Positions 1-64,000 of a stretch of 64,000 nucleotides of DNA are shown piece by piece; within the stretch, counting starts at the first letter, position 1; each line of letters starts with the position of its first letter. Where the stretch lies: positions 22,151 to 86,150 of the forward strand of contig NZ_CALUWS010000006.1 of the NCBI RefSeq assembly GCF_944324525.1, given 5' to 3'. Made by a program: the position numbers and the translations under genes. The notes below the pieces were generated by a model. The model was not told where the DNA came from. It did no database searches and saw only the letters and a list, made by a program, of their open reading frames with translations. Source of the stretch: an uncultured Desulfovibrio sp. (lineage in GTDB: Bacteria; Desulfobacterota; Desulfovibrionia; Desulfovibrionales; Desulfovibrionaceae).

Positions 1-341
1 TCCTTCAGCAGGGCGGCCAGTTCGCGTTCCGGCGCTCCCCAGCGCTGATCTTCCAGCACGATGAGGGCCATGTCCACTTCCTCGAGCGTGCGCAGGCTGC
101 GGGCCACGCGTTGCGCGCCCAGTTCCCCCGCGTCATCCAGGCCGGGCGTGTCCAGCAGCACCACAGGGCCCAGCGGGGCCAACTCCATCACTTTTTCCAC
201 CGGGTCGGTGGTCGTGCCGGGCACCGGCGAGACGAGGGCCGCATCCTGTCCGCACAAGGCGTTGCACAGACTGGACTTCCCGGCATTGCGGCGGCCGAAG
301 AGACCGATATGCAGCCGCTGGGGACGACGGGCATCAGACAT
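1..341 (-). CDS. hydF: [FeFe]-hydrogenase maturation GTPase HydF (N-terminal part, runs off the window)
   Basis: The frame read leftwards from an ATG at 341 encodes a GTPase N-terminus and is still open at base 1. I can read a P-loop GRRNAGKSS (about residues 17-25), a switch-I stretch TTTDP and a DTPGLDD motif. These are the G1, G2 and G3 motifs of the TrmE/Era-like HydF GTPase. HydF is the scaffold on which the 2Fe subcluster of [FeFe] hydrogenase is built before transfer to the apoenzyme. The start overlaps the hydE stop by 8 bases, which indicates translational coupling, and hydE is the expected partner. The C-terminal cluster-binding domain lies outside the window. Identification is firm from motifs plus neighbours; the rest of the gene cannot be judged. 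Confidence 0.9.
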   Translation of the reverse strand, partial: MSDARRPQRLHIGLFGRRNAGKSSLCNALCGQDAALVSPVPGTTTDPVEKVMELAPLGPVVLLDTPGLDDAGELGAQRVARSLRTLEEVDMALIVLEDQRWGAPERELAALLK

Positions 342-1314
342 GGGCGGGATCTCCTGCCGGAGGGGCGGCGGGCAGACGGTGCCGCAGCCCGGCGGCGGTT
401 ATGGCGTGGCGGGCGGCGGCAAGGCTCACCTGCGCCTTGTTGTCGTAAATGCGGTAGGCCGAACGGCAGGCGGGCGGCGTGAAGGAGGGCATGAGCACGT
501 TGGCCCCGGCCAGCAGGCCCTGACGCTGTCCGTCCGCGGGGGAGAGGCTCGCCAGCGCCGTGGTGGCGGGCAGGTGCGCCGTGGGCAGGACAAGACGCAG
601 GACGGCCAGCACCCGCAGGGTCAGCGGCACGTCGCCACGGGGCGCATGGGCCAGCGGCGTTTCGGTCTGCGGGATAAAGGGGCCCACGCCGCACATGGCC
701 ACGCCCAGCCGCCGCACCAGCAGGATGTCGTCCGCCAGCGACGTGGGACGCTGCCCCGGCACGCCCACCAGAAAGCCGGACCCCACCTCGTAACCCAGCT
801 CCGCCAGCCATTCCAGCGCCCGCAGGCGTTCCGCCAGCCGGTGACCGGGATGCAGGCGGGCATACAGGGCCGCATCCGCCGTCTCATGCCGCAACAAGAA
901 GCGGTCCGCGCCGGCTTCCCGCCAGCAGGCATAATGCTCGCGCGGCACTTCTCCCACGCTGAGGGTCACGGCAAGCCCCAGCTCGGCCTTGACCCACCTG
1001 ACGATGCCGGCCAGCCAGTGCGGCGGGCGCTCCCATTCGCCGGATTGCAGGACGAGGGTATCCACCCCGGCGGCGGCCGCCTGCCGGGCGGCGGCCAGGA
1101 TCTGTCCCTCCGTCAGGCAGTAGCGCCGCAGCTCGCGGTTGGCGCGCTGCAGGCCGCAGTAGCGGCAGTTGCGGCGGCAGAGGTTGGAGAATTCCAGCAG
1201 GCCGCGCACGAAGACGTGCCGCCCCACGGCGGCGCGGCGCTGTTGCTGCGCCGCCGCCCGCAGTTCGGGCCACGGCATGCGGAAAAGCAGTTCGAGGATC
1301 TGGCGGCGGTTCAT
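334..1314 (-). CDS. hydE: [FeFe]-hydrogenase maturase HydE (radical SAM)
   Basis: A 326-residue radical SAM protein. The cluster motif CRRNCRYC (CX3CX2C) lies at about residues 45-52, following FVRGLLEFSNL as in HydE and BioB relatives. HydE acts with HydF and HydG to make the diiron ligand set of [FeFe] hydrogenase. I chose the ATG at 1314 (MNRRQILELLF) because the frame extends upstream to 1491 only by running through a dispersed repeat whose translation is unlike any HydE. The gene sits between the [FeFe] hydrogenase and hydF on the same strand and overlaps hydF by 8 bases. No hydG is visible in the window. Length is slightly short for the family but the core is complete. Confidence 0.92.
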   Translation of the reverse strand: MNRRQILELLFRMPWPELRAAAQQQRRAAVGRHVFVRGLLEFSNLCRRNCRYCGLQRANRELRRYCLTEGQILAAARQAAAAGVDTLVLQSGEWERPPHWLAGIVRWVKAELGLAVTLSVGEVPREHYACWREAGADRFLLRHETADAALYARLHPGHRLAERLRALEWLAELGYEVGSGFLVGVPGQRPTSLADDILLVRRLGVAMCGVGPFIPQTETPLAHAPRGDVPLTLRVLAVLRLVLPTAHLPATTALASLSPADGQRQGLLAGANVLMPSFTPPACRSAYRIYDNKAQVSLAAARHAITAAGLRHRLPAAPPAGDPAHV

Positions 1315-1380
1315 AGTGCGGGAAAGCGGTCGGACAACGGACTGGACAGGCGGGGAATGACGGAAGGCAGGAGGCCGCCC

Positions 1381-1493
1381 GTATGAGCATTTTTCGTGTG
1401 AAACACTTCGCGTTTCACACCGTACGGCCTGGCGTTTCGCGGAAAAAACGCGGTTTTTCCGCTCACGTTCGGCCAAAGACAAAATACTCATAC
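1381..1493. repeat. Family A hairpin repeat, copy A1
   Basis: A 113-bp intergenic element bounded by a 13-bp terminal inverted repeat with one mismatch (GTATGAGCATTTT at the left, AAAATACTCATAC at the right). Inside are a hairpin built on GTGTGAAAC / GTTTCACAC and a second one on GCGGAAAAA / TTTTTCCGC. The same internal modules recur at 33530, 36797, 47152, 59602, 59786 and 62138. It lies between the hydrogenase gene and hydE, inside an otherwise co-directional gene string. Confidence 0.8.
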
Positions 1494-1514
1494 AAGCGAC
1501 CCCCTGCCGGGAGA

Positions 1515-2969
1515 TCAGCCGCGCGGCGCGCTGTCCGGCGAGGACTGGGCAAAGCGATCCACCAGCCGGGCGGCCTTGTCCGCCTCGGCCAGCACGCCCG
1601 CGCCGCCCACGCAGCCGCCCACGCAGGTCATAACCTCGATGAGGTTGCCGGGGCAGCTGCCGTCGATGTAAGACTGCATCTTGCGCAGAGCCTGCAGGGA
1701 AAGGCCGTTGATGAAGATGGGGCGTACGTCCTCCCGTTCGCTCACCACCTTCTTGACCGCCGCGGCCACGCCGCCGGAGATGGCGTAGCCGCGTCCGGCC
1801 CCGCTGGCATTGCCCAGCCCGGCCTCGGCGCAGTCTTCCACCACGATGCCCTTGGCGTCCAGCAGCGCGCCGACCTCCTCGAAGGTCAGCACGAAGTCCA
1901 CCAGCGGATCGTTGAGTCCTTCAGTGCGCTTGGCGACGCACGGGCCGAGGAAGACGTTGATGGTCTCGGGGTGGGCCTGACGCGAGAGCTCGGCCGTGTA
2001 ATGCATGGGCGTGCGCGTCTCGGAGACGAAGGGGAGCAGGTTGGGCGCATGACGGCGCACCGCCTCCACATAGGCCGGACAGCAGGAGGTGGTCATGAAT
2101 TTGTCGCCGCGCGCCATGCGTTCCACGAATTCCTCGGCTTCCTTCTGACTGGTGACGTCCGCGCCGGAGGCCACTTCCATGACCTCGTCAAAGCCCAGTT
2201 CCTTGAGCGCGGTGATGATGCGCGGCAGGCCGCCCTTGAACTGGCCGACCATGGCCGGGGCCACCAGCGCCGTCACATGGGCCTCGCTGCGCAGGGCCTG
2301 CAGCACTTCCAGCACCTCGCTGCGCTCCATGACCGCGCCGAAGGGACAGGCCCGCATGCAGCGGCCGCAGCTCGTGCACTTGTCGAAATCGATCTCCGCG
2401 CGGCCTTCGGGGCCCTTGTGGATGGCCTGCACCGGGCAGGCGGCCTCACAGGGGACATTCAGGCGCACGATGGCCTGATAGGGGCAGTGCTCATGGCATT
2501 GTCCGCAGTTGCGGCACTTGTTTGCGTCGATATAGGAACGCCCCTGCGCAAAGGATATGGCCCCGAAACGGCAGCTCCCGGCGCAGGAACGCGCCACGCA
2601 GCCCTGACAGGCGTCGCTGACGAAATAGCGGGCCTTCATGCAGCCGTGACAGGCGATGTCGCAGACGGTCAGGATGGGCCAGTTGGGCGTCTGGTCGGCC
2701 AGGGCCTGTTCGGCCAGGTCGCGCAGGGGCACGCTGTCGTCCGTCTGATCTTCCAGCCGGAAGCCCAGTGCCGCTATGATGCGTTCGCGCAGGATGGCCC
2801 TGTCCTTGTAGATGCAGCAGCGCGTCTGCTCATTGCCGTTGCGCGGCCGCATGACGAAGGGGATGTTGTCGATGCTCTCGACCAGACGATCTTCCCAGAA
2901 TGCCCGGGCAATGTGACCGATGACGCCGAGGCGCAGGGCACAGACCATATTCTTGTTTTGCAGGGTCAT
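1515..2969 (-). CDS. Monomeric [FeFe] hydrogenase, group-B-like
   Basis: A 484-residue iron-only hydrogenase. The N-terminal half carries many cysteines arranged as ferredoxin-like repeats, for example CRNCGQCHEHCP and CTSCGRCMRACP. The catalytic half has the three H-cluster signatures: TSCCPAY (L1, including the proton-relay Cys), GPCVAKRTE (L2) and EVMTCVGGCVGG (L3). L2 has Gly where the well-studied group A enzymes have Met (MPC), and L1 ends in AY rather than GW. Both are features of the poorly characterised group B. There is no signal peptide, so a cytoplasmic enzyme is likely. The start is an ATG preceded by AGGAGATGAC. Its maturases hydE and hydF follow on the same strand. Physiological direction (H2 uptake, evolution or sensing) cannot be told from sequence. 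Confidence 0.88.
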   Translation of the reverse strand: MTLQNKNMVCALRLGVIGHIARAFWEDRLVESIDNIPFVMRPRNGNEQTRCCIYKDRAILRERIIAALGFRLEDQTDDSVPLRDLAEQALADQTPNWPILTVCDIACHGCMKARYFVSDACQGCVARSCAGSCRFGAISFAQGRSYIDANKCRNCGQCHEHCPYQAIVRLNVPCEAACPVQAIHKGPEGRAEIDFDKCTSCGRCMRACPFGAVMERSEVLEVLQALRSEAHVTALVAPAMVGQFKGGLPRIITALKELGFDEVMEVASGADVTSQKEAEEFVERMARGDKFMTTSCCPAYVEAVRRHAPNLLPFVSETRTPMHYTAELSRQAHPETINVFLGPCVAKRTEGLNDPLVDFVLTFEEVGALLDAKGIVVEDCAEAGLGNASGAGRGYAISGGVAAAVKKVVSEREDVRPIFINGLSLQALRKMQSYIDGSCPGNLIEVMTCVGGCVGGAGVLAEADKAARLVDRFAQSSPDSAPRG

Positions 2970-3025
2970 GTCATCTCCTGAAAAAAGGTCGAAGGAGGAG
3001 TTTCGTCCCGCAGGAACGGACCTTC

Positions 3026-3784
3026 TCAGCGCAAAACCGGTTTGCGGCTTCGCAGCATGGGCTTGCCGAGGCGCAACTCTTCCATGATGCGCGGGATCTC
3101 CGCCGCGCGTTCATCCGTGCCGCGCAGCAGAACCAGAACAAGATATAATTTGCCGCTGCGCTCCATGCGGGTGCGCAGTCCTCTGCCTTCCAGCCGCTGG
3201 CGCAGATCGTCCACCGAGGCCTCGTCCCGGAAGGCCCCCACCTGAAAAACATAGTCATGCATGGTGGCGGGCGCGGGCGGCGGGGCCTGCTGCCCTTCGG
3301 GCACGGCGGCCTGCATGCCCGGCGGCATGGGCGGCGTCTGGGGAGCGCCGGGAGCCGCCTGCCCCTGAGCGGGCTGCGGCGGCACCGCCGGCGGCAGCGG
3401 CGGGCTGGCCAGCTCCACCGTTTCGCCGGGCGCGGCACGCAGTACGCGGGAAAAACGCAGCTCCTCGGCGGAAAGGATGCCCTCCGGCTCCCCGTCCGCA
3501 TCGCCCGGCTCCTGTTCCGGGGCCTCCGTCCCGGCAACGGCGCTTTCCGTGTCGGTCTCGCCGTCGGGACGCACGTTTCGGGGCGCGTCGCTGCTGTCGG
3601 TGCTCATGGGCGTGCTGCTTTCCCACTGGCTGCGGCCGAACATGACGCCGACCAGATAGGAGGAAGATATGGCGACCAGCGCCAGAAAAAGTACGGCCAG
3701 CATGGAAGGCAGCGTCAGCGGGATACCCGGGCGCGCGGCTTCCTCCTTGCCGGGGGTCTTTTTCGGGCGGAGGGTATTGGACAT
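3026..3784 (-). CDS. SPOR-domain membrane protein
   Basis: A 252-residue protein with a short cytoplasmic N-terminus, one membrane helix at about residues 22-45 (LTLPSMLAVLFLALVAISS), a Pro/Glu-rich linker, and a C-terminal SPOR domain (about 172-245) beginning HDYVFQVGAFRDE. SPOR domains bind denuded glycan strands of peptidoglycan, often at the division septum. The start chosen is the ATG at 3784 with an AGGAG just upstream. The open frame extends further upstream into unlike sequence. It is 56 bp upstream of the hydrogenase gene on the same strand, but nothing suggests a functional link. This is a bitopic topology as in FtsN or DedD; the exact role is unknown. Confidence 0.8.
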   Translation of the reverse strand: MSNTLRPKKTPGKEEAARPGIPLTLPSMLAVLFLALVAISSSYLVGVMFGRSQWESSTPMSTDSSDAPRNVRPDGETDTESAVAGTEAPEQEPGDADGEPEGILSAEELRFSRVLRAAPGETVELASPPLPPAVPPQPAQGQAAPGAPQTPPMPPGMQAAVPEGQQAPPPAPATMHDYVFQVGAFRDEASVDDLRQRLEGRGLRTRMERSGKLYLVLVLLRGTDERAAEIPRIMEELRLGKPMLRSRKPVLR

Positions 3785-4026
3785 GGAAGCTCCTTGGGCC
3801 GTGTTCTCTCTGTTTGCCGTCGTAAGACATAACCTGACGGGTCCTGAAGGTAAAGAGAGGCGCGCCGGGCCCGCCGGATGCCGGGGCGGCGGCATTGACT
3901 TTGCAACGCTTCAACGTACAATGCGCCCGCCTGGCGCGCGCCTTGCGCATCCCCGTTCGGAAGGATGGCAGGGCGCTCCCTGTTTACGGCGTCTGGCCGA
4001 ACATCCAGCCTCACGGAGGAAGCAGA

Positions 4027-5943
4027 GTGGCGAAAAACCGTGCCTTGCAGCAGTGGCGTGTGGAAGATTCCATCGAACTTTACGGCATCCGCAACTGGGG
4101 GGCCGGATATTTCAATGTGGCCGACAACGGCGATGTGGTCGTCTGCCCACAGGGGCCCAAGGGGCCGCAGATCCCCATCATGGAGATCATCGCCGGCCTG
4201 CATGAGCGCGGCTATGACATGCCCGTCCTCCTGCGCGTGGAAAATATCCTGGACGCGCGTATCAGCAATATCCATGACTCCTTCCGCAAGGCCATCAAAA
4301 ATCTGGGCTACAAGGGGCAGTACCGCGGCGTCTTCCCCATCAAGGTCAATCAGCAGCAGCAGGTGGTGGAAAAGATCGCCCAGTTCGGCGCCAATTATCA
4401 CCACGGGCTGGAAGTGGGCTCCAAGGCCGAGCTCATCGCCGCCGTCTCCCTCATGCGCGACACGGAAGCCTGCCTGATCTGCAACGGTTACAAGGATGAG
4501 GAATTTTTCGACCTCGGCCTGCAGGCCCAGCGGCTGGGCTTCAACGTCCACTTCGTCATGGAGATGCCCGGCGAGCTGGACCTGCTGCTGGAACGCAGCA
4601 AGGCGCTGGGCGTGCGCCCCAATATCGGCGTGCGGGCCAAGCTGGCCGTCAAGGCCGGCGGCCACTGGACCGATTCCGGCGGCGAGCGTTCGACCTTCGG
4701 TCTCGGCGCTTCGCAGATCGTGGATATCGTGGACAAGCTCAAGGCGCAGGGCATGCTCGACTGCTTCCGCCTGCTGCATTACCACCTCGGCTCGCAGCTC
4801 TCCAACATCCGCGACATCCGGCGCGGCGTCATGGAAGGCGCGCGCCTCTACGTGGGCCTCGTGCAGGAAGGCGCGCCCATGGGCTACCTCGATCTGGGCG
4901 GCGGCCTGGCCGTGGACTATGACGGCTCGCACACCAACTACATCTCCTCCCGCAACTACACGCTGGACGAATACAGCACCGACGTCGTGGAAGCCATCAT
5001 GAGCATCCTCGACGAGCAGGATATCCCCCATCCGCACATCATCACGGAGTCCGGCCGCGCCACCGTGGCCTACTATTCCGTCCTGCTCTTCAATATCCTG
5101 GACGTGAGCGCCGTGGAGGAAGTGCAGCTGCCCGAGACCCTCGGAGAAGAGACGCCCGAACCCGTGCGCAACCTGCGCGAAGTGCTCTCCGGCATCACCC
5201 TGCGCAACCTTCAGGAATGCTATAACGACGCCATCTACTACCGGGACGAGATGCGGCAGCTCTTTTCCGCCGGCCGCGTGAACCTGCGGCAGCGCACGCT
5301 CTCCGAACGCTTCTTCTGGGCCATCATGCTGCGCATCGCCGAAGAAAAGCGCCGCCTCAAGACCGTCCCCCGCGACCTGCAGGACATCGACGCCAGCCTG
5401 GCGGACATCTACTACGGCAACTTCAGCGTGTTCCAGTCCCTGCCGGACTCCTGGGCCATCGATCAGCTCTTCCCCATCATGCCCATCCACCGGCTGAACG
5501 AGTTCCCCTCGCGCCAGGGCATCATCTCGGACATCACCTGCGACTCCGACGGCCGCATCGACCACTTCATCGACCCGCAAGGCCTCAAGCATACCCTCGA
5601 CCTGCACCCCCTGCGCGACGGCGAGGAATACTACCTCGGAGCCTTCCTCGTGGGGGCCTATCAGGAGACCCTCGGCGACCTGCATAACCTCATGGGCGAC
5701 ACCAACGTCGTCTCCATCCGCTGCGCCGACGACGGCAGCTACGAATACGTCCGCGAGATCCGCGGCGACTCCGTGGCCGATATCCTGAGCTACGTGGAAT
5801 ACGATCCCCGCCGCATCCTCGATGAACTGCGCAGCACCGCCGAACGCGCCGTGCGTGAAAAACGCATCTCCCCCAGCGACCGCTACGCCATCCTCCAATG
5901 CTTCGAGGACGGCCTGCGCGGCTATACCTATTTTGAAAGATAA
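4027..5943 (+). CDS. speA: Biosynthetic arginine decarboxylase
   Basis: A 638-residue fold-III PLP decarboxylase that converts arginine to agmatine, the first step of the agmatine route to putrescine and spermidine. The PLP lysine motif GVFPIKVNQQQQ is near residue 100, and HYHLGSQLSNI and DLGGGLAVDYDGS follow in the expected order. Length matches the SpeA family. I place the start at the GTG at 4027 (VAKNRALQQW, 'RVEDS' following), because ACGGAGGA sits 6-7 bases upstream; the frame continues open to 3895 but that part is not SpeA-like. The gene is divergent from the SPOR-domain gene and is followed by a repeat and then a good terminator. Confidence 0.95.
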   Translation: MAKNRALQQWRVEDSIELYGIRNWGAGYFNVADNGDVVVCPQGPKGPQIPIMEIIAGLHERGYDMPVLLRVENILDARISNIHDSFRKAIKNLGYKGQYRGVFPIKVNQQQQVVEKIAQFGANYHHGLEVGSKAELIAAVSLMRDTEACLICNGYKDEEFFDLGLQAQRLGFNVHFVMEMPGELDLLLERSKALGVRPNIGVRAKLAVKAGGHWTDSGGERSTFGLGASQIVDIVDKLKAQGMLDCFRLLHYHLGSQLSNIRDIRRGVMEGARLYVGLVQEGAPMGYLDLGGGLAVDYDGSHTNYISSRNYTLDEYSTDVVEAIMSILDEQDIPHPHIITESGRATVAYYSVLLFNILDVSAVEEVQLPETLGEETPEPVRNLREVLSGITLRNLQECYNDAIYYRDEMRQLFSAGRVNLRQRTLSERFFWAIMLRIAEEKRRLKTVPRDLQDIDASLADIYYGNFSVFQSLPDSWAIDQLFPIMPIHRLNEFPSRQGIISDITCDSDGRIDHFIDPQGLKHTLDLHPLRDGEEYYLGAFLVGAYQETLGDLHNLMGDTNVVSIRCADDGSYEYVREIRGDSVADILSYVEYDPRRILDELRSTAERAVREKRISPSDRYAILQCFEDGLRGYTYFER

Positions 5944-5952
5944 AGGGAATTT

Positions 5953-6090
5953 GGGGGGAAGGGCCCCTTTGTGGACAAAGGGGCCCTTCCCCCCACACCC
6001 CCCATCCCCCCAAAAACCTTACTTGTTCAGGTGCAAACCGTCGCGGCATACAGGCCGTCGCCCGACCTCACGCCAGCCAAACTCTGTGCA
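5953..6090. repeat. Family B hairpin repeat, copy B1
   Basis: A perfect 18-bp inverted repeat (5953-5970 and 5977-5994) with a 6-base loop GTGGAC. After it come C-tracts (ACACCCCCCATCCCCCC) and a less structured tail ending CCAGCCAAACTCTGTGCA. The copy at 24736 shares the same hairpin, the same C-tracts and the same final CCAGCCAAAC-CTGT-CA block, so the unit is about 135 bp and not just the hairpin. Confidence 0.8.
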
Positions 6091-6128
6091 AAGAGGCCGG
6101 ACAGTTTTCGCTGTCCAGCCTCTTTTTT
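6091..6128 (+). terminator. Rho-independent terminator of speA
   Basis: AGAGGCCGGACAG, a short TTTTCG loop, CTGTCCAGCCTCT, then a run of six T. This is a canonical intrinsic terminator on the plus strand, about 150 bp after the speA stop, immediately beyond the repeat. Confidence 0.85.
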
Positions 6129-6223
6129 CATGCCGGGGGGGCGTGACAGACGCGCGGCGTCTTGCGGGGCTGCGTCGCCATGCGCTGATCTGAATAAAAG
6201 TTTTGGGAAGGGAGAGGGGGAGC

Positions 6224-6276
6224 GCGAGGGGGAGAGGGAGAACCGTTTTTCAAAACGGTTTCCCTCTCCCCCTCGC
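6224..6276. repeat. Long near-perfect inverted repeat
   Basis: Left arm GCGAGGGGGAGAGGGAGAAC plus CGTTTT; the right arm is its complement with a single extra base in the left arm. This gives a stem of about 25 bp with almost no loop. It is followed by an A-run on the plus strand, so it is not an ordinary terminator in either direction. The purine-rich arm (AGGGGGAGAGGGAG) is strongly strand-asymmetric. Confidence 0.65.
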
Positions 6277-6298
6277 AAAAAATATTCCCTTACGAAAG

Positions 6299-6341
6299 AG
6301 AGGCCGGTTTTCCCGCGTATCGCGCGGGAAAACCGGCCTCT
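6299..6341 (-). terminator. Terminator of the CoADR-like gene
   Basis: A 19-bp stem (AGAGGCCGGTTTTCCCGCG and its complement) with a tiny loop, 28 bp beyond the stop of the minus-strand gene at 6370. A short pyrimidine stretch CTCTCTTTC follows on the minus strand. Confidence 0.7.
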
Positions 6342-6369
6342 TGCAAGCGCAGGGGATACCTGTCAGGCG

Positions 6370-8079
6370 TTAGGGCTTGAGGCCCATTTTCATGACGGCC
6401 TGCATGCCGCCCATGCTGTTGGAGAGGTCGGAGACGCCGTGGCGGGCCAGTACGAGCAGGGTGTCGTAGGCGCGCAGGCCGGTATTGCAGATGAGGGCCA
6501 CCGGGCGGTCCTTGGGCACTTCATTGATGCGGGCGCGGATCTCTTCCAGCGGGATGGAGTGCCAGTCGGGGTATTGTTCCTGCACGGCCTTGCCGGCCTT
6601 GGCCGGGCGGGCGTCGATGAAGAAGACGTTGTTGTCCGCGCGGTTCTGCCAGAGTTCCATGAATGTGTCGGCGGTGATGGGGGTGAAGCGGCCGGCCAGC
6701 ACGTTGTCGGCCACGTTGGCCACCACGTTGACCACGTCCATGGCGCCGGCAAAGGGCGGGGCGTAGCTGATCTCGAGGTTGGAGATGTCGTCCACCGTGG
6801 GTTTGGCGAACTGGAGAGCGCCGGCCACGGCGTCGATGCGGGCCTTGAGGGCGTCGCCGGCGGTGCAGGCTCCCTGCATGCCGAGGACGCGGCGGCTGGC
6901 CTTATCCACTACGATCTCAAGGCTCATGAGTTCCTTTTCGGGGTAGAAGTGAGCGCGGTCCACCTGTTCCACGCTGACGGACACGGCGTCGAAGCCTTCC
7001 TTGCGGGCCTTGTCGATGGTGAGGCCCACGCCGCAGAAGGACATGTCGAAGAGTTTGACGATCCAGGTGCCCACATAGCCGGGGAAGGTGGCCTTGCCGC
7101 CGGCAAGGTTGGTGCCGATGACGCGGCCCTGCCGGTTGGCCATGCTGCCCAGGGGCAGGTAGCCCGGTTTGCCGGTGATGAGGTTGGGGATGGAGACGCA
7201 GTCGCCGCCGGCGTAGATGTCCGGGTCGGAGGTCTGCATGTATTCATTGACGGCAATGGCGCCGAAGGGGGTGACGTCGAGGCCGGCATCCTTGGCAAGC
7301 TGGCCGTTGGGCGTGAAGCCGGCGGCAAAGATGACGAGCTGGGCCTCGATCTCCCGCTTGTCGGTCACGACCTTGCAGACCTTGCCGTCCTTGCCTTCCA
7401 GGCGCAGCACCTTTTCGCCGGTGTACACGTCGGCATTATGCTTGGTGCAGTCCACGGCGGCCATGCGGGCGAGCTGGGCGGAGAGCACGCCGGGCAGGAT
7501 CTGATCCATCATTTCCACCACGGAGACCTTGACGCCCCACATGTCCGCCAGGGCCACGGCCGCTTCCAGACCGATGAAGCCGCCGCCCACGACCACGGCC
7601 TGTTTGACGGAGCCGTTCTCGCAGGCATGGCGGATGGTCTCCGCGGCTTCCAGACGGGTCAGGGAGAGGACGTTGCCGAGGTCACGGCCTTCCACCGGAG
7701 GCACGCGCGGGGTCGCGCCGGTGGCGAGCACCAGTTTGTCGTAGGAGAGGGTATCTTCCTGACCGGTCACTACGTTTTTGACGCGCACGGTCTTGGCCGC
7801 GCGGTCGATGGCGGTGGCGCGCGTCTGGATGCGCACGGTCACGTCCTTGAGTTCGGCAAAGAATTTGGGATCGCGGATGACGTTGTAGGGCGTGGCGCGC
7901 AGGTCGTTGACCGTGTTCACTTCGCCGGAGACGTAGTAGGGGATGCCGCAGCCGCCGTAGGAGATGTTGACGTTTTCGTCGATGAGGGTCACCTCGGCGT
8001 CGGGCAGGAGGCGTTTGCAGCGGCAGGCCGCCTTGGGACCAAGAGCAACGCCGCCGATAACAAGGATCTTCTGAGGCAT
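6370..8079 (-). CDS. CoA-disulfide-reductase-like flavoprotein with C-terminal rhodanese domain
   Basis: A 569-residue fusion. Residues 1-450 are a pyridine-nucleotide-disulfide oxidoreductase: an FAD-binding N-terminus ILVIGGVALGPKAA, a redox Cys in ISYGGCGIPYY (about residue 43) and an FAD motif DIYAGGDCVSI. Residues 465-569 are a rhodanese domain with the candidate persulfide Cys in LICNTGLRAYD. The same architecture is found in NAD(P)H CoA-polysulfide or persulfide reductases, which suit a sulfur-metabolising anaerobe. The start at 8079 has AGGAG eight bases upstream, and that AGGAG pairs with CTCCT in a small hairpin (8088-8100). It lies 32 bp downstream of selB on the same strand and may be cotranscribed. 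The substrate is inferred. Confidence 0.85.
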   Translation of the reverse strand: MPQKILVIGGVALGPKAACRCKRLLPDAEVTLIDENVNISYGGCGIPYYVSGEVNTVNDLRATPYNVIRDPKFFAELKDVTVRIQTRATAIDRAAKTVRVKNVVTGQEDTLSYDKLVLATGATPRVPPVEGRDLGNVLSLTRLEAAETIRHACENGSVKQAVVVGGGFIGLEAAVALADMWGVKVSVVEMMDQILPGVLSAQLARMAAVDCTKHNADVYTGEKVLRLEGKDGKVCKVVTDKREIEAQLVIFAAGFTPNGQLAKDAGLDVTPFGAIAVNEYMQTSDPDIYAGGDCVSIPNLITGKPGYLPLGSMANRQGRVIGTNLAGGKATFPGYVGTWIVKLFDMSFCGVGLTIDKARKEGFDAVSVSVEQVDRAHFYPEKELMSLEIVVDKASRRVLGMQGACTAGDALKARIDAVAGALQFAKPTVDDISNLEISYAPPFAGAMDVVNVVANVADNVLAGRFTPITADTFMELWQNRADNNVFFIDARPAKAGKAVQEQYPDWHSIPLEEIRARINEVPKDRPVALICNTGLRAYDTLLVLARHGVSDLSNSMGGMQAVMKMGLKP

Positions 8080-8111
8080 GGCATGTTCTCCTGTTAGGAG
8101 TTGAGGGGGAA

Positions 8112-10064
8112 TCAGGAGGGCTGACGCGTGCGCAAGTGCCGTGCGTCGCCTACTCTGACGGTGATCTTTTCCCTGTCCATGTATTCGAGCAGGGCTATGA
8201 GAAATTTGCGGGAAAGGCCGGTGATCTCCTTGAGGCCGGCAAGGCCGAGATCGTCGTGGTCGGCGAACCACTGCCGGGTGCGGGACAGGATCTCCTCCAG
8301 CGGGGCGGCGGCATAATAGAGGCCGTCGGCCACGCGGACGAGCGCCTTTTCCTCGCAGAGCAGACGCAGCACGGGAGCGGCTTCCTTCTGGCTGACGTCA
8401 AGTTCCGCGAGAACGTCCTTGAGGTTGGGCGGGGCCATGCCGCCCGCTTCATGGGCGGCCAGCAGCTTTTGCCGCAGGCCCTGCTGATCCCCGGCCAGGG
8501 AGACGGTATGCGAGGGCAGGCGCAGACCGTCGCCCTCCTGGACGAGGAGGCCTTTCTTGATGGCGCTTTCCAGGACGCGCTGCACGAGACGGGGCGGGAG
8601 GTCCTTGCTCCAGCCCGCACAGATGGCTCCCTGCCCGTGGACGGGCTTGAGGGGGTGCTTGCGGTGCAGTTCGTCGGCGCGCCGGCAGGCGGCCTGCATG
8701 AGCAGGTTGAAGGCCTCGCCGTCTATCCATTGGCGCTGCTCCCGGTTCCAGCAGATGAGCTTGCCGCGTGAGGCAAGATCCACCAGCAGCTTGTGCAGCT
8801 GCGAGGCGGGGAGGCCGGAAAGCGCCTGCAATGTCGGGACATCGCAGCCCATGACGTGCCGGATCTCCATGATGGCCAGCACAAGGGCCATGCCGCCGTC
8901 TTCGGCCAGGCGGGCGGGCGTGGCCAGTGCGGCAAGCTCGCGGAACAGTTCCAGGTTGCGGGCGCGGCGCGGGGCGCGGGCGCGCAGTTCCGGGGGCAGG
9001 GGCGAAACGATGCTGCCGCCGGCCACGGTACGCAGGGGCGAATAGGCCCGGACGACGCAATGATCCCCGAAGACGCCGGCCAGCGGCTGCGGGAAGCGCA
9101 GTTCCGCCAGGCAGGATTCGCCGGGAGCGAGGCGGTCCCGGTCGAAGAAGACGACGCGCGCGGCGCATTCCTGCGTCCCGTGGTGGAAGTGGACTTCCGT
9201 ACGCTGGCGCAGGGCCCGGGGCGCGGAGGGAAGGCAGGTCAGTTGCAGCAGCCAGCGCCGGGCGGGGAAGAGCGTCCCCGGGCGGGCCAGCACCTGCCCG
9301 CGGCGCAGGCTGTCCGTTTCCGTGCCCTGAACGTTGATGGCGCAACGCTGGCCCGCGCGCACGACCTCGGCGGCCGCGCCGTGACGCTGCAGGGCCCGTG
9401 CGCGGACGGGGATATCCTCGGGCATGGCGGAAAGCTCCTCGCCGCTTTCCAGCCCGCCGGAGATGACGGTGCCGGTCACCACCGTTCCGTGGCCCTTCAT
9501 GCCGAACACGCGGTCGATGGGCAGGCGGAAGAGGTCGGTGGGCACGCGGGGCGGGATCTCGGCCGCACAGCGGTAGATGTGGGCGCGCAGGGCATCGATG
9601 CCCTCGCCGGTGACGGAAGAGACGGGGAAGATGGGGGCCTGTTCCAGAAAACTCCCCTTGAGGAAGGAGCGAACGTCTTCCGTGACGAGTTCGAGCCACT
9701 GGGCATCCACCATGTCGCACTTGGTCAGGGCCACGAAACCGCGAGTGATGCCGAGCAGGGTGCAGATGTCGAGGTGTTCGCGGGTCTGCGGCATGACGCC
9801 TTCATCCGCGGCGATGACCAGCATGACGAAATCCACCCCCGCCGCGCCGGCCACCATGTTCTTGACGAAGCGCTCATGCCCCGGCACATCGACGATGCCC
9901 AGCCGTTCCCCGTCGGGGAGTTCGGCCCAGGCAAAGCCCAGTTCGATGGTGATGCCGCGCCGTTTCTCCTCTTCGAGGCGGTCGCAGTCGATGCCGGTCA
10001 GCGCGCGCACCAGCGAGGTCTTGCCGTGATCGATGTGTCCCGCCGTGCCCAGTACAAGCGCCAT
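8112..10064 (-). CDS. selB: Selenocysteine-specific elongation factor SelB
   Basis: A 650-residue translational GTPase that delivers Sec-tRNA to UGA codons marked by a SECIS hairpin. It begins [20 protein letters not shown] (G1), then [23 protein letters not shown] (G3) and TKCDMVD (G4). Beta-barrel domains follow ([11 protein letters not shown]), and C-terminal winged helices read the SECIS. The length is normal. The ATG at 10064 has AAAGGAGTTG upstream, while the open frame runs further back without similarity. No selA, selD, selC tRNA or obvious selenoprotein is present in this window, so the rest of the system is elsewhere. Confidence 0.95.
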
Positions 10065-10193
10065 GAAACAACTCCTTTCCGCGGAAAGCGCATGGAAGAA
10101 TTGCACTGGATATAGCCTGTTCCGGGGATAAGCGCAATGCCGTCGCCGCGCAGGCGGGGGGAAGATTTTTGGCTGCGGCCGGCCTTTCCCGCA

Positions 10194-11561
10194 TCAGGAA
10201 CGGCTGGAACAGCGGGCATCCCGCTGTTTGATGGGCTTGCCGGTATGGTATTCGAGCCAGTACCGCAGGAAGGTGAAGGCGTCGGCATGGTGCAGGCGCT
10301 TTTTTTCCTGCATGCGGATGTCCGCGGTATGGATGGTGCTGTACAGATCCGCCGCGTCCTCGCCGTTCCAGGTGGCATGTCCGATGCCGAGGAAGAGCGG
10401 CAGGCTGCTGTTGTTGCGGTTGTACTCCCGCAGGGACTGCTGGATGGCGAGGGTATGTTCCTCCGCCTGGGAGGCGCTGCAGGTGGGGAGGATGATGACG
10501 AATTCGTCCCCGCCCAGCCGGATGAGGCTGTGCGGAGCGCGGATGCTGCGTTGCAGGAGACGGCTGGCCTCGATGAGCAGGCGATCCCCCTGATCGTGCC
10601 CCAGAGTGTCGTTGATGAGCTTGAGGCCGCTGACGTCGCAGTAGATGACGCTCAGCGGCAGGGAGAGCTCGCTGTTCCATGAGGGGGCGTTCTGGGTGAG
10701 GAATTCGCGATTGTAGAGATCCGTAAGCGAATCGGTGAGGGCCTTGTGGCGCAGACTGGCCTGTATGCGGCGGTGCAGGGAGAGATCCGTATGCAGAGCG
10801 ATGATGCGTGTGGCCCTGTTCTGCGCATCGCGCTGCACCACCTGGCCGCGCTGCATGACCCAGAGGAAGCGTCCTTCCTTGTGGCGGAGGCGGCAGCAGC
10901 ATTCAAAGTAGTCGCCGCGTTCCGTGGTCAGGGCGATGGTGCGCTGCAGGGTCAGGATGTGCGTCCGGTCGTCAGGGTGCAGGGCATCGATCCACGCACT
11001 GACGTCATTGGGCAGCTCCTGCTCGCCGGAATAGCCCAGCATGGCCCGGTAATGCTGATTGAAGAAAAAGGCATCCGTCTGCGGGTTCCAGTCCCAGAGG
11101 CCGTCTTCGGAAGCGAAGGGGAAGGGCAGGGACCCCTGATCCGGCAGGGGAAAGAGGGGGCTTTCCTCCTCGGGAGGGAGGAGGGCGGCCTGCCGGTCGG
11201 CCGCGGCGACGCCATGCAGGCTGCCGCCGACCATGATGGCCCGGTTCTGCTCGTTGCGCAGCAGCACCGCGCCGAGCGCCACGAGCACGCTGCCCTGACG
11301 CGGCCCGCTGCGGACAAGGAAGGTGTCCCGCAGGCGGTCGCCCATATCCGCGTTGTGCAGGATATCGTCAAGGCTGGTGTTCTCGCCTATGGAGCCGAAC
11401 ATGTCGCGGATCTCGCCGCGCAGGATGCTGGCCCGTTCCGGAGGCAGGCCCAGCAAATGGCGGCAGGTCGCGTCAAGATGGATAAGATCCCTGTCGCCGT
11501 TGTAAAACCAGAACCCGCAAGTATCCGCTACGCCGTGGCAGGAAGGGGGGCTGCAGATCAT
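10194..11561 (-). CDS. PAS-GGDEF diguanylate cyclase (first of two)
   Basis: A 455-residue soluble protein. There are two PAS-like regions in the first 270 residues; the second has the classic end LGYSGEQELP...WIDALHPDD and WVMQRGQVVQRD. A GGDEF domain follows with CDVSGLKLINDTLGH and an intact LIRLGGDEFVIILP (about residues 343-356), so c-di-GMP synthesis is expected. The inhibitory I-site RxxD upstream of GGDEF reads RAPH, so canonical product inhibition is probably absent. No membrane helix or signal peptide is seen, so it is a cytoplasmic sensor. The start has GGAG 10 bases upstream. A close paralog lies just upstream on the same strand. Confidence 0.9.
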   Translation of the reverse strand: MICSPPSCHGVADTCGFWFYNGDRDLIHLDATCRHLLGLPPERASILRGEIRDMFGSIGENTSLDDILHNADMGDRLRDTFLVRSGPRQGSVLVALGAVLLRNEQNRAIMVGGSLHGVAAADRQAALLPPEEESPLFPLPDQGSLPFPFASEDGLWDWNPQTDAFFFNQHYRAMLGYSGEQELPNDVSAWIDALHPDDRTHILTLQRTIALTTERGDYFECCCRLRHKEGRFLWVMQRGQVVQRDAQNRATRIIALHTDLSLHRRIQASLRHKALTDSLTDLYNREFLTQNAPSWNSELSLPLSVIYCDVSGLKLINDTLGHDQGDRLLIEASRLLQRSIRAPHSLIRLGGDEFVIILPTCSASQAEEHTLAIQQSLREYNRNNSSLPLFLGIGHATWNGEDAADLYSTIHTADIRMQEKKRLHHADAFTFLRYWLEYHTGKPIKQRDARCSSRS

Positions 11562-11626
11562 AAAGTCGAATCTCCGACAGCGGTTTCAGCGTCAGGTTGA
11601 GGTTGGATGCCCGTTTTCGTGTCTCT

Positions 11627-11654
11627 ATTGTATAAATTCGGCCTGAGCTGTCAA
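11627..11654 (-). promoter_or_regulatory. Sigma-70 promoter of the first cyclase gene
   Basis: On the minus strand TTGACA (11654-11649) is followed after 16 bases by TACAAT (11632-11627), about 65 bp upstream of the ATG at 11561. The two hexamers are near-consensus. This suggests the first cyclase has its own promoter rather than depending only on readthrough from the second. Confidence 0.7.
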
Positions 11655-11840
11655 CATATGCCCCTTTTTCGCCGGTATGGCGGCAGGAAAGGGGAAATTT
11701 GATGCGAAACGGCGAGTGGAAAGCAGGTAAAACCATTTTTGAGGGAGGCTGGTCTCTGGAAGGGCGGAAGCGTGCGGTACGCGCCCGCTGGGGAGAGCGT
11801 GCGGCCGTCCGGCAGGGAGAAAGGGGGCTGGGCCGCTTCC

Positions 11841-13163
11841 CTAAGGGGCACGACGGGAGTCGAAAAGCGAGACGGGCTGACTGGTGAGGCTTTCCAGCCA
11901 CTGCTTCAGCTGCTGATAGGTCGTTTCGTGGGCAAGGGCCTTGTTGCGGAGCATCTGGTGGTCAGCGCGGGCGATGGTATCGGAGATGTCCGTGGCCGCG
12001 GCTTCCAGCGTGGCATGTCCCACGGAGATGAAAAGAGGCATGCAGCCTTCGGTGCCGTTGTGTTTCTGGATGGTCATCCGCAGATTGAAGACCAGTTCCT
12101 CGGTCTGCAGGGCGGAACAGCGGGGAAGCACCACAAGGAACTCGTCCCCGCCCTGCCGGATGGTCACATGCGGTACCTTGAAGCTGTTTTTGAGCAGATG
12201 GGCGGCGCTGATGAGCAGGGCATCGCCCACGCTGTGCCCCAGCGTGTCATTGACGAGTTTGAGGCCGCTGACGTCGCAGTACAGGACGCTCAGGGGCAGG
12301 TGCGGCGGCTGGGCCCAGTCCTTGATGTGCATGTCGAGACTGGCGCGGTTGCCGAGGCCGGTCAGCTGGTCGGTGTAGGCCTTTTCCAACAGGTTCTCGT
12401 GATCCTGCTGAGAGGCGGAGATGTCCGTGATCATGCCCATGACGCGCAGCGCGCGCCCCTGGGCATCCCGCCGCAGGACCTGCCCGCGGCAGAGTATCCA
12501 GAGGTAGTCCCCCTTGGCTCCCTTCAGACGGAAAGTGCACTCGAAATAGTTGGCGCCGTGCGGTTCCACGATATTGTAGAGGGCGCGATTGGCACGCACC
12601 CGGTCGTCCGTGTGGATGATGCCCTCCCAGGCTTCCATGCTGTTGGGGAACTGCAGGGGCGAATAACCGAGCATGGCCCGGAAACGCGGGCTGTATTCCA
12701 CCCGGCCCGTTTTGGGGAACCAGTCCCACATGCCGTCGCCGCTGATGTCCAGCGTCAGCAGGGCCATGTCGGGATTGATTCCGGGATCGTCCACGCCGGT
12801 GTCGCTCAGCAGACGGATATTGCCCACAAGGCTCAGGGCCCGTCCTGCGGCATCCCGGCCCATGACCGAGGCGCGCACGGCGCATTGCCGGCCGCTGTAG
12901 GGGCCGCCGTACAGCGTGATGCTGCACAAGAGCACATCCCCTTCCGTCGGACTTTCGACCACCTGCTGGAAGAGGTTTTCCTCTTCGGGGTCGATGTGCA
13001 GGAGTTCTCGCAGATCGCTGCGGGACATGCAGCGTGAGGCGGCATCGACGCATCCCACAAGCGCCAGACTGTCCCGGTCCAGCCAGAAGCTGTCCCGTGT
13101 GGGGGTGTACTGCCAGAAGCCGGGCAGAAGTGTCGTCGGGGAGGAAAGCAGGGGGCTCACCAC
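11841..13163 (-). CDS. PAS-GGDEF diguanylate cyclase (second of two)
   Basis: A 440-residue paralog of the neighbouring cyclase with the same order: an N-terminal PAS-like segment, a second PAS (LGYSPLQFPNSMEAWEGIIH, then LWILCRGQVLRRD) and a GGDEF domain with CDVSGLKLVNDTLGHSVGD and TIRQGGDEFLVVLP (about 331-344). The I-site position reads KVPH, so it too lacks RxxD. The start is a GTG (13163, or the adjacent GTG at 13160) without a strong ribosome-binding site, so the exact N-terminus is uncertain. The pair probably arose by tandem duplication and then diverged in the PAS regions, which suggests different input signals. Confidence 0.88.
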   Translation of the reverse strand: MVSPLLSSPTTLLPGFWQYTPTRDSFWLDRDSLALVGCVDAASRCMSRSDLRELLHIDPEEENLFQQVVESPTEGDVLLCSITLYGGPYSGRQCAVRASVMGRDAAGRALSLVGNIRLLSDTGVDDPGINPDMALLTLDISGDGMWDWFPKTGRVEYSPRFRAMLGYSPLQFPNSMEAWEGIIHTDDRVRANRALYNIVEPHGANYFECTFRLKGAKGDYLWILCRGQVLRRDAQGRALRVMGMITDISASQQDHENLLEKAYTDQLTGLGNRASLDMHIKDWAQPPHLPLSVLYCDVSGLKLVNDTLGHSVGDALLISAAHLLKNSFKVPHVTIRQGGDEFLVVLPRCSALQTEELVFNLRMTIQKHNGTEGCMPLFISVGHATLEAAATDISDTIARADHQMLRNKALAHETTYQQLKQWLESLTSQPVSLFDSRRAP

Positions 13164-13192
13164 AGACTGCCTGTCTCACGTTGAAGCAGAGA

Positions 13193-13222
13193 GCCTTTTG
13201 AATGCCGGCGCCTTCAAAAGGC
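13193..13222. promoter_or_regulatory. Perfect hairpin upstream of the second cyclase
   Basis: GCCTTTTGAA, 10 bases, TTCAAAAGGC: a perfect 10-bp stem ending 29 bp upstream of the GTG start at 13163, in what should be the untranslated leader. It could be an operator or a leader hairpin. The remaining gap from 13223 to 13435 shows nothing else that I recognise. Confidence 0.45.
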
Positions 13223-13435
13223 CCGCTGCCTGCATCCGGCGGAGGGACCATATGGTTTCCGCAGGGTGCGGGACTGCGTTCGGACATCCGCTGGAGTCGT
13301 TTCCACGAGAAGAACCAGCTCGAGCGGAGGGAAAAACCGTTTCCCGGCAATGTACGGAATACGGCAGGAGGCGTCAATGGGTCCCTGCCGCCTGCGTGTC
13401 CAGCTGCGGGGACAGGGGCGGGCCGGGAAAAGAGA

Positions 13436-13500
13436 GCCGCCTGTCCCGCCGCCGTCGTGCATTGGAGGAGAATACGACTGGACGGCGGAGGACAGGCGGC
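13436..13500 (-). terminator. Long GC-rich inverted repeat after the binding-protein gene
   Basis: GCCGCCTGTCC (13436-13446) and GGACAGGCGGC (13490-13500) are perfect complements, with a further CCGCCG/CGGCGG pairing inside. It lies directly beyond the stop of the minus-strand gene at 13516 and probably ends its transcript, although no clear T-run follows. Confidence 0.5.
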
Positions 13501-13515
13501 GCGTTGGGGGCAGGT

Positions 13516-14613
13516 TTACTTCGCCGGATCGCCGGTCACCTTGAGGGTGGCGGGGTCGATGAGGCGGAGGTAGCGGTCCGTGACGTACTCCGCATTTTTG
13601 ACCTGTTCCAGCTCCTTGTCCGTTATCTGGCCGACGGTATGGGAAAAGGCGGCCATATCCATCATCCACTTGCGGGCCAGGCTGGGATCGCTGTTGATGG
13701 AGGTGAACAGGCTGAGCTGTTCAGGCAGGGAGAAGAGCGGGTGCTCCTTCAGATCGTTGCGGGCCAGGGCCGCATCGCACTTCCGGCTGCCGAAGGAGGC
13801 GCAGAAGCGCTGATAGTCCGCGACCAGGCTGTCCGCAGGCTGCGCCCGCACGAAGTCCGCGGCACGCAGGTAGACGGCCAGGAAACGGGCCGCGACTTCG
13901 GGGCGGGCCTTGGCGTAGGCCGTTTCCGCGACCAGCACCACGGGGATGGTCGCGCCGCTGTCATGCACCGTGGCGGCCACGGGATAGCCTTCCTCCCGCG
14001 CGCTGAAGAGCTGGGGGGCCCAGATGGCGGCGCCGCCGCTGAGGCTGCCGTCACGCAGGGCCGCCAGCGCCTGCGCCTGATCCACATTGCGCAGCACGAC
14101 GTCGCCCAGGCCCAGACCCAGCGCCCGCAGCCAGACATAGAGGGCGTAGTGGGCGGAGGTGCCGTTGTTCACATAAAAGGTTTTGCCCTTGACGCTTTCG
14201 GCATTGCCCAGGATGTTGGGGAAGTCCTTCCGGGCATTTCGGACGGAGGCAATGGGACTGTTGCGGGTGAGCAGCACGGCATTGCAGAGGGATTCGTCAT
14301 TGGCGATGCCGATGACCGAGATGCCGAGGCGCAGGTGCCCCAGCATGGCCGGCAGGGCCCCCATGCCGCCGAAGACCCATTCGCCGCGGCGCAGGCCGTC
14401 CAGCATGGTGATGCCGGAAGCGTAAAGCTGCATTTCCACATCCAGGCCGGCTTCCTTGTCCCAGCCTTTTTCCTTGGCCAGCCACATGATGAATGCCTCA
14501 TGCTCGTCCAGCCAGCCTGTCGCGAGCTTCTGCGGTTCGGCGGCCGCCGCGCCGAGCGTCAGTCCCAGCGTTGCGGCGCAGGCCATGAGGAGGGTGAACA
14601 GTCTTTTCAACAT
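13516..14613 (-). CDS. Orphan periplasmic substrate-binding protein, SsuA/THI5-like (first of two)
   Basis: A 365-residue exported protein. A signal peptide is clear (MLKRLFTLLMACAATLGLTLGAAAAE), followed by GWLDEHEAFIMWLAKEKGWDKEAGLDVEM, the usual start of nitrate/taurine/NMT1-type ABC binding proteins. No permease or ATPase gene lies nearby. It is similar by eye over its length to the protein at 32450 (GWDKEAGLDVEM, GTSAHY, and a VWLRALGL / QWLRSLGL match). The start has CAAGGAGCA upstream. A -24/-12 promoter at 14692-14707 lies in front, and the sigma-54 regulator gene is immediately upstream on the same strand, so it is likely part of that regulon. The ligand is unknown. Confidence 0.8.
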   Translation of the reverse strand: MLKRLFTLLMACAATLGLTLGAAAAEPQKLATGWLDEHEAFIMWLAKEKGWDKEAGLDVEMQLYASGITMLDGLRRGEWVFGGMGALPAMLGHLRLGISVIGIANDESLCNAVLLTRNSPIASVRNARKDFPNILGNAESVKGKTFYVNNGTSAHYALYVWLRALGLGLGDVVLRNVDQAQALAALRDGSLSGGAAIWAPQLFSAREEGYPVAATVHDSGATIPVVLVAETAYAKARPEVAARFLAVYLRAADFVRAQPADSLVADYQRFCASFGSRKCDAALARNDLKEHPLFSLPEQLSLFTSINSDPSLARKWMMDMAAFSHTVGQITDKELEQVKNAEYVTDRYLRLIDPATLKVTGDPAK

Positions 14614-14691
14614 AACGTGCTCCTTGATGTCGTACTTGGCGACAGGACGTGCGTTCCGCCGCCGTCCTGACCTCTGCATGCCTGATGCTTA

Positions 14692-14707
14692 AGCAAAAGA
14701 TATGCCA
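14692..14707 (-). promoter_or_regulatory. Sigma-54 (-24/-12) promoter of the binding-protein gene
   Basis: On the minus strand the sequence is TGGCATATCTTTTGCT: a GG and a GC separated by exactly 10 bases, matching TGGCAC-N5-TTGC. It lies about 80 bp upstream of the ATG at 14613 and just after the regulator stop at 14721. Confidence 0.75.
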
Positions 14708-14720
14708 GATGTTGAGCGGG

Positions 14721-17700
14721 TCAGTTCTCCCCGCTCACGTCGCCGCCGCGTATGCCGTATTCCCGCAGGCGGACATAGAGGGTGGAGCGCTTCATGCCCA
14801 GGATGCGGTCCGCGCCGCCCTCGCCGCTGACGCGCCCGCCCGTCTGCCGCAGCACATGGAGGATGTAGCGGCGCTCCAGTTCCCGCAGCGAAGGCAGGTC
14901 GGCGTACAGCGCATCGGCCGGGGGGGCGGCCTCCTTGACGGCGGGCCCGGCGGAGGGCCCCAGATGCAGGGAGACGCGCTCGCCGTCCGAGAGGATGACG
15001 GCCCGCTCCACGGCGTTGCGCAGTTCCCGGATGTTGCCCGGCCAGGCGTATTCGCGGATGTGGCGGAGCGTGGCCTCGTCGGGATAGGGCATCTTCTTGC
15101 CGTAGCGCCGGGCAAAGTGATCGGCGAAGTGCATGAAAAGCCCTTCGATGTCGTCGACGCGCTCCCGCAGCGGAGGGATATGGATGGGAAAGACGGCGAT
15201 ACGGTAGTAAAGATCCTCGCGAAAAGTCCCTTCCCGCACCATGTCCCGCAGATTGCGGTTGGTGGCCGCCACCAGCCGGAAGGAGGACTGCACCTCGCTG
15301 ACCCCGCCTACGCGGGTGAAGCGGTGTTCCTGCAGCACGCGCAGCAGCTTGATCTGCATGTTCATGGGGATGTCGCCGACTTCATCGATGAAGAGCGTCC
15401 CCTTGTCGGCCAGCTCGCAGAAGCCGATCTTTCGTTCCGTCGCGCCGGTAAAGGCGCCTTTCTCATGGCCGAAGAACTCGTTTTCGAACAGGCTTTCCGA
15501 GAGAGCCGCCGGATGGACGGAGACCAGCGGCCCCGTGCTGCGGCTGTTTTGATGGATATAGCCGGCAAGCACCTCCTTGCCGACCCCCGTTTCTCCCAGC
15601 AGCAGCACGGCGGCGTCGGTGGCGGCCACGATGCGCGCTCGTTCCAGACAGGCCTTGAACGGTTCGCTGTGGCAGACGATGGCCGCCGGGGAACTGTTTT
15701 CGGCACGGGCGGCGGAGGGAGCGCGGGGGCTTGGGCGGTCACGCGCGCGCTCCTGCTGCAGCCGCAGGAAGTGGGCGAGTTCCGCGGCGCAGAAGAGCGT
15801 CAGGGTCTTCAGGTCGCTTTCCGAGCAGCGCAGCAGACGGCTGGAGCCGCAGGAGCTGCCGGCATAGAGGAGACAGTTCGTGCCGTCGTTGAGCCGAAAG
15901 GGCAGACAGAGCATGTCCATGCTCTCGTCCTTTATGTATTCCGGCCGGTCGCCTTCTATTTTTTCATTAAAGAAATCAGTGTGTTCGCTGAGTATTTCTT
16001 CCAGCTCCGCCCGTGAGACGTTGCAGAGCCCCAGGGCCTCCAGCCGGCTTTTCCCGTTGCGCAGCACGATGGCGCGCTCGGCGTGGAAGGCCCGCCGCAG
16101 GCAGGCCGCCAGGCCGTTGCCGTATTGCTCCAGCGTTTCCCATTCCTGAGAGGCGGCCAGCGCTGCGCAAAAGCGCGAGAGCAGGGTCTCCGCCGGACAA
16201 TAGGAAGGGTCGTTGCCTTCCGGCAGATTGAGGGGCGCAAGCCGTTTGCGGGCCTCGCGTTCCGCGGCGTCGGCCTCCTCCGTGCGCTGGACGCTGCGGA
16301 GCAGATTGGCCCGCAGGCGCAGGGCCAGGCCGTGTTCCAGCGGCGTCCGGGCCCGTTCCAGGGCGGCCAGTCCCGCATCCAGGAGAGGCAGCAGCATCTC
16401 CGGCGCATGCTGCCCCCTGTGCAGCAGCAGCTCCACCCGGAAACGAAGGGCGATGCCCCGCATCATGGGGTTGGTGCTGCCTTCCATGCGGCGGAAAAGC
16501 TCCTCGAAATCGAGTTCGGCCAGCGTGGGCAGGTCATGCCTGGCATAGCTGGCGGCAAGTTCGATCATCCAGGGATAGTTGTAGGACAGGGAAAAGGCGG
16601 CGTCCTGCCGGGCATGGCGGAAGGCGCTGGTCAGCAGCTTGTAGGAGGCCTCCGCGTCGCCTTCATAGACATGGCAGAGCGCAAGGCCCGCATAGGAGCG
16701 CAGCAACATCTTGGGCACGGCGGCGATATGTGGGCTGGCCAGCACTTCCTGCAGGACGGAGCGGGCCTCTTCGGTACGGCGCATATAGGCATAGAGCACG
16801 CCGAGGTGCTGCCGGTAGAGCAGGCTGCGCAGGGGGACCCCCTCAAGCTGGGCCGTGGCGATGGAGGACTTGAGCATGCCCTCGGCATAGGTGAAAAAGC
16901 CGAGGTAGGTGGCTGCGGACGAGGCCTGGAGCCCCATCTGCGACTCCATGAGCGGCATGAGGGACTGGCGTCTGGCGCCGGCACGGACATCCTCGTAGCA
17001 GCGTATGACCTCAGTATAGTTGCCGGCCAGGAAATGCAGCAGGAGGATGAAGGGCAGCCCCTGATCGGCCAGCGTCTCGTCCCCCAGTTCGCGCAGCATC
17101 TCCGTGCCCTTGTCGCACAGGGCATGGGCCGATTCGTAGTCGACGATGCCCGCATAAAAGGTCATGAGCGCCCTGCCGAGGGTGAGCAGGGTCAGGATGT
17201 GCCGGTTGCCCTTGGCTTCGGCCAGTCCCGTGAGTTTGTCCAGGAGCGCGCGGGCCTGGGCGACGCATTTGTTCTGATAGGCCGCGGCATCCACGGCGGC
17301 CAGCGTCAGGCGCGTGAAGCGCTGCACATCCACGGTGCGGCTGGCTTCGAGCCAGCGCTCCAGGCGGAAAAGCAGCAGGTCGAGATAGCCCGCGCTGGCT
17401 CCCCCCTTGCCGTTGCGGAGCGAAAGGTAGATGCCGCGCAGGCAGACTTCGCACACGGCTTCCGGCAGGTTGAGATCATAGCCGGCCATGACCGCGGACA
17501 GCAGGCGCGCCTCGTCCACGGCCGTTTCGTCGGTGACGTCGCGCTCCACCGCCGTCAGCAACGCCTGCCGTTCGGCGGGAGAGGGCGTGGGCAGGCTGGC
17601 CAGAAGTTCCCGGCCTTCCTGCGTGAGGGAAAAGTGCTTGGCGTCGCGGGCGATGGCGCCTTGTCGTTCAAGCTCGCTCAGGGCGGCATCGGTCGCGGGA

Positions 17701-17801
17701 CCGCCGGCGCCGAGCATCTGAACGAGGCAAAGGCGGGAGTGTTCATTGCGCAGATGGGCAAGCAGCCAGACTATGGCGCCGGCAGGCATGTCGGAGGGCA
17801 C
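14721..17801 (-). CDS. Large sigma-54-dependent enhancer-binding regulator with helical-repeat sensor
   Basis: A 1026-residue bacterial enhancer-binding protein. The AAA+ domain (about 705-935) has GETGVGKE (Walker A), [11 protein letters not shown] (sigma-54 contact loop), FIDEVGD (Walker B) and [10 protein letters not shown]-like [14 protein letters not shown] Fis-type helix-turn-helix ends the protein ([19 protein letters not shown]). The N-terminus is not a receiver domain. It starts with a winged-helix-like stretch ([18 protein letters not shown], then [13 protein letters not shown]), continues with about 450 residues of TPR-like helices and a GAF-like region. I prefer the GTG at 17801, seven bases after AGGAG; a TTG at 17837 is possible. 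It is transcribed divergently from the amidohydrolase gene and probably activates it and the binding-protein gene. The input signal is unknown. Confidence 0.88.
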
Positions 17802-17972
17802 GGCATTTCTCCTGTATCTTCTTGAAATGTTGTGCAATCAGCAGAAAAAGGCGGTCTTTGCGCCACAGGGGCGGGCAGGGTCGCGGCCAGCGGCTGCGCC
17901 CTGCTGACGTCCTGCCGCCCAAATAGGGGAACCGACAGGATCGGCTGACAGTAAACACAGGGCAATAGTTTG

Positions 17973-17985
17973 TCCAGAATCTGGA
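17973..17985. promoter_or_regulatory. Palindromic upstream activator site 1
   Basis: TCCAGAATCTGGA, a perfect 6-1-6 palindrome embedded in TTTGTCCAGAATCTGGATTG. An identical site follows 39 bp downstream. Its centre is about 100 bp upstream of the -24 element at 18078. This is the expected place and shape for a dimer site of the sigma-54 activator encoded next door. Confidence 0.75.
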
Positions 17986-18011
17986 TTGTGGATTTCTGTC
18001 GGCATGATTTG

Positions 18012-18024
18012 TCCAGAATCTGGA
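18012..18024. promoter_or_regulatory. Palindromic upstream activator site 2
   Basis: The second TCCAGAATCTGGA, with the same flanks (TTTGT before, TTG after). It is centred about 61 bp upstream of the -24 element. The two copies form a 20-bp direct repeat containing the palindrome. The rest of the 353-bp gap between the regulator and the amidohydrolase gene shows only the promoter at 18078. Confidence 0.75.
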
Positions 18025-18077
18025 TTGCGGCCGCGTAAGGGGCCGTGCGTGGGCCCGTGCCGCTCTCACACGCGGCG

Positions 18078-18093
18078 TGGCATGTCTCTTGCT
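18078..18093 (+). promoter_or_regulatory. Sigma-54 (-24/-12) promoter of the amidohydrolase operon
   Basis: TGGCATGTCTCTTGCT with GG (18079-18080) and GC (18091-18092) 10 bases apart. The first transcribed base would fall near 18104, leaving a leader of about 50 bases before the ATG at 18155. Confidence 0.85.
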
Positions 18094-18154
18094 ATTTCCA
18101 CGGCAACGCAAAAGCACAACAGCGGCGGAACGCCGAAACATTAGGGAGGACTGT

Positions 18155-19801
18155 ATGAAGCCTGCAACACAAATCTACCGCAACGGCAACATCATGACCA
18201 TGGACTCGGCGGCCAGCAAGGCCGAAGCCGTGGCCGTGCGCGACGACGTCATCCTTGCCGTGGGACGGGAAGCCGACGTCATGGCGCTTGCCGACGCCGG
18301 CACGCGGGTCGTCGATCTGCACGGAAGAACCATGCTGCCGGGATTCGTTGACGGGCACAGCCATTTTTCCACGGCCGGCCTCATGGAGGCCACCCAGATC
18401 AACCTGTCCTCCTTCCCGGTCGGGACGATCCGCTCGCTGTCGGAAATCAAGGAGATCATCCGCCGCAAGGCCGCCACGACGCCCAAGGGGGAATGGATCC
18501 TCGGCTACGGTTACGACGACACCGGCCTTGAGGAAAAGCGTCACCCCACGGCGGCCGACCTTGATGAGGTCGCCCCTGAGCATCATGTGGTGCTGCGGCA
18601 CGTCTCCGGCCATCTGAGTACCTGCAACTCGCTGGCCCTGAAGACCTCGGGCTATACGCGCGACATGCCCGACCCCGTGGGCGGCATCATCCGGCGTGAC
18701 GAGCACGGCAACCCCAACGGCGTGCTGGAAGAGCCCCCGGCGCGCAAGCTGCTGTTCGAGCATATCCCGCCGACCACCAAGGACGACTGGGTGCGCGCGG
18801 TCAAGACCGCCAGCGAGATGTATGTGGCCAAGGGCGTCACGTCCGCGCAGGACGGCTTCACCGAGCAGACCATCTGGGACGCCCTCTTCCTCGGGCATGA
18901 AAAGGGCGTGCTCAAGAACCGCGTCCAGATCCTGCCCGGCGTCAACCGCATGGACATCGACGTCGCCGGCACGACCCGCTCCGGTACGCAGCTCACCCCG
19001 GACAAGAAGCTCAGCCTTGGCGCGGCGAAGCTGCTGGCCGACGGCAGCCTGCAGTGCTACACGGGCTTTTTGAGCAATCCCTACCACAAGATCCTGGAAA
19101 GCCTGCCCTACGGCGACGACTGGCGCGGCTATCCCATCAATGACGAGCTCGTCTTCTACGACATGGTCCGCGACCTGCACCGCAAGGGCTGGCAGCTCGC
19201 CATCCACGGCAACGGCGACGACGCCATCCAGATGATCATCAATGCCTACGAAAAGGCGCAGAAGGATTTCCCCCGCCACGACGCGCGCCATATCATCATC
19301 CATTGTCAGACCGTACGCGAGGATCAGCTCGACCGCATGCGCCGTCTGGGCATCGTCCCCTCCTTCTTCGTGGTGCACACCTACTACTGGGGCGACCGGC
19401 ATAACGACATCTTCCTCGGGCAGGACCGCGCCGAGCGCATCGACCCCCTGCGCAGCGCCCTCAAGCGCGGCATCCCCTTCAGCCTGCATAACGACACCTT
19501 CGTCACGCCCATCGATCCCCTGCTTTCCGTCTGGTCGGCCGCCACGCGCAAGACCAGCAGCGGGCGCGTGCTTGGCGAAAACCAGACCATCCCCGTGCTG
19601 GACGCCCTGCGCGGCGTGACGAGCTGGGCGGCCTATCAGGCCCACGAGGATCATATCAAGGGCAGCATCGAGCCCGGCAAGCTGGCGGACTTCGTCGTGC
19701 TTGGCGCGGACCCGCTGGCTGTGGACAAGGATGCCATCCGGCACATCGATGTCGTCGCTACGGTTGTGGGCGGCGAAGTGGTGTACGGCGAACTGGACTA
19801 G
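18155..19801 (+). CDS. YtcJ-type metal-dependent amidohydrolase
   Basis: A 548-residue member of the amidohydrolase_3 branch (YtcJ/NfdA-like). The metal ligands look intact: HSH at 68-70 in PGFVDGHSHF, the lysine in AAKLLADGSL (about 302), H in LAIHGNGDDA, H in IIIHCQTVR and D in SLHNDTF. It is cytoplasmic, with no signal peptide. Enzymes of this branch cleave amide or imide bonds of varied small molecules, so the substrate cannot be named. The ATG has GGAGGA six bases upstream, and the gene follows a sigma-54 promoter and two activator sites. The next gene, a carboxylate-type symporter, starts 18 bases after the stop. Together they suggest import and cleavage of an amide-containing nutrient. 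Confidence 0.85.
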   Translation: MKPATQIYRNGNIMTMDSAASKAEAVAVRDDVILAVGREADVMALADAGTRVVDLHGRTMLPGFVDGHSHFSTAGLMEATQINLSSFPVGTIRSLSEIKEIIRRKAATTPKGEWILGYGYDDTGLEEKRHPTAADLDEVAPEHHVVLRHVSGHLSTCNSLALKTSGYTRDMPDPVGGIIRRDEHGNPNGVLEEPPARKLLFEHIPPTTKDDWVRAVKTASEMYVAKGVTSAQDGFTEQTIWDALFLGHEKGVLKNRVQILPGVNRMDIDVAGTTRSGTQLTPDKKLSLGAAKLLADGSLQCYTGFLSNPYHKILESLPYGDDWRGYPINDELVFYDMVRDLHRKGWQLAIHGNGDDAIQMIINAYEKAQKDFPRHDARHIIIHCQTVREDQLDRMRRLGIVPSFFVVHTYYWGDRHNDIFLGQDRAERIDPLRSALKRGIPFSLHNDTFVTPIDPLLSVWSAATRKTSSGRVLGENQTIPVLDALRGVTSWAAYQAHEDHIKGSIEPGKLADFVVLGADPLAVDKDAIRHIDVVATVVGGEVVYGELD

Positions 19802-19819
19802 ACGTACGAGGAAAAGGTT

Positions 19820-21214
19820 ATGGAAAGCTCGTTTTATCCCTATATCGGCGGTTTCTGCTGGGTCGGCCTGCTGCTCATGGTCGGAACCATCATCCGGGCC
19901 AAGGTCAAGATCTTCCAGACCATGCTTTTCCCGGCGTCGCTCATCGGCGGCATCCTGGGTTTCGTGCTCATCAACCTGGGCCTGATCGGCATGCCCAGCT
20001 CCTTCGGCTGGAAGGCCCTGACCCCCAGCGTGTTCTCCATGCTGACCTTCCATCTCTTCGCCTTCGGCTTCGTGGGCATCGGTCTGCTGGAAAGCAGCAG
20101 CGACAACAAGGAAGGCACGGGTAAGGTCATCGCGCGCGGCGCGTTCTGGATGGCGCTGATCTTCGGTTTCCTCTTCTCCATCCAGGCGCTCATCGGCAAG
20201 GGCACCTTCGATCTCTGGAAGATGTTCTTCGGCGGCGACTTCTTCACCGGCAACGGTTACCTGCTGGGCGCTGGCTTCACGCAGGGCCCCGGCCAGACGC
20301 AGGCCTACGCCACCATCTGGGAACACACCTATCAGGTCGCCAACGCCCTCAACGTGGGCCTGGCCTTTGCGGCCGTGGGCTTCCTCGTGGCCGGCGTGGT
20401 CGGCGTGCCGCTGGCCTACTACGGCATCCGTCGCGGCTGGATCTCCCTGAATGAAGAAGGCGGCACGCCCGGTTCCCTGCCGCAGACCTTCCTCAAGGGC
20501 CTCATGGACAAGGACGACCATCCCTGCTGCGCGCAGGCCACCACCCACCCGGCCAACATCGACAGCGTGGGCTTCCACTTCGGCCTGATGTTCGCCCTCT
20601 ATGGCGGCGCGTATGCCTGGGGCCTGGCGTGGTTCCTCTACCTTCCCAAGGGCATCAACGGTCTCGGCTTCGGTCTGGTGTTCTGCTGGGGCATGTTCCT
20701 GGCCATGATCACCCGCAAGATCATGAAGAAGATCAAGATCAGCCATCTTATTGACCCCGAAACGACCCGCCGTCTTACCGGCACCACCGTGGACTTCATG
20801 ATCTGCGCGGTCTTCATGGGCATCCAGGTGCGCGAACTGGCCGACGTGGCCGGGCCCTTCCTCGTCTCCATGACGCTGGCCTCCATCGCCACCCTGTTCT
20901 TCTGCGTGTGGTTCGGCCGCCGCGCCCCTGAACATGGCTTTGAACGCGGCCTGACCCTCTTCGGCTACTGCACCGGTACGGCGGCCTCCGGTCTGCTGCT
21001 CCTGCGCATCGTCGATCCTGACTTCAAGACGCCCGTGGTGGTGGAAGTGGGCATGATGAACGTCTTCACCATGGTCATCTTCAAGCCCATCTCCTGGTCC
21101 ATGCCCTTCGCGCCCGTGGAAGGCTTCCCCATGTTCTGGATATTCGTCGGGGTCATCGTCATCACGCCCATCGTCATGTACTTCCTGAAGATGATCCGCA
21201 AGCCGGCCTTCTGA
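19820..21214 (+). CDS. GltS-like sodium:carboxylate symporter
   Basis: A 464-residue integral membrane protein with about 10-12 hydrophobic segments, starting YIGGFCWVGLLLMVGTIIRA. The overall pattern (early VFSMLTFHLFAFGFVGIGLLES, a central cytoplasmic stretch at about 210-245, then LIDPETTRRLTGTTVDFMIC and FGYCTGTAASGLLLLRIVDP) resembles sodium/glutamate symporters of the GltS group, and in particular the longer anaerobe versions. The family assignment is moderate and the substrate is inferred. The ATG has AGGAAAAGG upstream. It is translated from the same message as the amidohydrolase and is followed by a clear terminator. Confidence 0.7.
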   Translation: MESSFYPYIGGFCWVGLLLMVGTIIRAKVKIFQTMLFPASLIGGILGFVLINLGLIGMPSSFGWKALTPSVFSMLTFHLFAFGFVGIGLLESSSDNKEGTGKVIARGAFWMALIFGFLFSIQALIGKGTFDLWKMFFGGDFFTGNGYLLGAGFTQGPGQTQAYATIWEHTYQVANALNVGLAFAAVGFLVAGVVGVPLAYYGIRRGWISLNEEGGTPGSLPQTFLKGLMDKDDHPCCAQATTHPANIDSVGFHFGLMFALYGGAYAWGLAWFLYLPKGINGLGFGLVFCWGMFLAMITRKIMKKIKISHLIDPETTRRLTGTTVDFMICAVFMGIQVRELADVAGPFLVSMTLASIATLFFCVWFGRRAPEHGFERGLTLFGYCTGTAASGLLLLRIVDPDFKTPVVVEVGMMNVFTMVIFKPISWSMPFAPVEGFPMFWIFVGVIVITPIVMYFLKMIRKPAF

Positions 21215-21233
21215 CGCCAGCCTGCGCAACCGG

Positions 21234-21262
21234 GGCGCCCGCCGTCAAGGCGGGCGCCTTTT
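21234..21262 (+). terminator. Rho-independent terminator of the amidohydrolase-symporter operon
   Basis: GGCGCCCGCC, loop GTCAA, GGCGGGCGCC, then TTTT. It begins 20 bp after the symporter stop. Confidence 0.9.
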
Positions 21263-21326
21263 CCCTCAAACCCGGGCCGGGGACGGCCCGCGCAAATGCC
21301 GACTCTCGGCAACGTGGAGCAGTTCC

Positions 21327-22556
21327 ATGGCTCACCATTTCGCCGGCGCAAAGGATTTTTTCCGCAAGACCCCCACAGCGGCGCTCCGTTCCGTGCTCAC
21401 CCGCGACTTCCTGATCATCGCCGCCATCAACTTCTTCATGCTCGTGGCGTATTATGTGATCTTCGTGATCTCCACGCCCTATGCCATCCGCTTCTTCAAC
21501 GCCACACCGAGCGAGGCCGGACTGACGGCGGGCATCATCGTTATCGGCTGTCTGGTGGGGCGCTTCTTTACCGGCTACCTGGTGGGCAGGGTCGGCTGCC
21601 GCGTGGTGTTGCTGACCGGCCTGCTGATCTTTACGGGCAGCCTTGCCCTGTATTTCCCCGTGGCTTCCCTGCCGGGCCTCTGCCTCGTTCGCTTCATCGG
21701 CGGCGTGGGCGTGGGTTTCATCGGCACGGCGACGGGGACCATCGTCGCCTATGTGGTGCCGAAGGAACATCACGGCATCGGCATCAGTTTTTTCAGCCTC
21801 AGTACGGCGCTGGCCCTGGCCATGGGGCCCTTCCTCGGGGTGACGCTGGTGCAGATCGTGACCTATCCCCAGCTGTTCGGCATCTGCCTTGCCGTGGGCT
21901 GCGTCAGTCTGGCGTGTTACATGATGCTGCGCGTCCCCAACCGCTTGCCCGGCAGTGAGGCCTCGTCGAAAAACCTGCTGGATCTGCGCAACTACATCGA
22001 CTATTCCGTCATCCCCTTTGCCTGCGTGGTGCTGGTGGCGGCCATCTGCTGGGGCAACGTGCAGGCCTTCATCACCTTCTATGCCAAGGAACTCGGGCTC
22101 ATGGGCGCGGCCAGCCTGTTCTTCCTGCTCTATGCCCTGACGCTCATCCTCACCCGGCCGGCCTCGGGCAAGATCTACGACATGCGCGGCGAGAACGTGG
22201 TGGTGGTGCCCTGTCTGCTGCTCACGGCGCTGGGTCTCTTCCTGCTGGGGCATGCCGTCTCGAACTGGAGCATGCTGCTGGCCGGGGTGCTGCTGGGACT
22301 GGGATTCGGCAATTTCCAGTCGGTCTCGCAGGCCATATCCCTTTCGCTGGTGCCGCGGGAGCGGTACGCGCAGGCCACATCGACCTTTTTCATCTTTTTC
22401 GACTTCGGCATGGGCTTCGGCCCGTACGTCTTCGGCAGCGTGGCCTCCCATGCGGGCTATGACGGTCTGTATCTGACGCTGTGCGGCGTGGCGCTGGTGG
22501 CGCTCGTGCTCTACATTCTGCTGCACGGCCGCAAGGTGGAGGCCTTCCGGGCCTGA
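21327..22556 (+). CDS. MFS transporter
   Basis: A 409-residue major facilitator with 12 predicted membrane helices. The first loop after helix 2 has GRFFTGYLVGRVGCRVV, a variant of the MFS motif A (GxLaDrxGrr). Helix 5 carries GTATGTIVAYVVPKEHHGIGISFF. It resembles drug/metabolite exporters of the YfcJ or nitrate-like groups, but no substrate can be read. GTGGAG lies seven bases before the ATG. A strong terminator separates it from the preceding operon, and a promoter is not obvious in the 64-bp gap. Confidence 0.85.
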   Translation: MAHHFAGAKDFFRKTPTAALRSVLTRDFLIIAAINFFMLVAYYVIFVISTPYAIRFFNATPSEAGLTAGIIVIGCLVGRFFTGYLVGRVGCRVVLLTGLLIFTGSLALYFPVASLPGLCLVRFIGGVGVGFIGTATGTIVAYVVPKEHHGIGISFFSLSTALALAMGPFLGVTLVQIVTYPQLFGICLAVGCVSLACYMMLRVPNRLPGSEASSKNLLDLRNYIDYSVIPFACVVLVAAICWGNVQAFITFYAKELGLMGAASLFFLLYALTLILTRPASGKIYDMRGENVVVVPCLLLTALGLFLLGHAVSNWSMLLAGVLLGLGFGNFQSVSQAISLSLVPRERYAQATSTFFIFFDFGMGFGPYVFGSVASHAGYDGLYLTLCGVALVALVLYILLHGRKVEAFRA

Positions 22557-22622
22557 CGACGGGCCGCACACCAGCTTGCGGACAGAAGATTTCTCCATGA
22601 AGGGTGGGGAAAGCCACAGAAA

Positions 22623-22652
22623 AGGGGCAGGGATCGCATGATCCCTGCCCCT
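22623..22652 (-). terminator. Terminator of htpG, convergent with the MFS gene
   Basis: AGGGGCAGGGATC, loop GCAT, GATCCCTGCCCCT: a perfect 13-bp stem. On the minus strand it is followed by TTTT, so it fits htpG best, and it may also stop transcripts from the MFS gene. Confidence 0.85.
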
Positions 22653-22704
22653 CTCATGTCATATCACGTCAGCCGGAACGTCCGGGCCCCGGCATACGAT
22701 GTCC

Positions 22705-24621
22705 TCAGGCCAGATGGCGGACCTCGCCGTACCAGGCGGCGGCCTGCTCCAGCAGCGCGTTGCTGCGGGCGGCCAGGGCCTGCGGATCCTTGAGGTAGCC
22801 GTCCTGCAGCAGGCAGGCGTCAAAGAGGCATTCCACCATGTCGCTCAGGGTCTTGTCCGCGGCATCGGCCTTGTACATGCGCAGCAAACTGCGCAGCAGC
22901 GGGTGATCGCGGTTCACTTCCAGCACCTTGACGGGCAGGGAGTCGTCCTTCTGCATGACGCGCAGGAACTTCTCCATGCTGGAGGTCATGCCGCCGTCGG
23001 CGGAGACCAGCACGGCCGGGCTCTCGGCCAGACGATGCGACACGCGTACGTCCTTGACGCGCTCGCCGAGGATCTCGCGGATGCGGGCCAGCAGCTTGTC
23101 GAAGGTGGCGTTGTCGTCCTCGGAAAGCGGCGCGGCCGCGGGCTTGTCGGCATCGGCCTTGTCGGCGAAGGCATCCAGCGCGTCGTCGGCCGCCGTCTCC
23201 ACGGATTTGAATTCCCATTCCTTGTAGGCGTGCAGGCCGTCCATGAGGAACTCGTCCACCGGTTCGTACAGATAGAGCGTCTCGATGCCCTTCTTGCGGA
23301 AGCGTTCCAGATGGGGGCTGAGGCGGGCGGCTTCCCGGTTGGGGGCCGTGACGTACCAGAAAGTCTTCTGGCCTTCCGGAGCGCGGGCCATGTACTCGTC
23401 CAGGCTGCTCAGGGCCTCGGCGTCCTCATGGATGGAGGTATTGAAGCGGAGCAGGGCGGCCACACGTTCCCGGTTGGGGAAGTCCTGATAGCCGAGCTTG
23501 AAGACCCGGCCGTGCAGCTTCCAGAAGCGGGCGTACTTCTCGGCGTCGTTGGCGGCCATTTTTTCCAGATGGCCGAGGAGCTGCTTGACGATGGTCTGGT
23601 GGATCTTGCGCAGCACCACATTTTCCTGCAGCGTCTCGCGGGAGATGTTGAGCGGCAGGTCCTCGGTATCCACCACGCCCTTGAGGAAGGCGAGGTACTC
23701 CGGCAGAAGTTCCTTGTTGCGGTGCTGGATGAGCACCCGGCGGCTGTAGAGGTCAAGGCCCCAGTAGTCACGGTCCATGCCGAAGATGTCCTGCGCGGCG
23801 TCCGGGATGTAGAGCAGGGCATTGAACTGCACCGGCGCGTCCACGGCGATGTGCAGCACGTCCAGCGGGGCCTTGGCGTCATAGGTCAGGTGCTTGTAGA
23901 AGGCGTCGTACTGCTCGCGGGTGACGGCGCTCTTGGGCTCGCGCCAAAGAGCGGGCTGCGTGTTGATCTTGTCCTCGCCCACGAAGATGGGGAAGGGCAC
24001 GAAGGCGGAGTGGTTGCGGATGACGGTCTCCACCCGGAATTTTTCGGCGAATTCCGCGGCGTCCTCCTTGAGATGGACCACGATGCGCGTACCGCGCTTG
24101 AGCTCTCCGGCCTCGCAGGGGCTGACGTCGAACGTGCCCAGCCCGTCGCTGACCCAGACATGCGCCTGGCTGTCCTCGCCGAAAGCGGGCAGGGAGGTGA
24201 CCTCCACCTTGTCGGCCACCATGAAGACCGAATAGAAGCCCACCCCGAAGCGGCCGATAATATTGGCCGCGTCCGCGGACTTGCCGTCGGCGGCCTGCGC
24301 GTCCAGCTCGGCAAGGAAGGCCTCGGAGCCGGATTTGGCGATGGTGCCCAGATTCTCGGCCAGCTCGGCGGCGCTCATGCCGAGGCCGCTGTCCGTGATG
24401 GTGAGGGTCCGCGCCTTTTCGTCCAGCGTGATGCGGATCTCCAGCGGCAGATCGGGCTCGCGCGGGGTCTCGCCGCGGCTCGTACGGAAGCGCAGCTTGT
24501 CCAGCGCGTCCGAAGCGTTGGAGATGAGCTCGCGCAAAAAGATCTCACGATTGGTATACAGAGAATTGGTGAGGATGCGCAAAACCTTGCGCACCTCGGC
24601 CTTGAATTGCTGTTCAGCCAT
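22705..24621 (-). CDS. htpG: Molecular chaperone HtpG (Hsp90)
   Basis: A 638-residue bacterial Hsp90, an ATP-driven dimeric chaperone of the cytoplasm. The GHKL ATPase motifs are intact: FLRELISNASDALDKLR, TITDSGLGM and an IIGRFGVGFYSVFMVAD lid/G2 region; middle and C-terminal dimerisation domains follow. The length is normal. The start is the ATG at 24621 with AGGAGG nine bases upstream. The longer open frame runs into a dispersed repeat and is not real. It is a single-gene unit with its own terminator. Confidence 0.97.
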   Translation of the reverse strand: MAEQQFKAEVRKVLRILTNSLYTNREIFLRELISNASDALDKLRFRTSRGETPREPDLPLEIRITLDEKARTLTITDSGLGMSAAELAENLGTIAKSGSEAFLAELDAQAADGKSADAANIIGRFGVGFYSVFMVADKVEVTSLPAFGEDSQAHVWVSDGLGTFDVSPCEAGELKRGTRIVVHLKEDAAEFAEKFRVETVIRNHSAFVPFPIFVGEDKINTQPALWREPKSAVTREQYDAFYKHLTYDAKAPLDVLHIAVDAPVQFNALLYIPDAAQDIFGMDRDYWGLDLYSRRVLIQHRNKELLPEYLAFLKGVVDTEDLPLNISRETLQENVVLRKIHQTIVKQLLGHLEKMAANDAEKYARFWKLHGRVFKLGYQDFPNRERVAALLRFNTSIHEDAEALSSLDEYMARAPEGQKTFWYVTAPNREAARLSPHLERFRKKGIETLYLYEPVDEFLMDGLHAYKEWEFKSVETAADDALDAFADKADADKPAAAPLSEDDNATFDKLLARIREILGERVKDVRVSHRLAESPAVLVSADGGMTSSMEKFLRVMQKDDSLPVKVLEVNRDHPLLRSLLRMYKADAADKTLSDMVECLFDACLLQDGYLKDPQALAARSNALLEQAAAWYGEVRHLA

Positions 24622-24735
24622 GATGCAGCCTCCTGTCATGAATACCCCGTGAAGTAAGTCCCGCAGAGGATTCGTCAACCCCGCGCACGGCAAGGGGAAG
24701 ATGGTTTTTGGCGGGAGTGCTTTTTGTTTTTGGGT

Positions 24736-24873
24736 GGGGGAAGGGCCCCTTTGTGGACAAAGGGGCCCTTCCCCCACACCCCCATCCCCCCAAAAACGTT
24801 GCTTGTCCGGATACCGGGCGTCGTACCCCACAGGACGACGCCCGGCCGCAAGCCAGCCAAACGCTGTACAGGA
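24736..24873. repeat. Family B hairpin repeat, copy B2
   Basis: A perfect 17-bp inverted repeat (24736-24752 and 24759-24775) with the same GTGGAC loop as copy B1. The same C-tracts follow, then a second hairpin CGGGCGTCGT / ACGACGCCCG (24817-24845 region) and the conserved end CCAGCCAAACGCTGTACA. It occupies most of the 516-bp gap between htpG and cydA. From 24880 to 25050 I see only a short GGCGGC/GCCGCC repeat. Confidence 0.8.
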
Positions 24874-25054
24874 CAGGAAGAACGACGCCCCGTGGGACGG
24901 CGGCACAGCGCCGCCCAAACGCCGGGCCGATTCCGCCATCCGCCAGACAAAAAGGAGATGCCCCCCTGTGCCGCGCCGGCTGGCCCACCCGCTGGAGAAA
25001 GAGGGGAGCAGGCCCGTCTGACGGCCCGGGAAAAAGAAAAGTCTAAAAATTAAA

Positions 25055-25072
25055 ATAAGTTATATTACTTAT
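25055..25072. promoter_or_regulatory. AT-rich palindrome upstream of cydA
   Basis: ATAAGT, 6 bases, ACTTAT: a perfect 6-6-6 inverted repeat in a short AT-rich patch about 40 bp before the probable -10 of cydA. It matches neither the Rex (TTGTGAA...TTCACAA) nor the FNR (TTGAT...ATCAA) consensus. It is a candidate operator for an unknown redox regulator. Confidence 0.5.
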
Positions 25073-25084
25073 CAGGATTTGCTC

Positions 25085-25111
25085 TTGCCTTATGAAACAG
25101 AGCGGTATACT
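25085..25111 (+). promoter_or_regulatory. Probable cydAB promoter
   Basis: TATACT at 25106-25111 is a near-perfect -10 hexamer, 26 bp before the ATG. The -35 is weaker; TTGCCT at 25085-25090 gives a 15-base spacer. The leader is short and carries TCAGGAGGA in front of the start. Confidence 0.5.
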
Positions 25112-25137
25112 AGTGGGCAACTCAGGAGGATGTCTCT

Positions 25138-26445
25138 ATGGATGACGTTATACTGCTCTCGCGGCTGCAGTTCGCTGTCGCCGTTTTTTTCCATTTCATC
25201 TTCGTGCCGCTGACGCTGGGGCTGTCGCTGCTGATCGCCCTCATGGAGACGTGGTACGTCAAAACCGGCAATGAGGCCTGGCGCCGCCATGCCAAGTTCT
25301 GGGGCAAGCTCTTTGTCATCAACTTCACGCTGGGCGTGGTGACGGGGATCACCCTGGAATTCCAGTTCGGCACCAACTGGTCCCGCTACTCGGAGTATGT
25401 GGGCGACATTTTCGGCTCGCTGCTGGCCATCGAGGCCACGGTGGCCTTCTTCCTCGAATCCACCTTCCTGGCGGTCTGGCATTTCGGCTGGAACCGCGTG
25501 GGCAAGAAGGTGCACCTGCTCAGCATCTGGCTGGTGGTCATCGCGGGCAACCTTTCCGCCCTCTGGATCATCCTGGCCAACGGCTTCATGCAGAATCCGC
25601 TGGGCTACGTGATCCAGAACGGCCGCGCCGAACTGGATGACTTCTTCGCCGTGCTGTGCAACCCCTACGCCTGGGGCATGTACGCCCATACGCTCATGGC
25701 CGCCTGGATGCTCTCGGGCTTCTTCGTGCTGGGCGTGTCGGCTTGGCATCTGCTGCGCAAGAGCCATACGGACTTCTTCCGCATGTCCTTCCGCATGGCC
25801 GCGCCCATCACGCTGGTGCTGGCCGTGGCCCTGGCCGCGACGGGCGACCTGCAGGGCAAGACCGTAGCCCAGCTCCAGCCGGCCAAGCTGGCGGCCATGG
25901 AATCCCACTGGGAGACCACGACCAACGCGCCTTTCTACATGCTGGTGCTGCCGGACGTGGAGAATGAGCGCAACAGCGTGGAAGCCATCGGCATCCCCGG
26001 CCTCATGAGCTGGATCGCTTACGGCGATGCCAATGCCGAGGTGAAGGGCCTCAAGGACTTCCCCAAGGAGGACCGTCCGCCCGTGGCGCCGGTGTTCTGG
26101 GGCTTCCGGGCCATGGTGGGCCTTGGCGTGGTCTTCCTCATCCTGGCGGCGGCGGCCACGCTGCAGCGCAAGCGCGACATGCCGTGTTCCGGGCTCATGA
26201 AGGCGCTGGTCTGGAATATCCCGCTGCCGTACTTCAGCATCGCCTTCGGCTGGCTGGTGGCCGAAATGGGCCGTCAGCCCTGGATCGTCTATAATCTCAT
26301 GCGCACCAGCGACGCCGTTTCGCCCGTGCCCGCGGGCAATGTGCTCTTTTCGCTCATCGGCTTCATCGTCGTGTACACCCTGCTGGGCGTGCTCGACATC
26401 TGGCTGCTGCGCAAGTATGCCTGCAAGGGCCCCGAGGAGGTCTAG
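25138..26445 (+). CDS. cydA: Cytochrome bd quinol oxidase subunit I (short Q-loop)
   Basis: The 435-residue haem-bearing subunit of the bd oxidase, which reduces O2 with quinol electrons in the inner membrane. The N-terminal His (SRLQFAVAVFFHFIFVPLTLG), the GITLEFQFGTNW region with its Glu, and the conserved EMGRQPW near the end are present. The length is that of the short Q-loop class rather than the 520-residue E. coli form. It starts after TCAGGAGGA. cydB begins two bases after its stop. In a sulfate reducer this enzyme serves O2 defence more than growth, by analogy with other Desulfovibrio. Confidence 0.97.
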   Translation: MDDVILLSRLQFAVAVFFHFIFVPLTLGLSLLIALMETWYVKTGNEAWRRHAKFWGKLFVINFTLGVVTGITLEFQFGTNWSRYSEYVGDIFGSLLAIEATVAFFLESTFLAVWHFGWNRVGKKVHLLSIWLVVIAGNLSALWIILANGFMQNPLGYVIQNGRAELDDFFAVLCNPYAWGMYAHTLMAAWMLSGFFVLGVSAWHLLRKSHTDFFRMSFRMAAPITLVLAVALAATGDLQGKTVAQLQPAKLAAMESHWETTTNAPFYMLVLPDVENERNSVEAIGIPGLMSWIAYGDANAEVKGLKDFPKEDRPPVAPVFWGFRAMVGLGVVFLILAAAATLQRKRDMPCSGLMKALVWNIPLPYFSIAFGWLVAEMGRQPWIVYNLMRTSDAVSPVPAGNVLFSLIGFIVVYTLLGVLDIWLLRKYACKGPEEV

Positions 26446-26447
26446 TC

Positions 26448-27482
26448 ATGCTGGAAACACTGCAAATCGTCTGGTTCATCCTCTGGGCGCTGCTCTGGGC
26501 CGTCTACTTCGTGCTGGACGGCTTCGATCTCGGCCTCGGCTCTCTCCTGCCCTGCCTCGGCAAGAGCGAGGAAGACCGCCGCATCATGTACAATGCCGCC
26601 GGCCCCTTCTGGGACGGCAATGAAGTGTGGCTCATCTCCGCCGGCGGGGTGACCTTCGCGGCCTTCCCCACGGTCTATGCGGTCATGTTCAGCGCGCTTT
26701 ACGCGCCTCTGCTGCTCCTGCTCTTCGCGCTCATCTTCCGCGCCGTGTCCTTCGAGTTTCGCGGCAAGGTGGAAAGCGCGGCCTGGCGCGGCTTCTGGGA
26801 TCTCATCCACTTCGTGTCCAACCTTGTGCCCTCCATCCTGCTGGGCGTGGCCTTTGCCAACCTCTTCATGGGCATCCCCGTGGATGCGGAGGGCGTCTAT
26901 CACGGCAACCTCCTCGGCCTGCTCAATCCCTACGGGCTGGCGGGCGGCGTCTTCTTCCTGGTGATGTTCATGCTGCACGGTTCCCTGTGGCTGGCCATCA
27001 AGAGCGAAGGCGACCTGCAGCTGCGCGCCCTGGCCACGGCCAGCCTGCTCTGGCCCATCATGCTGGTGCTGCTGCTGGTCTTCCTCGGCATGACGTGGAG
27101 CTATACCCGTCTCTTCGACAACTACTTCGCTCAGCCGGCGCTCTTCCTGCTGCCGCTGGTGGCGCTGGCCGGTCTGGTGGGCGCGCGGGTCATGCTGCGT
27201 GCCGGGCGGCTCTGGCTGGCCTGGGCCTGCAGCGGCCTGTACATCGTGGGCGTGACCTTCTTCGGCGTGTCGGGCATGTTCCCCGGCATGATCATCTCCT
27301 CGCTGGATCCGGCGGCGACGCTCACGGCCTACAATGCCTCGTCCACGGAGCTGACCCTCAGCATCATGCTGGGCGTGGCGCTGGTCATGGTGCCCATCGT
27401 GCTGATCTACCAGTCGTGGGCCTACCACATCTTCCGCAAGCCGGTCACCGGCGAGGATCTGAAGGACGAGCACGCCTACTGA
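26448..27482 (+). CDS. cydB: Cytochrome bd quinol oxidase subunit II
   Basis: A 344-residue partner of CydA with about nine membrane helices. It opens MLETLQIVWFILWALLWAVY and has the characteristic FVLDGFDLGLG and PFWDGNEVWLISAGGVTFAAFP, all expected for CydB. It follows cydA by two bases and is therefore translationally linked. There is no cydX-like small gene directly after it: the next 25 bases lead into a terminator. No cydC/D maturation genes are in the window. Confidence 0.97.
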   Translation: MLETLQIVWFILWALLWAVYFVLDGFDLGLGSLLPCLGKSEEDRRIMYNAAGPFWDGNEVWLISAGGVTFAAFPTVYAVMFSALYAPLLLLLFALIFRAVSFEFRGKVESAAWRGFWDLIHFVSNLVPSILLGVAFANLFMGIPVDAEGVYHGNLLGLLNPYGLAGGVFFLVMFMLHGSLWLAIKSEGDLQLRALATASLLWPIMLVLLLVFLGMTWSYTRLFDNYFAQPALFLLPLVALAGLVGARVMLRAGRLWLAWACSGLYIVGVTFFGVSGMFPGMIISSLDPAATLTAYNASSTELTLSIMLGVALVMVPIVLIYQSWAYHIFRKPVTGEDLKDEHAY

Positions 27483-27507
27483 TCCTCTTTGCTGAAGCCA
27501 ACCACTG

Positions 27508-27547
27508 CGGCGGCTCCCGGTCTTTTCGGGGGCCGCCGTTTTTTTTG
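27508..27547 (+). terminator. Rho-independent terminator of cydAB
   Basis: CGGCGGCTCCCG, loop, CGGGGGCCGCCG followed by eight T. It lies 25 bp after the cydB stop. Confidence 0.9.
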
Positions 27548-27674
27548 TGCCGAACTTCCCCAAAAGCCAGGCAGGGCAGGGCGCAACGGCCTGAAGGCTG
27601 CCGGGGAGCGTCCTCTTTTCGGGCAGGAGAGGTCCATATTTTCTTAATTGGTTGTAATAAAGGGTGCAAAATGG

Positions 27675-27703
27675 TTGACAGTGGTTGGATTGGTCTTCAT
27701 AGT
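27675..27703 (+). promoter_or_regulatory. Promoter and repeated TGGTTG motif before the FadR-type regulator
   Basis: TTGACA (27675-27680), a 17-base spacer and CATAGT (27698-27703). The motif TGGTTG occurs four times between 27647 and 27709 (TGGTTGT, TGGTTGA, TGGTTGG, TGGTTGC), overlapping both promoter elements. This arrangement suggests autoregulation by the downstream regulator; that is inference. Confidence 0.6.
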
Positions 27704-27726
27704 GGTTGCAAAGGAGAATGAAGCAC

Positions 27727-28437
27727 ATGGACGCCTTTTCCGCCAAGAGCCCGCAGCGCAGCTATGAGACCCTTCTGTCCCGCTTGCGGGCATTCATGGA
27801 CGAGCTGCAGCTCAAGCCCGGCGACAAGCTGCCGCCGGAGCGCAGCCTGGCCAGTACCTTCGGGGTTTCCCGCAACAGCGTACGGACGGCCATCCGCACG
27901 CTGGCCGAGCAGGGCGTGCTGGAGAGCCGCCACGGGGACGGGACCTACGTTTGCAGCAGCGAGACGGATTTTCTGGAAAAGGCGTTGTTGTCGGCCGTGG
28001 ACTCGGAATGCGCCATCTTTGATGAGGTCATGGAGTTTCGGCGCATCATGGAACCGGCCATAGCGCGGCTGGCGGCCCGCCGCCGTACGCTGGAACAGCT
28101 CAACGAGCTCAAGATCATCGTCTGCGACCAGCAGCGGCGGCTCCTCATGGAAAAGGGCGACGGCGACCTGGACGCGCGATTCCACCAGTGTCTTGCGCGC
28201 TGCACCGGCAACAGCCTGCTGGCCACGACCATGCAGCGGCTCAATACGGTCTACCAGCCCGGGCGTACGGCGGATCTGCGCTCCGAGGAGTGGCGGCAGT
28301 TCTCCATCAGCTCGCATCTGCGCATCATCGATGCGGTGGAACGGCAGGATGAAGAGGCCTGCGAGCAGGAATTGCGCCATCACCTCGGCACGGTCTCGGA
28401 GCGTCACCCTCTGGTCACGGCGAGGGATCGGTCATGA
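27727..28437 (+). CDS. FadR/GntR-family transcriptional regulator with FCD domain
   Basis: A 236-residue regulator. The winged helix is at about 10-70 (LKPGDKLPPERSLASTFGVS then RNSVRTAIRTLAEQGVLESR with DGTYV), typical of GntR proteins. The helical FCD ligand domain follows (about 85-225), with candidate metal/ligand residues in DARFHQCLARCTGN, SSHLRIIDAV and ELRHHLG; three His are present. Members usually sense small carboxylates. I use the ATG at 27727, ten bases after AAGGAG, over ATG 27718, which is too close. The stop overlaps the start of the TauE gene (ATGA), so the two are cotranscribed. It is a plausible controller of the following transporter and peptidase genes. Confidence 0.85.
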   Translation: MDAFSAKSPQRSYETLLSRLRAFMDELQLKPGDKLPPERSLASTFGVSRNSVRTAIRTLAEQGVLESRHGDGTYVCSSETDFLEKALLSAVDSECAIFDEVMEFRRIMEPAIARLAARRRTLEQLNELKIIVCDQQRRLLMEKGDGDLDARFHQCLARCTGNSLLATTMQRLNTVYQPGRTADLRSEEWRQFSISSHLRIIDAVERQDEEACEQELRHHLGTVSERHPLVTARDRS

Positions 28438-29231
28438 TGGAAAGTCTTGTGCTCTACGGACTGCTGGGCATCGTGGCCGGACTGCTGGCCGGGCTGCTGG
28501 GCGTGGGCGGCGGCATCGTCATCGTGCCCATGCTGGTGTTCGCTTTCGGGCGTGCGGGCTTTGCGCCGGAAAGCATCATGCTGCTGGCCCTGGCCACCTC
28601 GCTGGGCAGCATCATGTTCACCTCGGTTTCCAGCGCGCTGGCGCATTCGCGGCGGGGCGCGGTGGACTGGCAGACCGTGTGGCGCATCAGCCCCGGCATC
28701 CTGCTGGGGACCTTTGCCGGGACGGCGGTGGCCGTGCTGCTGTCCCGCCGTTTCTTGCAGATCTTTTTCGTGGTCTTCCTGACCTATGTGGCCGTGCAGA
28801 TGCTGCGCGGCAGCCGTCCGTGCGCCAGCCGGGAGCTGCCCGGCGCGTGGGGCATGGGGGCGGCCGGCGGCGTCATCGGCCTCACCTCCAGCCTGGTGGG
28901 CATCGGCGGGGGCACGCTCTCCGTGCCCTTCCTGGTCTGGCACAATGTGGAGATGCACCGCGCCATCGGCACGTCGGCGGCCATCGGCTTCCCCATCGCC
29001 GTGGCGGGCTGCTGCGGCTACCTGATCAACGGGCTGGGGGCGACGGGGCTGCCGCCGCACTGTCTGGGCTACCTCTACCTGCCGGCCCTTTTCCCCCTTG
29101 TCGTGTGCAGCATGCTCACGGCTCCGCTGGGGGCGCGCATCGCCCACCGTCTCCCCGTCAGCCGGCTCAAGAGCGCCTTTGCCGTCCTGCTGATCTGCGT
29201 CGGGATCAAGATGTTGTGGGACGTCCTGTAA
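28434..29231 (+). CDS. TauE/SafE-family anion exporter
   Basis: A 265-residue membrane protein with two homologous halves, each opening with the family signature (LLAGLLGVGGGIVIVPML at about 15-33 and SSLVGIGGGTLSVPFLVWH at about 150-168), and about eight membrane helices. TauE/SafE proteins export sulfite, sulfoacetate or related organic anions. It overlaps the regulator by four bases. The local context (regulator plus exporter) fits relief from an anionic product of sulfonate or sulfur metabolism, but the substrate is not determined by the sequence. Confidence 0.85.
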   Translation: MMESLVLYGLLGIVAGLLAGLLGVGGGIVIVPMLVFAFGRAGFAPESIMLLALATSLGSIMFTSVSSALAHSRRGAVDWQTVWRISPGILLGTFAGTAVAVLLSRRFLQIFFVVFLTYVAVQMLRGSRPCASRELPGAWGMGAAGGVIGLTSSLVGIGGGTLSVPFLVWHNVEMHRAIGTSAAIGFPIAVAGCCGYLINGLGATGLPPHCLGYLYLPALFPLVVCSMLTAPLGARIAHRLPVSRLKSAFAVLLICVGIKMLWDVL

Positions 29232-29241
29232 TAAAAATTTT

Positions 29242-29254
29242 ATGTGGACCACAT
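29242..29254. promoter_or_regulatory. Perfect palindrome upstream of the AT-rich MFS gene
   Basis: ATGTGGACCACAT, a 6-1-6 palindrome 41 bp before the MFS start, just after the TauE stop. The TGT...ACA outer bases resemble the general TNGTNNNACNA shape of FadR-type sites, so the regulator at 27727 is a candidate ligand. This is an inference. Confidence 0.5.
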
Positions 29255-29294
29255 TTTTAAAATATGATGACACAAGTCAACTAGGAGGATGATG

Positions 29295-30551
29295 ATGACG
29301 TTACGCGACAAATTGTCAATCTCACCAGCAAGATTTTTCTATGGTTTCATCGTGTTATACTTTTTGTTCATGCTTGATTTTGCTGCAAGATTAGGTATTA
29401 CTTCCGCTTTTCCAAGCATGAAGAGCGAGCTTGGCTTTTCTGATACAACTATCGGTTTTGCAGGTTCTATTGTTTTAGCCGGAATGACAGTTTTTGTTCT
29501 TCCATTTTCTTTTATAGCGGATAAGACTTCAAAAAAGAGAAGCCTCAACGTCATGAGCGTCATCTGGGGAGGGGGATGTTGCATATGTGGTGCGGCTTCT
29601 TCAGCTTTTACCCTGCTGTTTGGACGTTTCTTGGTAGGAGCAGGTAACGCAAGTTACGCGCCGGTATCTGTAGCTATGCTCACGAGTTGGGTTAATCGGC
29701 CTTATTGGGGAACAATTATTGGTTTTTATAACTCGGCAATGTCGCTTGGACTCGCGCTTGGAACTTCTATTGTTGGAGTGCTGGTTCATAAATTTGGGTG
29801 GCGTGCGGCCTTTTATGGGGTCGGCCTGCTGACTCTTATTTTTGCTGTCTGTTCATTATCGGTGTCAGATGCCAAGACGAATAAGCCTAAAAATGAAGAA
29901 AATAGTGTTCGCCTTAGCGAAGCTTTTTCCTTTACCTTAAAAAATAAAACACTATTGCTCTTGGGGCTGGGCGTCGGCGCGGCCAACATGGGATATACGG
30001 CCATGATTACATGGATTCCCATGTATCTTGTAAGAATAATGGGCTGGAATACAGTAGATGTTGCCGCATACATGGGGCCTGTTTACCTTATTCAGGGGTT
30101 GTGTGTTACGGCTCTTTCAGGAGTTCTTATTGACTGGATCAGCAGAAAAACATCACCTAGGTCCAGAGCTTTAATAGGTGTCCCGGCCTTTATTGGTTGT
30201 GCTCTTACTTTCTACAGTGGATTTCACTATCAGTGGATATTAGGGCTGGCTTTTGGTATGTTCCTTTTTAAAATTCCTGTTACGGGTGTGCATGTAGCCA
30301 CACAAGAACTTGTGCCCGCACGTTATAAATCTTCAGCATACGGAACCTATGTACTGCTCCTGCAGGGTATAGGTTTCTTCGGATCACTTCTTGTCGGTCT
30401 GCTTTCCGATACCTATGGTTTACAAAAAGCGGTAGAATATATGCAGCTTGTCTTCTGTGCAGGGGCTGTATTTATGCTTATCGGGGGTATTACCTATATG
30501 GTTGACTACAGAAGGGCCCAGGCAAATGATGATGGAAATATAGTAAAGTGA
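29295..30551 (+). CDS. AT-rich MFS transporter, probably acquired horizontally
   Basis: A 418-residue major facilitator with 12 membrane helices; motif A appears as PFSFIADKTSKKRS, and PVTGVHVATQELVPARYKSSA lies near helix 10. It looks like an organic-anion:proton symporter (ACS or hexuronate type). Base use is very different from the neighbours: roughly 40-45 % GC by eye against about 65-70 %, with many TTT, AAA and AAT codons. The boundaries of the AT-rich block are sharp, near 29228 and 30640. Three ATG codons are stacked; the third (29295) sits six bases after AGGAGG and is my choice. The upstream palindrome and the following peptidase gene suggest import of a substrate for that peptidase. 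Confidence 0.85.
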   Translation: MTLRDKLSISPARFFYGFIVLYFLFMLDFAARLGITSAFPSMKSELGFSDTTIGFAGSIVLAGMTVFVLPFSFIADKTSKKRSLNVMSVIWGGGCCICGAASSAFTLLFGRFLVGAGNASYAPVSVAMLTSWVNRPYWGTIIGFYNSAMSLGLALGTSIVGVLVHKFGWRAAFYGVGLLTLIFAVCSLSVSDAKTNKPKNEENSVRLSEAFSFTLKNKTLLLLGLGVGAANMGYTAMITWIPMYLVRIMGWNTVDVAAYMGPVYLIQGLCVTALSGVLIDWISRKTSPRSRALIGVPAFIGCALTFYSGFHYQWILGLAFGMFLFKIPVTGVHVATQELVPARYKSSAYGTYVLLLQGIGFFGSLLVGLLSDTYGLQKAVEYMQLVFCAGAVFMLIGGITYMVDYRRAQANDDGNIVK

Positions 30552-30612
30552 AGTTAAGTTAGTTAGATAATCTGATTTTAAGTGCTACTTTTAACCGAGA
30601 AAGGAGCGATGT

Positions 30613-31842
30613 ATGGAACTTGCTCGATGGAATGAAGCTCTGAATAACTGGTTCGGCGAGCATGAGGCGGAGATGTATACCCTACTGGAGCAGCTGGTGA
30701 ACATGGACAGCTTTTCACATGACGGCGGTGATGTGGACAAGGTGGGAGAAGTCATCGCAGAACACATGCGCGCGGCGGGCTTTACCGTGGAGACGCTGCC
30801 GCAGGCCCCCATCCCCGCTGACGAGCAGTGGATGACGAGCCTCGGCCATGTGGTGACGGCGCGTACCCATGCGCGGGAAGACGGGCCGGGGGTGGTGTTC
30901 ATGGGGCACATGGACACGGTGTTCCCGGCGGGCACGGCGGCGGCGCGTCCCTTCCGCATGGACCGGCAGGCCGACAGGGCCACGGGCCCCGGCGTGCTGG
31001 ACATGAAGGGCGGCCTCGTCATGAACATCTTCGTGGCGCGGGCCCTGAAGGAGCTGGGCCTCATGGACGTGCCCATGACGCTGACCTTTTCGCCCGACGA
31101 GGAGCTGGGCTCCCCGACGACGGGCTACCATCTGGGCCGCGAGCTCAACGGCGCGCATGCCGTCATGTGCACGGAGCCGGGCTATGTGGGGGGCGGCGTT
31201 TCCGTGGAGCGCAAGGGGTCGGGCCACATGCTGCTGGAGATCGAGGGCAAGTCGGCCCATGCCGGACGCAACTATGCCGACGGGCATTCGGCCATCCTCG
31301 AACTGGCCCACAAGATCCTGGCCTATGACCGGCATGTGGATCTCGACAGGGACATCACGGTCAACACCGGCCTCATCTCCGGCGGCACCTCGGCCAATTC
31401 CGTCGCTCCCTTCGCCTCGGCCCGCATCCACCTCACCTATCCGACCTATGAGCTGGGGCAGGAGCTGGTGCGGGCCATACGGGAAGAGACCGACAAGACC
31501 TATGTGTCGGGAACGCGCTCCCACATCAGCGGCGGCTTGCGCCTGCTGCCGCTGCGGCCCACGCCCAAGGTCATGGCCCTTTACGAGCTCATCCGCGCTG
31601 CGGCGGACTGCATCGGCTACCCCTGTTCCCTCGAGCGCTCCAAGGGCGCGGCGGAATCCGGCTTCTGCTGCAGCGTGCTGGACCTGCCCACCGTCTGCAG
31701 CATGGGGCCGGAGGGCACAGGCTTGCATACGCCGGAGGAATACATCATCCCGTCCACCTTCCTGCCACGGGCCAAGATCCTGGCCCTGACGGCGCTCCAG
31801 GCGGCACGGCGGTTTTCCGCGTCACCCAAGGTCACCCTGTAA
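30613..31842 (+). CDS. M20 metallopeptidase, carboxypeptidase-G2-like (first of two)
   Basis: A 409-residue zinc peptidase of the M20A family (glutamate carboxypeptidase / CPG2 group), without a signal peptide. The dizinc ligands are visible: H and D in FMGHMDTVFPAG (about 97-102), D in VLDMKGGLVM (about 130), the EE pair in SPDEELGSPT, E in CTEPGYVG and the C-terminal H in GTGLHTPEEYI. It would remove a C-terminal or N-acylated glutamate-like residue; the real substrate is unknown. RBS AAAGGAG precedes the ATG by about seven bases. The first 40 bases share the lower GC of the MFS gene, so the AT-rich block ends inside this gene's 5' end. Its paralog is at 33679. Confidence 0.88.
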   Translation: MELARWNEALNNWFGEHEAEMYTLLEQLVNMDSFSHDGGDVDKVGEVIAEHMRAAGFTVETLPQAPIPADEQWMTSLGHVVTARTHAREDGPGVVFMGHMDTVFPAGTAAARPFRMDRQADRATGPGVLDMKGGLVMNIFVARALKELGLMDVPMTLTFSPDEELGSPTTGYHLGRELNGAHAVMCTEPGYVGGGVSVERKGSGHMLLEIEGKSAHAGRNYADGHSAILELAHKILAYDRHVDLDRDITVNTGLISGGTSANSVAPFASARIHLTYPTYELGQELVRAIREETDKTYVSGTRSHISGGLRLLPLRPTPKVMALYELIRAAADCIGYPCSLERSKGAAESGFCCSVLDLPTVCSMGPEGTGLHTPEEYIIPSTFLPRAKILALTALQAARRFSASPKVTL

Positions 31843-31848
31843 CCTCAA

Positions 31849-32378
31849 CATCAACCGATCAACTTCGCCACGCACGGGGCTTTTTCCTCGCAGCGTCTGT
31901 ACATGCTGATGGTGGAAAAGAAGCTCGGCGCGAAGCTCCCGCATGTGGCCTACACCAGCGGCCATGACGTCTCCACGGCCCTGCTGGGCGGGCACATCGC
32001 CAGCGCCTTCGGCGTGACCACCAACCAGCTGCCCTATGTGCAGGCGGGCGACTTCCGCATCATCGGCGTTACCAGCAAGGAGCGCGTCAAGGAATTGCCC
32101 GATGCCCCACCTTTACCGAGCAGTTCGACAATGATCCGGCGCTGGTCTTTCCCTCGCCCCACGGTCTGGTGGCTCCCCGCCGCACGCCCGACGACAAGAT
32201 CATCGCCATGCAGAACCTGATCAAGGAAGCGCTGGAAGATCCCGGCGTACAGGCCAAGATGGCCAAGGCCGATCTGACCTGCAATTATCTGCCGCATGAC
32301 GAGTTCCAGGAGGTCATCGACAGCATGTGGGCGACCATCGGCAAGGTGCTCAAGGAAAACAACATGGTCAGCAAGTAG
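31849..32378 (+). pseudogene. Remnant of a TctC/Bug-type binding-protein gene
   Basis: The second half of a tripartite tricarboxylate transporter binding protein is readable: INFATHGAFSSQRLYM, HVAYTSGHDVSTALLGGH, a following DFRIIGVTSKERVKELPDAP, then FTEQFDNDPALVFPSPHGLVAP and a normal C-terminus ending at TAG 32376. The N-terminal half (about 130-140 residues with the signal peptide) is missing: the coding frame starts abruptly six bases after the peptidase stop. The frame also shifts at 32104-32109, where GCCCCACC appears to have lost one C. No tctA or tctB is present. It is therefore a decayed gene by two independent lesions. Confidence 0.85.
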
Positions 32379-32391
32379 CGTGTACCGCGCT

Positions 32392-32419
32392 GCGGCGTTC
32401 CCCTCCCGGGGAGCGCCGC
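32392..32419 (+). terminator. GC-rich hairpin before the second binding-protein gene
   Basis: GCGGCGTTCCCC, loop TCCC, GGGGAGCGCCGC (one G-T pair). It lies 14 bp after the pseudogene stop. There is no T-run, so a terminator role is only possible. Confidence 0.35.
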
Positions 32420-32449
32420 CGCGCCGTCCCCTCATGAAGGAGAGTAGGC

Positions 32450-33460
32450 ATGCGTTATCTTTCCGCACTGTTACGGATCCTGCCGGCGCTGATGCTGGCC
32501 CTGCTGCTCTGTCCCGCCGGCGCGCCCGCCGCGGCGGAGAGCGTGCCCCTGAAGACGGGCTGGCTCGGCGAGGAAGCCTTTCCCGTCTGGTACGCCCATG
32601 AACAGGGTTGGGACAAGGAAGCCGGCCTGGATGTGGAGATGCTCCGTTTCGACTCGGGCAAGGTCTTTATCGAAGGCATGAAGGTCTACAAGTGGGTCCT
32701 TGCCGGCTGCGGCATCGTGCCCACGGTCTCGGCCGCCTTCGGCTCGCCGTTCGAGGTGGTGGCCGTGGCCGGCGATGAAGCCGCCGCCAATGCCGTGCTG
32801 GCGCGCAAGGACGCCAAGTTCGCCGATGCGGCATCCGTGCGGGGCAGGCTCGTGCTGTGCCCGCAGGGCACGTCCGCCCATTATACGCTGGTGCAGTGGC
32901 TGCGTTCGCTGGGCCTGACGGAAAAGGACGTGAAGATCCGCTTCATGCCGCCGGAACAGGCTCTCGGCGCGTTCCGGGGCGGTCTGGGCGACCTTCTGGT
33001 CACCTGGGCTCCCTATACCTATGCCGCGGAAAAGGAGGGCTGCGCTCTGGTGGCCACAGCCGCCGACGTCAAGGCCTCCCTGCCGCTGGTGCTGCTGGCC
33101 GACAGACAGTTCGCCGCGGAAAACGCGGAGCTGGTGCGGCGCTTCCTGACCCTGTATCAGCGCGGGGCCGCCGTGCTGGCCGCGGAACCTGACGAGAAGG
33201 TGGTGGCGGCCTACGTGCGCTTCTGCAAGGAATGGGCAGGGCGTGAGCTGGATGCCGCCACCGCCCGTGAGGACTTGCGGGCCCACCGCGTTTACTCGGT
33301 GAGCGAGCAGCTGCGGCTTCTGGGCGACGGGCCCGGCTCGCTGCGCGCCACGCTGGAAGGCATGGCCGCCTTCCTTGCCGCAGGCAAGGCGGGCGACGGC
33401 GGCAAGGCGCCGGAGCTGCCGTCCATCCGCGCGGATTATCTGCAATCGTTGCCGCAATAG
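32450..33460 (+). CDS. Orphan periplasmic substrate-binding protein, SsuA/THI5-like (second of two)
   Basis: A 336-residue exported protein with a clear signal peptide (MRYLSALLRILPALMLALLL, then PAAAE). The mature start reads KTGWLGEEAFPVWYAHEQGW, followed by DKEAGLDVEM, almost as in the protein at 13516. GTSAHYTLVQWLRSLGL and VTWAPYTYAAEKEG also align with that paralog. No ABC permease or ATPase lies nearby. It sits between two M20 peptidase genes and after a decayed TctC gene; GGAGAG precedes its ATG. It is likely a scavenging receptor for a peptide- or amide-like ligand that uses a permease encoded elsewhere. The ligand is unknown. Confidence 0.8.
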   Translation: MRYLSALLRILPALMLALLLCPAGAPAAAESVPLKTGWLGEEAFPVWYAHEQGWDKEAGLDVEMLRFDSGKVFIEGMKVYKWVLAGCGIVPTVSAAFGSPFEVVAVAGDEAAANAVLARKDAKFADAASVRGRLVLCPQGTSAHYTLVQWLRSLGLTEKDVKIRFMPPEQALGAFRGGLGDLLVTWAPYTYAAEKEGCALVATAADVKASLPLVLLADRQFAAENAELVRRFLTLYQRGAAVLAAEPDEKVVAAYVRFCKEWAGRELDAATAREDLRAHRVYSVSEQLRLLGDGPGSLRATLEGMAAFLAAGKAGDGGKAPELPSIRADYLQSLPQ

Positions 33461-33482
33461 ACTGCTTACCCCCAGTCTTTGC

Positions 33483-33527
33483 GGGGAAGGGGGCCCGTCG
33501 GATCTCCTCCCGGGCTTCCCTTCCCTC
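33483..33527. repeat. Family B hairpin repeat, diverged copy
   Basis: GGGGAAGGGGGCCCG, a short spacer, then CCGGGCTTCCCTTCCC. The arms pair imperfectly but have the same GGGGAAGGG/CCCTTCCCC core as the other family B copies. It lies 23 bp after the stop of the binding-protein gene. Confidence 0.55.
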
Positions 33528-33529
33528 TT

Positions 33530-33620
33530 TTGAGAACCTTTTCAGGGGCAACATATACGGTCTGTCGTTTCGCGGAAAAGAACGTGGTTTTCCGCGGACG
33601 CTTGGTCGGGCGGCGCGCTC
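33530..33620. repeat. Family A hairpin repeat, diverged copy A7
   Basis: Contains TACGGTCTGTCGTTTCGCGG, a GCGGAAAAGAACGTGGTTTTCCGC hairpin and a GGCGG...CCGCC end, the same order as copy A2 at 36797. The outer GAAAC hairpin is eroded. It follows a family B copy directly. Confidence 0.6.
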
Positions 33621-33678
33621 CGCCATCTTCCGAACGGACACGCCTCCGGCGGGCGCTGGCGGACGGGAGGGACGTCAC

Positions 33679-34902
33679 ATGGATATCCAGACCTGTCGGG
33701 CGATCATCGAGAAGGCCCTGCGCGGGCAGGAAGCGGCCATGCTGGCCCTGCTCAAGGAACTGGTGGACATCGATTCGCCCACGGACTGCGCCGAAGGCGT
33801 GCGCAGGGTGGGGCAGGTCTGCGCGGACTGGCTGGCCCGGGCGGGTTTTGCCACGGCTTGTCTGCCGCATGCCCCCGTACCGGAGGACGAAGCCTGGCAG
33901 GCGGAGCTGGCCAGCGCCTGGACGGCGCGGCATGGCGCGGCAGGGGCCGGGCCGGGCATAGGCTTCATCGGGCACATGGATACGGTCTTCCCTGTGGGGA
34001 CGGCACAACGGCGGCCCTTTACCGTGGACAGGCAGGCGGACCGCGTCTACGGGCCCGGCGTGGCGGACATGAAGGGCGGGCTCGTGGCCATGCTCTTTGC
34101 CGCCCGGACGCTTGCCGAACACGATCTGCTGCCCTGTCCTCTGACCCTCATGTTCTCTTCCGACGAGGAGCTGGGTTCGCCCACGTCCTCACAGGCCTTG
34201 CGGCGGCATCTGCAGGGCGCGCATGCCGTTTTCTGCGCGGAGCCGGGCGGCGTGGGCGGCAGGGTGACCGTCTCCCGCAAGGGATCGGGACATATGCATA
34301 TCCGCGTGCAGGGCGTGGCGGCCCACGCCGGGCGTGATTACGCGAACGGCGCGTCCGCCATCCTGGCCCTGGCGCGCAAGGTGCTGGCCTATGACCGTCT
34401 GGTGGATCTGCCCAACGGCGTTACCGTCAACACGGGGCTCATCTCCGGCGGCTCCTCCGCCAATTCCGTCGCCCCCTGGGCCGAGGCCCGCCTGCACCTC
34501 ACCTACCGGCGTCTAGCCGACGGCGAGCGGGTGGTGGCGGCCATCCGCGACATAACGGCCGCCGAGAGCCTGCCGCATACGCGCGCCACGGCCAGCGGCG
34601 GCCTGCGCCTCTATCCGCTGGAACGCACGGCGGCCGGTGACCGCCTCTTCGCGCTGGTGCGGGAAGCCGGCAGGCTGCTGGACATGCCGCTGGAAGGGCA
34701 GCATTACGAAAGCGCCGCCGAATCCGGCTTCTGCTCTTCGGTGCTGGGCATCCCCACCATTTGCTGCATGGGGCCGGAGGGCGAGCATATCCACTCGGAC
34801 AAGGAATATCTGGTGCTGTCCAGTCTGGTGCCGCGCGCCATGCTGCTGGCGCTCTCCGCCGTCATGGCCGCCCGTACGGATCTTGCCGTACCGGTCGTCT
34901 GA
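33679..34902 (+). CDS. M20 metallopeptidase, carboxypeptidase-G2-like (second of two)
   Basis: A 407-residue paralog of the peptidase at 30613 with the same ligands: GFIGHMDTVFPVG, GVADMKGGLV, SSDEELGSPT, CAEPGGVG and HSDKEYL. There is no signal peptide, so it is cytoplasmic. By eye about half of the residues match the first copy, so the two probably differ in specificity. The ATG is preceded by GGGAGGG. It is separated from the binding-protein gene by two dispersed repeats, so shared transcription is uncertain. Together with the two orphan receptors and the MFS gene it makes this stretch look like a uptake-and-hydrolysis locus. Confidence 0.88.
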   Translation: MDIQTCRAIIEKALRGQEAAMLALLKELVDIDSPTDCAEGVRRVGQVCADWLARAGFATACLPHAPVPEDEAWQAELASAWTARHGAAGAGPGIGFIGHMDTVFPVGTAQRRPFTVDRQADRVYGPGVADMKGGLVAMLFAARTLAEHDLLPCPLTLMFSSDEELGSPTSSQALRRHLQGAHAVFCAEPGGVGGRVTVSRKGSGHMHIRVQGVAAHAGRDYANGASAILALARKVLAYDRLVDLPNGVTVNTGLISGGSSANSVAPWAEARLHLTYRRLADGERVVAAIRDITAAESLPHTRATASGGLRLYPLERTAAGDRLFALVREAGRLLDMPLEGQHYESAAESGFCSSVLGIPTICCMGPEGEHIHSDKEYLVLSSLVPRAMLLALSAVMAARTDLAVPVV

Positions 34903-34951
34903 ACCGCCGCGCTTGCCGGGAAGGGGGGCCGTCACTGCCGGGCGGCCCTGC

Positions 34952-35299
34952 TCAGGCATGGTGCGCCGTGCGGGAAAAGAGCTGGATGACCAGCACGCCG
35001 GCGATGATCAGCCCCATACCGACCAGGGCGGGGATGTCCATTTTCTGCCCGAACCAGAGATAGCCCATGAGCGTCACGAGGATGATGCCCAGCGCGCACC
35101 AGATGGCGTAGGCGATGCCCACCGGCAGATAGCGGAGCACCTGGGCAAGGCAGGTGAAGGAGACGCAGTAGCCCGCGATGCTGCCCAGCGTCGGCCAGAG
35201 GCGGCTGAGCTGCTGGGAGGCGTTGAGGCAGGAGGTGGCGAAGGTCTCGGCGGTGATGGCCACGGCCAGCAGGCCGTAGGCGATGAGGGGAGCTCCCAT
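34952..35299 (-). CDS. Small multidrug resistance (SMR) family protein
   Basis: A 115-residue protein with four membrane helices. The catalytic Glu is in helix 1 (LLAVAITAETFATSCL, residue about 18), and LPVGIAYAIWCALGIILV matches the SMR helix 3 signature. EmrE/SugE relatives exchange protons for cationic drugs, polyamines or guanidinium. A single gene here; many SMR pumps work as homodimers. AAAGGAGAC lies before the ATG. It is convergent with the M20 gene. Confidence 0.9.
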   Translation of the reverse strand: MGAPLIAYGLLAVAITAETFATSCLNASQQLSRLWPTLGSIAGYCVSFTCLAQVLRYLPVGIAYAIWCALGIILVTLMGYLWFGQKMDIPALVGMGLIIAGVLVIQLFSRTAHHA

Positions 35300-35353
35300 G
35301 ATGTCTCCTTTCAGGCGGGTGTCCGCGCGCTCGAAAGGCGTTGCCGTATGCGC

Positions 35354-35386
35354 GGAGGGCGCAGGGAGCCAGTCCCCGCGCCCTCC
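35354..35386 (-). terminator. Inverted repeat after eno
   Basis: GGAGGGCGC and GCGCCCTCC flank a further GGGA/TCCC pairing, 16 bp beyond the eno stop. No T-run is seen, so termination is only likely. Confidence 0.45.
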
Positions 35387-35401
35387 TTGCCGGTACGGCT
35401 G

Positions 35402-36938
<1,537 letters not shown>

Positions 36939-36945
<7 letters not shown>

Positions 36946-37727
36946 GGGCGGCATTCATAAAACAGGCGGCGCAGGCCTTCCAGCAGCAGGGAGGGCAGCA
37001 CCTCGTCAAAAACCGGGCTCAACCGGGCGATGGACTGGGCAAAGCCGCCCGTGGCCAGCACGCGCGTCGTGCCCGGGAGCTGGGGCCGCAGGCGGGCCAC
37101 GAGACCCTCCACCATGCCCACGAAGCCGAAGACCAGACCATGCTGGATGCTGGTGACCGTATCCCGCCCCACGGCGGGCACCAGGGCGTCCACTTCGAGG
37201 TCCACACGCGTGAGCTGGGCGGCATGCCGCGCCAGCGCCGCCAGGGCCGTCTTGGGCCCGGGAAAGATGAGCCCGCCCTCGTAGGCGTCGTGCGCGATGC
37301 AATCGAAGGTCACGGCCGTACCGAAGTCCACGACCATGAGCGATTCCGGCTCCGGATAGAGACGGCGGGCGGCATAAGCGCCCACCAGCCTGTCCGCGCC
37401 CACCTGTTCCGGACGGGCGTAGCGGTTCGTCAGGGGCAGCGGGACGTCGGCAGGCACGAAAAAGACGGGCCGCCGGACATAGCGGGCCAGGGCCTCGCGC
37501 AATATGGGAGTGAAGTCCGGCACCACGGAGGAGACCATGCAGGCGCGCACGCTGTCCCTGTCCAGACCGGCATGGCCGCAGAGGGCCAGCAGGCTCAGAC
37601 CCAGGCTGTCGGCGGTCTGTTCGGCGTCGGTACGCAGGGAATAGGTGGTCAGCACACGTTCCGCATCGGCCAGGCCGATCTTGGTGGACGTGTTGCCGAT
37701 GTCGAAAAGCAGAAGTTCCGCCCGCAT
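36939..37727 (-). CDS. coaX: Type III pantothenate kinase
   Basis: A 262-residue member of the CoaX family, which phosphorylates pantothenate as the first step of CoA synthesis and is not inhibited by CoA. The ASKHA-fold motifs are present: LLFDIGNTSTKIGL at the N-terminus, then VGADRLVGAYAAR, VVDFGTAVTFD and GGLIFPG, with VLATGGFA near the end. The start at ATG 37727 has AAGGAG seven bases upstream. The frame is open far upstream into unlike sequence. It probably shares a transcript with eno, 240 bp downstream, across repeat A2. Confidence 0.95.
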
Positions 37728-37901
37728 AGCCGCTCCTTGCCGGACGTTCGGGATGCGTTGCCGCCGGAGCGCATCCGTGTGCCGATTGCCGCGGCAGTAT
37801 GCCAGACTGCCCGCCGACACGCAAGCGCCGCCCTTGCCTGTCGGGGGCGGGACATGTAACATGCCTGCCGGAATCGGGGACGACGCCCGCAAGGAGAGCC
37901 C

Positions 37902-38738
37902 ATGCCGCCCATGCTTTTTTTCCTGCATATGCCGCGAACAGGCGGCACGACGCTCAATACCGTGCTCAAGGCCAACTTCGCGCCGGAAGAGATCCTGAGC
38001 ATCTATCACAAGGAAGATTACGAACGCTGCCGGGAGCTCGACCCCGCACAGCTGGACGGCATCCGGCTCGTCATCGGCCATCTCATGCCCCAGTCCGTGG
38101 AGCCTCCGCGCTTCTATGACCGGGAGGTGCGCATCTTCACCCTGCTGCGCGAACCGGTGGCGCGCATCATCTCCGAATACCGTTTCCAGAAGAGCTGGCC
38201 GTCCAACCATCTGTACGCCCGACTCAACGACGGGCAGGTCAGCTTTCGCGACTATCTCACCAGCCGGGAAAAGGGGCTGCGCTACCGCGGGCGCAACTTC
38301 ATGACCCATACGCTGGCCCACTGCTTCCGGGAGGACATGCCGGGGGACGAGCTGCTGGACATGGCCCGGCACAATCTGGAACGCCTTTTCTTCTTCGGCG
38401 TGCAGGATCATTTCGATGCGGGCCTGCTCATGCTGGCCGACCGCATCGGCCTTGGGGAGATCTTCTACGAAAAGCAGAACATGCTCAATCCCGCGGGCTT
38501 TGCCCCCGTCAGCGAGGAAGACAGGGAGCTTGCCGCTCAGTGCAATGCGCTGGACAGCGCCCTTTATGCGTGGGCGCTGCGGCGCTTCGAGGAACGCATG
38601 GCCGCCGCCGGGCCGGCCTTTGCCGCGCGCCTGAAGACCTTTCAGGCCGTCAATGCCCGCTTTCACAAGGTCTGCCGCCTCATCAACCAGAAACTGGAAC
38701 TGGAGGAGCGCGGCGCCATCATCAATCCCAAACGCTGA
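37902..38738 (+). CDS. Sulfotransferase-like protein
   Basis: A 278-residue soluble protein. MLFFLHMPRTGGTTLNTVL at the N-terminus is the PAPS 5'-phosphosulfate loop seen in the sulfotransferase_2 (heparan/chondroitin-like) family, and IFTLLREPVARIISEYRF is the second, 3'-phosphate-binding motif. It would transfer sulfate from PAPS to a hydroxyl of a carbohydrate or other acceptor. No glycan or polysaccharide genes are close by. GGAGAG precedes the ATG. The next gene starts 38 bases after the stop. Activity is inferred from two motifs only. Confidence 0.75.
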   Translation: MPPMLFFLHMPRTGGTTLNTVLKANFAPEEILSIYHKEDYERCRELDPAQLDGIRLVIGHLMPQSVEPPRFYDREVRIFTLLREPVARIISEYRFQKSWPSNHLYARLNDGQVSFRDYLTSREKGLRYRGRNFMTHTLAHCFREDMPGDELLDMARHNLERLFFFGVQDHFDAGLLMLADRIGLGEIFYEKQNMLNPAGFAPVSEEDRELAAQCNALDSALYAWALRRFEERMAAAGPAFAARLKTFQAVNARFHKVCRLINQKLELEERGAIINPKR

Positions 38739-38776
38739 TCGTCCGGCGATCGGCGCAGACCACACGAGGAACCTCC

Positions 38777-39169
38777 ATGAATACGCAAGAACTGCTGGAC
38801 ATCATGCAGCGTCACAACATCCAGGGCGAAGCCGACAAGGATGGGGACATCCATTTCACCCACGAAGACATCTCCATGACCCTGCTGCATGACGACGACG
38901 ATCCGGAGTATATTTCCCTGGGTGCGGGCTTCGAGGACATCGACGAGGAGCTGCACGAGGCCTGCTATGCGCTGGCCGCCGCCATTTCCCAGGCCTACAA
39001 GGTCGGCAAGGTCATCGTGTTCGACGATGAAGAGGGCTTTGCCCTGCGCTTTTCGGTGGAGGCGCTGGTCTCGCCGGAGACCTTCGAGCGCGACCTGCCC
39101 CGCTATCTGGATATCGTGACGGAGATGATCGCGGACTTTTTCGACGCGGCCTCGGGCGAGCAGGAGTAA
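38777..39169 (+). CDS. Small acidic protein of unknown function
   Basis: A 130-residue cytoplasmic protein with many Asp and Glu (for example LLHDDDDPEYISLGAGFEDI) and a predicted alpha-beta-alpha pattern, with long amphipathic helices around residues 55-75 and 100-125. The pattern resembles YbjN or type-III-secretion-chaperone-like folds, but I cannot assign a family with confidence. It has a proper ribosome-binding site (CGAGGAACC) and follows the sulfotransferase-like gene by 38 bp, so the two may be cotranscribed. Confidence 0.65.
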   Translation: MNTQELLDIMQRHNIQGEADKDGDIHFTHEDISMTLLHDDDDPEYISLGAGFEDIDEELHEACYALAAAISQAYKVGKVIVFDDEEGFALRFSVEALVSPETFERDLPRYLDIVTEMIADFFDAASGEQE

Positions 39170-39291
39170 GTCCTCTCGGCACGAATTTTAGGACCTATTG
39201 CCCAGGATAAAGTGCAGTGACCAGACGCGTTCCGCCCCCATCTCTGGGGGCGGGCATGTTTCGTGCCTCTATCACTCTTCGTTACTTGTTT

Positions 39292-39340
39292 GGGGGAAGG
39301 GGAACCCCTCCGCCGGCGCGAGAGGGGTTCCCCTTCCCCC
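39292..39340. repeat. Family B hairpin repeat, copy B3
   Basis: A perfect 19-bp inverted repeat, 39292-39310 (GGGGGAAGGGGAACCCCTC) and 39322-39340, with an 11-base loop. It is followed by AAGCCCCCCATCCCTTCCCC, the same C-tract tail as B1 and B2, and preceded by GTTACTTGTTT. In the 397-bp gap from 39170, the stretch 39345-39460 is otherwise featureless and AT-richer. Confidence 0.8.
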
Positions 39341-39468
39341 AAGCCCCCCATCCCTTCCCCAGCGCGCTTTTATCAGGGGGAAAAGCAGGGAAGCGGGGTA
39401 TGTACGGTTGATTTTCGTATCTACTGAAATAATTGGTGAAATTTGTTCTTGTAGGCTCTGAACGACGC

Positions 39469-39517
39469 GGGGGCCTTACGGGCATCGACGCAGAGCGAGG
39501 GGTGCCCCTTCCCCAAA
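39469..39517. repeat. Fragment of the 70-bp repeat unit joined to a family B half-site
   Basis: GGCCTTACGGGCATCGACGC, then AGAGCGAGG, matches the end of the tandem unit at 47496-47637. GGTGCCCCTTCCCCAAAAAA follows, one arm of a family B repeat. The same junction (AGAGCGAGGG next to a CCCTTCTCCCC tract) occurs at 47633-47655, so the two modules travel together. Confidence 0.6.
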
Positions 39518-39566
39518 AAATAACGAACAGCGTCAACAGCTCCTGCGCGGTTCGTCGGTCGGATCC

Positions 39567-40499
39567 TCAGCCCCCGTACCAGGCGGGGCGGGCGCCGGGC
39601 ACGTCGGCCCGGCAGCCCTGCCAGAGGCCGCGGGCGGCCAGGGCCCGCCGTATGTCGGTGATGATGCCCCGTTTTTCGGCGGCCCAGGCCGGGGCCAGCA
39701 GTTCGCCGGGCGCGGGGTCGGCCTGCAGGCGGTGCAGGACGATGTGCGAGGGGATGCGGGGCAGGGCGGCGCAGAGCAGGTCCACATATTCGTCCCGGGC
39801 AAGGGGGCGATAGTCCCCGGCGGCATGCAGGGCGGCCAGGGCCGTGCCGCGCGGCACATAGGTATTGTGCAGCTTGAGGCCCGCTATGGGCAGGGCCAGC
39901 GCCCAGTCCAGCGAGGCGAGGAAGTCCGCTTCGTCCTCGCCCGGCAGGCCCGCCATGAGATGCAGGCAGACCTGCAGCCCGGCGGCGGCCGCCTGTCTGA
40001 CGGCCGTGGCCACGCCGGCGGCGTCATGGCCGCGGTTGAGGCGGGCCAGCGTGGCGTCCGAGGCGCTTTGCAGGCCGAGCTCAAGCCATATCTCCGGCAG
40101 GCCGCAGCCGGTCAGCAGGGCCAGCTTTTCCGCATCCAGACAGTCGGAGCGCGTGCCTACGGCAAGGCCCATGCAGCCCGGCAGCCGCTTCACCTCGTCC
40201 AGCAGCCGGCGCAGCCTGTCCGCCGGGCCGTAGGTGTTGGAAAAAGCCTGCAGATAGGCCATGAACAGCCGGTCGCTGTCCGTGGCGGCATACTTGGCCT
40301 GCCAGCGATTCCACTGCTCGGCCAGCGAAAGGGCGCCGAGGCCGGAGCCGGAACCTTCCGCATTGCAGAAGAGGCAGCCGGCGCGGGAAAGCGTGCCGTC
40401 ACGGTTGGGGCAGGACGCGCGGGCATCCAGTGGAATTTTTTGCACCCGGCTGCCGTAGCGGCGGCGGAACCATGTTGCCAAAGTATGCCAGAGAAGCAT
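39567..40499 (-). CDS. YhcC-type radical SAM protein (TIGR01212-like)
   Basis: A 310-residue radical SAM protein. The unusual cluster motif CPNRDGTLSRAGCLFC (CX11CX2C) followed by NAEGSGSG is specific to the YhcC group. LELGLQSASDATLARLNRGH and VCLHLMAGLPGEDEADF follow, shared with Elp3-like folds. The reaction of this group is not established; links to tRNA or translation have been suggested only by genome context. The start at 40499 is chosen because the longer frame runs into unlike sequence. It is divergent from mreB. Confidence 0.85.
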   Translation of the reverse strand: MLLWHTLATWFRRRYGSRVQKIPLDARASCPNRDGTLSRAGCLFCNAEGSGSGLGALSLAEQWNRWQAKYAATDSDRLFMAYLQAFSNTYGPADRLRRLLDEVKRLPGCMGLAVGTRSDCLDAEKLALLTGCGLPEIWLELGLQSASDATLARLNRGHDAAGVATAVRQAAAAGLQVCLHLMAGLPGEDEADFLASLDWALALPIAGLKLHNTYVPRGTALAALHAAGDYRPLARDEYVDLLCAALPRIPSHIVLHRLQADPAPGELLAPAWAAEKRGIITDIRRALAARGLWQGCRADVPGARPAWYGG

Positions 40500-40612
40500 G
40501 TATTTCGCCTCGTTGACGGTTGCCGCAGGTACGCGGAAGGCAGGGAAAATTTTTGTACCGACCGCTCCAAAGCTTGACTTGCGACCGGTTTTAGTCGAAC
40601 AAAAGCGGCTGA

Positions 40613-41767
<1,155 letters not shown>

Positions 41768-41989
41768 CCGGCATGCAGTCAGGGCGGCTGCCCGCAGGCA
41801 AACCCTGACGTGCGGACCGGCGGCAAGCCGCCGTCCCGTGAGGGGATGCCCCGCCAGAGCCTTTTCCGCAGATGCCAGAGCCCTCCGCGCGACCGGTAAC
41901 GGACACGCCGGAGGGTCTTGCGTCTCGAAAAGGGGAAATCCGGCAGCCCGGGAAGCCCGTCCGCCGCTCGCCGCCCAACGGAACAGCCT

Positions 41990-42886
41990 GTGACCTTTCG
42001 CCGACTCCTTCTCATTGCGGGAACCCTGCTGATCCTTTTTCTGGGTATGTTCACCTGGAATCAGCGCACGCGTGCCCTGGATGACTTTGCCGGGATGCTG
42101 GGACTGGAAGTCACGGGGACGGTGCTTTCCTTCGTGCATGCCGTGGAGAGCGGCGTCAGCGAGACCTGGGATCACTATTTCGATCTGGTCGGCGTGCGTG
42201 AGGAGAACCAGCGCCTCAAGGCCCGCCTGGAAGAACTGGAAGCCCGCATGATGGCCACCGGCGAGGACCTGGCCGAGCTGCGCCGCCTGCGCAAGCTGCT
42301 CGAGCTGCCCGTGGACGAGGCCTGGAAGCCCGTGGGCGCGCGGGTGCTGGCCGGGCGCATGGGGCCCAACGGCCTGCTGGACAGCATCACCATCAACCGG
42401 GGCTACAGCACCGGCGGACGGCCGGGCACGCCGGTGGTGACCCAGCTTGGTCTGGTGGGCCGGGTGCTGCGCGCCAGTCCGCATTCGGCAACGGTGCTCC
42501 TGTTGACCGACCCCGGCAGCCGCATCGCCGTTTTCTCGCAGGAAGGCCGCGTGTCCGGCATCCTGTCCGGGCAGGGGGTGCATCAGCATCTCGAAGTGCG
42601 GTTCGCCCAGCTGGGCACGCCGGTGAGCCCGGGCGAAGTGCTGGTGACGTCCGGTCTGGACGGCAAATATCCCAAAGGCATCCCCGTGGCCCGCGTCATC
42701 AGCGCGGAGCCTTCCAACTACAATCAGTTCCTGACCATCAAGGCCCAGCCGCTGGTGGACCTGCGCAATCTCGAGGAAGTGCTCCTGCTGGAATCCACGG
42801 GCATCGTCCGCCCCAACCTGCCCAGCGGGCCGCCACCGGAATTTGTGGGACCGCCGCTGCCCGCCACGGCCCAGCCGCTGCCATGA
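41990..42886 (+). CDS. mreC: Rod-shape-determining protein MreC
   Basis: About 298 residues: a short cytoplasmic start, one membrane helix (RRLLLIAGTLLILFLGMF), a coiled coil (about 60-95, REENQRLKARLEELEARMM) and the periplasmic beta domain with VLLLTDPGSRIAVFSQ and VSPGEVLVTSGLDGKYPKGI, the MreC signature. MreC links MreB to the wall synthases PBP2 and RodA. The start is unclear: I use the GTG at 41990 directly before the membrane helix, but a TTG at 41918 after GGAGGG would add 24 residues. The C-terminus is Pro-rich. The stop overlaps mreD. Confidence 0.9.
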   Translation: MTFRRLLLIAGTLLILFLGMFTWNQRTRALDDFAGMLGLEVTGTVLSFVHAVESGVSETWDHYFDLVGVREENQRLKARLEELEARMMATGEDLAELRRLRKLLELPVDEAWKPVGARVLAGRMGPNGLLDSITINRGYSTGGRPGTPVVTQLGLVGRVLRASPHSATVLLLTDPGSRIAVFSQEGRVSGILSGQGVHQHLEVRFAQLGTPVSPGEVLVTSGLDGKYPKGIPVARVISAEPSNYNQFLTIKAQPLVDLRNLEEVLLLESTGIVRPNLPSGPPPEFVGPPLPATAQPLP

Positions 42887-43353
42887 TCATGCTGCGTCAT
42901 GTCCTCTGGTGGTCGGCCTTCATCGTGGCCGGCATTGCCCTGCAGTCCGTCGTGCCGGGGCTGGATGCCTTTGCCGTGGGGCTCATCCTGTTGCTGGAAG
43001 ACCGGGACTACCGCAATCTGGCCTGGCTCCTGCCGGTGTTCATCATCCTGCAGGAAGGCATGGGCACGGCGCTTTTCGGCAGCAGCGTGGCCTGGTATAC
43101 GGCGCTCGTCCTGCTCTACAAGCTGGGGCGCTGGCTGTTCGAAGTGAACAATTTTTTCTTTGTCCTCCTGCTCTCCACATGGTTCGGCGCCGCCTATTTC
43201 GGCATTGCCTGGCTGATGGCGCCCCTGCAGGACGTTCCCGGTTTCGATGCGCAGGGGACCCTGGACAAGAGTCTCATTCAGGCGCTCTACGTGCCCGTGG
43301 CCTGGTGGCTGCTGGCCGGCCTGCGCCGCTGGATAGTGCCACGTGAAGAATAA
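42883..43353 (+). CDS. mreD: Rod-shape-determining protein MreD
   Basis: A 156-residue membrane protein with about five helices and no enzymatic motifs. It is assigned from its position between mreC and the PBP2 gene, its length and its hydrophobic profile, since MreD sequences are poorly conserved. The start overlaps mreC by four bases (ATGA), and a second ATG two codons later is possible. The stop overlaps the GTG start of the next gene by about ten bases. MreD is an integral partner of the elongasome. Confidence 0.8.
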   Translation: MIMLRHVLWWSAFIVAGIALQSVVPGLDAFAVGLILLLEDRDYRNLAWLLPVFIILQEGMGTALFGSSVAWYTALVLLYKLGRWLFEVNNFFFVLLLSTWFGAAYFGIAWLMAPLQDVPGFDAQGTLDKSLIQALYVPVAWWLLAGLRRWIVPREE

Positions 43354-45487
43354 GCATCCCGCCGATTCGTCCCGCGGTCCTTCGCTGCAGCAGCCGGAAC
43401 CGTCCCGGCGCTCCCGCTGGTTCGGGCCGCAGCAGGTGGATAACGAAGGGTACCAGCCGCCCCGCACCGGGGCCCTGCTGCTGCAGGGACTGGTGGCCAT
43501 CTTTTTTTTCGTCTTCGTGTCCCGCTTCTGGTATCTGCAGATGCACAAGGGCGAGGAATTCTCGCGGCAGGCGCAGGCCAACCGCCTGCGCGAGGAACGC
43601 ATCTTCGCGCCCCGCGGGCGTATCCTGGACGACAGCGGCAAGGTGCTGGCCGACAACCGCACGGCCTGCGGCCTGGCGCTCATCCGCGAGGATTGTCACG
43701 ACATCCCGGCGACCCTGGCGCAGATCAGCCAATGGACCGGCATCCCGCTGGAACAGGTCTGGGAAAAGTATCAGGTGGACCGCTTCAAGGTGAAATCCTT
43801 CGAGCCGCTGCTCATGGTCACGGACATGGATTTCGAACTGGTGGCCCGCATCGAGGCCGAGCTTATCGACTGGCCGGGGCTGGAGATCTCCGTGCACAGC
43901 AAGCGCAGCTATCCGGAAAAGGATCTCTTTGCCCATGTGCTCGGCTATGTGGCCGAGGCCAATGAGAAGGAGATGGAAAAGGACCCCGATCTGGCTATGG
44001 GCGATCTGGTGGGCAAGCAGGGGCTGGAATACAAGCTCGAGCAGCGCCTGCGCGGCCGCAAGGGCCTGTACGGCGTGGAAGTGGACGCGCATGGCCGCAT
44101 GCTGGGCAAGACCCTGCGTGAGGAGCCCCGCAGCGGAGAGGAGATCTGCCTTTCCCTCGACCGCGACCTGCAGGAGACCGCCTGGAACGCCCTGTCCGGC
44201 GAGGCGGGCTGCGTGGTGGTCATGGAGCCGGATACGGGCAAGCTGCGGGCGCTGGTCACGTCGCCGGCCTATGACAACAATCTCTTTGCCGCCGGCATCT
44301 CCAAGCGTGACTGGGACGCCCTGCGCACCAGCAACCGCTTCCCGCTGCAGAATCGCGTCATCCAGAGCGTCTACCCGCCCGGCTCGGTCTGGAAGCTGCT
44401 CATGGGCGTCTTTTTCCTGGAGAACGGCATCAGCCGTTATGAGACGGTCTTCTGTCCCGGCCAGGTCAAGCTGGGCAATCAGATCTTCCGCTGCTGGCGG
44501 CGCGGCGGACACGGCAGCATGAACCTCGAGTCCGCGCTCATCAACTCCTGTGACGTCTATTTCTACATCATGGCCGAGCGTCTGGGCATCGACAAGCTGG
44601 AAGCCTTTGCCAAGGCCAGCGGCTTCGGCTCGCCCACGGGCATCGACCTGCCGCACGAGCGTTCCGGCCTCGTGCCCTCCCGCGAGTGGAAGCGCCGCCG
44701 CTTCAAGGCTCCCTGGGTACGCGGCGAGACCTATAACGTTTCCATCGGACAGGGCTACACCCTGGTGACGCCCGTGCAGATGGCCGTTTATGTGTCGGCC
44801 CTGCTCAACGGGGGCTATCTGCTCAAGCCCCAGCTGCTCAATGACGCGCCGCGCGAGGTCCGCGGCCGTATCCCCGGCAGGCTGGAGACGCTGCGTTTCA
44901 TCGTGGAATCCATGCGCAAGACGGCAGGCGGCGGCACCGCCCGTGTGGTGGGCCGCAAGGACGCCGACATGGGCGGCAAGACCGGGACGGCGCAGGTGGT
45001 CAAGCTCAAGATGAGCGGCGACCGCCGTCTGCGTACAGCGGAAATGGAATATGCCCAGCGCGACCATGCCTGGATCGCCACCTGGGGCTACAAGAACGGC
45101 AAGGCTTATGTGGTCATCGTCATGGTGGAGCATGGCGGCGGCGGTTCCAGCGTGGCCGGGCCCGTGGCCAAGAAGGTCTATGAGCATCTTTTCGGACCGG
45201 ATGCGGGCGCGCCGCAGGTCATTGCCGCCAGCGACGGCGAGGGCGATGTGTCGCAGCCGCCGGTGCTGACGCCGCCGGATCTGCCGGGTCTGCTGAAGCC
45301 GGTGCCGGGGGGCCGCCAGCAAAACACGCGGGGCCGCCGCGAGGCACGCGTGTCCGGCGCCACGCTCGCGCCGCGCCCGACCGCTCCGGCTCCCATCCTG
45401 CCGGACCTTCCCGCCCGGCGCGGCGCGCCCCGCGGCAGGGTCATCGATCCGTCCGCCCCGCCAAGTCCTCTTACCGGGCAGCCCTAG
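43343..45487 (+). CDS. mrdA: Elongation-specific transpeptidase PBP2
   Basis: A 714-residue class B penicillin-binding protein that cross-links lateral peptidoglycan with RodA. It has one membrane helix (about 45-65), a dimerisation domain with RGRILDDSGKVLADN, and the transpeptidase motifs SVWK (catalytic Ser, in YPPGSVWKLLMG), SCD and KTGTAQ. It is longer than usual because about 95 residues after the transpeptidase domain (about 620-714) form a Pro/Arg/Ala-rich low-complexity tail. The start is a GTG overlapping mreD. The catalytic core is intact. Confidence 0.95.
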   Translation: MKNKHPADSSRGPSLQQPEPSRRSRWFGPQQVDNEGYQPPRTGALLLQGLVAIFFFVFVSRFWYLQMHKGEEFSRQAQANRLREERIFAPRGRILDDSGKVLADNRTACGLALIREDCHDIPATLAQISQWTGIPLEQVWEKYQVDRFKVKSFEPLLMVTDMDFELVARIEAELIDWPGLEISVHSKRSYPEKDLFAHVLGYVAEANEKEMEKDPDLAMGDLVGKQGLEYKLEQRLRGRKGLYGVEVDAHGRMLGKTLREEPRSGEEICLSLDRDLQETAWNALSGEAGCVVVMEPDTGKLRALVTSPAYDNNLFAAGISKRDWDALRTSNRFPLQNRVIQSVYPPGSVWKLLMGVFFLENGISRYETVFCPGQVKLGNQIFRCWRRGGHGSMNLESALINSCDVYFYIMAERLGIDKLEAFAKASGFGSPTGIDLPHERSGLVPSREWKRRRFKAPWVRGETYNVSIGQGYTLVTPVQMAVYVSALLNGGYLLKPQLLNDAPREVRGRIPGRLETLRFIVESMRKTAGGGTARVVGRKDADMGGKTGTAQVVKLKMSGDRRLRTAEMEYAQRDHAWIATWGYKNGKAYVVIVMVEHGGGGSSVAGPVAKKVYEHLFGPDAGAPQVIAASDGEGDVSQPPVLTPPDLPGLLKPVPGGRQQNTRGRREARVSGATLAPRPTAPAPILPDLPARRGAPRGRVIDPSAPPSPLTGQP

Positions 45488-45496
45488 GAGAGTCTC

Positions 45497-46603
45497 ATGG
45501 ACAAGCGTCTCCTCAGCCATCTCAACTGGAGCCTGCTGGCCTGTACGGTGCTGCTGTTCTTTCTGGGCGTGGGCAATCTCTTTTCCGCCAGCGCCATCCG
45601 CGTGGAGGACGGACTGACCTTTTCGAGCTTCTACCAGAAACAGCTGATCTGGGGCCTGTGCGGTCTGGGCTGCATGATCGTGGCCATGTGCTTCGACTAC
45701 CGGCAGATCCGCAACCTCGCCTGGCCCTTCTGGCTGGTCTGCGTGGGGCTCCTGCTGCTCGTGCCGGTCATCGGGGTGACGACCATGGGGGCCAACCGCT
45801 GGATCTCCCTGGGCTTCATGAACCTGCAGCCGTCCGAGCCCACCAAGCTGGCGGTCCTCGTGCTGACGGCGCGCATCCTGGCCCAGCATAACCGTTCCCT
45901 GGGCTGGAAAGACTTTTTCAAGGTGCTGCTCGTGGGGCTCATCCCCTGCGCGCTCATCCTGGAACAGCCCGACCTTGGGACGGGCACGCTGGTGCTGCTC
46001 ATCATGGGCGGCATGATCCTCTTCCACGGCTTGCGCAGCTATGTGCTCAAGACCTGTCTGCTGGCGGTCCCCTGCGTAGCGGCGCTCATGTGGTTCGTGG
46101 TCATGCACGATTATCAGCGTCAGCGCATCCTGACGTTTCTGGATCCCGGTTCCGACCCGCGCGGCGCGGGCTACCATATCCTGCAGTCGCTCATCGCCAT
46201 CGGCTCGGGGCAGATGTGGGGCAAGGGCTTCACCGAAGGCACGGCAGGGAAATTGCGTTTTTTGCCGGAGCGGCATTCGGACTTTGCCGTGGCCGTTTTT
46301 GGCGAGGAATGGGGCTTTGTGGGCTGCGTTGCGCTGGTGACGCTGTTCTCCCTCTTCCTGCTGTCCATTTTTTCCACGGCCATGCAGGCCAAGGACCGCT
46401 TCGGCAGCTTGCTTGTGGTGGGGGTTTTCTTTTACTTCTTTTCACAGATCGTCATCAACATGGGCATGGTCATCGGGCTCATGCCCGTGGTGGGCATACC
46501 GCTGCCTTTCATCAGCTACGGGGGCAGCGCCACTGTGGTCAACTTTACGCTGCTGGGCATCGTGCTGAACGTGTCCATGCGGCGGTTCATGTTCAAGGGA
46601 TAA
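45497..46603 (+). CDS. rodA: Peptidoglycan glycosyltransferase RodA (SEDS)
   Basis: A 368-residue SEDS polymerase with about ten membrane helices. It builds glycan strands from lipid II as partner of PBP2. Family motifs: GANRWISLGFMNLQPSEPTKLAVL, LEQPDLGTGTLVLL, LTFLDPGSDPRGAGYH and the C-terminal GLMPVVGIPLPFISYGGS. The start follows AGGAGAGTCTC, nine bases after the PBP2 stop. The length is normal. Confidence 0.97.
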   Translation: MDKRLLSHLNWSLLACTVLLFFLGVGNLFSASAIRVEDGLTFSSFYQKQLIWGLCGLGCMIVAMCFDYRQIRNLAWPFWLVCVGLLLLVPVIGVTTMGANRWISLGFMNLQPSEPTKLAVLVLTARILAQHNRSLGWKDFFKVLLVGLIPCALILEQPDLGTGTLVLLIMGGMILFHGLRSYVLKTCLLAVPCVAALMWFVVMHDYQRQRILTFLDPGSDPRGAGYHILQSLIAIGSGQMWGKGFTEGTAGKLRFLPERHSDFAVAVFGEEWGFVGCVALVTLFSLFLLSIFSTAMQAKDRFGSLLVVGVFFYFFSQIVINMGMVIGLMPVVGIPLPFISYGGSATVVNFTLLGIVLNVSMRRFMFKG

Positions 46604-46610
46604 AACATCT

Positions 46611-46982
46611 ATGGCAAAATGGGGGTTGAGCGTGGGCAAGGATGAAATCAACGCTTTTCTTGGGGCGGGGACCGTTTACGAAGGTAAGCTGGCCTTTCAG
46701 GGCTCCGTGCGCATCGACGGGGTCTTTTCCGGCGAGATCACCAGTGACGGTACGCTCATCGTCGGCAAGGACGCGCAGATCTCCGGCACGTTCCACGTAG
46801 GGGAGCTCATGCTTTCCGGCAATATGCGCGGCGACGTGGTGGCCAAGCGGCGAGTGGTGGTGCACAGTACGGGCGTGCTGGACGGCACGCTGCACACCCC
46901 CTGTCTGCTGACGGAAGAGGGCGGCATCATCGACGGACAGATCTTCATGAAGAAGGGCGGTGCGGAAAAGCCCAAGGGCTAG
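46611..46982 (+). CDS. Bactofilin
   Basis: A 123-residue bactofilin, a small cytoskeletal protein that polymerises without nucleotide through a right-handed beta helix. The repeats with Gly at turns are visible: VRIDGVFSGEITSDGTLIVG, AQISGTFHVGELMLSGNMRG and VLDGTLHTPCLLTEEGGIIDG. It starts eight bases after rodA, at the end of the mre-rod cluster, so it is probably made with the elongasome genes. Its N-terminal WGLSVGKDEINAFLGAGTVY precedes the core and may be the membrane- or partner-binding part. Confidence 0.92.
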   Translation: MAKWGLSVGKDEINAFLGAGTVYEGKLAFQGSVRIDGVFSGEITSDGTLIVGKDAQISGTFHVGELMLSGNMRGDVVAKRRVVVHSTGVLDGTLHTPCLLTEEGGIIDGQIFMKKGGAEKPKG

Positions 46983-47151
46983 ACCGTCCTTTTCTTCCCC
47001 CTGTCCGGTACGACCGGGCCATGGCGGCCATGCGGCGGGCAGGGCCCGTCGCCGCGTGCGCCGCTTACCCTCTGACGGGGAGGCGGAGACGGCAAGGTGG
47101 GCAGCGGCACGACCAGCGGATGGACCGCCGCTGTGCCATGTGTGGCCGCAT

Positions 47152-47297
47152 TAGAGCGCCTTGTCTTTGAAAAAGATAAGACGCGAGGCGGCGACACAGC
47201 GCCGTCCGTTCAAAGTGAGCGGGAAAAACGCATTTTTTTCGCAAAACGCCAGGCCGTATGGTTTGCAACGCGGAGCGTTGCAAACTGAAAATGCTCC
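47152..47297. repeat. Family A hairpin repeat, copy A3 (reverse orientation)
   Basis: Begins TAGAGC and ends GCTC, short terminal inverted repeats. Internal order: CTTGTCTTTGAAAAAGATAAG (hairpin), GGCGGCGACACAGCGCCG, GTGAGCGGGAAAAACGC..., CCAGGCCGTATGG and GTTTGCAACGC-GGA-GCGTTGCAAAC (perfect hairpin). It is the reverse complement of the A2 order. It lies in the 700-bp gap after the bactofilin gene; 46990-47150 holds only GC-rich sequence and 47300-47430 an AT-richer stretch with nothing I recognise. Confidence 0.8.
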
Positions 47298-47495
47298 AGG
47301 GCCTGTTGATATGAATTTTATAAACAATTCCAATAGATAAGCTAAGAAAGTCGTTCACGCGCCAGTTGTCATTGGGGCGGGGGGCTTCGCGTTCCTGACT
47401 CTACTCCCGGTAAAAGTGAGCTGGGGAGGGGGGAAGGATGACGAGAATGCTTTTTTCGCTTTGCTGCAAAAAGGTTGGGCCCTCCCGCGCCGGCG

Positions 47496-47637
47496 GCGAC
47501 CAAAGGCGGCCCCGAAGGGCCGTGCCCGTTAGGCCGCAAGGCCTTACGGGCATCGACAGCAGAGCGCGACCGAAAGGCGGCCCCGAAGGGCCGTGCCCGT
47601 TAGGCCGCAAGGCCTTACGGGCATCGACAGCAGAGCG
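47496..47637. repeat. Two tandem 70-bp units with GCAA-loop hairpins
   Basis: Unit 1 is 47496-47565 and unit 2 is 47566-47635, identical apart from one base near the start. Each contains GGCCCCGAAGGGCC and the hairpin TGCCCGTTAGGCC-GCAA-GGCCTTACGGGCA, a 12-bp stem closed by a GCAA tetraloop, and ends CATCGACAGCAGAGCG. The flanking sequence contains family B-like GGGCCCTCCC and CCCTTCTCCCC tracts. A fragment of the unit is at 39469. Confidence 0.85.
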
Positions 47638-47682
47638 AGGGCTTCCCTTCTCCCCAACAAACGCAAATAGCGCCACCAGGCT

Positions 47683-48771
47683 CTAGTCGTCGAGCACGCG
47701 CAGGGGCAGTCCCGGGGCTAGTCGCACGATGCCTTCCACCACCACGCGGTCGCCTTCCTTGAGCTCGCCCTCCACGACGCTGTTCCCCTCATGCTCGAAA
47801 AGGACGCGCACCTTGCGCAGCACGGCGGTGTCGTCAGGCCCGGCAAGATAGAGATAGGCGCCGTCCCGACCGGACTGGACGGCGGTGCTGGGCACGGTGA
47901 GCGCGTTCTCCGCCCGGCCCAGCGGCAGATCGACGGTGACGAACTGCCCCGGCCACAGGCTGTGGTCCTCGTTGGCAAAGGTGCCGCGCAGGCGGATGGT
48001 GCCGGTGCGGGTGTCCACTTCGTTGTCCACGAGCGTCAGCAGGCCGCGTTCGGGCTTGCCGCCCGTAGGTGTGGCGGTAAAGTGGACGGGCCCCTGCCGC
48101 ATGCGGTCGAGGATGACGGAAAGGTGCACTTCCGGGACGGAAAAGGTCACGTAAATGGGCGAGAGCGTGGCGATGGTGACCACAGGAGTGGAGGCATTGC
48201 CCTGCACCATGTTGCCCTTGTCCACGGCAAGCGCGCCCACACGTCCGCTGATGGGGGCGGTAACCCGGCAGTAGGAGAGATCGAGCTCCGCGCTTTCCAC
48301 GGCGGCCTTGTCCGACTGTACGGTGGCCTTGAGCGCGGCGGCCTCGGTGGCCGTCTGCTCATAGGATTCGCGGCTCACATAGCCGCCGCCCACCAGTTTG
48401 CCGTAACGGCCTCGGTCGTCGAGGGCCTTGTTGAGCTGCGCCTGCGACTTGGCCAGCAGGCCGCGCTTTTCGCGCAGCACCGCTTCAAAGGGGCGGGTGT
48501 CGATGGTGATGAGCGGATCGCCGGCCTTGACGTTCTGGCCCTCGGTAAAATGGACTTCACGGATCTCTCCGGTGACGCGCGGCGTGACGGCCACCGTGGC
48601 CGAGGCCTTGACGTTGCCCACCACATGCAGGAGGCGGGGCAGGCTCTGACGCGCCACAGGGCGCACATGTACAGGGGCCGCCAGGGCCGCCTTGTCCGTA
48701 TTCTTGTCGCCGGAGCAGGCAGGCAGGAGCAGCAGACCGGCGGCGAGGAGGGGGAGACAGAGTTTTCGCAT
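47683..48771 (-). CDS. Orphan RND-type periplasmic adaptor lipoprotein
   Basis: A 362-residue membrane-fusion protein of the AcrA/MdtA type. The N-terminus is a lipoprotein signal (LLAAGLLLLPAC, Cys19). The lipoyl half-motifs flank an alpha-hairpin: VTGEIREVHFTEGQNVKAGD and SYCRVTAPISGRVGALAVDKGNMV. The beta-barrel and membrane-proximal parts follow (GTIRLRGTFANEDHSLWPGQ). Such adaptors normally sit next to an RND pump gene and often an outer-membrane channel; neither is present here, so it must serve a pump encoded elsewhere or be a relic. The frame is intact. Confidence 0.88.
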   Translation of the reverse strand: MRKLCLPLLAAGLLLLPACSGDKNTDKAALAAPVHVRPVARQSLPRLLHVVGNVKASATVAVTPRVTGEIREVHFTEGQNVKAGDPLITIDTRPFEAVLREKRGLLAKSQAQLNKALDDRGRYGKLVGGGYVSRESYEQTATEAAALKATVQSDKAAVESAELDLSYCRVTAPISGRVGALAVDKGNMVQGNASTPVVTIATLSPIYVTFSVPEVHLSVILDRMRQGPVHFTATPTGGKPERGLLTLVDNEVDTRTGTIRLRGTFANEDHSLWPGQFVTVDLPLGRAENALTVPSTAVQSGRDGAYLYLAGPDDTAVLRKVRVLFEHEGNSVVEGELKEGDRVVVEGIVRLAPGLPLRVLDD

Positions 48772-48869
48772 GGCATTCCTCGAATGCCGTCAGCCTGCCT
48801 TATGCGCCTGCCGACGTCAAGGGCGGGCGTCGGCCGTCCGGCGTCGGCCCGGCGGCGCGAAGACAGGCG

Positions 48870-48895
48870 AAAAAAAAGCCCCGCCGAAGCGGGGC
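48870..48895 (-). terminator. Rho-independent terminator of the Skp-like gene
   Basis: On the minus strand GCCCCGC, loop TTCG, GCGGGGC and then eight T. It starts 23 bp after the stop at 48918. Confidence 0.9.
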
Positions 48896-48917
48896 CGCGT
48901 AAGCGTGGGGACTGCCG

Positions 48918-49514
48918 TTATTCAGCAGCCTTGTCCTTCTTGCCGTCCTTCTTGTCCGCCGCGGCGTCCTTGGCGGCTTCCTTCTTGTCGCCGGCCGGTT
49001 CGTCCGCCTTGGGGCCTTCATCGGCAGGGGCATCCAGAGGAGCGAAGTTGACCTTCTGCTTGTTCATTTCCACCAGCAGGTCGTTGGTCACGTCCAGCTT
49101 TTCATCATAGGAGGACAGGGTCTCCGCGCTGAGCAGGACATCATAGCCCTTGGCCTTGCGGAATTCATCCATGACGCGCTTGGTGACGTTCTGCAGCTGG
49201 AAGAGCACGTTCTGCTGCTCTTCGCCCATCTGCTGCTCGGCACTCATGTACACGGTCTGGAGCTGCCGCTGGAGCTGCTCGTTTTCCGGGTCCTTTTCCA
49301 GTTTGGCCTGGATGTCGTCAAGCTGTTTCTGGATGCCCGCCCGCATGTCTTCAAGATATTTGATGCCCGCCTTGCCGGCTTCGCTGTCACGCATGACGCG
49401 CACGAGATCCACGACGGCGATGCTGGGGCCGGAGGCCTTTTCCTCTCCCTGCTGGCAGGCGGCGCACAGCAGGCTCAGCAGCAGGAGCGGAACCGCCATA
49501 AAACGAATACGCAT
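48918..49514 (-). CDS. OmpH/Skp-like lipoprotein
   Basis: A 198-residue protein with a lipoprotein signal (LLLLSLLCAAC, Cys18-20) in place of the usual Skp signal peptide. The OmpH-type body starts IAVVDLVRVMRDSEAGKAG and continues as a long helical hairpin (about 50-130) with heptad-like repeats. The last 35 residues are Lys/Ala/Asp-rich. Skp proteins hold unfolded outer-membrane proteins in the periplasm, but a membrane-anchored version is unusual. It starts at 49514 after GAGGAG. It is 146 bp upstream of the efflux adaptor on the same strand, with a terminator between. Confidence 0.8.
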   Translation of the reverse strand: MRIRFMAVPLLLLSLLCAACQQGEEKASGPSIAVVDLVRVMRDSEAGKAGIKYLEDMRAGIQKQLDDIQAKLEKDPENEQLQRQLQTVYMSAEQQMGEEQQNVLFQLQNVTKRVMDEFRKAKGYDVLLSAETLSSYDEKLDVTNDLLVEMNKQKVNFAPLDAPADEGPKADEPAGDKKEAAKDAAADKKDGKKDKAAE

Positions 49515-49684
49515 GTAGATTCTCCTCTCGCAACGGATGGCCGTTGACGAAATAATTTTTGTAGAGCGGTATGCTACGTTTTTTCGGCAGCCGGCACAAG
49601 CTCTTTTTCCCACGCGCGGGGAGATAGTCCGTGATTGCGAGTCAGGGCGCAGCCGTGTACACTGCCCGAAAAAAAGGACAGCCC

Positions 49685-50590
49685 ATGCACCAACCTTCCA
49701 CGCTTCAGACTCCGGCCATGCAGCGCCTCGACAGCGTTGCGGAGCGTCTTTGCCACGAGGATTCCCTTTCCCGCGTCTGGCATTGTCCGGCCAAGGGCGC
49801 GCCCATGCCGTCCCTGACGATGCTCAGGGAGATCATGGATCGCCTGAGCGCCGCGCTTTTTCCCGGCTATTTCGGGGTGGAGCCTCTGCGCGAAAGCCTG
49901 CGCTACCACCTTTCGGCCAATCTGGACAGCATCTACCGCCTGCTGGGCGGGCAGATCCTTTGCGGCAAGTGCTTTTCCTGCGACGGCACGCAGGGCACCT
50001 GCGAGCAGTGCCGCGAGGACAGCCGCGAGCTGGCGCTTTCCTTCATGGACAGGCTGCCCCACATCCGTTCCCTGCTGGCGGGCGACGCCCAGGCCGCCTA
50101 TGAAGGCGACCCCGCGGCCACCAGTCCCGGCGAAGCCATCTTTTGCTATCCTTCCATGCACACCATGCTCCATCACCGCATAGCCCACGAGCTCTATGCG
50201 CTGCGGGTGCCGCTGGTGCCGCGCATCATTTCCGAGATGGCGCATTCGCAGACGGGCATCGACATCCATCCCGGCGCGACCATCGGCGAGGATTTCTTCA
50301 TCGACCACGGCACCGGCGTGGTCATCGGGGAGACCTGCATCATCGGCCGCAGCTGCCGTCTCTACCAGGGGGTGACGCTGGGGGCGCTCTCCTTCCCCAA
50401 GAATGAGGACGGCACCCTGACCAAGGGCATCGCCCGCCATCCCATCCTGGAAGACAACGTGACCGTCTATGCGGGAGCCACCATCCTGGGCCGCGTGACC
50501 GTGGGCCGGGGCGCTGTCATCGGCGGCAACGTCTGGATCACCGGCGACGTGCCCGCCGGCGCCAAGGTGGCGCAGGAGCGGCCACGATAG
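49685..50590 (+). CDS. cysE: Serine O-acetyltransferase with cysteine-rich insert
   Basis: A 301-residue SAT (EpsC/SrpH type), making O-acetylserine for cysteine synthesis. The N-terminal helical part is followed by the left-handed beta helix with THLHPGA-like SQTGIDIHPGATIGEDFFID, then HGTGVVIGET and the later GVTLGALSFPKN and NVTVYAGATILG repeats. Around residues 95-112 there is CGKCFSCDGTQGTCEQC, five cysteines in CX2CX2C...CX2C spacing, not found in the E. coli enzyme and suggestive of a metal site or redox switch. The start at 49685 follows AAAAAGGACAGCCC. Confidence 0.9.
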   Translation: MHQPSTLQTPAMQRLDSVAERLCHEDSLSRVWHCPAKGAPMPSLTMLREIMDRLSAALFPGYFGVEPLRESLRYHLSANLDSIYRLLGGQILCGKCFSCDGTQGTCEQCREDSRELALSFMDRLPHIRSLLAGDAQAAYEGDPAATSPGEAIFCYPSMHTMLHHRIAHELYALRVPLVPRIISEMAHSQTGIDIHPGATIGEDFFIDHGTGVVIGETCIIGRSCRLYQGVTLGALSFPKNEDGTLTKGIARHPILEDNVTVYAGATILGRVTVGRGAVIGGNVWITGDVPAGAKVAQERPR

Positions 50591-50649
50591 GGCGGGCCCA
50601 TGCCGTCCGGCAGGGGGCGTCCACAGAGCGCGGGATGACGGAGGAAGGG

Positions 50650-50769
50650 ATGCGTTACGCCATGATCCTGATCTGCTGCCTGCTCATGCTGGCGGGCGGC
50701 TGCGGCGTCAAGGTGACGGCCAGAGGGCAGATGGAGGGCGGCGTCGGCGTGGGACAGGGGCTGCGATAG
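50650..50769 (+). CDS. Small lipoprotein (39 residues)
   Basis: ATG at 50650 after ACGGAGGAAGGG. The product is a signal peptide with a lipobox (MRYAMILICCLLMLAGGC, Cys18) and only 21 residues after it, rich in Gly (GGVGVGQGLR). It is too short for most gene callers. Its stop TAG (50767-50769) is also the first three bases of repeat A8 (TAGAGC). A strong ribosome-binding site and a clean lipobox support it; the function is unknown. Confidence 0.6.
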   Translation: MRYAMILICCLLMLAGGCGVKVTARGQMEGGVGVGQGLR

Positions 50770-50918
50770 AGCAATTCCACATTGAAAATGGGGATTGCTC
50801 TGGTAGTCGCGAGAGCGACTACCCGCAAGCGAACACACGGAAAAACCCCGCTTTTTCCGTCGTGTGAGGGCAGCGTCAGCATTGAAATGGGACACGATTT
50901 CCATGCGAATCCGCTCTA
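50767..50918. repeat. Family A-related hairpin repeat, copy A8
   Basis: TAGAGC at 50767 and GCTCTA at 50913 are perfect terminal inverted repeats of a 152-bp element. Inside are three hairpins: GAGCAAT...ATTGCTC, GTAGTCGC-GAGA-GCGACTAC and ACACACGGAAAAA...TTTTTCCGTCGTGT. The middle parts differ from A2-A5, so it is a subfamily. Its left end supplies the stop of the small lipoprotein gene. The gap from 50919 to 51054 holds nothing else that I recognise. Confidence 0.75.
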
Positions 50919-51054
50919 GGGCGGGCCGCCGCCGTCGCTCCCGCTGCCGCGTCTTGCGGTCCGCAACAGAAAACTGGGCATCGACGCGCCGGTCCGCCTT
51001 CAGGCGAAGAGGGCCGGCCGGTGCCGCAAGCATGCTCCATACGGGGAGGCAAGC

Positions 51055-52329
51055 GTGAGAACCGTGCTTCAGGGCGGCGCCGTGGTGCGCCCGGACGGCG
51101 TCTTTGCCGCGGATATTTCCTTTGAGAACGGCCGGATCCTGGAAATAGGGGAGCGTCTGCCCGCTGACGGGGCCGACGTGGTGGACGCCTCGGGCTGCTA
51201 TGTGCTGCCCGGCGCGGTGGATGTGCTGGTGCACTGCCTGCCTGAGCATCTGGAAGCCACCGGGTACGCGGCCGCGCAGGGCGGGACGACCTGTCATGGC
51301 TGGGCCGCGCCCGCAGGCTGCGCAGGGCGGGACGTGCCCGCGCAACTGCCGGTGGATATGGTGCGTCTTGCGCCTCTGGAGGAAGAGGGGAGCACGGCTT
51401 TCCCCCTGCGGCTGCTGGATGCCCTGCGTCTGGAGACGTCCGGCACTGCCGCCGCGCTGCGCGAGGCGGCCCGATCCGGCGCAAGCGTGCTGCTGCGTCC
51501 CGAGCTGCCCGGCCTGTCTCGTTTTCTGGAAGAAGAGCTGCGGGCGGCGGGCCGCACGGCGGTCAGCAACTGGGCGGCCGCCGCGCCGGAATATGTGGAG
51601 GAGGAGGCCGCGCGCCTGGCCCTTTCGCTGGCGCGGGCGGCAGATTGCCGCCTGGCCCTGCTGCCGCTGTCCTCCGGCGGTTCGCTGGAGGCGGTGCGTC
51701 TTGCCCGGCAGCGCCGGCAGCCCGTATGGGCGGCCACCAGTCCGCAATATCTCCTGCTGGACGAGACCGCCTATGAGGAAGGCGCGGCGGAAGGCCTGAA
51801 GTACGCCATGCGCCCGCCGCTGCGTGCGGCGGAACAGGCTGCCCGCCTGTGGGACGCTCTGGCCGCGGGCCTGCTGGATGCCGTGACGTCCGACCATCAC
51901 GATGCGACCTTTGCCGCCAAGTGGGAGGCCGGCGCCGCCGATGCCTTTGCCTGCCCGGCGGGCATCCCGGGGGTGGAAACGCGTCTGCCGCTGCTGTTCT
52001 CGGAAGGGGTGCTCAAAGGGCGTCTGACCCTGCCCCGCTTCGTGCAGTGCCTGTGCGGCAATCCCGCGCAGCTCTTGGGGCTCGGGCAGCGCAAGGGGGA
52101 TCTGCGTCCCGGCTTCGACGCGGACATCTGCCTGCTGGACCCCTCGGAGGAGCGGCTGCTCACGGCGCGGCGGCTGCATCAGGGCGACTACACGCCTTTC
52201 GAGGGGTTGAGCGTGCGCGGCTGGCCGCGGACGGTCTGGCTGCGCGGGAACCGCCTGTCCGTGGACGGCCGCGAAGCGAACCCGGCCCGCACCCGGCACG
52301 GGATGTGGCTTTCCGGCGGCGCGGACTGA
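51055..52329 (+). CDS. Dihydropyrimidinase-like pseudoenzyme lacking metal ligands
   Basis: A 424-residue protein with the overall plan of cyclic amidohydrolases (dihydropyrimidinase/dihydroorotase branch): an N-terminal composite domain, LPGAVDVLVHC at 51-61, SPQYLLLDETAYEE at about 219, MRPPLR, TSDHHD near 278-283 and CGNPAQLLGL. The metal site is broken. The HxH reads LVH (Leu58), the HAEN region reads AVSNWAAA, the VHVSS region reads LLPLSS, and no lysine is evident at the carboxylated position (ASVLLRPEL). Only the Asp of SDHHD clearly remains. There are no frameshifts or stops. It starts with GTG at 51055 after GGGGAGGC. The role is unknown; a scaffold or ligand-sensing job is possible. 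Confidence 0.75.
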   Translation: MRTVLQGGAVVRPDGVFAADISFENGRILEIGERLPADGADVVDASGCYVLPGAVDVLVHCLPEHLEATGYAAAQGGTTCHGWAAPAGCAGRDVPAQLPVDMVRLAPLEEEGSTAFPLRLLDALRLETSGTAAALREAARSGASVLLRPELPGLSRFLEEELRAAGRTAVSNWAAAAPEYVEEEAARLALSLARAADCRLALLPLSSGGSLEAVRLARQRRQPVWAATSPQYLLLDETAYEEGAAEGLKYAMRPPLRAAEQAARLWDALAAGLLDAVTSDHHDATFAAKWEAGAADAFACPAGIPGVETRLPLLFSEGVLKGRLTLPRFVQCLCGNPAQLLGLGQRKGDLRPGFDADICLLDPSEERLLTARRLHQGDYTPFEGLSVRGWPRTVWLRGNRLSVDGREANPARTRHGMWLSGGAD

Positions 52330-52340
52330 CCATATTTGAC

Positions 52341-52369
52341 TTGGCAGACGGGGCGAGGACGCGTATAAC
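52341..52369 (+). promoter_or_regulatory. Promoter of the MarC-family gene
   Basis: TTGGCA (52341-52346), a 17-base spacer and TATAAC (52364-52369), 150 bp before the ATG at 52522. The long leader holds no structure that I recognise. Confidence 0.6.
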
Positions 52370-52521
52370 GCGCCTCACCGGAGGCAATTGTGCGAAATGG
52401 CGGCGCTGCGCACGCCGTACAAGCCCCGCGCATCGCTTCCGGTGACGGCTGGGGCTGCGCTGCGGTCCCGCACTGCCGGTCAGCAGGAACAGTCTTTTTT
52501 GCGCACAGGGGTTTCAGGTTC

Positions 52522-53127
52522 ATGGATCAGAACATCATCAGCGAGGTGGTCAGCACCACCATCAAGATCTACGCCATGATGACGCCGCCTGCCGTGCTCA
52601 GCGCCTTCATCAGCGGCACCAAGGATTACGACAAACGCCGCAAGACGGCCACGGCCATCAAGACCTCAGCGGCGGCCTTCATCATCGGGCTGGTCCTCTA
52701 TCTTTTCGGAGCGCATATCTTTGCGCTCTTTGGTTTTACGCTGGATGCCTTCCGCATCGGATCGGGCGTGCTGCTCTTCCTGACGGCCGTTTCCCTCATG
52801 GGCGAGGAGAAGGACAAGGACCACACCCAGAAGGAAGGGGACATAAGCGTGGTGCCGCTGGCCATCCCCCTCTGCATGGGGCCTGCCTCCATCGGCGCCA
52901 TCATGGTCATCGGCGCATCGGCCAGCACGCTGCGTGAGATCCTGGTGGGCGTGATCTCCCTCCTTTTCGCCGCGCTGGGGATCTTTCTCATGCTGCTCAT
53001 GTCCCACAGCGTGGAGCGCGTGCTGCACAAGACCGGCATCGCCGTGCTGGCCAAGCTGACGGGCCTGCTGCTGGCGGCCATCGCCGCACAGGTGATCTTT
53101 ACGGGGATGAAGGCCTTTTTGAATTAG
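52522..53127 (+). CDS. MarC-family inner-membrane protein
   Basis: A 201-residue protein with six predicted helices. MMTPPAVLSAFISGTKDYDK and VVPLAIPLCMGPASIGAIMV are the two half-repeats, each with the PP/GP motif of the MarC (UPF0056) family. Despite the name the family has no confirmed role in drug resistance; amino-acid export has been proposed for some relatives. It starts at 52522 after a weak ribosome-binding site. It lies between the broken dihydropyrimidinase-like gene and the purine-permease operon. Confidence 0.85.
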   Translation: MDQNIISEVVSTTIKIYAMMTPPAVLSAFISGTKDYDKRRKTATAIKTSAAAFIIGLVLYLFGAHIFALFGFTLDAFRIGSGVLLFLTAVSLMGEEKDKDHTQKEGDISVVPLAIPLCMGPASIGAIMVIGASASTLREILVGVISLLFAALGIFLMLLMSHSVERVLHKTGIAVLAKLTGLLLAAIAAQVIFTGMKAFLN

Positions 53128-53177
53128 GGCCTGTCCACACTATTCGTTGCCTGTTTGGGGGAAGGGTCCTTCCCTCA
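53125..53177. repeat. Family B hairpin repeat, short copy B5
   Basis: TAGGGCCTGTCCACACTATT, then a GTTTGGGGGAAGGG-TCC-TTCCCTC hairpin. The TAG is the stop codon of the MarC gene. The start TAGGGCCTGTC also opens copy B7 at 63838, again at a stop codon. The rest of the gap to 53360 contains a small GGATG...CATCC stem (53307-53339) directly before the permease ribosome-binding site. Confidence 0.6.
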
Positions 53178-53360
53178 GGATACGCCACGCCGAGTGGCGG
53201 CAGGTTCCCCCCGCCTGCCGTACCGGGCTCCCCGGACAGGATGTCCAGACACGATCGACCTGCCGCCGGCGTGCAGCGCGGCAACGGGCGAACTCCCTAA
53301 AAATGCGGATGGCTTGGCGTGCACGGCAAGAGCACATCCGGCAAGGAGAGCATACGGCCC

Positions 53361-54665
53361 ATGATGGAGCGTCTCTTTCGTCTTTCTGCCCACGGCACCA
53401 GCGTTCGTCAGGAATGTCTGGCCGGCCTGACCAGCTTCATGGCCATGTGCTACCTGATCTTTGTCGTGCCCGGCATGCTGGCGGATGCGGGCATGCCGCG
53501 GGAGTCGGTCGTGGCTTCCACCATCTGGGTGACCATCATCGTCACCCTCATCATGGGCTTTTGGGCGCGCTTTCCCGTAGGGGTCGCGCCGGGGCTCGGC
53601 ATCACGGCCTTTTTTGCCTACTATGTCTGCGGGCCCGCCGGTTATACCTGGCAGACCGGACTTGGCGCGGTCTTCATCTCCGGCATCGTCTTCCTGCTGC
53701 TGACCGTGACCCGGGTCCGGCAGATGATCATCGACGCCGTGCCTATGGACCTCAAGTACGCCATCGTGGTGGGGGTCGGCGCGTTCATCGCCTTTATCGG
53801 CATGAAGAATTGCGGGCTGGTGGTGGCGGATGCCTCCACCTTCGTGGCGCTGGGGCATCTGAACGAGGCGTCCACCCTGCTGGCCGTGGCGGGGCTCTTC
53901 CTCATCGGGGCGCTCATGGGGCGCAACGTGCCGGGCGCCATGATCATCGGCATCGTGGCCGTGACGCTGACCGGGCTGGCGCTCGGCGTGAGCCGGCTGC
54001 CGGAGGGCGAGCTGATCTCCTTCAGCGTGCCGCTGCCCACGGAGACGTTCGGGCAGATGGATCTTGCGGGCGCGCTGCATCACGGGCTCTTCTCCATCAT
54101 CTTCACCCTGACCATGGTGGATCTGTTCGACAATATGGGCGTGCTCATCGGGCTGGCGCGCAAGGCGGGCTTCATGCGCGAGGACGGCCATATCGACAAT
54201 CTGGACCGGGCGCTCATCACGGACTCCATCGGCACCATGGCCAGCGCCGTGCTGGGCGCCACCACGGCCACCAGTTATCTGGAATGCGCCGCGGGCGTGG
54301 CCCAGGGCGGGCGCACGGGGCTGACGGCCGTGGTCATCGTGGCCCTGTTCGGGCTGACGCTTTTCTTTGCGCCGCTGGTGGCCGCCGTGCCGGCTTACGC
54401 CACGGCGCCGGTGCTCATCATCGTGGGGGCCCTCATGATGCAGGATGTGGTGCACATACGCTTCCGGGATTTTACGGTGGCCCTGCCCGCCTTCCTGACC
54501 ATCATCACCATGCCGCTGACCTTCAACATCGCCACGGGCTTCGGCTTCGGCTTCATCAGCTTTGTGGCCCTGCGCCTCTTGTGCGGCCGGGGACGCGAGG
54601 TCAGTCCCATCATGTACATCGTGGCCGCCTGTTTTGCCGCCAACTTCATCTTGCGGAGCCTGTGA
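53361..54665 (+). CDS. AzgA-type purine (adenine/guanine/hypoxanthine) permease
   Basis: A 434-residue NCS2 transporter with about 12-14 helices. It begins with the AzgA block EEHGTSVRQE-like RLSAHGTSVRQECLAGLTSF, continues with GVAPGLGITAFFAY, and has the substrate-site region TLTMVDLFDNMGVLIGLARK and the signature GATTATSYLECAAGVAQGGR, typical of AzgA/PbuG purine:proton symporters. The ATG at 53361 (or 53364) follows AAGGAGAGC. The next gene begins one base after its stop, so the permease and the second amidohydrolase-like protein are made together. Confidence 0.88.
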   Translation: MMERLFRLSAHGTSVRQECLAGLTSFMAMCYLIFVVPGMLADAGMPRESVVASTIWVTIIVTLIMGFWARFPVGVAPGLGITAFFAYYVCGPAGYTWQTGLGAVFISGIVFLLLTVTRVRQMIIDAVPMDLKYAIVVGVGAFIAFIGMKNCGLVVADASTFVALGHLNEASTLLAVAGLFLIGALMGRNVPGAMIIGIVAVTLTGLALGVSRLPEGELISFSVPLPTETFGQMDLAGALHHGLFSIIFTLTMVDLFDNMGVLIGLARKAGFMREDGHIDNLDRALITDSIGTMASAVLGATTATSYLECAAGVAQGGRTGLTAVVIVALFGLTLFFAPLVAAVPAYATAPVLIIVGALMMQDVVHIRFRDFTVALPAFLTIITMPLTFNIATGFGFGFISFVALRLLCGRGREVSPIMYIVAACFAANFILRSL

Positions 54666-54666
54666 C

Positions 54667-56004
54667 ATGGAAGCCGATCTCATCCTGAAAGGGGGAACGC
54701 TCATCTGCATGGATCCCCAGCGTTCCGTGCGCCAGGCCGATCTGATCATCAGCGGCGGCCGCATCGCCGCCATCGAGAGCGCGACGCGGCAGAAGGCCCG
54801 GCGCGTCCTGGACGTTCGGGGGGCGGTGGTCCTGCCCGGTTTCGTCCAGTGCCGGACACGGCTGGGCATGAGCTTTTTCCGCTATCCCGAAGAACCGGCC
54901 TCCCGGGACCGGCAGCGGCGGCTGGCCGCGCTGGAGGCGGGGCATGACCGGGCGTCGGCCTTTTCTTCCGCGGCGCTGGGGGTGGCCGAACTGCTGCGCA
55001 GCGGCACCACCGCCGTTCTGGACATGGGGGACGCCACGCAGGCGGAGATGCTTTTTCAGGCCGCCGACGCCATGGGCCTGCGCGGCGCTTTCGGCAGGAC
55101 GCTGGCCGACAAGGGCGAAGGCCTGCCCAAGGCCCTGTGCGCGTCTGTGGAAACGTCCCTCAAGGAGGGGGAAGTCCTTTGCCGTCGCTGGCACAATGCC
55201 GACGGCGGGCGCTTGCGCTATGCGGTGAGCCTGCGGGGCCTCATGTGGAGCAGCAAGGTCCTGCTCGCCAAGGCGGCCCAGACGGCCCGCGGACAGGGCC
55301 TGCTGCTGACCGCCGCCGTCGCTCAGGACAGGGAGGCCCTGCGCGAACTGTCCGAACGCTACGGCGTCGATCCTCTGCGCTATCTGCTGGACAGCGGCTT
55401 TGTGGGGCCGGATACGGTGCTGGCCCAGTGCGACGTCTGCCGCGTCGAAGATTTGCCCCTGCTGGTCCGCAGCGGCGGCAGCATCTGCCATTGCCCGGGC
55501 AATCCCGTCGTGTGCGGCGAAGGGCGCGTGTCCCTGCCGGAGATGCTCTCGGCCGGCGTCAATGTGGCCCTGGGCTGCAGCGATCCCCTGTGGAACCCCG
55601 CTCTGGACATGTTCACGCTCATGCGGCGGGCCATAGAGCTCCAGGAAACGCGGGAGGGCGGCCCGGCGACCCTCTCTCCCCGCGCCGTGCTGGAGATGGC
55701 CACGCTGGGCGGGGCTCGGGCGCTGGGCATGGCCAGCGAGATCGGTTCGCTCATGCCCGGCCGCAAGGCGGACATCACCGTCCTGCGCCTAGATGCGCCG
55801 GATGCGGACGCCCGCGAGGATCTGGTCGCGCATGTGGTGCGTACGGCCACGGCGGCGCAGGTGAGCCATACCCTTGTGGGCGGACGGGTGCTGCTGGATG
55901 AAGGACGTCTGGCCGATGTGGACTGGGAAGGTCTGCTGGTGGAAGCCGCTCGTGAGGCCGCGGCCCTGCGGCGGCGCGCGGGCGACGGGGAGGCCGGCGC
56001 ATGA
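54667..56004 (+). CDS. Guanine-deaminase/SsnA-like amidohydrolase pseudoenzyme lacking metal ligands
   Basis: A 445-residue protein of the aminohydrolase branch (guanine deaminase, SsnA, TrzN plan): ADLILKGGTLICMDPQRSVR, LPGFVQCRTRLGMSFFR (57-73), LPEMLSAGVNVALGCSDPLW and GRKADITVLRLD. The HTH of active relatives is RTR (Arg63, Arg65). The HVAE segment reads TAAVAQD, the HCVHL segment reads QCDVC and GTDG reads GCSD, so the usual metal ligands are missing at every position I can align. No frameshift or stop is seen. It starts one base after the purine permease and overlaps the next transporter by four bases, so it is a maintained operon member. Catalysis of the usual kind seems impossible. 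Confidence 0.78.
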   Translation: MEADLILKGGTLICMDPQRSVRQADLIISGGRIAAIESATRQKARRVLDVRGAVVLPGFVQCRTRLGMSFFRYPEEPASRDRQRRLAALEAGHDRASAFSSAALGVAELLRSGTTAVLDMGDATQAEMLFQAADAMGLRGAFGRTLADKGEGLPKALCASVETSLKEGEVLCRRWHNADGGRLRYAVSLRGLMWSSKVLLAKAAQTARGQGLLLTAAVAQDREALRELSERYGVDPLRYLLDSGFVGPDTVLAQCDVCRVEDLPLLVRSGGSICHCPGNPVVCGEGRVSLPEMLSAGVNVALGCSDPLWNPALDMFTLMRRAIELQETREGGPATLSPRAVLEMATLGGARALGMASEIGSLMPGRKADITVLRLDAPDADAREDLVAHVVRTATAAQVSHTLVGGRVLLDEGRLADVDWEGLLVEAAREAAALRRRAGDGEAGA

Positions 56005-57383
56005 GCGCGCCCCGCGAGATGCTGGGCAGCCGTCTGGGCTTCCTGCTGCTGTCGGCGGGCTGCGCCATCGGTCTGGGCAATGTCTGGCGTTTTCCCTATA
56101 TCGCCGGGGCGTACGGCGGCGCGGCGCTGGTGGGCATCTATCTGCTCTGCCTGCTGGCGGTGGCGCCCATCCTGGTCATGGAACTGGCCGTGGGCCGAGC
56201 GGCGCGCTGCAACATGGGGCGCGCCCTGCGGGTGCTGGAGCCGGAGGGCACGCACTGGCACCGCTGCGGCTGGTTCGCGCTGGTGGGCAGCTATCTGCTC
56301 ATGATGTTCTATACCACCGTCACGGGCTGGCTGCTGGCCTACTGCTGGTACATGGCCTCCGGGGCGCTGGCGGGGCGCGACCCCGCGGGCGTGGGGGCCT
56401 TTTTCGGGCAGATGCTGGCCACGCCCTCGGTACATGTGCTGTCCATGAGCGTGGTGGTCGGGCTGGGCTGCCTGATCTGCGCGCTGGGCGTGCGCCGGGG
56501 CGTGGAGCGGGTGGTCAAGCTCATGATGCTGGGCCTGCTGCTCATCCTCGTGCTGCTGGTGCTGCGGGCCGTGACCCTGCCGGGAGCGGGGGAGGGCATC
56601 GCCTTCTATCTGGCCCCCGATGTGGCGCGCCTGCGGGAGGCCGGGCTGTTCACCGCCATCAATGAAGCCATCAAGCAGGCCTTTTTCACCATCTCCGTGG
56701 GCATCGGCTCCATGACCATCTTCGGCAGTTATCAGCCGAAGGAACGTTCGCTCACCGGCGAGGCGGCCCTCATCGTGGGGCTGGACACCTTTGTGGCGCT
56801 CATGGCCGGGCTGATCATCTTTCCGGCCTGCTTTGCCTTTGGCGTCAATCCCGATGCCGGGCCGGGCCTCGTGTTCGTGACTCTGCCCAATATCTTCAAC
56901 AGCATGCAGGGCGGGCAGATCTGGGGGACGCTCTTCTTCATCTTCATGGGCTTTGCGGCCCTGTCCACGGTCATCGCCGTGTTCGAGAACATCATCTCCT
57001 ACAGCGTGGACGTCTGGGGCATGTCCCGCCGGCGGGCCACCCTGCTGCACTTCGTCGGTCTCTGGATCTGTTCTTTGCCCTGCGGTCTGGGTTTCAACGT
57101 GCTGGCCGGTTTCCAGCCGCTGGGGCCGGGCACCAACGTGCTGGATCTGGAGGATTTCCTCATCAGCAACAACCTGCTGTTCGCCGGGACGCTGCTCTTT
57201 CTCTTCTTCTGCACCAGCCGGCGCGGCTGGGGCTGGGAGAACTTCCTTGCCGAGACCAACGCCGGGAAGGGGCTGCGCTTCCCGTCCTGGCTGCGGGTCT
57301 ATCTGCGCTGGGTGCTGCCCTGCCTGATCCTGCTCATCTTCATTATGGGCTATGTGGAGCGTCTGGAAAAGCTGCTGCGGTGA
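56001..57383 (+). CDS. NSS/SNF-family sodium-dependent transporter (first of two)
   Basis: A 460-residue neurotransmitter:sodium symporter relative with about 11-12 helices. The LeuT-like start SRLGFLLLSAGCAIGLGNVW then RFPYIAGAYGG holds the sodium- and substrate-binding unwound part of TM1; GYSLF-like SVGIGSMTIFGSYQ and GLIIFPACFAFG follow. Bacterial members carry amino acids or related amines. The start overlaps the previous gene by four bases (ATGA), so it belongs to the permease operon. It is very similar to the next gene. Confidence 0.92.
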   Translation: MSAPREMLGSRLGFLLLSAGCAIGLGNVWRFPYIAGAYGGAALVGIYLLCLLAVAPILVMELAVGRAARCNMGRALRVLEPEGTHWHRCGWFALVGSYLLMMFYTTVTGWLLAYCWYMASGALAGRDPAGVGAFFGQMLATPSVHVLSMSVVVGLGCLICALGVRRGVERVVKLMMLGLLLILVLLVLRAVTLPGAGEGIAFYLAPDVARLREAGLFTAINEAIKQAFFTISVGIGSMTIFGSYQPKERSLTGEAALIVGLDTFVALMAGLIIFPACFAFGVNPDAGPGLVFVTLPNIFNSMQGGQIWGTLFFIFMGFAALSTVIAVFENIISYSVDVWGMSRRRATLLHFVGLWICSLPCGLGFNVLAGFQPLGPGTNVLDLEDFLISNNLLFAGTLLFLFFCTSRRGWGWENFLAETNAGKGLRFPSWLRVYLRWVLPCLILLIFIMGYVERLEKLLR

Positions 57384-57516
57384 GCGCGGCGGGCTGCTGC
57401 TCCGCGAGCGGCGGACAGGGCGGCATTGCGTCATGGGCCGGACTGGGCTATGGTAGGCGGCTGCGCGCGGGCCCGCCGCCTTGCGCGCGGGACTTCATCC
57501 GCAAGAGGATCAGCTC

Positions 57517-58896
57517 ATGTCTGAACATGCGCAACGTGAAATGTTGGGCAGCCGCCTCGGCTTTCTGCTGCTGTCGGCAGGCTGCGCCATCGGCCTCGGC
57601 AACGTCTGGCGTTTCCCCTACATCACAGGGGCGTATGGCGGGGCCATCTTTGTGGGGATCTACCTCCTTTGTCTGGTGGCGGTGGTGCCGACCATGATCA
57701 TGGAGTTCGCCGTGGGCCGCGCCGCCCGCCGCAACATGGGCCTGGCCTTCCGCCTGCTGGAGCCCAGGGGCAGCCAGTGGCATCACTGCGGCTGGTTCGC
57801 GCTGGTGGGCAGCTATCTGCTCATGATGTTCTACACCACCGTGACGGGCTGGATGCTGGCGTACTGCTGGTACATGGCTTCCGGCGAGCTGAGCGGCCTT
57901 GCCCCCGAGGCGGTGGGCGCCTTTTTCGGCGCGACCCTCGGCAAGCCCGACGTGCAGGTCATCGGCATGACGCTGGTGGTGCTCATCGGCTGCGGCGTCT
58001 GCGCGCTGGGCGTGCAGAAGGGCGTGGAGCGGGTGGTCAAGCTCATGATGCTGGGCCTGCTGCTCATCCTCGTGGCGCTGGTGCTGCGTTCCGTCACTCT
58101 GCCGGGCGCCGGGGCGGGCATCGCCTTCTATCTGGCGCCGGATGCCGCCAAGATCGAACAGACCGGTCTGTTTGCCGTCATCAATGCGGCCATGAACCAG
58201 GCTTTCTTCACCCTGTCGGTGGGCATCGGGGCCATGTGCATCTTCGGCAGCTATCAGCCGAAGGATCGCGCCCTCACCGGCGAGGCCGTGTGGATCGTGG
58301 GACTGGACACCTTCGTGGCCATCATGGCCGGACTGATCATCTTTCCGGCCTGCTTCGCCTTCGGCGTCAAGCCCGACGCCGGGCCGGGCCTCGTGTTCGT
58401 GACGCTGCCCAACATCTTCAACAGCATGGAGGGCGGCCGCATCTGGGGGGCGCTCTTCTTCGTCTTCATGAGTTTTGCGGCCCTGTCCACGGTCATCGCC
58501 GTGTTCGAGAACATCATCTCCTATACGGCGGACGTCTGGGGCATCCCGCGGCGGCGCGGCACGGTGCTGCACATGATCGGCCTCTGGGTGCTTTCCCTGC
58601 CCTGTGCGCTGGGCTTCAACCTGCTGGCGGACTTCCAGCCGCTGGGGGCGGGTTCTTCCGTGCTCGATCTGGAGGACTTCCTCATCAGCAACAACATCCT
58701 TCCGCTGGGCGGGCTGATCTTCCTGCTGTTCTGCACCATGCGCCGCGCCTGGGGCTGGGACAACTTCATCACCGAGGTGGACATGGGCGAAGGCCTCAAG
58801 TTCCCGCGCTGGCTGCGCGGCTATCTGACCTATGTGCTGCCCTGTCTCATCGTCTTCGTACTGGCAATGGGCTATGTGGACAAGTTCTGGAAGTAG
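57517..58896 (+). CDS. NSS/SNF-family sodium-dependent transporter (second of two)
   Basis: A 459-residue tandem paralog of the preceding transporter, with about three quarters of residues identical by eye (for example SRLGFLLLSAGCAIGLGNVW and GLIIFPACFAFGVKPDAGPG). Differences cluster in loops and near residues 125-150. The ATG at 57517 follows GAGGATCAGCTC. The 133-bp spacer to the first copy has no terminator. It is probably a recent duplication with the same or a related amino-acid substrate. Confidence 0.92.
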   Translation: MSEHAQREMLGSRLGFLLLSAGCAIGLGNVWRFPYITGAYGGAIFVGIYLLCLVAVVPTMIMEFAVGRAARRNMGLAFRLLEPRGSQWHHCGWFALVGSYLLMMFYTTVTGWMLAYCWYMASGELSGLAPEAVGAFFGATLGKPDVQVIGMTLVVLIGCGVCALGVQKGVERVVKLMMLGLLLILVALVLRSVTLPGAGAGIAFYLAPDAAKIEQTGLFAVINAAMNQAFFTLSVGIGAMCIFGSYQPKDRALTGEAVWIVGLDTFVAIMAGLIIFPACFAFGVKPDAGPGLVFVTLPNIFNSMEGGRIWGALFFVFMSFAALSTVIAVFENIISYTADVWGIPRRRGTVLHMIGLWVLSLPCALGFNLLADFQPLGAGSSVLDLEDFLISNNILPLGGLIFLLFCTMRRAWGWDNFITEVDMGEGLKFPRWLRGYLTYVLPCLIVFVLAMGYVDKFWK

Positions 58897-58965
58897 GAGC
58901 CGGAGCCTGTCCTTTCCCGTGAACCCGTGAGCATTCCCGCCTGCGGCAGGGCGGAAAGGTGTGTT

Positions 58966-59604
58966 ATGAGCGAGATTCTGGGCGGCGGCCGCCGCCGCAA
59001 AAAATCCCTGGTGCGCGAATATGCCGAGGCGCTGGTGCTGGCGCTGCTGCTGGCGCTGGTCATCCGTACCTTTATCGTGCAGTCCTTCAAGATCCCTTCG
59101 GAATCCATGATGAATACCCTGCTCGTGGGGGATTATCTGCTGGGGGACAAGTTTACCTTCGGCCTCAAGATCCCTTTTACGGACATCTCCATTTATGACG
59201 GGCGCGACCCGCGGCTGGGGGATATCGTCATTTTCGCCTATCCCAAGGATCCTTCCGTCGATTTCATCAAGCGCATCGTGGGCGTCCCCGGGGACGTCAT
59301 CGAAGTGCGCAACAAGCAGCTTTACCGCAACAACGAGCCGGTGAGGGAAGGTTTCATCCGCTTCACCGACCCGGACAACATCCTGGGCGTGCGGGACAAT
59401 TACGGCCCCGTGACCGTGCCCGAAGGGCATTATTTCATGATGGGCGACAACCGTGACAATTCCCAGGATTCGCGCTTCTGGGGCTTTGTCTCGCGGGACG
59501 CCATCCGCGCGCGGGCCTGGCGCATCTACTGGTCCTGGGATTCCGAGGCGGCCAGCCTCATGCAGTCCCTCCGCTTCGACCGGCTGGGCAAGGCCATCGA
59601 ATAG
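58966..59604 (+). CDS. lepB: Signal peptidase I
   Basis: A 212-residue membrane protease that removes signal peptides on the outer face of the inner membrane. One N-terminal helix (ALVLALLLALVIRTFIVQSF), then the catalytic Ser in IPSESMMNTLL (about residue 45), the catalytic Lys in FIKRIVGVPGD and the box GDNRDNSQDSRFWG. The length is typical. The start is at 58966 after GGAAAGG. Its TAG stop is the first three bases of repeat A4. Confidence 0.97.
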   Translation: MSEILGGGRRRKKSLVREYAEALVLALLLALVIRTFIVQSFKIPSESMMNTLLVGDYLLGDKFTFGLKIPFTDISIYDGRDPRLGDIVIFAYPKDPSVDFIKRIVGVPGDVIEVRNKQLYRNNEPVREGFIRFTDPDNILGVRDNYGPVTVPEGHYFMMGDNRDNSQDSRFWGFVSRDAIRARAWRIYWSWDSEAASLMQSLRFDRLGKAIE

Positions 59605-59731
59605 AGCGCTTGACACGCGAGGCGGCCGTACGGCGTTTTCCGGGGCCAAAGTGAGCGGAAAGCCGCGTTTTTCCGCGAAACGCCAGGCCGCATGTGTGAA
59701 AAGCGAAGCGTTTCAAACGGAAAACGCGCTA
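59602..59731. repeat. Family A hairpin repeat, copy A4 (reverse orientation)
   Basis: Starts TAGAGCGC, where TAG is the lepB stop, and ends GCGCTA. Internal blocks GGCGGCCGTACGGCG, GTGAGCGGAAAGCCGCG, CGAAACGCCAGGCCGCATG and AAGCGAAGCGTTTCAAAC match A3 and A5 in order. About 55 bp separates it from copy A5. Confidence 0.8.
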
Positions 59732-59785
59732 AAAAGGACGGACGAAAAAGGGCATGGCGCGGGTCGTGCCCTTTTTTGCGCAACA

Positions 59786-59932
59786 AGAGCGTTTCACCTT
59801 GGAAAAAGGTGAAACGCGAGGCGGCGGCACAGCGCCGCCCGGCCCAAGGTGAGCGGAAAAACCGCGTTTTTTCCGCGAAACGACAAGCCGTATGGCTTGA
59901 AACGCAAGGCGTTACAAACGGAAAATGCTCAA
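59786..59932. repeat. Family A hairpin repeat, copy A5 (reverse orientation)
   Basis: The most complete reverse copy: AGAGC, the hairpin GTTTCACCTTGG-AAAA-AGGTGAAAC, GGCGGCGGCACAGCGCCGCC, GTGAGCGG, GCGGAAAAACCGCG..., CCGTATGGCTTGAAACGC, AAGGCGTTACAAAC and GCTC. It ends 13 bp before the comM start, so it probably lies within that gene's leader or promoter. Confidence 0.85.
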
Positions 59933-59944
59933 GGACGGCACGCT

Positions 59945-61477
59945 ATGGTCATTCGCCTGAACAGCGCCGGATGGGAAGGAGTGGACGCTTACCGTGTGGA
60001 CGTGGAAGTGGAGCTGGTCCGGCAGGGCCTGCCCGCCTTTTCCATGGTCGGCCTTGCCGAGGCGGCGGTGCGCGAGGCCCGGGACAGGGTCTTTGCCGCG
60101 CTGCGGGCCGGGCAGTTCCGCCTGCCCCCGGCGCGCATCACCGTCAATCTGGCCCCGGCCGGACGGCGCAAGAGCGGCACGGCCTATGATCTGCCGCTGG
60201 CGCTGGGCCTGCTCATGGCCTCCGGTCAGCTGCCGCCGGACTGTCTGGCGAATGCCTACATCGCCGGGGAGCTTTCCCTTTCCGGCGAGGTGCGGCCGGT
60301 ATCCGGCGTGCTGCCGCTGGCCATCCTGGCCCGCCGTACGGGCGCGCGCCGCTGCATCGTGCCTCCGGCCAACGGGCAGGAGGCGGCCGTGGTGCAGGGG
60401 ATGAGCGTGTACGCCCCGCGGACGCTGACCGAATGCGTGGCCTTCCTGCAGGGGGAGACGCGGTTGGAGCCGCTGACGCCGGATGCGGACGCGCCACTGG
60501 CGGGCGGCTGTCCCGGGGGAGGGGATTACGCCGAGGTCAAGGGGCAGCTGGCGGCCAAGCGGGCGCTGGAGGTGGCTGCCGCCGGCGGGCACAACCTGCT
60601 CATGATCGGCCCGCCCGGCAGCGGCAAGACCATGCTGGCCCAGCGGCTGCCCACCATCCTGCCGCCCCTGTCCTTTGAAGAGGCGCTGGAAGTGACCACC
60701 ATCCACAGCGTGGCCGGACGCCTGCGGGATGGCGGCGGACTGGTGCGCTCCCGCCCGTTCCGCTCGCCGCATCATACGATCTCGGAAGTGGCGCTGGTGG
60801 GGGGCGGAGCGCATCCCCGGCCGGGAGAAGTCTCGCTGGCCCATCGGGGCGTGCTCTTTCTGGACGAGCTGCCGGAATACGCCAAAACGGCGCTCGAGGC
60901 TCTGCGCCAGCCGCTGGAGGACGGCGTGGTCAGCATCGCCCGGGCCAGCCAGAGCGTGACCTTCCCCGCCGACTGCATGCTGGTGGCGGCCATGAATCCC
61001 TGTCCCTGCGGCTATCACGGCGACCCGCAACACGCCTGCACCTGCCGTCCCGAGCAGCGGGCGCGCTACCGGGCCAGGCTGTCCGGGCCGCTGCTGGATC
61101 GCATCGACGTGCATGTGGAGGTTCCCGCCGTGCCGTACGAGGATCTGCGCGGCGGTCAGGCGGGCGAGAGTTCGGCCGATATGGCGCGGCGGGTGGCGGC
61201 GGCGCGGCAGCGTCAAGAGGCCCGCTTTGCCGGAACGCCCGTGCGCTGCAATGCCGGGCTTTCCGGCGCGTTGCTGGAGCGGCATTGCGCCCCCGATGCC
61301 GAAGGGGAGGCCCTGCTGCGGGCGGCCGTGCACAGCCTCGGCCTGTCGGCCCGTGCGTATACCCGTATCCTGCGGCTGGCCCGCACCATCGCCGATCTGG
61401 ACGACAGCGACTCCCTGCGGGGGGAACATCTGGCGGAAGCCATTTCCCTGCGGGTGCTGGACCGCCCGGCGGACTGA
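59945..61477 (+). CDS. comM: ComM/YifB-family magnesium-chelatase-like AAA+ protein
   Basis: A 510-residue protein. An N-terminal Lon-protease-like S16 domain (GLPAFSMVGLAEAAVREARD, then RITVNLAPAGRRKSGTAYDL) is followed by the AAA+ domain: IGPPGSGKTMLAQRLPTIL (Walker A), RPFRSPHHTISEVALVGGG, GVLFLDELPEY (Walker B) and AAMNPCPCGYHGDP with a Cys-rich finger (CACTCRPEQ). ComM is a hexameric helicase that promotes branch migration in natural transformation and recombination. I use the ATG at 59945 because the frame upstream is repeat A5. Confidence 0.93.
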   Translation: MVIRLNSAGWEGVDAYRVDVEVELVRQGLPAFSMVGLAEAAVREARDRVFAALRAGQFRLPPARITVNLAPAGRRKSGTAYDLPLALGLLMASGQLPPDCLANAYIAGELSLSGEVRPVSGVLPLAILARRTGARRCIVPPANGQEAAVVQGMSVYAPRTLTECVAFLQGETRLEPLTPDADAPLAGGCPGGGDYAEVKGQLAAKRALEVAAAGGHNLLMIGPPGSGKTMLAQRLPTILPPLSFEEALEVTTIHSVAGRLRDGGGLVRSRPFRSPHHTISEVALVGGGAHPRPGEVSLAHRGVLFLDELPEYAKTALEALRQPLEDGVVSIARASQSVTFPADCMLVAAMNPCPCGYHGDPQHACTCRPEQRARYRARLSGPLLDRIDVHVEVPAVPYEDLRGGQAGESSADMARRVAAARQRQEARFAGTPVRCNAGLSGALLERHCAPDAEGEALLRAAVHSLGLSARAYTRILRLARTIADLDDSDSLRGEHLAEAISLRVLDRPAD

Positions 61478-61645
61478 CCTCTCCGGGGCTCGCCGCGGCG
61501 ACTGGGGAAGGTAAAGATTTTTTTGTTTGCTGTGATTTCACCCCTCGACCTGCGGACGCAAGTTTGGCATGCTTACGCCCGTCCTTCTTCTTGGCCTCGC
61601 TGCCGTGGGTGGCGCGGGCGAGGAGCGCACCTTTGCCGCGAGCGT

Positions 61646-62140
61646 ATGTTTCCCTCCATGCACCAGCCGAGCCTTTCCGTATCCAGCCGAGTTCGTCTTG
61701 CCTTTGTCCGTCCTGAAGCCAGAGAGCTGTATGCCGGCGCGCTGCAGCCGGCTACCCGGTTGTCCGCCGGTCTTGATCTGCGCGCCTGTCTGGACGCGCC
61801 CGAGGTCCGCATAGCGCCCGGTGAGCGTATCTGCGTGCCCACGGGGATCAGCGTGCAGCCGGAATGCGCGGGGCTGGCTGGCTTTCTGTATTCCCGCAGC
61901 GGGCTTGGCGCGCGCGAGGGGCTGACGGTGGCCCAGGGGGTCGGCCTCATCGATCCGGACTACACGGGAGAGATCCTCGTCATGCTGCTCAATACCTCGG
62001 GTGAGGAGCGCGTGCTGCGGCACGGCGAGCGCATGGCCCAGCTCGTTTTCCAGCCCGTCGTCCGGCCCGACTGGGACGTGGTGGAGCGACTTGAAGATAC
62101 CGAGCGCGGCAGCGGCGGCTTTGGACATACCGGACGATAG
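61646..62140 (+). CDS. dut: dUTP diphosphatase
   Basis: A 164-residue trimeric dUTPase that hydrolyses dUTP to dUMP and PPi. All five motifs are present: SAGLDLRACL (1), YSRSGLGAREGL (2), GLIDPDYTGEILVMLLN (3, catalytic Asp), ERMAQLVFQPV (4) and GSGGFGHTGR (5). The start is uncertain: 61646 (MFPSMHQPSL) or 61658 (MHQPSL); neither has a strong ribosome-binding site. The stop TAG is the first base triplet of repeat A6. Confidence 0.93.
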   Translation: MFPSMHQPSLSVSSRVRLAFVRPEARELYAGALQPATRLSAGLDLRACLDAPEVRIAPGERICVPTGISVQPECAGLAGFLYSRSGLGAREGLTVAQGVGLIDPDYTGEILVMLLNTSGEERVLRHGERMAQLVFQPVVRPDWDVVERLEDTERGSGGFGHTGR

Positions 62141-62222
62141 CGCATGTTTCGTTTGCAACGCTTCGCGTTACAAACCAGACGGCCAGTCGTTTCGTGGAAA
62201 TATTTTTCAGTGGCGTTCCGTT
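62138..62222. repeat. Family A hairpin repeat, truncated copy A6
   Basis: TAGCGCATGTTTC, GTTTGCAACGC-TTC-GCGTTACAAAC and AGACGGCCAGTCGTTTCG, as at the right end of A3 read in reverse. It stops after GTGGAAATATTTTTC without the GGCGGC hairpin. TAG is the dut stop codon. It lies between dut and the aminotransferase gene. Confidence 0.65.
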
Positions 62223-62316
62223 ACGTCGAGGGTCTGCCGCCCCGGACGGAGGCCCGGCCTCCCGGAATCGCCGGAACAGTTTAGCGCCGCCTTGCGGCCC
62301 CATGAGGAAAAGTGTC

Positions 62317-63516
62317 ATGTCGGAAGCGTATGATGCCGTTGTTGCCCGTGAAGAAAACCTGCTTTGCCGTTCCTACAGCCGTTATCCGCTGGCCATCGTG
62401 CGCGGCAAAGGCTCGCGCCTGTGGGATGTGGACGGCAAGGAATATGTGGACCTGCTGGCCGGTATCGCCGTGGTGGGCCTGGGCCACTGCAACGGCGAGA
62501 TTTGCGACGCTCTGGCGGCCCAGAGCCGCAAGCTCTGGCATGTGAGCAATCTTTTCTATCAGGAGGAGCAGCTCGATCTGGCGCAGAAGCTGCTTGCCAC
62601 CACCCATCATGAAAAGGCCTTCTTCTGCAATTCCGGGGCCGAAGCCAACGAGGCGCTCATCAAGCTTGCCCGCCGCTACATGCGCAGCATCAAGCAGCGT
62701 GACGCCTATGAGATCATCACGCTCGGCAACTGCTTCCACGGGCGTACGCTCGGCGCGCTGGCGGCCACCGGCCGGGAAAGCCTGAGCGACGGCTTCACGC
62801 CGCTGCCGGAAGGCTTCCGCCAGGTGCCCGCCGGGGATCTGGCGGCGCTGGAGGCGGCCATCAGCGACAAGACCGCGGCCGTGCTGCTGGAGTGCGTGCA
62901 GGGCGAGGGCGGCGTGCTGCCGCTGCCCGCGGAGTATCTCAAGGGCGTGGAAGCCCTGTGCCGCAAGAAAGACATCCTGCTGCTCTGCGACGAGGTGCAG
63001 GCCGGTATGGGCCGTACCGGCAAGTTCTGGGCCTTCCAGAACTACGATATTCGCCCGGACGCCATCAGCGTGGCCAAGTCGCTGGCCAACGGTCTGCCCA
63101 TGGGCGCCATGCTGGCCACCAGCGAAGCTGCCCGCGGCTTCGTGGCCGGGAGCCACGCCACGACTTTCGGCGGGGGCGCGCTGGTCTCCGCCGTGGCGGC
63201 CAAGACCATCGAGATCATGGAGCGTGACGGCCTTGTGGAACGGGCGGGACGCCTTGGCGCGGAAGTGCGGGCGGCGGCCACGGCCCTCATGCAGCGCGTG
63301 CCCGGCAAGATCCGGGAAGTGCGCGGACTGGGCCTCATGATCGGCATCGAGCTGTGCGCGGACGGTACCGACGTCTGGAAGGAACTCATCCGGCGCGGCT
63401 TCATCTGCAATCTGAGCCACGGCGTCACCCTGCGCCTGCTGCCGCCGCTCAACGTGGACAAGGCCGACCTCGACGCCTTCCTGGCCACGCTGGAAGATAT
63501 TCTGCAGGGCCGCTAG
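62317..63516 (+). CDS. argD: Acetylornithine/succinyldiaminopimelate-type aminotransferase
   Basis: A 399-residue class-III PLP aminotransferase. The PLP lysine is in ISVAKSLANGLPMGAML; the cofactor-binding CNSGAEANEALIKLARRY, the GNCFHGRTLGALAATG loop, LLLCDEVQAGMGRTGKF and the HATTFGGGAL segment match ArgD. It makes N-acetylornithine in arginine synthesis and often also succinyl-DAP for lysine. The start is ATG 62317 after TGAGGAAAAG, better placed than ATG 62302. 4-aminobutyrate or ornithine aminotransferase is less likely given the motif set. Confidence 0.9.
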   Translation: MSEAYDAVVAREENLLCRSYSRYPLAIVRGKGSRLWDVDGKEYVDLLAGIAVVGLGHCNGEICDALAAQSRKLWHVSNLFYQEEQLDLAQKLLATTHHEKAFFCNSGAEANEALIKLARRYMRSIKQRDAYEIITLGNCFHGRTLGALAATGRESLSDGFTPLPEGFRQVPAGDLAALEAAISDKTAAVLLECVQGEGGVLPLPAEYLKGVEALCRKKDILLLCDEVQAGMGRTGKFWAFQNYDIRPDAISVAKSLANGLPMGAMLATSEAARGFVAGSHATTFGGGALVSAVAAKTIEIMERDGLVERAGRLGAEVRAAATALMQRVPGKIREVRGLGLMIGIELCADGTDVWKELIRRGFICNLSHGVTLRLLPPLNVDKADLDAFLATLEDILQGR

Positions 63517-63621
63517 GCCTTTTCGGTTTACAGCCGTCCGGCTGTGTGCTACACGACGGCATCACTCATACGGCAACCTTGCTGCGGCAAGGTTGCCGCT
63601 TCCTTTGCCAAGGAGAAAAGC

Positions 63622-63840
63622 ATGGATGTTTTCGATCAGGCCACGGAACTGGAACGACTGGACAGGGAGTCCGCCCTGCTGCGCGCCCGCTCCCAGATGG
63701 ACCGTGGCGGCCCGGAATGGATAGACGGTGTCCCCTGCTGCCGGGAATGCGGTGAACCCATCCCGGCCAAGCGCCTTGAGGCTCTGCCCGGTGTGGGGCT
63801 GTGCCTGAGCTGCCAGGAAGAGCGGGAATCCAGCCATTAG
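63622..63840 (+). CDS. Small TraR/DksA-type zinc-finger protein
   Basis: A 72-residue protein. A short helix (MDVFDQATELERLDRESALL) is followed by the zinc finger CRECGEPIPAKRLEALPGVG then LCLSCQ (CX2C-X17-CX2C), the TraR/DksA fold. Full DksA binds RNA polymerase through its secondary channel with an acidic coiled-coil tip; in this small form the coiled coil is reduced as in TraR and phage relatives. AAGGAG precedes the ATG by about seven bases. The TAG stop opens a family B-like element. Confidence 0.88.
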   Translation: MDVFDQATELERLDRESALLRARSQMDRGGPEWIDGVPCCRECGEPIPAKRLEALPGVGLCLSCQEERESSH

Positions 63841-63897
63841 GGCCTGTCTCACAACGAATATGTCTATGGGGGAAGGGGTGTGCTCCTCTTCCCCCAT
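63838..63897. repeat. Family B hairpin repeat, short copy B7
   Basis: TAGGGCCTGTCTCACA at the stop of the zinc-finger gene, then ATGGGGGAAG (63866-63875), a 12-base loop and CTTCCCCCAT (63888-63897). It shares its first 11 bases with copy B5. The remaining 100 bases to the window end are AT-rich and show nothing that I recognise. Confidence 0.6.
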
Positions 63898-64000
63898 TTC
63901 CCTTCTCCCCTCGGCGCGTTCGCTTAAGGTCAGGACTCATTATCAGGCAATATGTTCTGACTGAGATATTTTTATAACTTGTTGTAAAATAAATACTTAT

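Follow-up and report, generated by a model that had tools for sequence, protein, structure and literature searches.

How can two amidohydrolase-fold genes from different branches of the superfamily lose their metal sites and still be kept intact in one neighbourhood, next to a purine transporter and in genomes from which the tested enzymes of the urate pathway are missing? This question is raised by a locus within a 64,000-nucleotide stretch of DNA from an uncultured Desulfovibrio sp. (contig NZ_CALUWS010000006.1), referred to here as the window, whose genome is assembled in 93 contigs. We consider it somewhat more probable than not that the two proteins, AH1 and AH2, are lineage-fixed pseudoenzymes that were kept after the loss of their pathway for a non-catalytic job, perhaps as binding or scaffold modules in purine uptake.

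Organization of the Locus

The gene order is cysE, AH1, marC, AZG-type permease, AH2, two SNF-type symporters, lepB and comM, with cysE, lepB and comM named from their translations and not by a family search. AH1 (51055..52329, plus strand) begins with GTG and encodes a dihydropyrimidinase (HyuA)-type pseudoenzyme of 424 aa. Between it and the permease lies the gene for a MarC-family membrane protein (Pfam MarC; 52390..53127, plus strand). The MarC coordinates mark the frame from its first GTG, and a later true start is possible. The NCS2 purine permease (Pfam Xan_ur_permease; 53319..54665, plus strand) is probably of the AZG type, judging by its nearest solved structures, AZG1 (195.4 bits) and AZG2 (166.1 bits). 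AH2 (54667..56004, plus strand), a PRK07228-type aminohydrolase pseudoenzyme of 445 aa, is coupled on both sides: it starts 1 base past the permease stop, and its own stop overlaps by 4 bases the start of a SNF-family sodium symporter (Pfam SNF; 56001..57383, plus strand), which is adjoined by a second one (Pfam SNF; 57481..58896, plus strand).

A preliminary description of this DNA had reported AH1 and AH2 as full-length frames and AH2 as tightly coupled to its neighbours. Both frames are indeed open throughout, and the spacing on either side of AH2 (a gap of 1 base, an overlap of 4) is the same in all six genomes that carry it. The tandem pair of symporters accompanies AH1 in 11/11 genomes. 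Since marC sits between AH1 and the permease in seven of these 11, AH1 and the permease need not be on one transcript. An Rfam scan of positions 49500-57500 gave no match above thresholds, and scans of viral contigs found no relative.

Loss of the Metal-Ligand Sets

In a multiple alignment, AH1 is without the dihydropyrimidinase metal-ligand set in 11/11 orthologs, none of which carries the complete binuclear site of HxH, a carboxylated Lys, two further His and an Asp. Where HxH has its first His, the window protein has Leu58 (five Leu, one Cys and five Gln over the 11 orthologs), and the second, His60, is present in five orthologs and replaced by Arg or Cys in the others. In place of HAEN there is RPEL or an unrelated sequence, Pro occupies the position of the following ligand His (PLSS, PVSS and similar), and the stretch of the carboxylated Lys has diverged. 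The Asp column (Asp280) holds Asp in 7/11 orthologs and Ala in a four-genome clade that includes D. piger. The replacements first described for AH1, at Leu58, HAEN, HVSS and the Lys, are thus real, but the loss is less sweeping than was claimed, because the window protein still carries two family ligands, His60 and Asp280.

The family set of AH2 (HxH, His, His, Asp) is likewise complete in none of its six orthologs. HTH has become RTR (HTR in one of the six), the strand-5 HTH, one His of which we take to be the ligand, reads T-A and similar, and the strand-6 His is Gln254 in 6/6. Across the six orthologs, column 217 is A/A/D/G/G/S and the Asp column, 305, is S/N/S/N/Q/D. An Asp lies one column past 305 in every ortholog, and a one-residue register shift may be possible at this column. 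The changes to RTR and to other ligand segments in the preliminary description therefore stand, with a reservation for the Asp. The former ligand columns of both proteins are variable and were not swapped for another ligand set.

Might misalignment mask intact ligands? The register rests on the multiple alignment together with profile-profile alignments to relatives (probability 100%), which span nearly the full length of both proteins; for AH1, the profile alignment and the list of invariant residues used 8/11 orthologs. These alignments and the invariant-residue lists place no intact ligands elsewhere and rule out such masking, except for the possible one-residue shift of the AH2 Asp.

By family models, AH1 scores higher with dihydropyrimidinases than with dihydroorotases, and its 257.9 bits against the dihydropyrimidinase/D-hydantoinase model TIGR02033 fall below the curated cut-off of 393.25. 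The best model for AH2 is the PRK07228 aminohydrolase (296.8 bits, below the curated cut-off of 522). The likeness to guanine deaminase or SsnA that had been proposed for AH2 gives way to this assignment, as those models score only 118.4 and 91.7 bits, the latter against a cut-off of 455.5 for SsnA (TIGR03314). An SsnA origin of AH2 is ruled out by this model score; the AH2 tree described below contained no SsnA.

Distribution among Relatives

AH1 matches at E 1e-30 occur in 16 of 79 same-genus genomes. Eleven are orthologs (48-100% identity), and the remaining five (32-42% identity) have their ligands intact. AH2 orthologs (71-100% identity) are found in 6/79 genomes, all within the 11 that carry AH1, so that AH2 is absent from five of those. 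Five of the six AH2-bearing genomes are Desulfovibrio metagenome assemblies (L140-L143, L180). AH1 is also carried by D. piger ATCC 29098 (L149), which belongs to a named cultured species.

The relatives of both proteins are intact. In the alignments that contain the orthologs, 10/10 other AH1-type rows retain HxH, both single His and Asp (the Lys was inspected in two rows and is present in both), and 41/41 other AH2-type rows retain HxH, the single His of strand 5 and of strand 6, and Asp; the latter alignment covers 47 of 49 loci, leaving out L033, which gave no match, and L034, a partial gene. From a class-wide search of 348 genomes, relatives outside the genus were taken at E 1e-52 or 1e-50. 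Of these, 11/11 of the AH1 type are intact, Lys included, as are 17/17 rows of the AH2 type (16 genes, L170 being the same as L192); one AH2-type comparison used ten of these 17 rows. Conversely, no ortholog holds a full set from which the window strain alone would have departed, the set being missing from 11/11 AH1 and 6/6 AH2 proteins. The ligand loss is fixed in lineages and is not strain-specific. As the losses are common to all orthologs found, a strain mutation or a sequencing error is ruled out.

The permease itself is far more widespread. Among the 56 same-genus genomes that carry it (E 1e-100), 45 are without an AH1 ortholog and 50 without AH2, counts of absence that depend partly on draft genomes. 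Because most permease-bearing genomes do without them, the permease needs neither protein, and any role in uptake would be an added refinement. No remnants of AH1 or AH2 were detected at E 0.01 in genomes without them, in seven gaps behind cysE and one gap between permease and symporter; in L144, L146 and L162 the gap behind cysE ends at marC.

Purifying Selection on Both Proteins

Averaged over ten pairs among five genomes (pair dS 0.40-0.58 for AH1 and 0.26-0.49 for AH2), dN/dS comes to 0.21 and 0.17, respectively, with codon-bootstrap ranges over 60 draws of 0.17-0.26 and 0.13-0.22. The coding stretches compared are tblastn segments, some with clipped ends; G068 is unpaired for both proteins, and G008 and D. 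piger are also unpaired for AH1. Within the D. piger clade, whose AH1 shares about 49% identity with that of the window, six pairs give 0.06-0.26. Eight neighbouring genes range from 0.066 (cysE) to 0.163 (permease), which makes AH1 the fastest-evolving of the ten genes tested. AH1 and AH2 are under purifying selection, at values far under 1.

Where along the chain does this selection act? In AH1, dN/dS is 0.20 for codons 1-80, 0.43 for codons 81-165 and 0.11 for codons 241-400, and over the 11 orthologs only 5/80 residues are invariant in 81-160 against 83/160 in 241-400. Constraint is thus strongest over the strands at the N terminus and over the C-terminal half. That the former active-site region is the loosest and the rest tight indicates that selection keeps the fold and not the old active site. 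In AH2 the constraint is distributed along the chain, with regional values of 0.08-0.29 and 285 of 445 positions invariant across six genomes. These values, together with ligand losses in all orthologs, support the earlier suggestion that selection acts for a purpose besides the former catalysis.

Probable Origin from a Purine/Urate Cluster

Where might two such proteins have come from? AH2 joins the PRK07228-type aminohydrolases with support of 100/99 in a tree that omitted L192, the same gene as L170, and drew on 14 of the remaining intact relatives. Its stem measures 1.39 changes per site, against 0.49-0.94 for the intact tips from the same fork, and this length suggests a burst at a change of function, with constraint afterwards. 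AH1 falls with HyuA-type dihydropyrimidinases in successive groups supported at 99/98 and 96/97, its nearest join being weak (81/52) and subject to a long-branch warning.

Gene contexts were covered for ten of 21 intact AH1-type rows and for six AH2-type genes from outside the genus. YgfK, which belongs with XdhD, YgeW and YgeY to the reductive urate cluster, lies nearby in 8/10 of the AH1-type regions (L226 and L228 being without it), and G017 and G102, both of the same genus, have an intact AH1-like gene with YgfK nearby. AH1 groups with HyuA-type proteins that sit beside YgfK, YgeW and YgeY, G017 and G102 included, but it differs from them in the absence of the ligands and of the other cluster genes from its loci (11/11). 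The intact AH2-type gene stands directly behind an AZG-type permease in five of the six regions (permease identity 43-44% in L219-L222 and 66% in L170/L224); in the sixth, from G238, there is no permease match within 18 kb. These permease-linked relatives, of the PRK07228 type that NCBIfam names 5'-deoxyadenosine deaminase, share with AH2 the order of permease and hydrolase. The four that were tested keep their ligands and score 568.9-662.4 bits, above the PRK07228 cut-off that AH2, with its ligands lost, does not reach.

In one genus, g49, a single cluster holds HyuA, YgfK, XdhD, XdhA, a xanthine permease, an AZG-type permease and an AH2-type hydrolase. It resembles the cluster for reductive uric acid degradation in which a passage of PMC12507026 includes SsnA, but its own permease-linked hydrolase scores as PRK07228 and not as SsnA. 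Since intact relatives of both proteins share this one purine/urate cluster in another genus, AH1 and AH2 plausibly survive from a single pathway that was lost, and on gene content their joint survival is best read as its remnant. The preliminary description had found it striking that two branches of the superfamily should lose the same kind of site in one locus; the double loss holds, and the element of coincidence is weakened by this likely shared origin.

The pathway genes are missing around AH1. None of YgfK, XdhD, XdhA, YgeW, YgeY and the xanthine permease is found at E 1e-20 in 11/11 AH1 loci, which were the search scope for YgeW, YgeY and the remaining cluster genes. Genome-wide, YgfK scores above its cut-off in none of the 11 AH1 genomes versus three of four comparators, and XdhA in none versus 4/4, in a survey in which several genomes are drafts, one of them 81% complete. 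Matches below the cut-offs do exist, the best for XdhA reaching 472.5 of 780 bits (G006). In G157/L170, the genome whose permease-AH2-like pair is the closest, XdhA is above its cut-off and YgfK is not.

Possible Roles and Alternative Fates

How might AH1 and AH2 have been put to use? We envision that both stayed with the permease when the urate pathway disappeared, that they dropped catalysis during a burst of change, and that they were then retained for a non-catalytic role. Most likely, they would be soluble, oligomeric modules, and their binding of a purine-derived ligand or of a partner protein, conceivably the permease or a symporter, would tune purine uptake. Our best guess is a binding function in the uptake of purines, because the conserved neighbourhood is one of transport and AH2 is coupled to the permease and a symporter. 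A more specific version, in which AH1 and AH2, jointly or singly, form a cytosolic module for sensing or gating at the AZG-type permease and the coupled sodium symporters, derived from the lost urate-degradation pathway, seems to us quite unlikely, the more so as AH1 is missing from 45 of the 56 permease-bearing genomes of the genus. AlphaFold models made with 7-8 alignment rows have mean pLDDT values of 37.0 and 34.4 for the two proteins, too low for use. A search of open-licence papers found no report of a transporter-linked pseudoenzyme pair. With such a pair, the fate of pathway enzymes after pathway loss becomes directly testable, the intact same-genus versions in G017 and G102 serving as controls.

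Alternatively, the two genes may be relics in slow decay whose frames are still open, that of AH2 being kept since a stop would harm the coupled symporter downstream. The missing pathway enzymes, the rate of AH1 as the fastest of ten genes with its loosest region (0.43) at the former active site, the position of AH2 in a tightly coupled run, and the majority of permease-bearing relatives that lack both genes would all fit such a scenario. We nevertheless hold it to be unlikely, because dN/dS lies far under 1 for both proteins and is low in two separate AH1 clades, because the number of invariant AH2 positions goes beyond the needs of an open frame, and because no partly decayed copy turned up in any of the eight gaps.

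Could the proteins still be catalytic, with a different chemistry? Six AH2 cysteines (14, 62, 172, 258, 274 and 283) are invariant in 6/6 orthologs and never Cys in the 17 intact rows, and four are located within former ligand motifs or next to them, a pattern noticed post hoc. Such gained cysteines might build a new site in AH2, for which conserved Arg65, Gln254, His275 and Asp306 could make a pocket, or a reaction might proceed free of metal. In the barrel, however, residues adjoining an inward-facing His point outward, so that the cysteines probably do not meet, and former ligand columns vary (217 and 305 in AH2, 58 and 60 in AH1), as expected for an unused site; we give little credence to this chemistry. 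It appears similarly improbable that AH1 and AH2 assemble with enzymes, active hydrolases or others, and not with transporters, in the manner of pseudo-dihydroorotase with aspartate transcarbamoylase. Each of the six AH2 genomes does have a further relative (32-33% identity), intact in the window genome (L001), and pseudo-dihydroorotase, as described in part of PMC7053772, is inactive yet required for transcarbamoylase activity. But the conserved neighbours here are transporters and housekeeping genes, with no hydrolases among them, and for AH1 its own genome contains only one other match (32%).

Comparison with Known Pseudo-Amidohydrolases

Pseudoenzymes of this superfamily are documented, and the relevant passages describe both CRMPs, represented by CRMP-4 (PMC4051505), and pseudo-dihydroorotases (PMC7053772) as scaffolds or assembly partners. 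The pseudo-dihydroorotase of class A2 aspartate transcarbamoylase is a bacterial amidohydrolase-fold protein that is inactive, retained and needed, according to a section of PMC7053772. AH1 differs from it in fitting dihydropyrimidinase models better than dihydroorotase models, and no transcarbamoylase gene occurs among the conserved AH1 neighbours. There is also a likeness to the CRMPs, the animal pseudo-dihydropyrimidinases: the passage on CRMP-4 reports two of six metal-binding residues kept, Leu in place of Lys, and no enzyme activity (PMC4051505). By its sequence, AH1 is similarly a dihydropyrimidinase relative with lost metal ligands, and the window protein also keeps two. Unlike the CRMPs, AH1 is bacterial, has a barrel about 40 residues shorter than that of its intact relatives, and is encoded beside a purine permease.

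In AH2, the PRK07228-type aminohydrolase pseudoenzyme, cysteines 14, 62, 172, 258, 274 and 283 are gains: each is invariant in all six orthologs, and in a post hoc count none of these columns holds a cysteine in any of the 17 aligned rows (16 genes) of relatives from outside the genus that have kept their metal ligands. Conversely, the relatives' own cysteine columns (145, 195 and 431) have mostly been lost from AH2.

Downstream of AH2 lies a tandem pair of SNF-family symporters (56001-58896), whose cross-matches are about 75% alike. This pair is found in all 11 genomes that carry AH1, the dihydropyrimidinase-type pseudoenzyme, whereas other named permease loci with a permease-adjacent symporter have a single one. 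The interval from cysE to AH1 contains a dispersed, roughly 150-base repeat (50771-50922), which occurs once in the window and has at least 42 matches in the same genome (78-100% identity, some partial; 40 of 87 candidates scored).

In genus g49 (loci L219-L222), a permease-linked PRK07228-type hydrolase resides inside a urate-type cluster, and it might stand in for the step of SsnA. SsnA was not noticed on reading 20 kb of the region. A urate-type cluster is also present in two genomes from the genus of the window (L108 in G017 and L109 in G102), comprising YgfK, YgeW, YgeY and a selenium-type xanthine dehydrogenase together with an intact HyuA-type protein.
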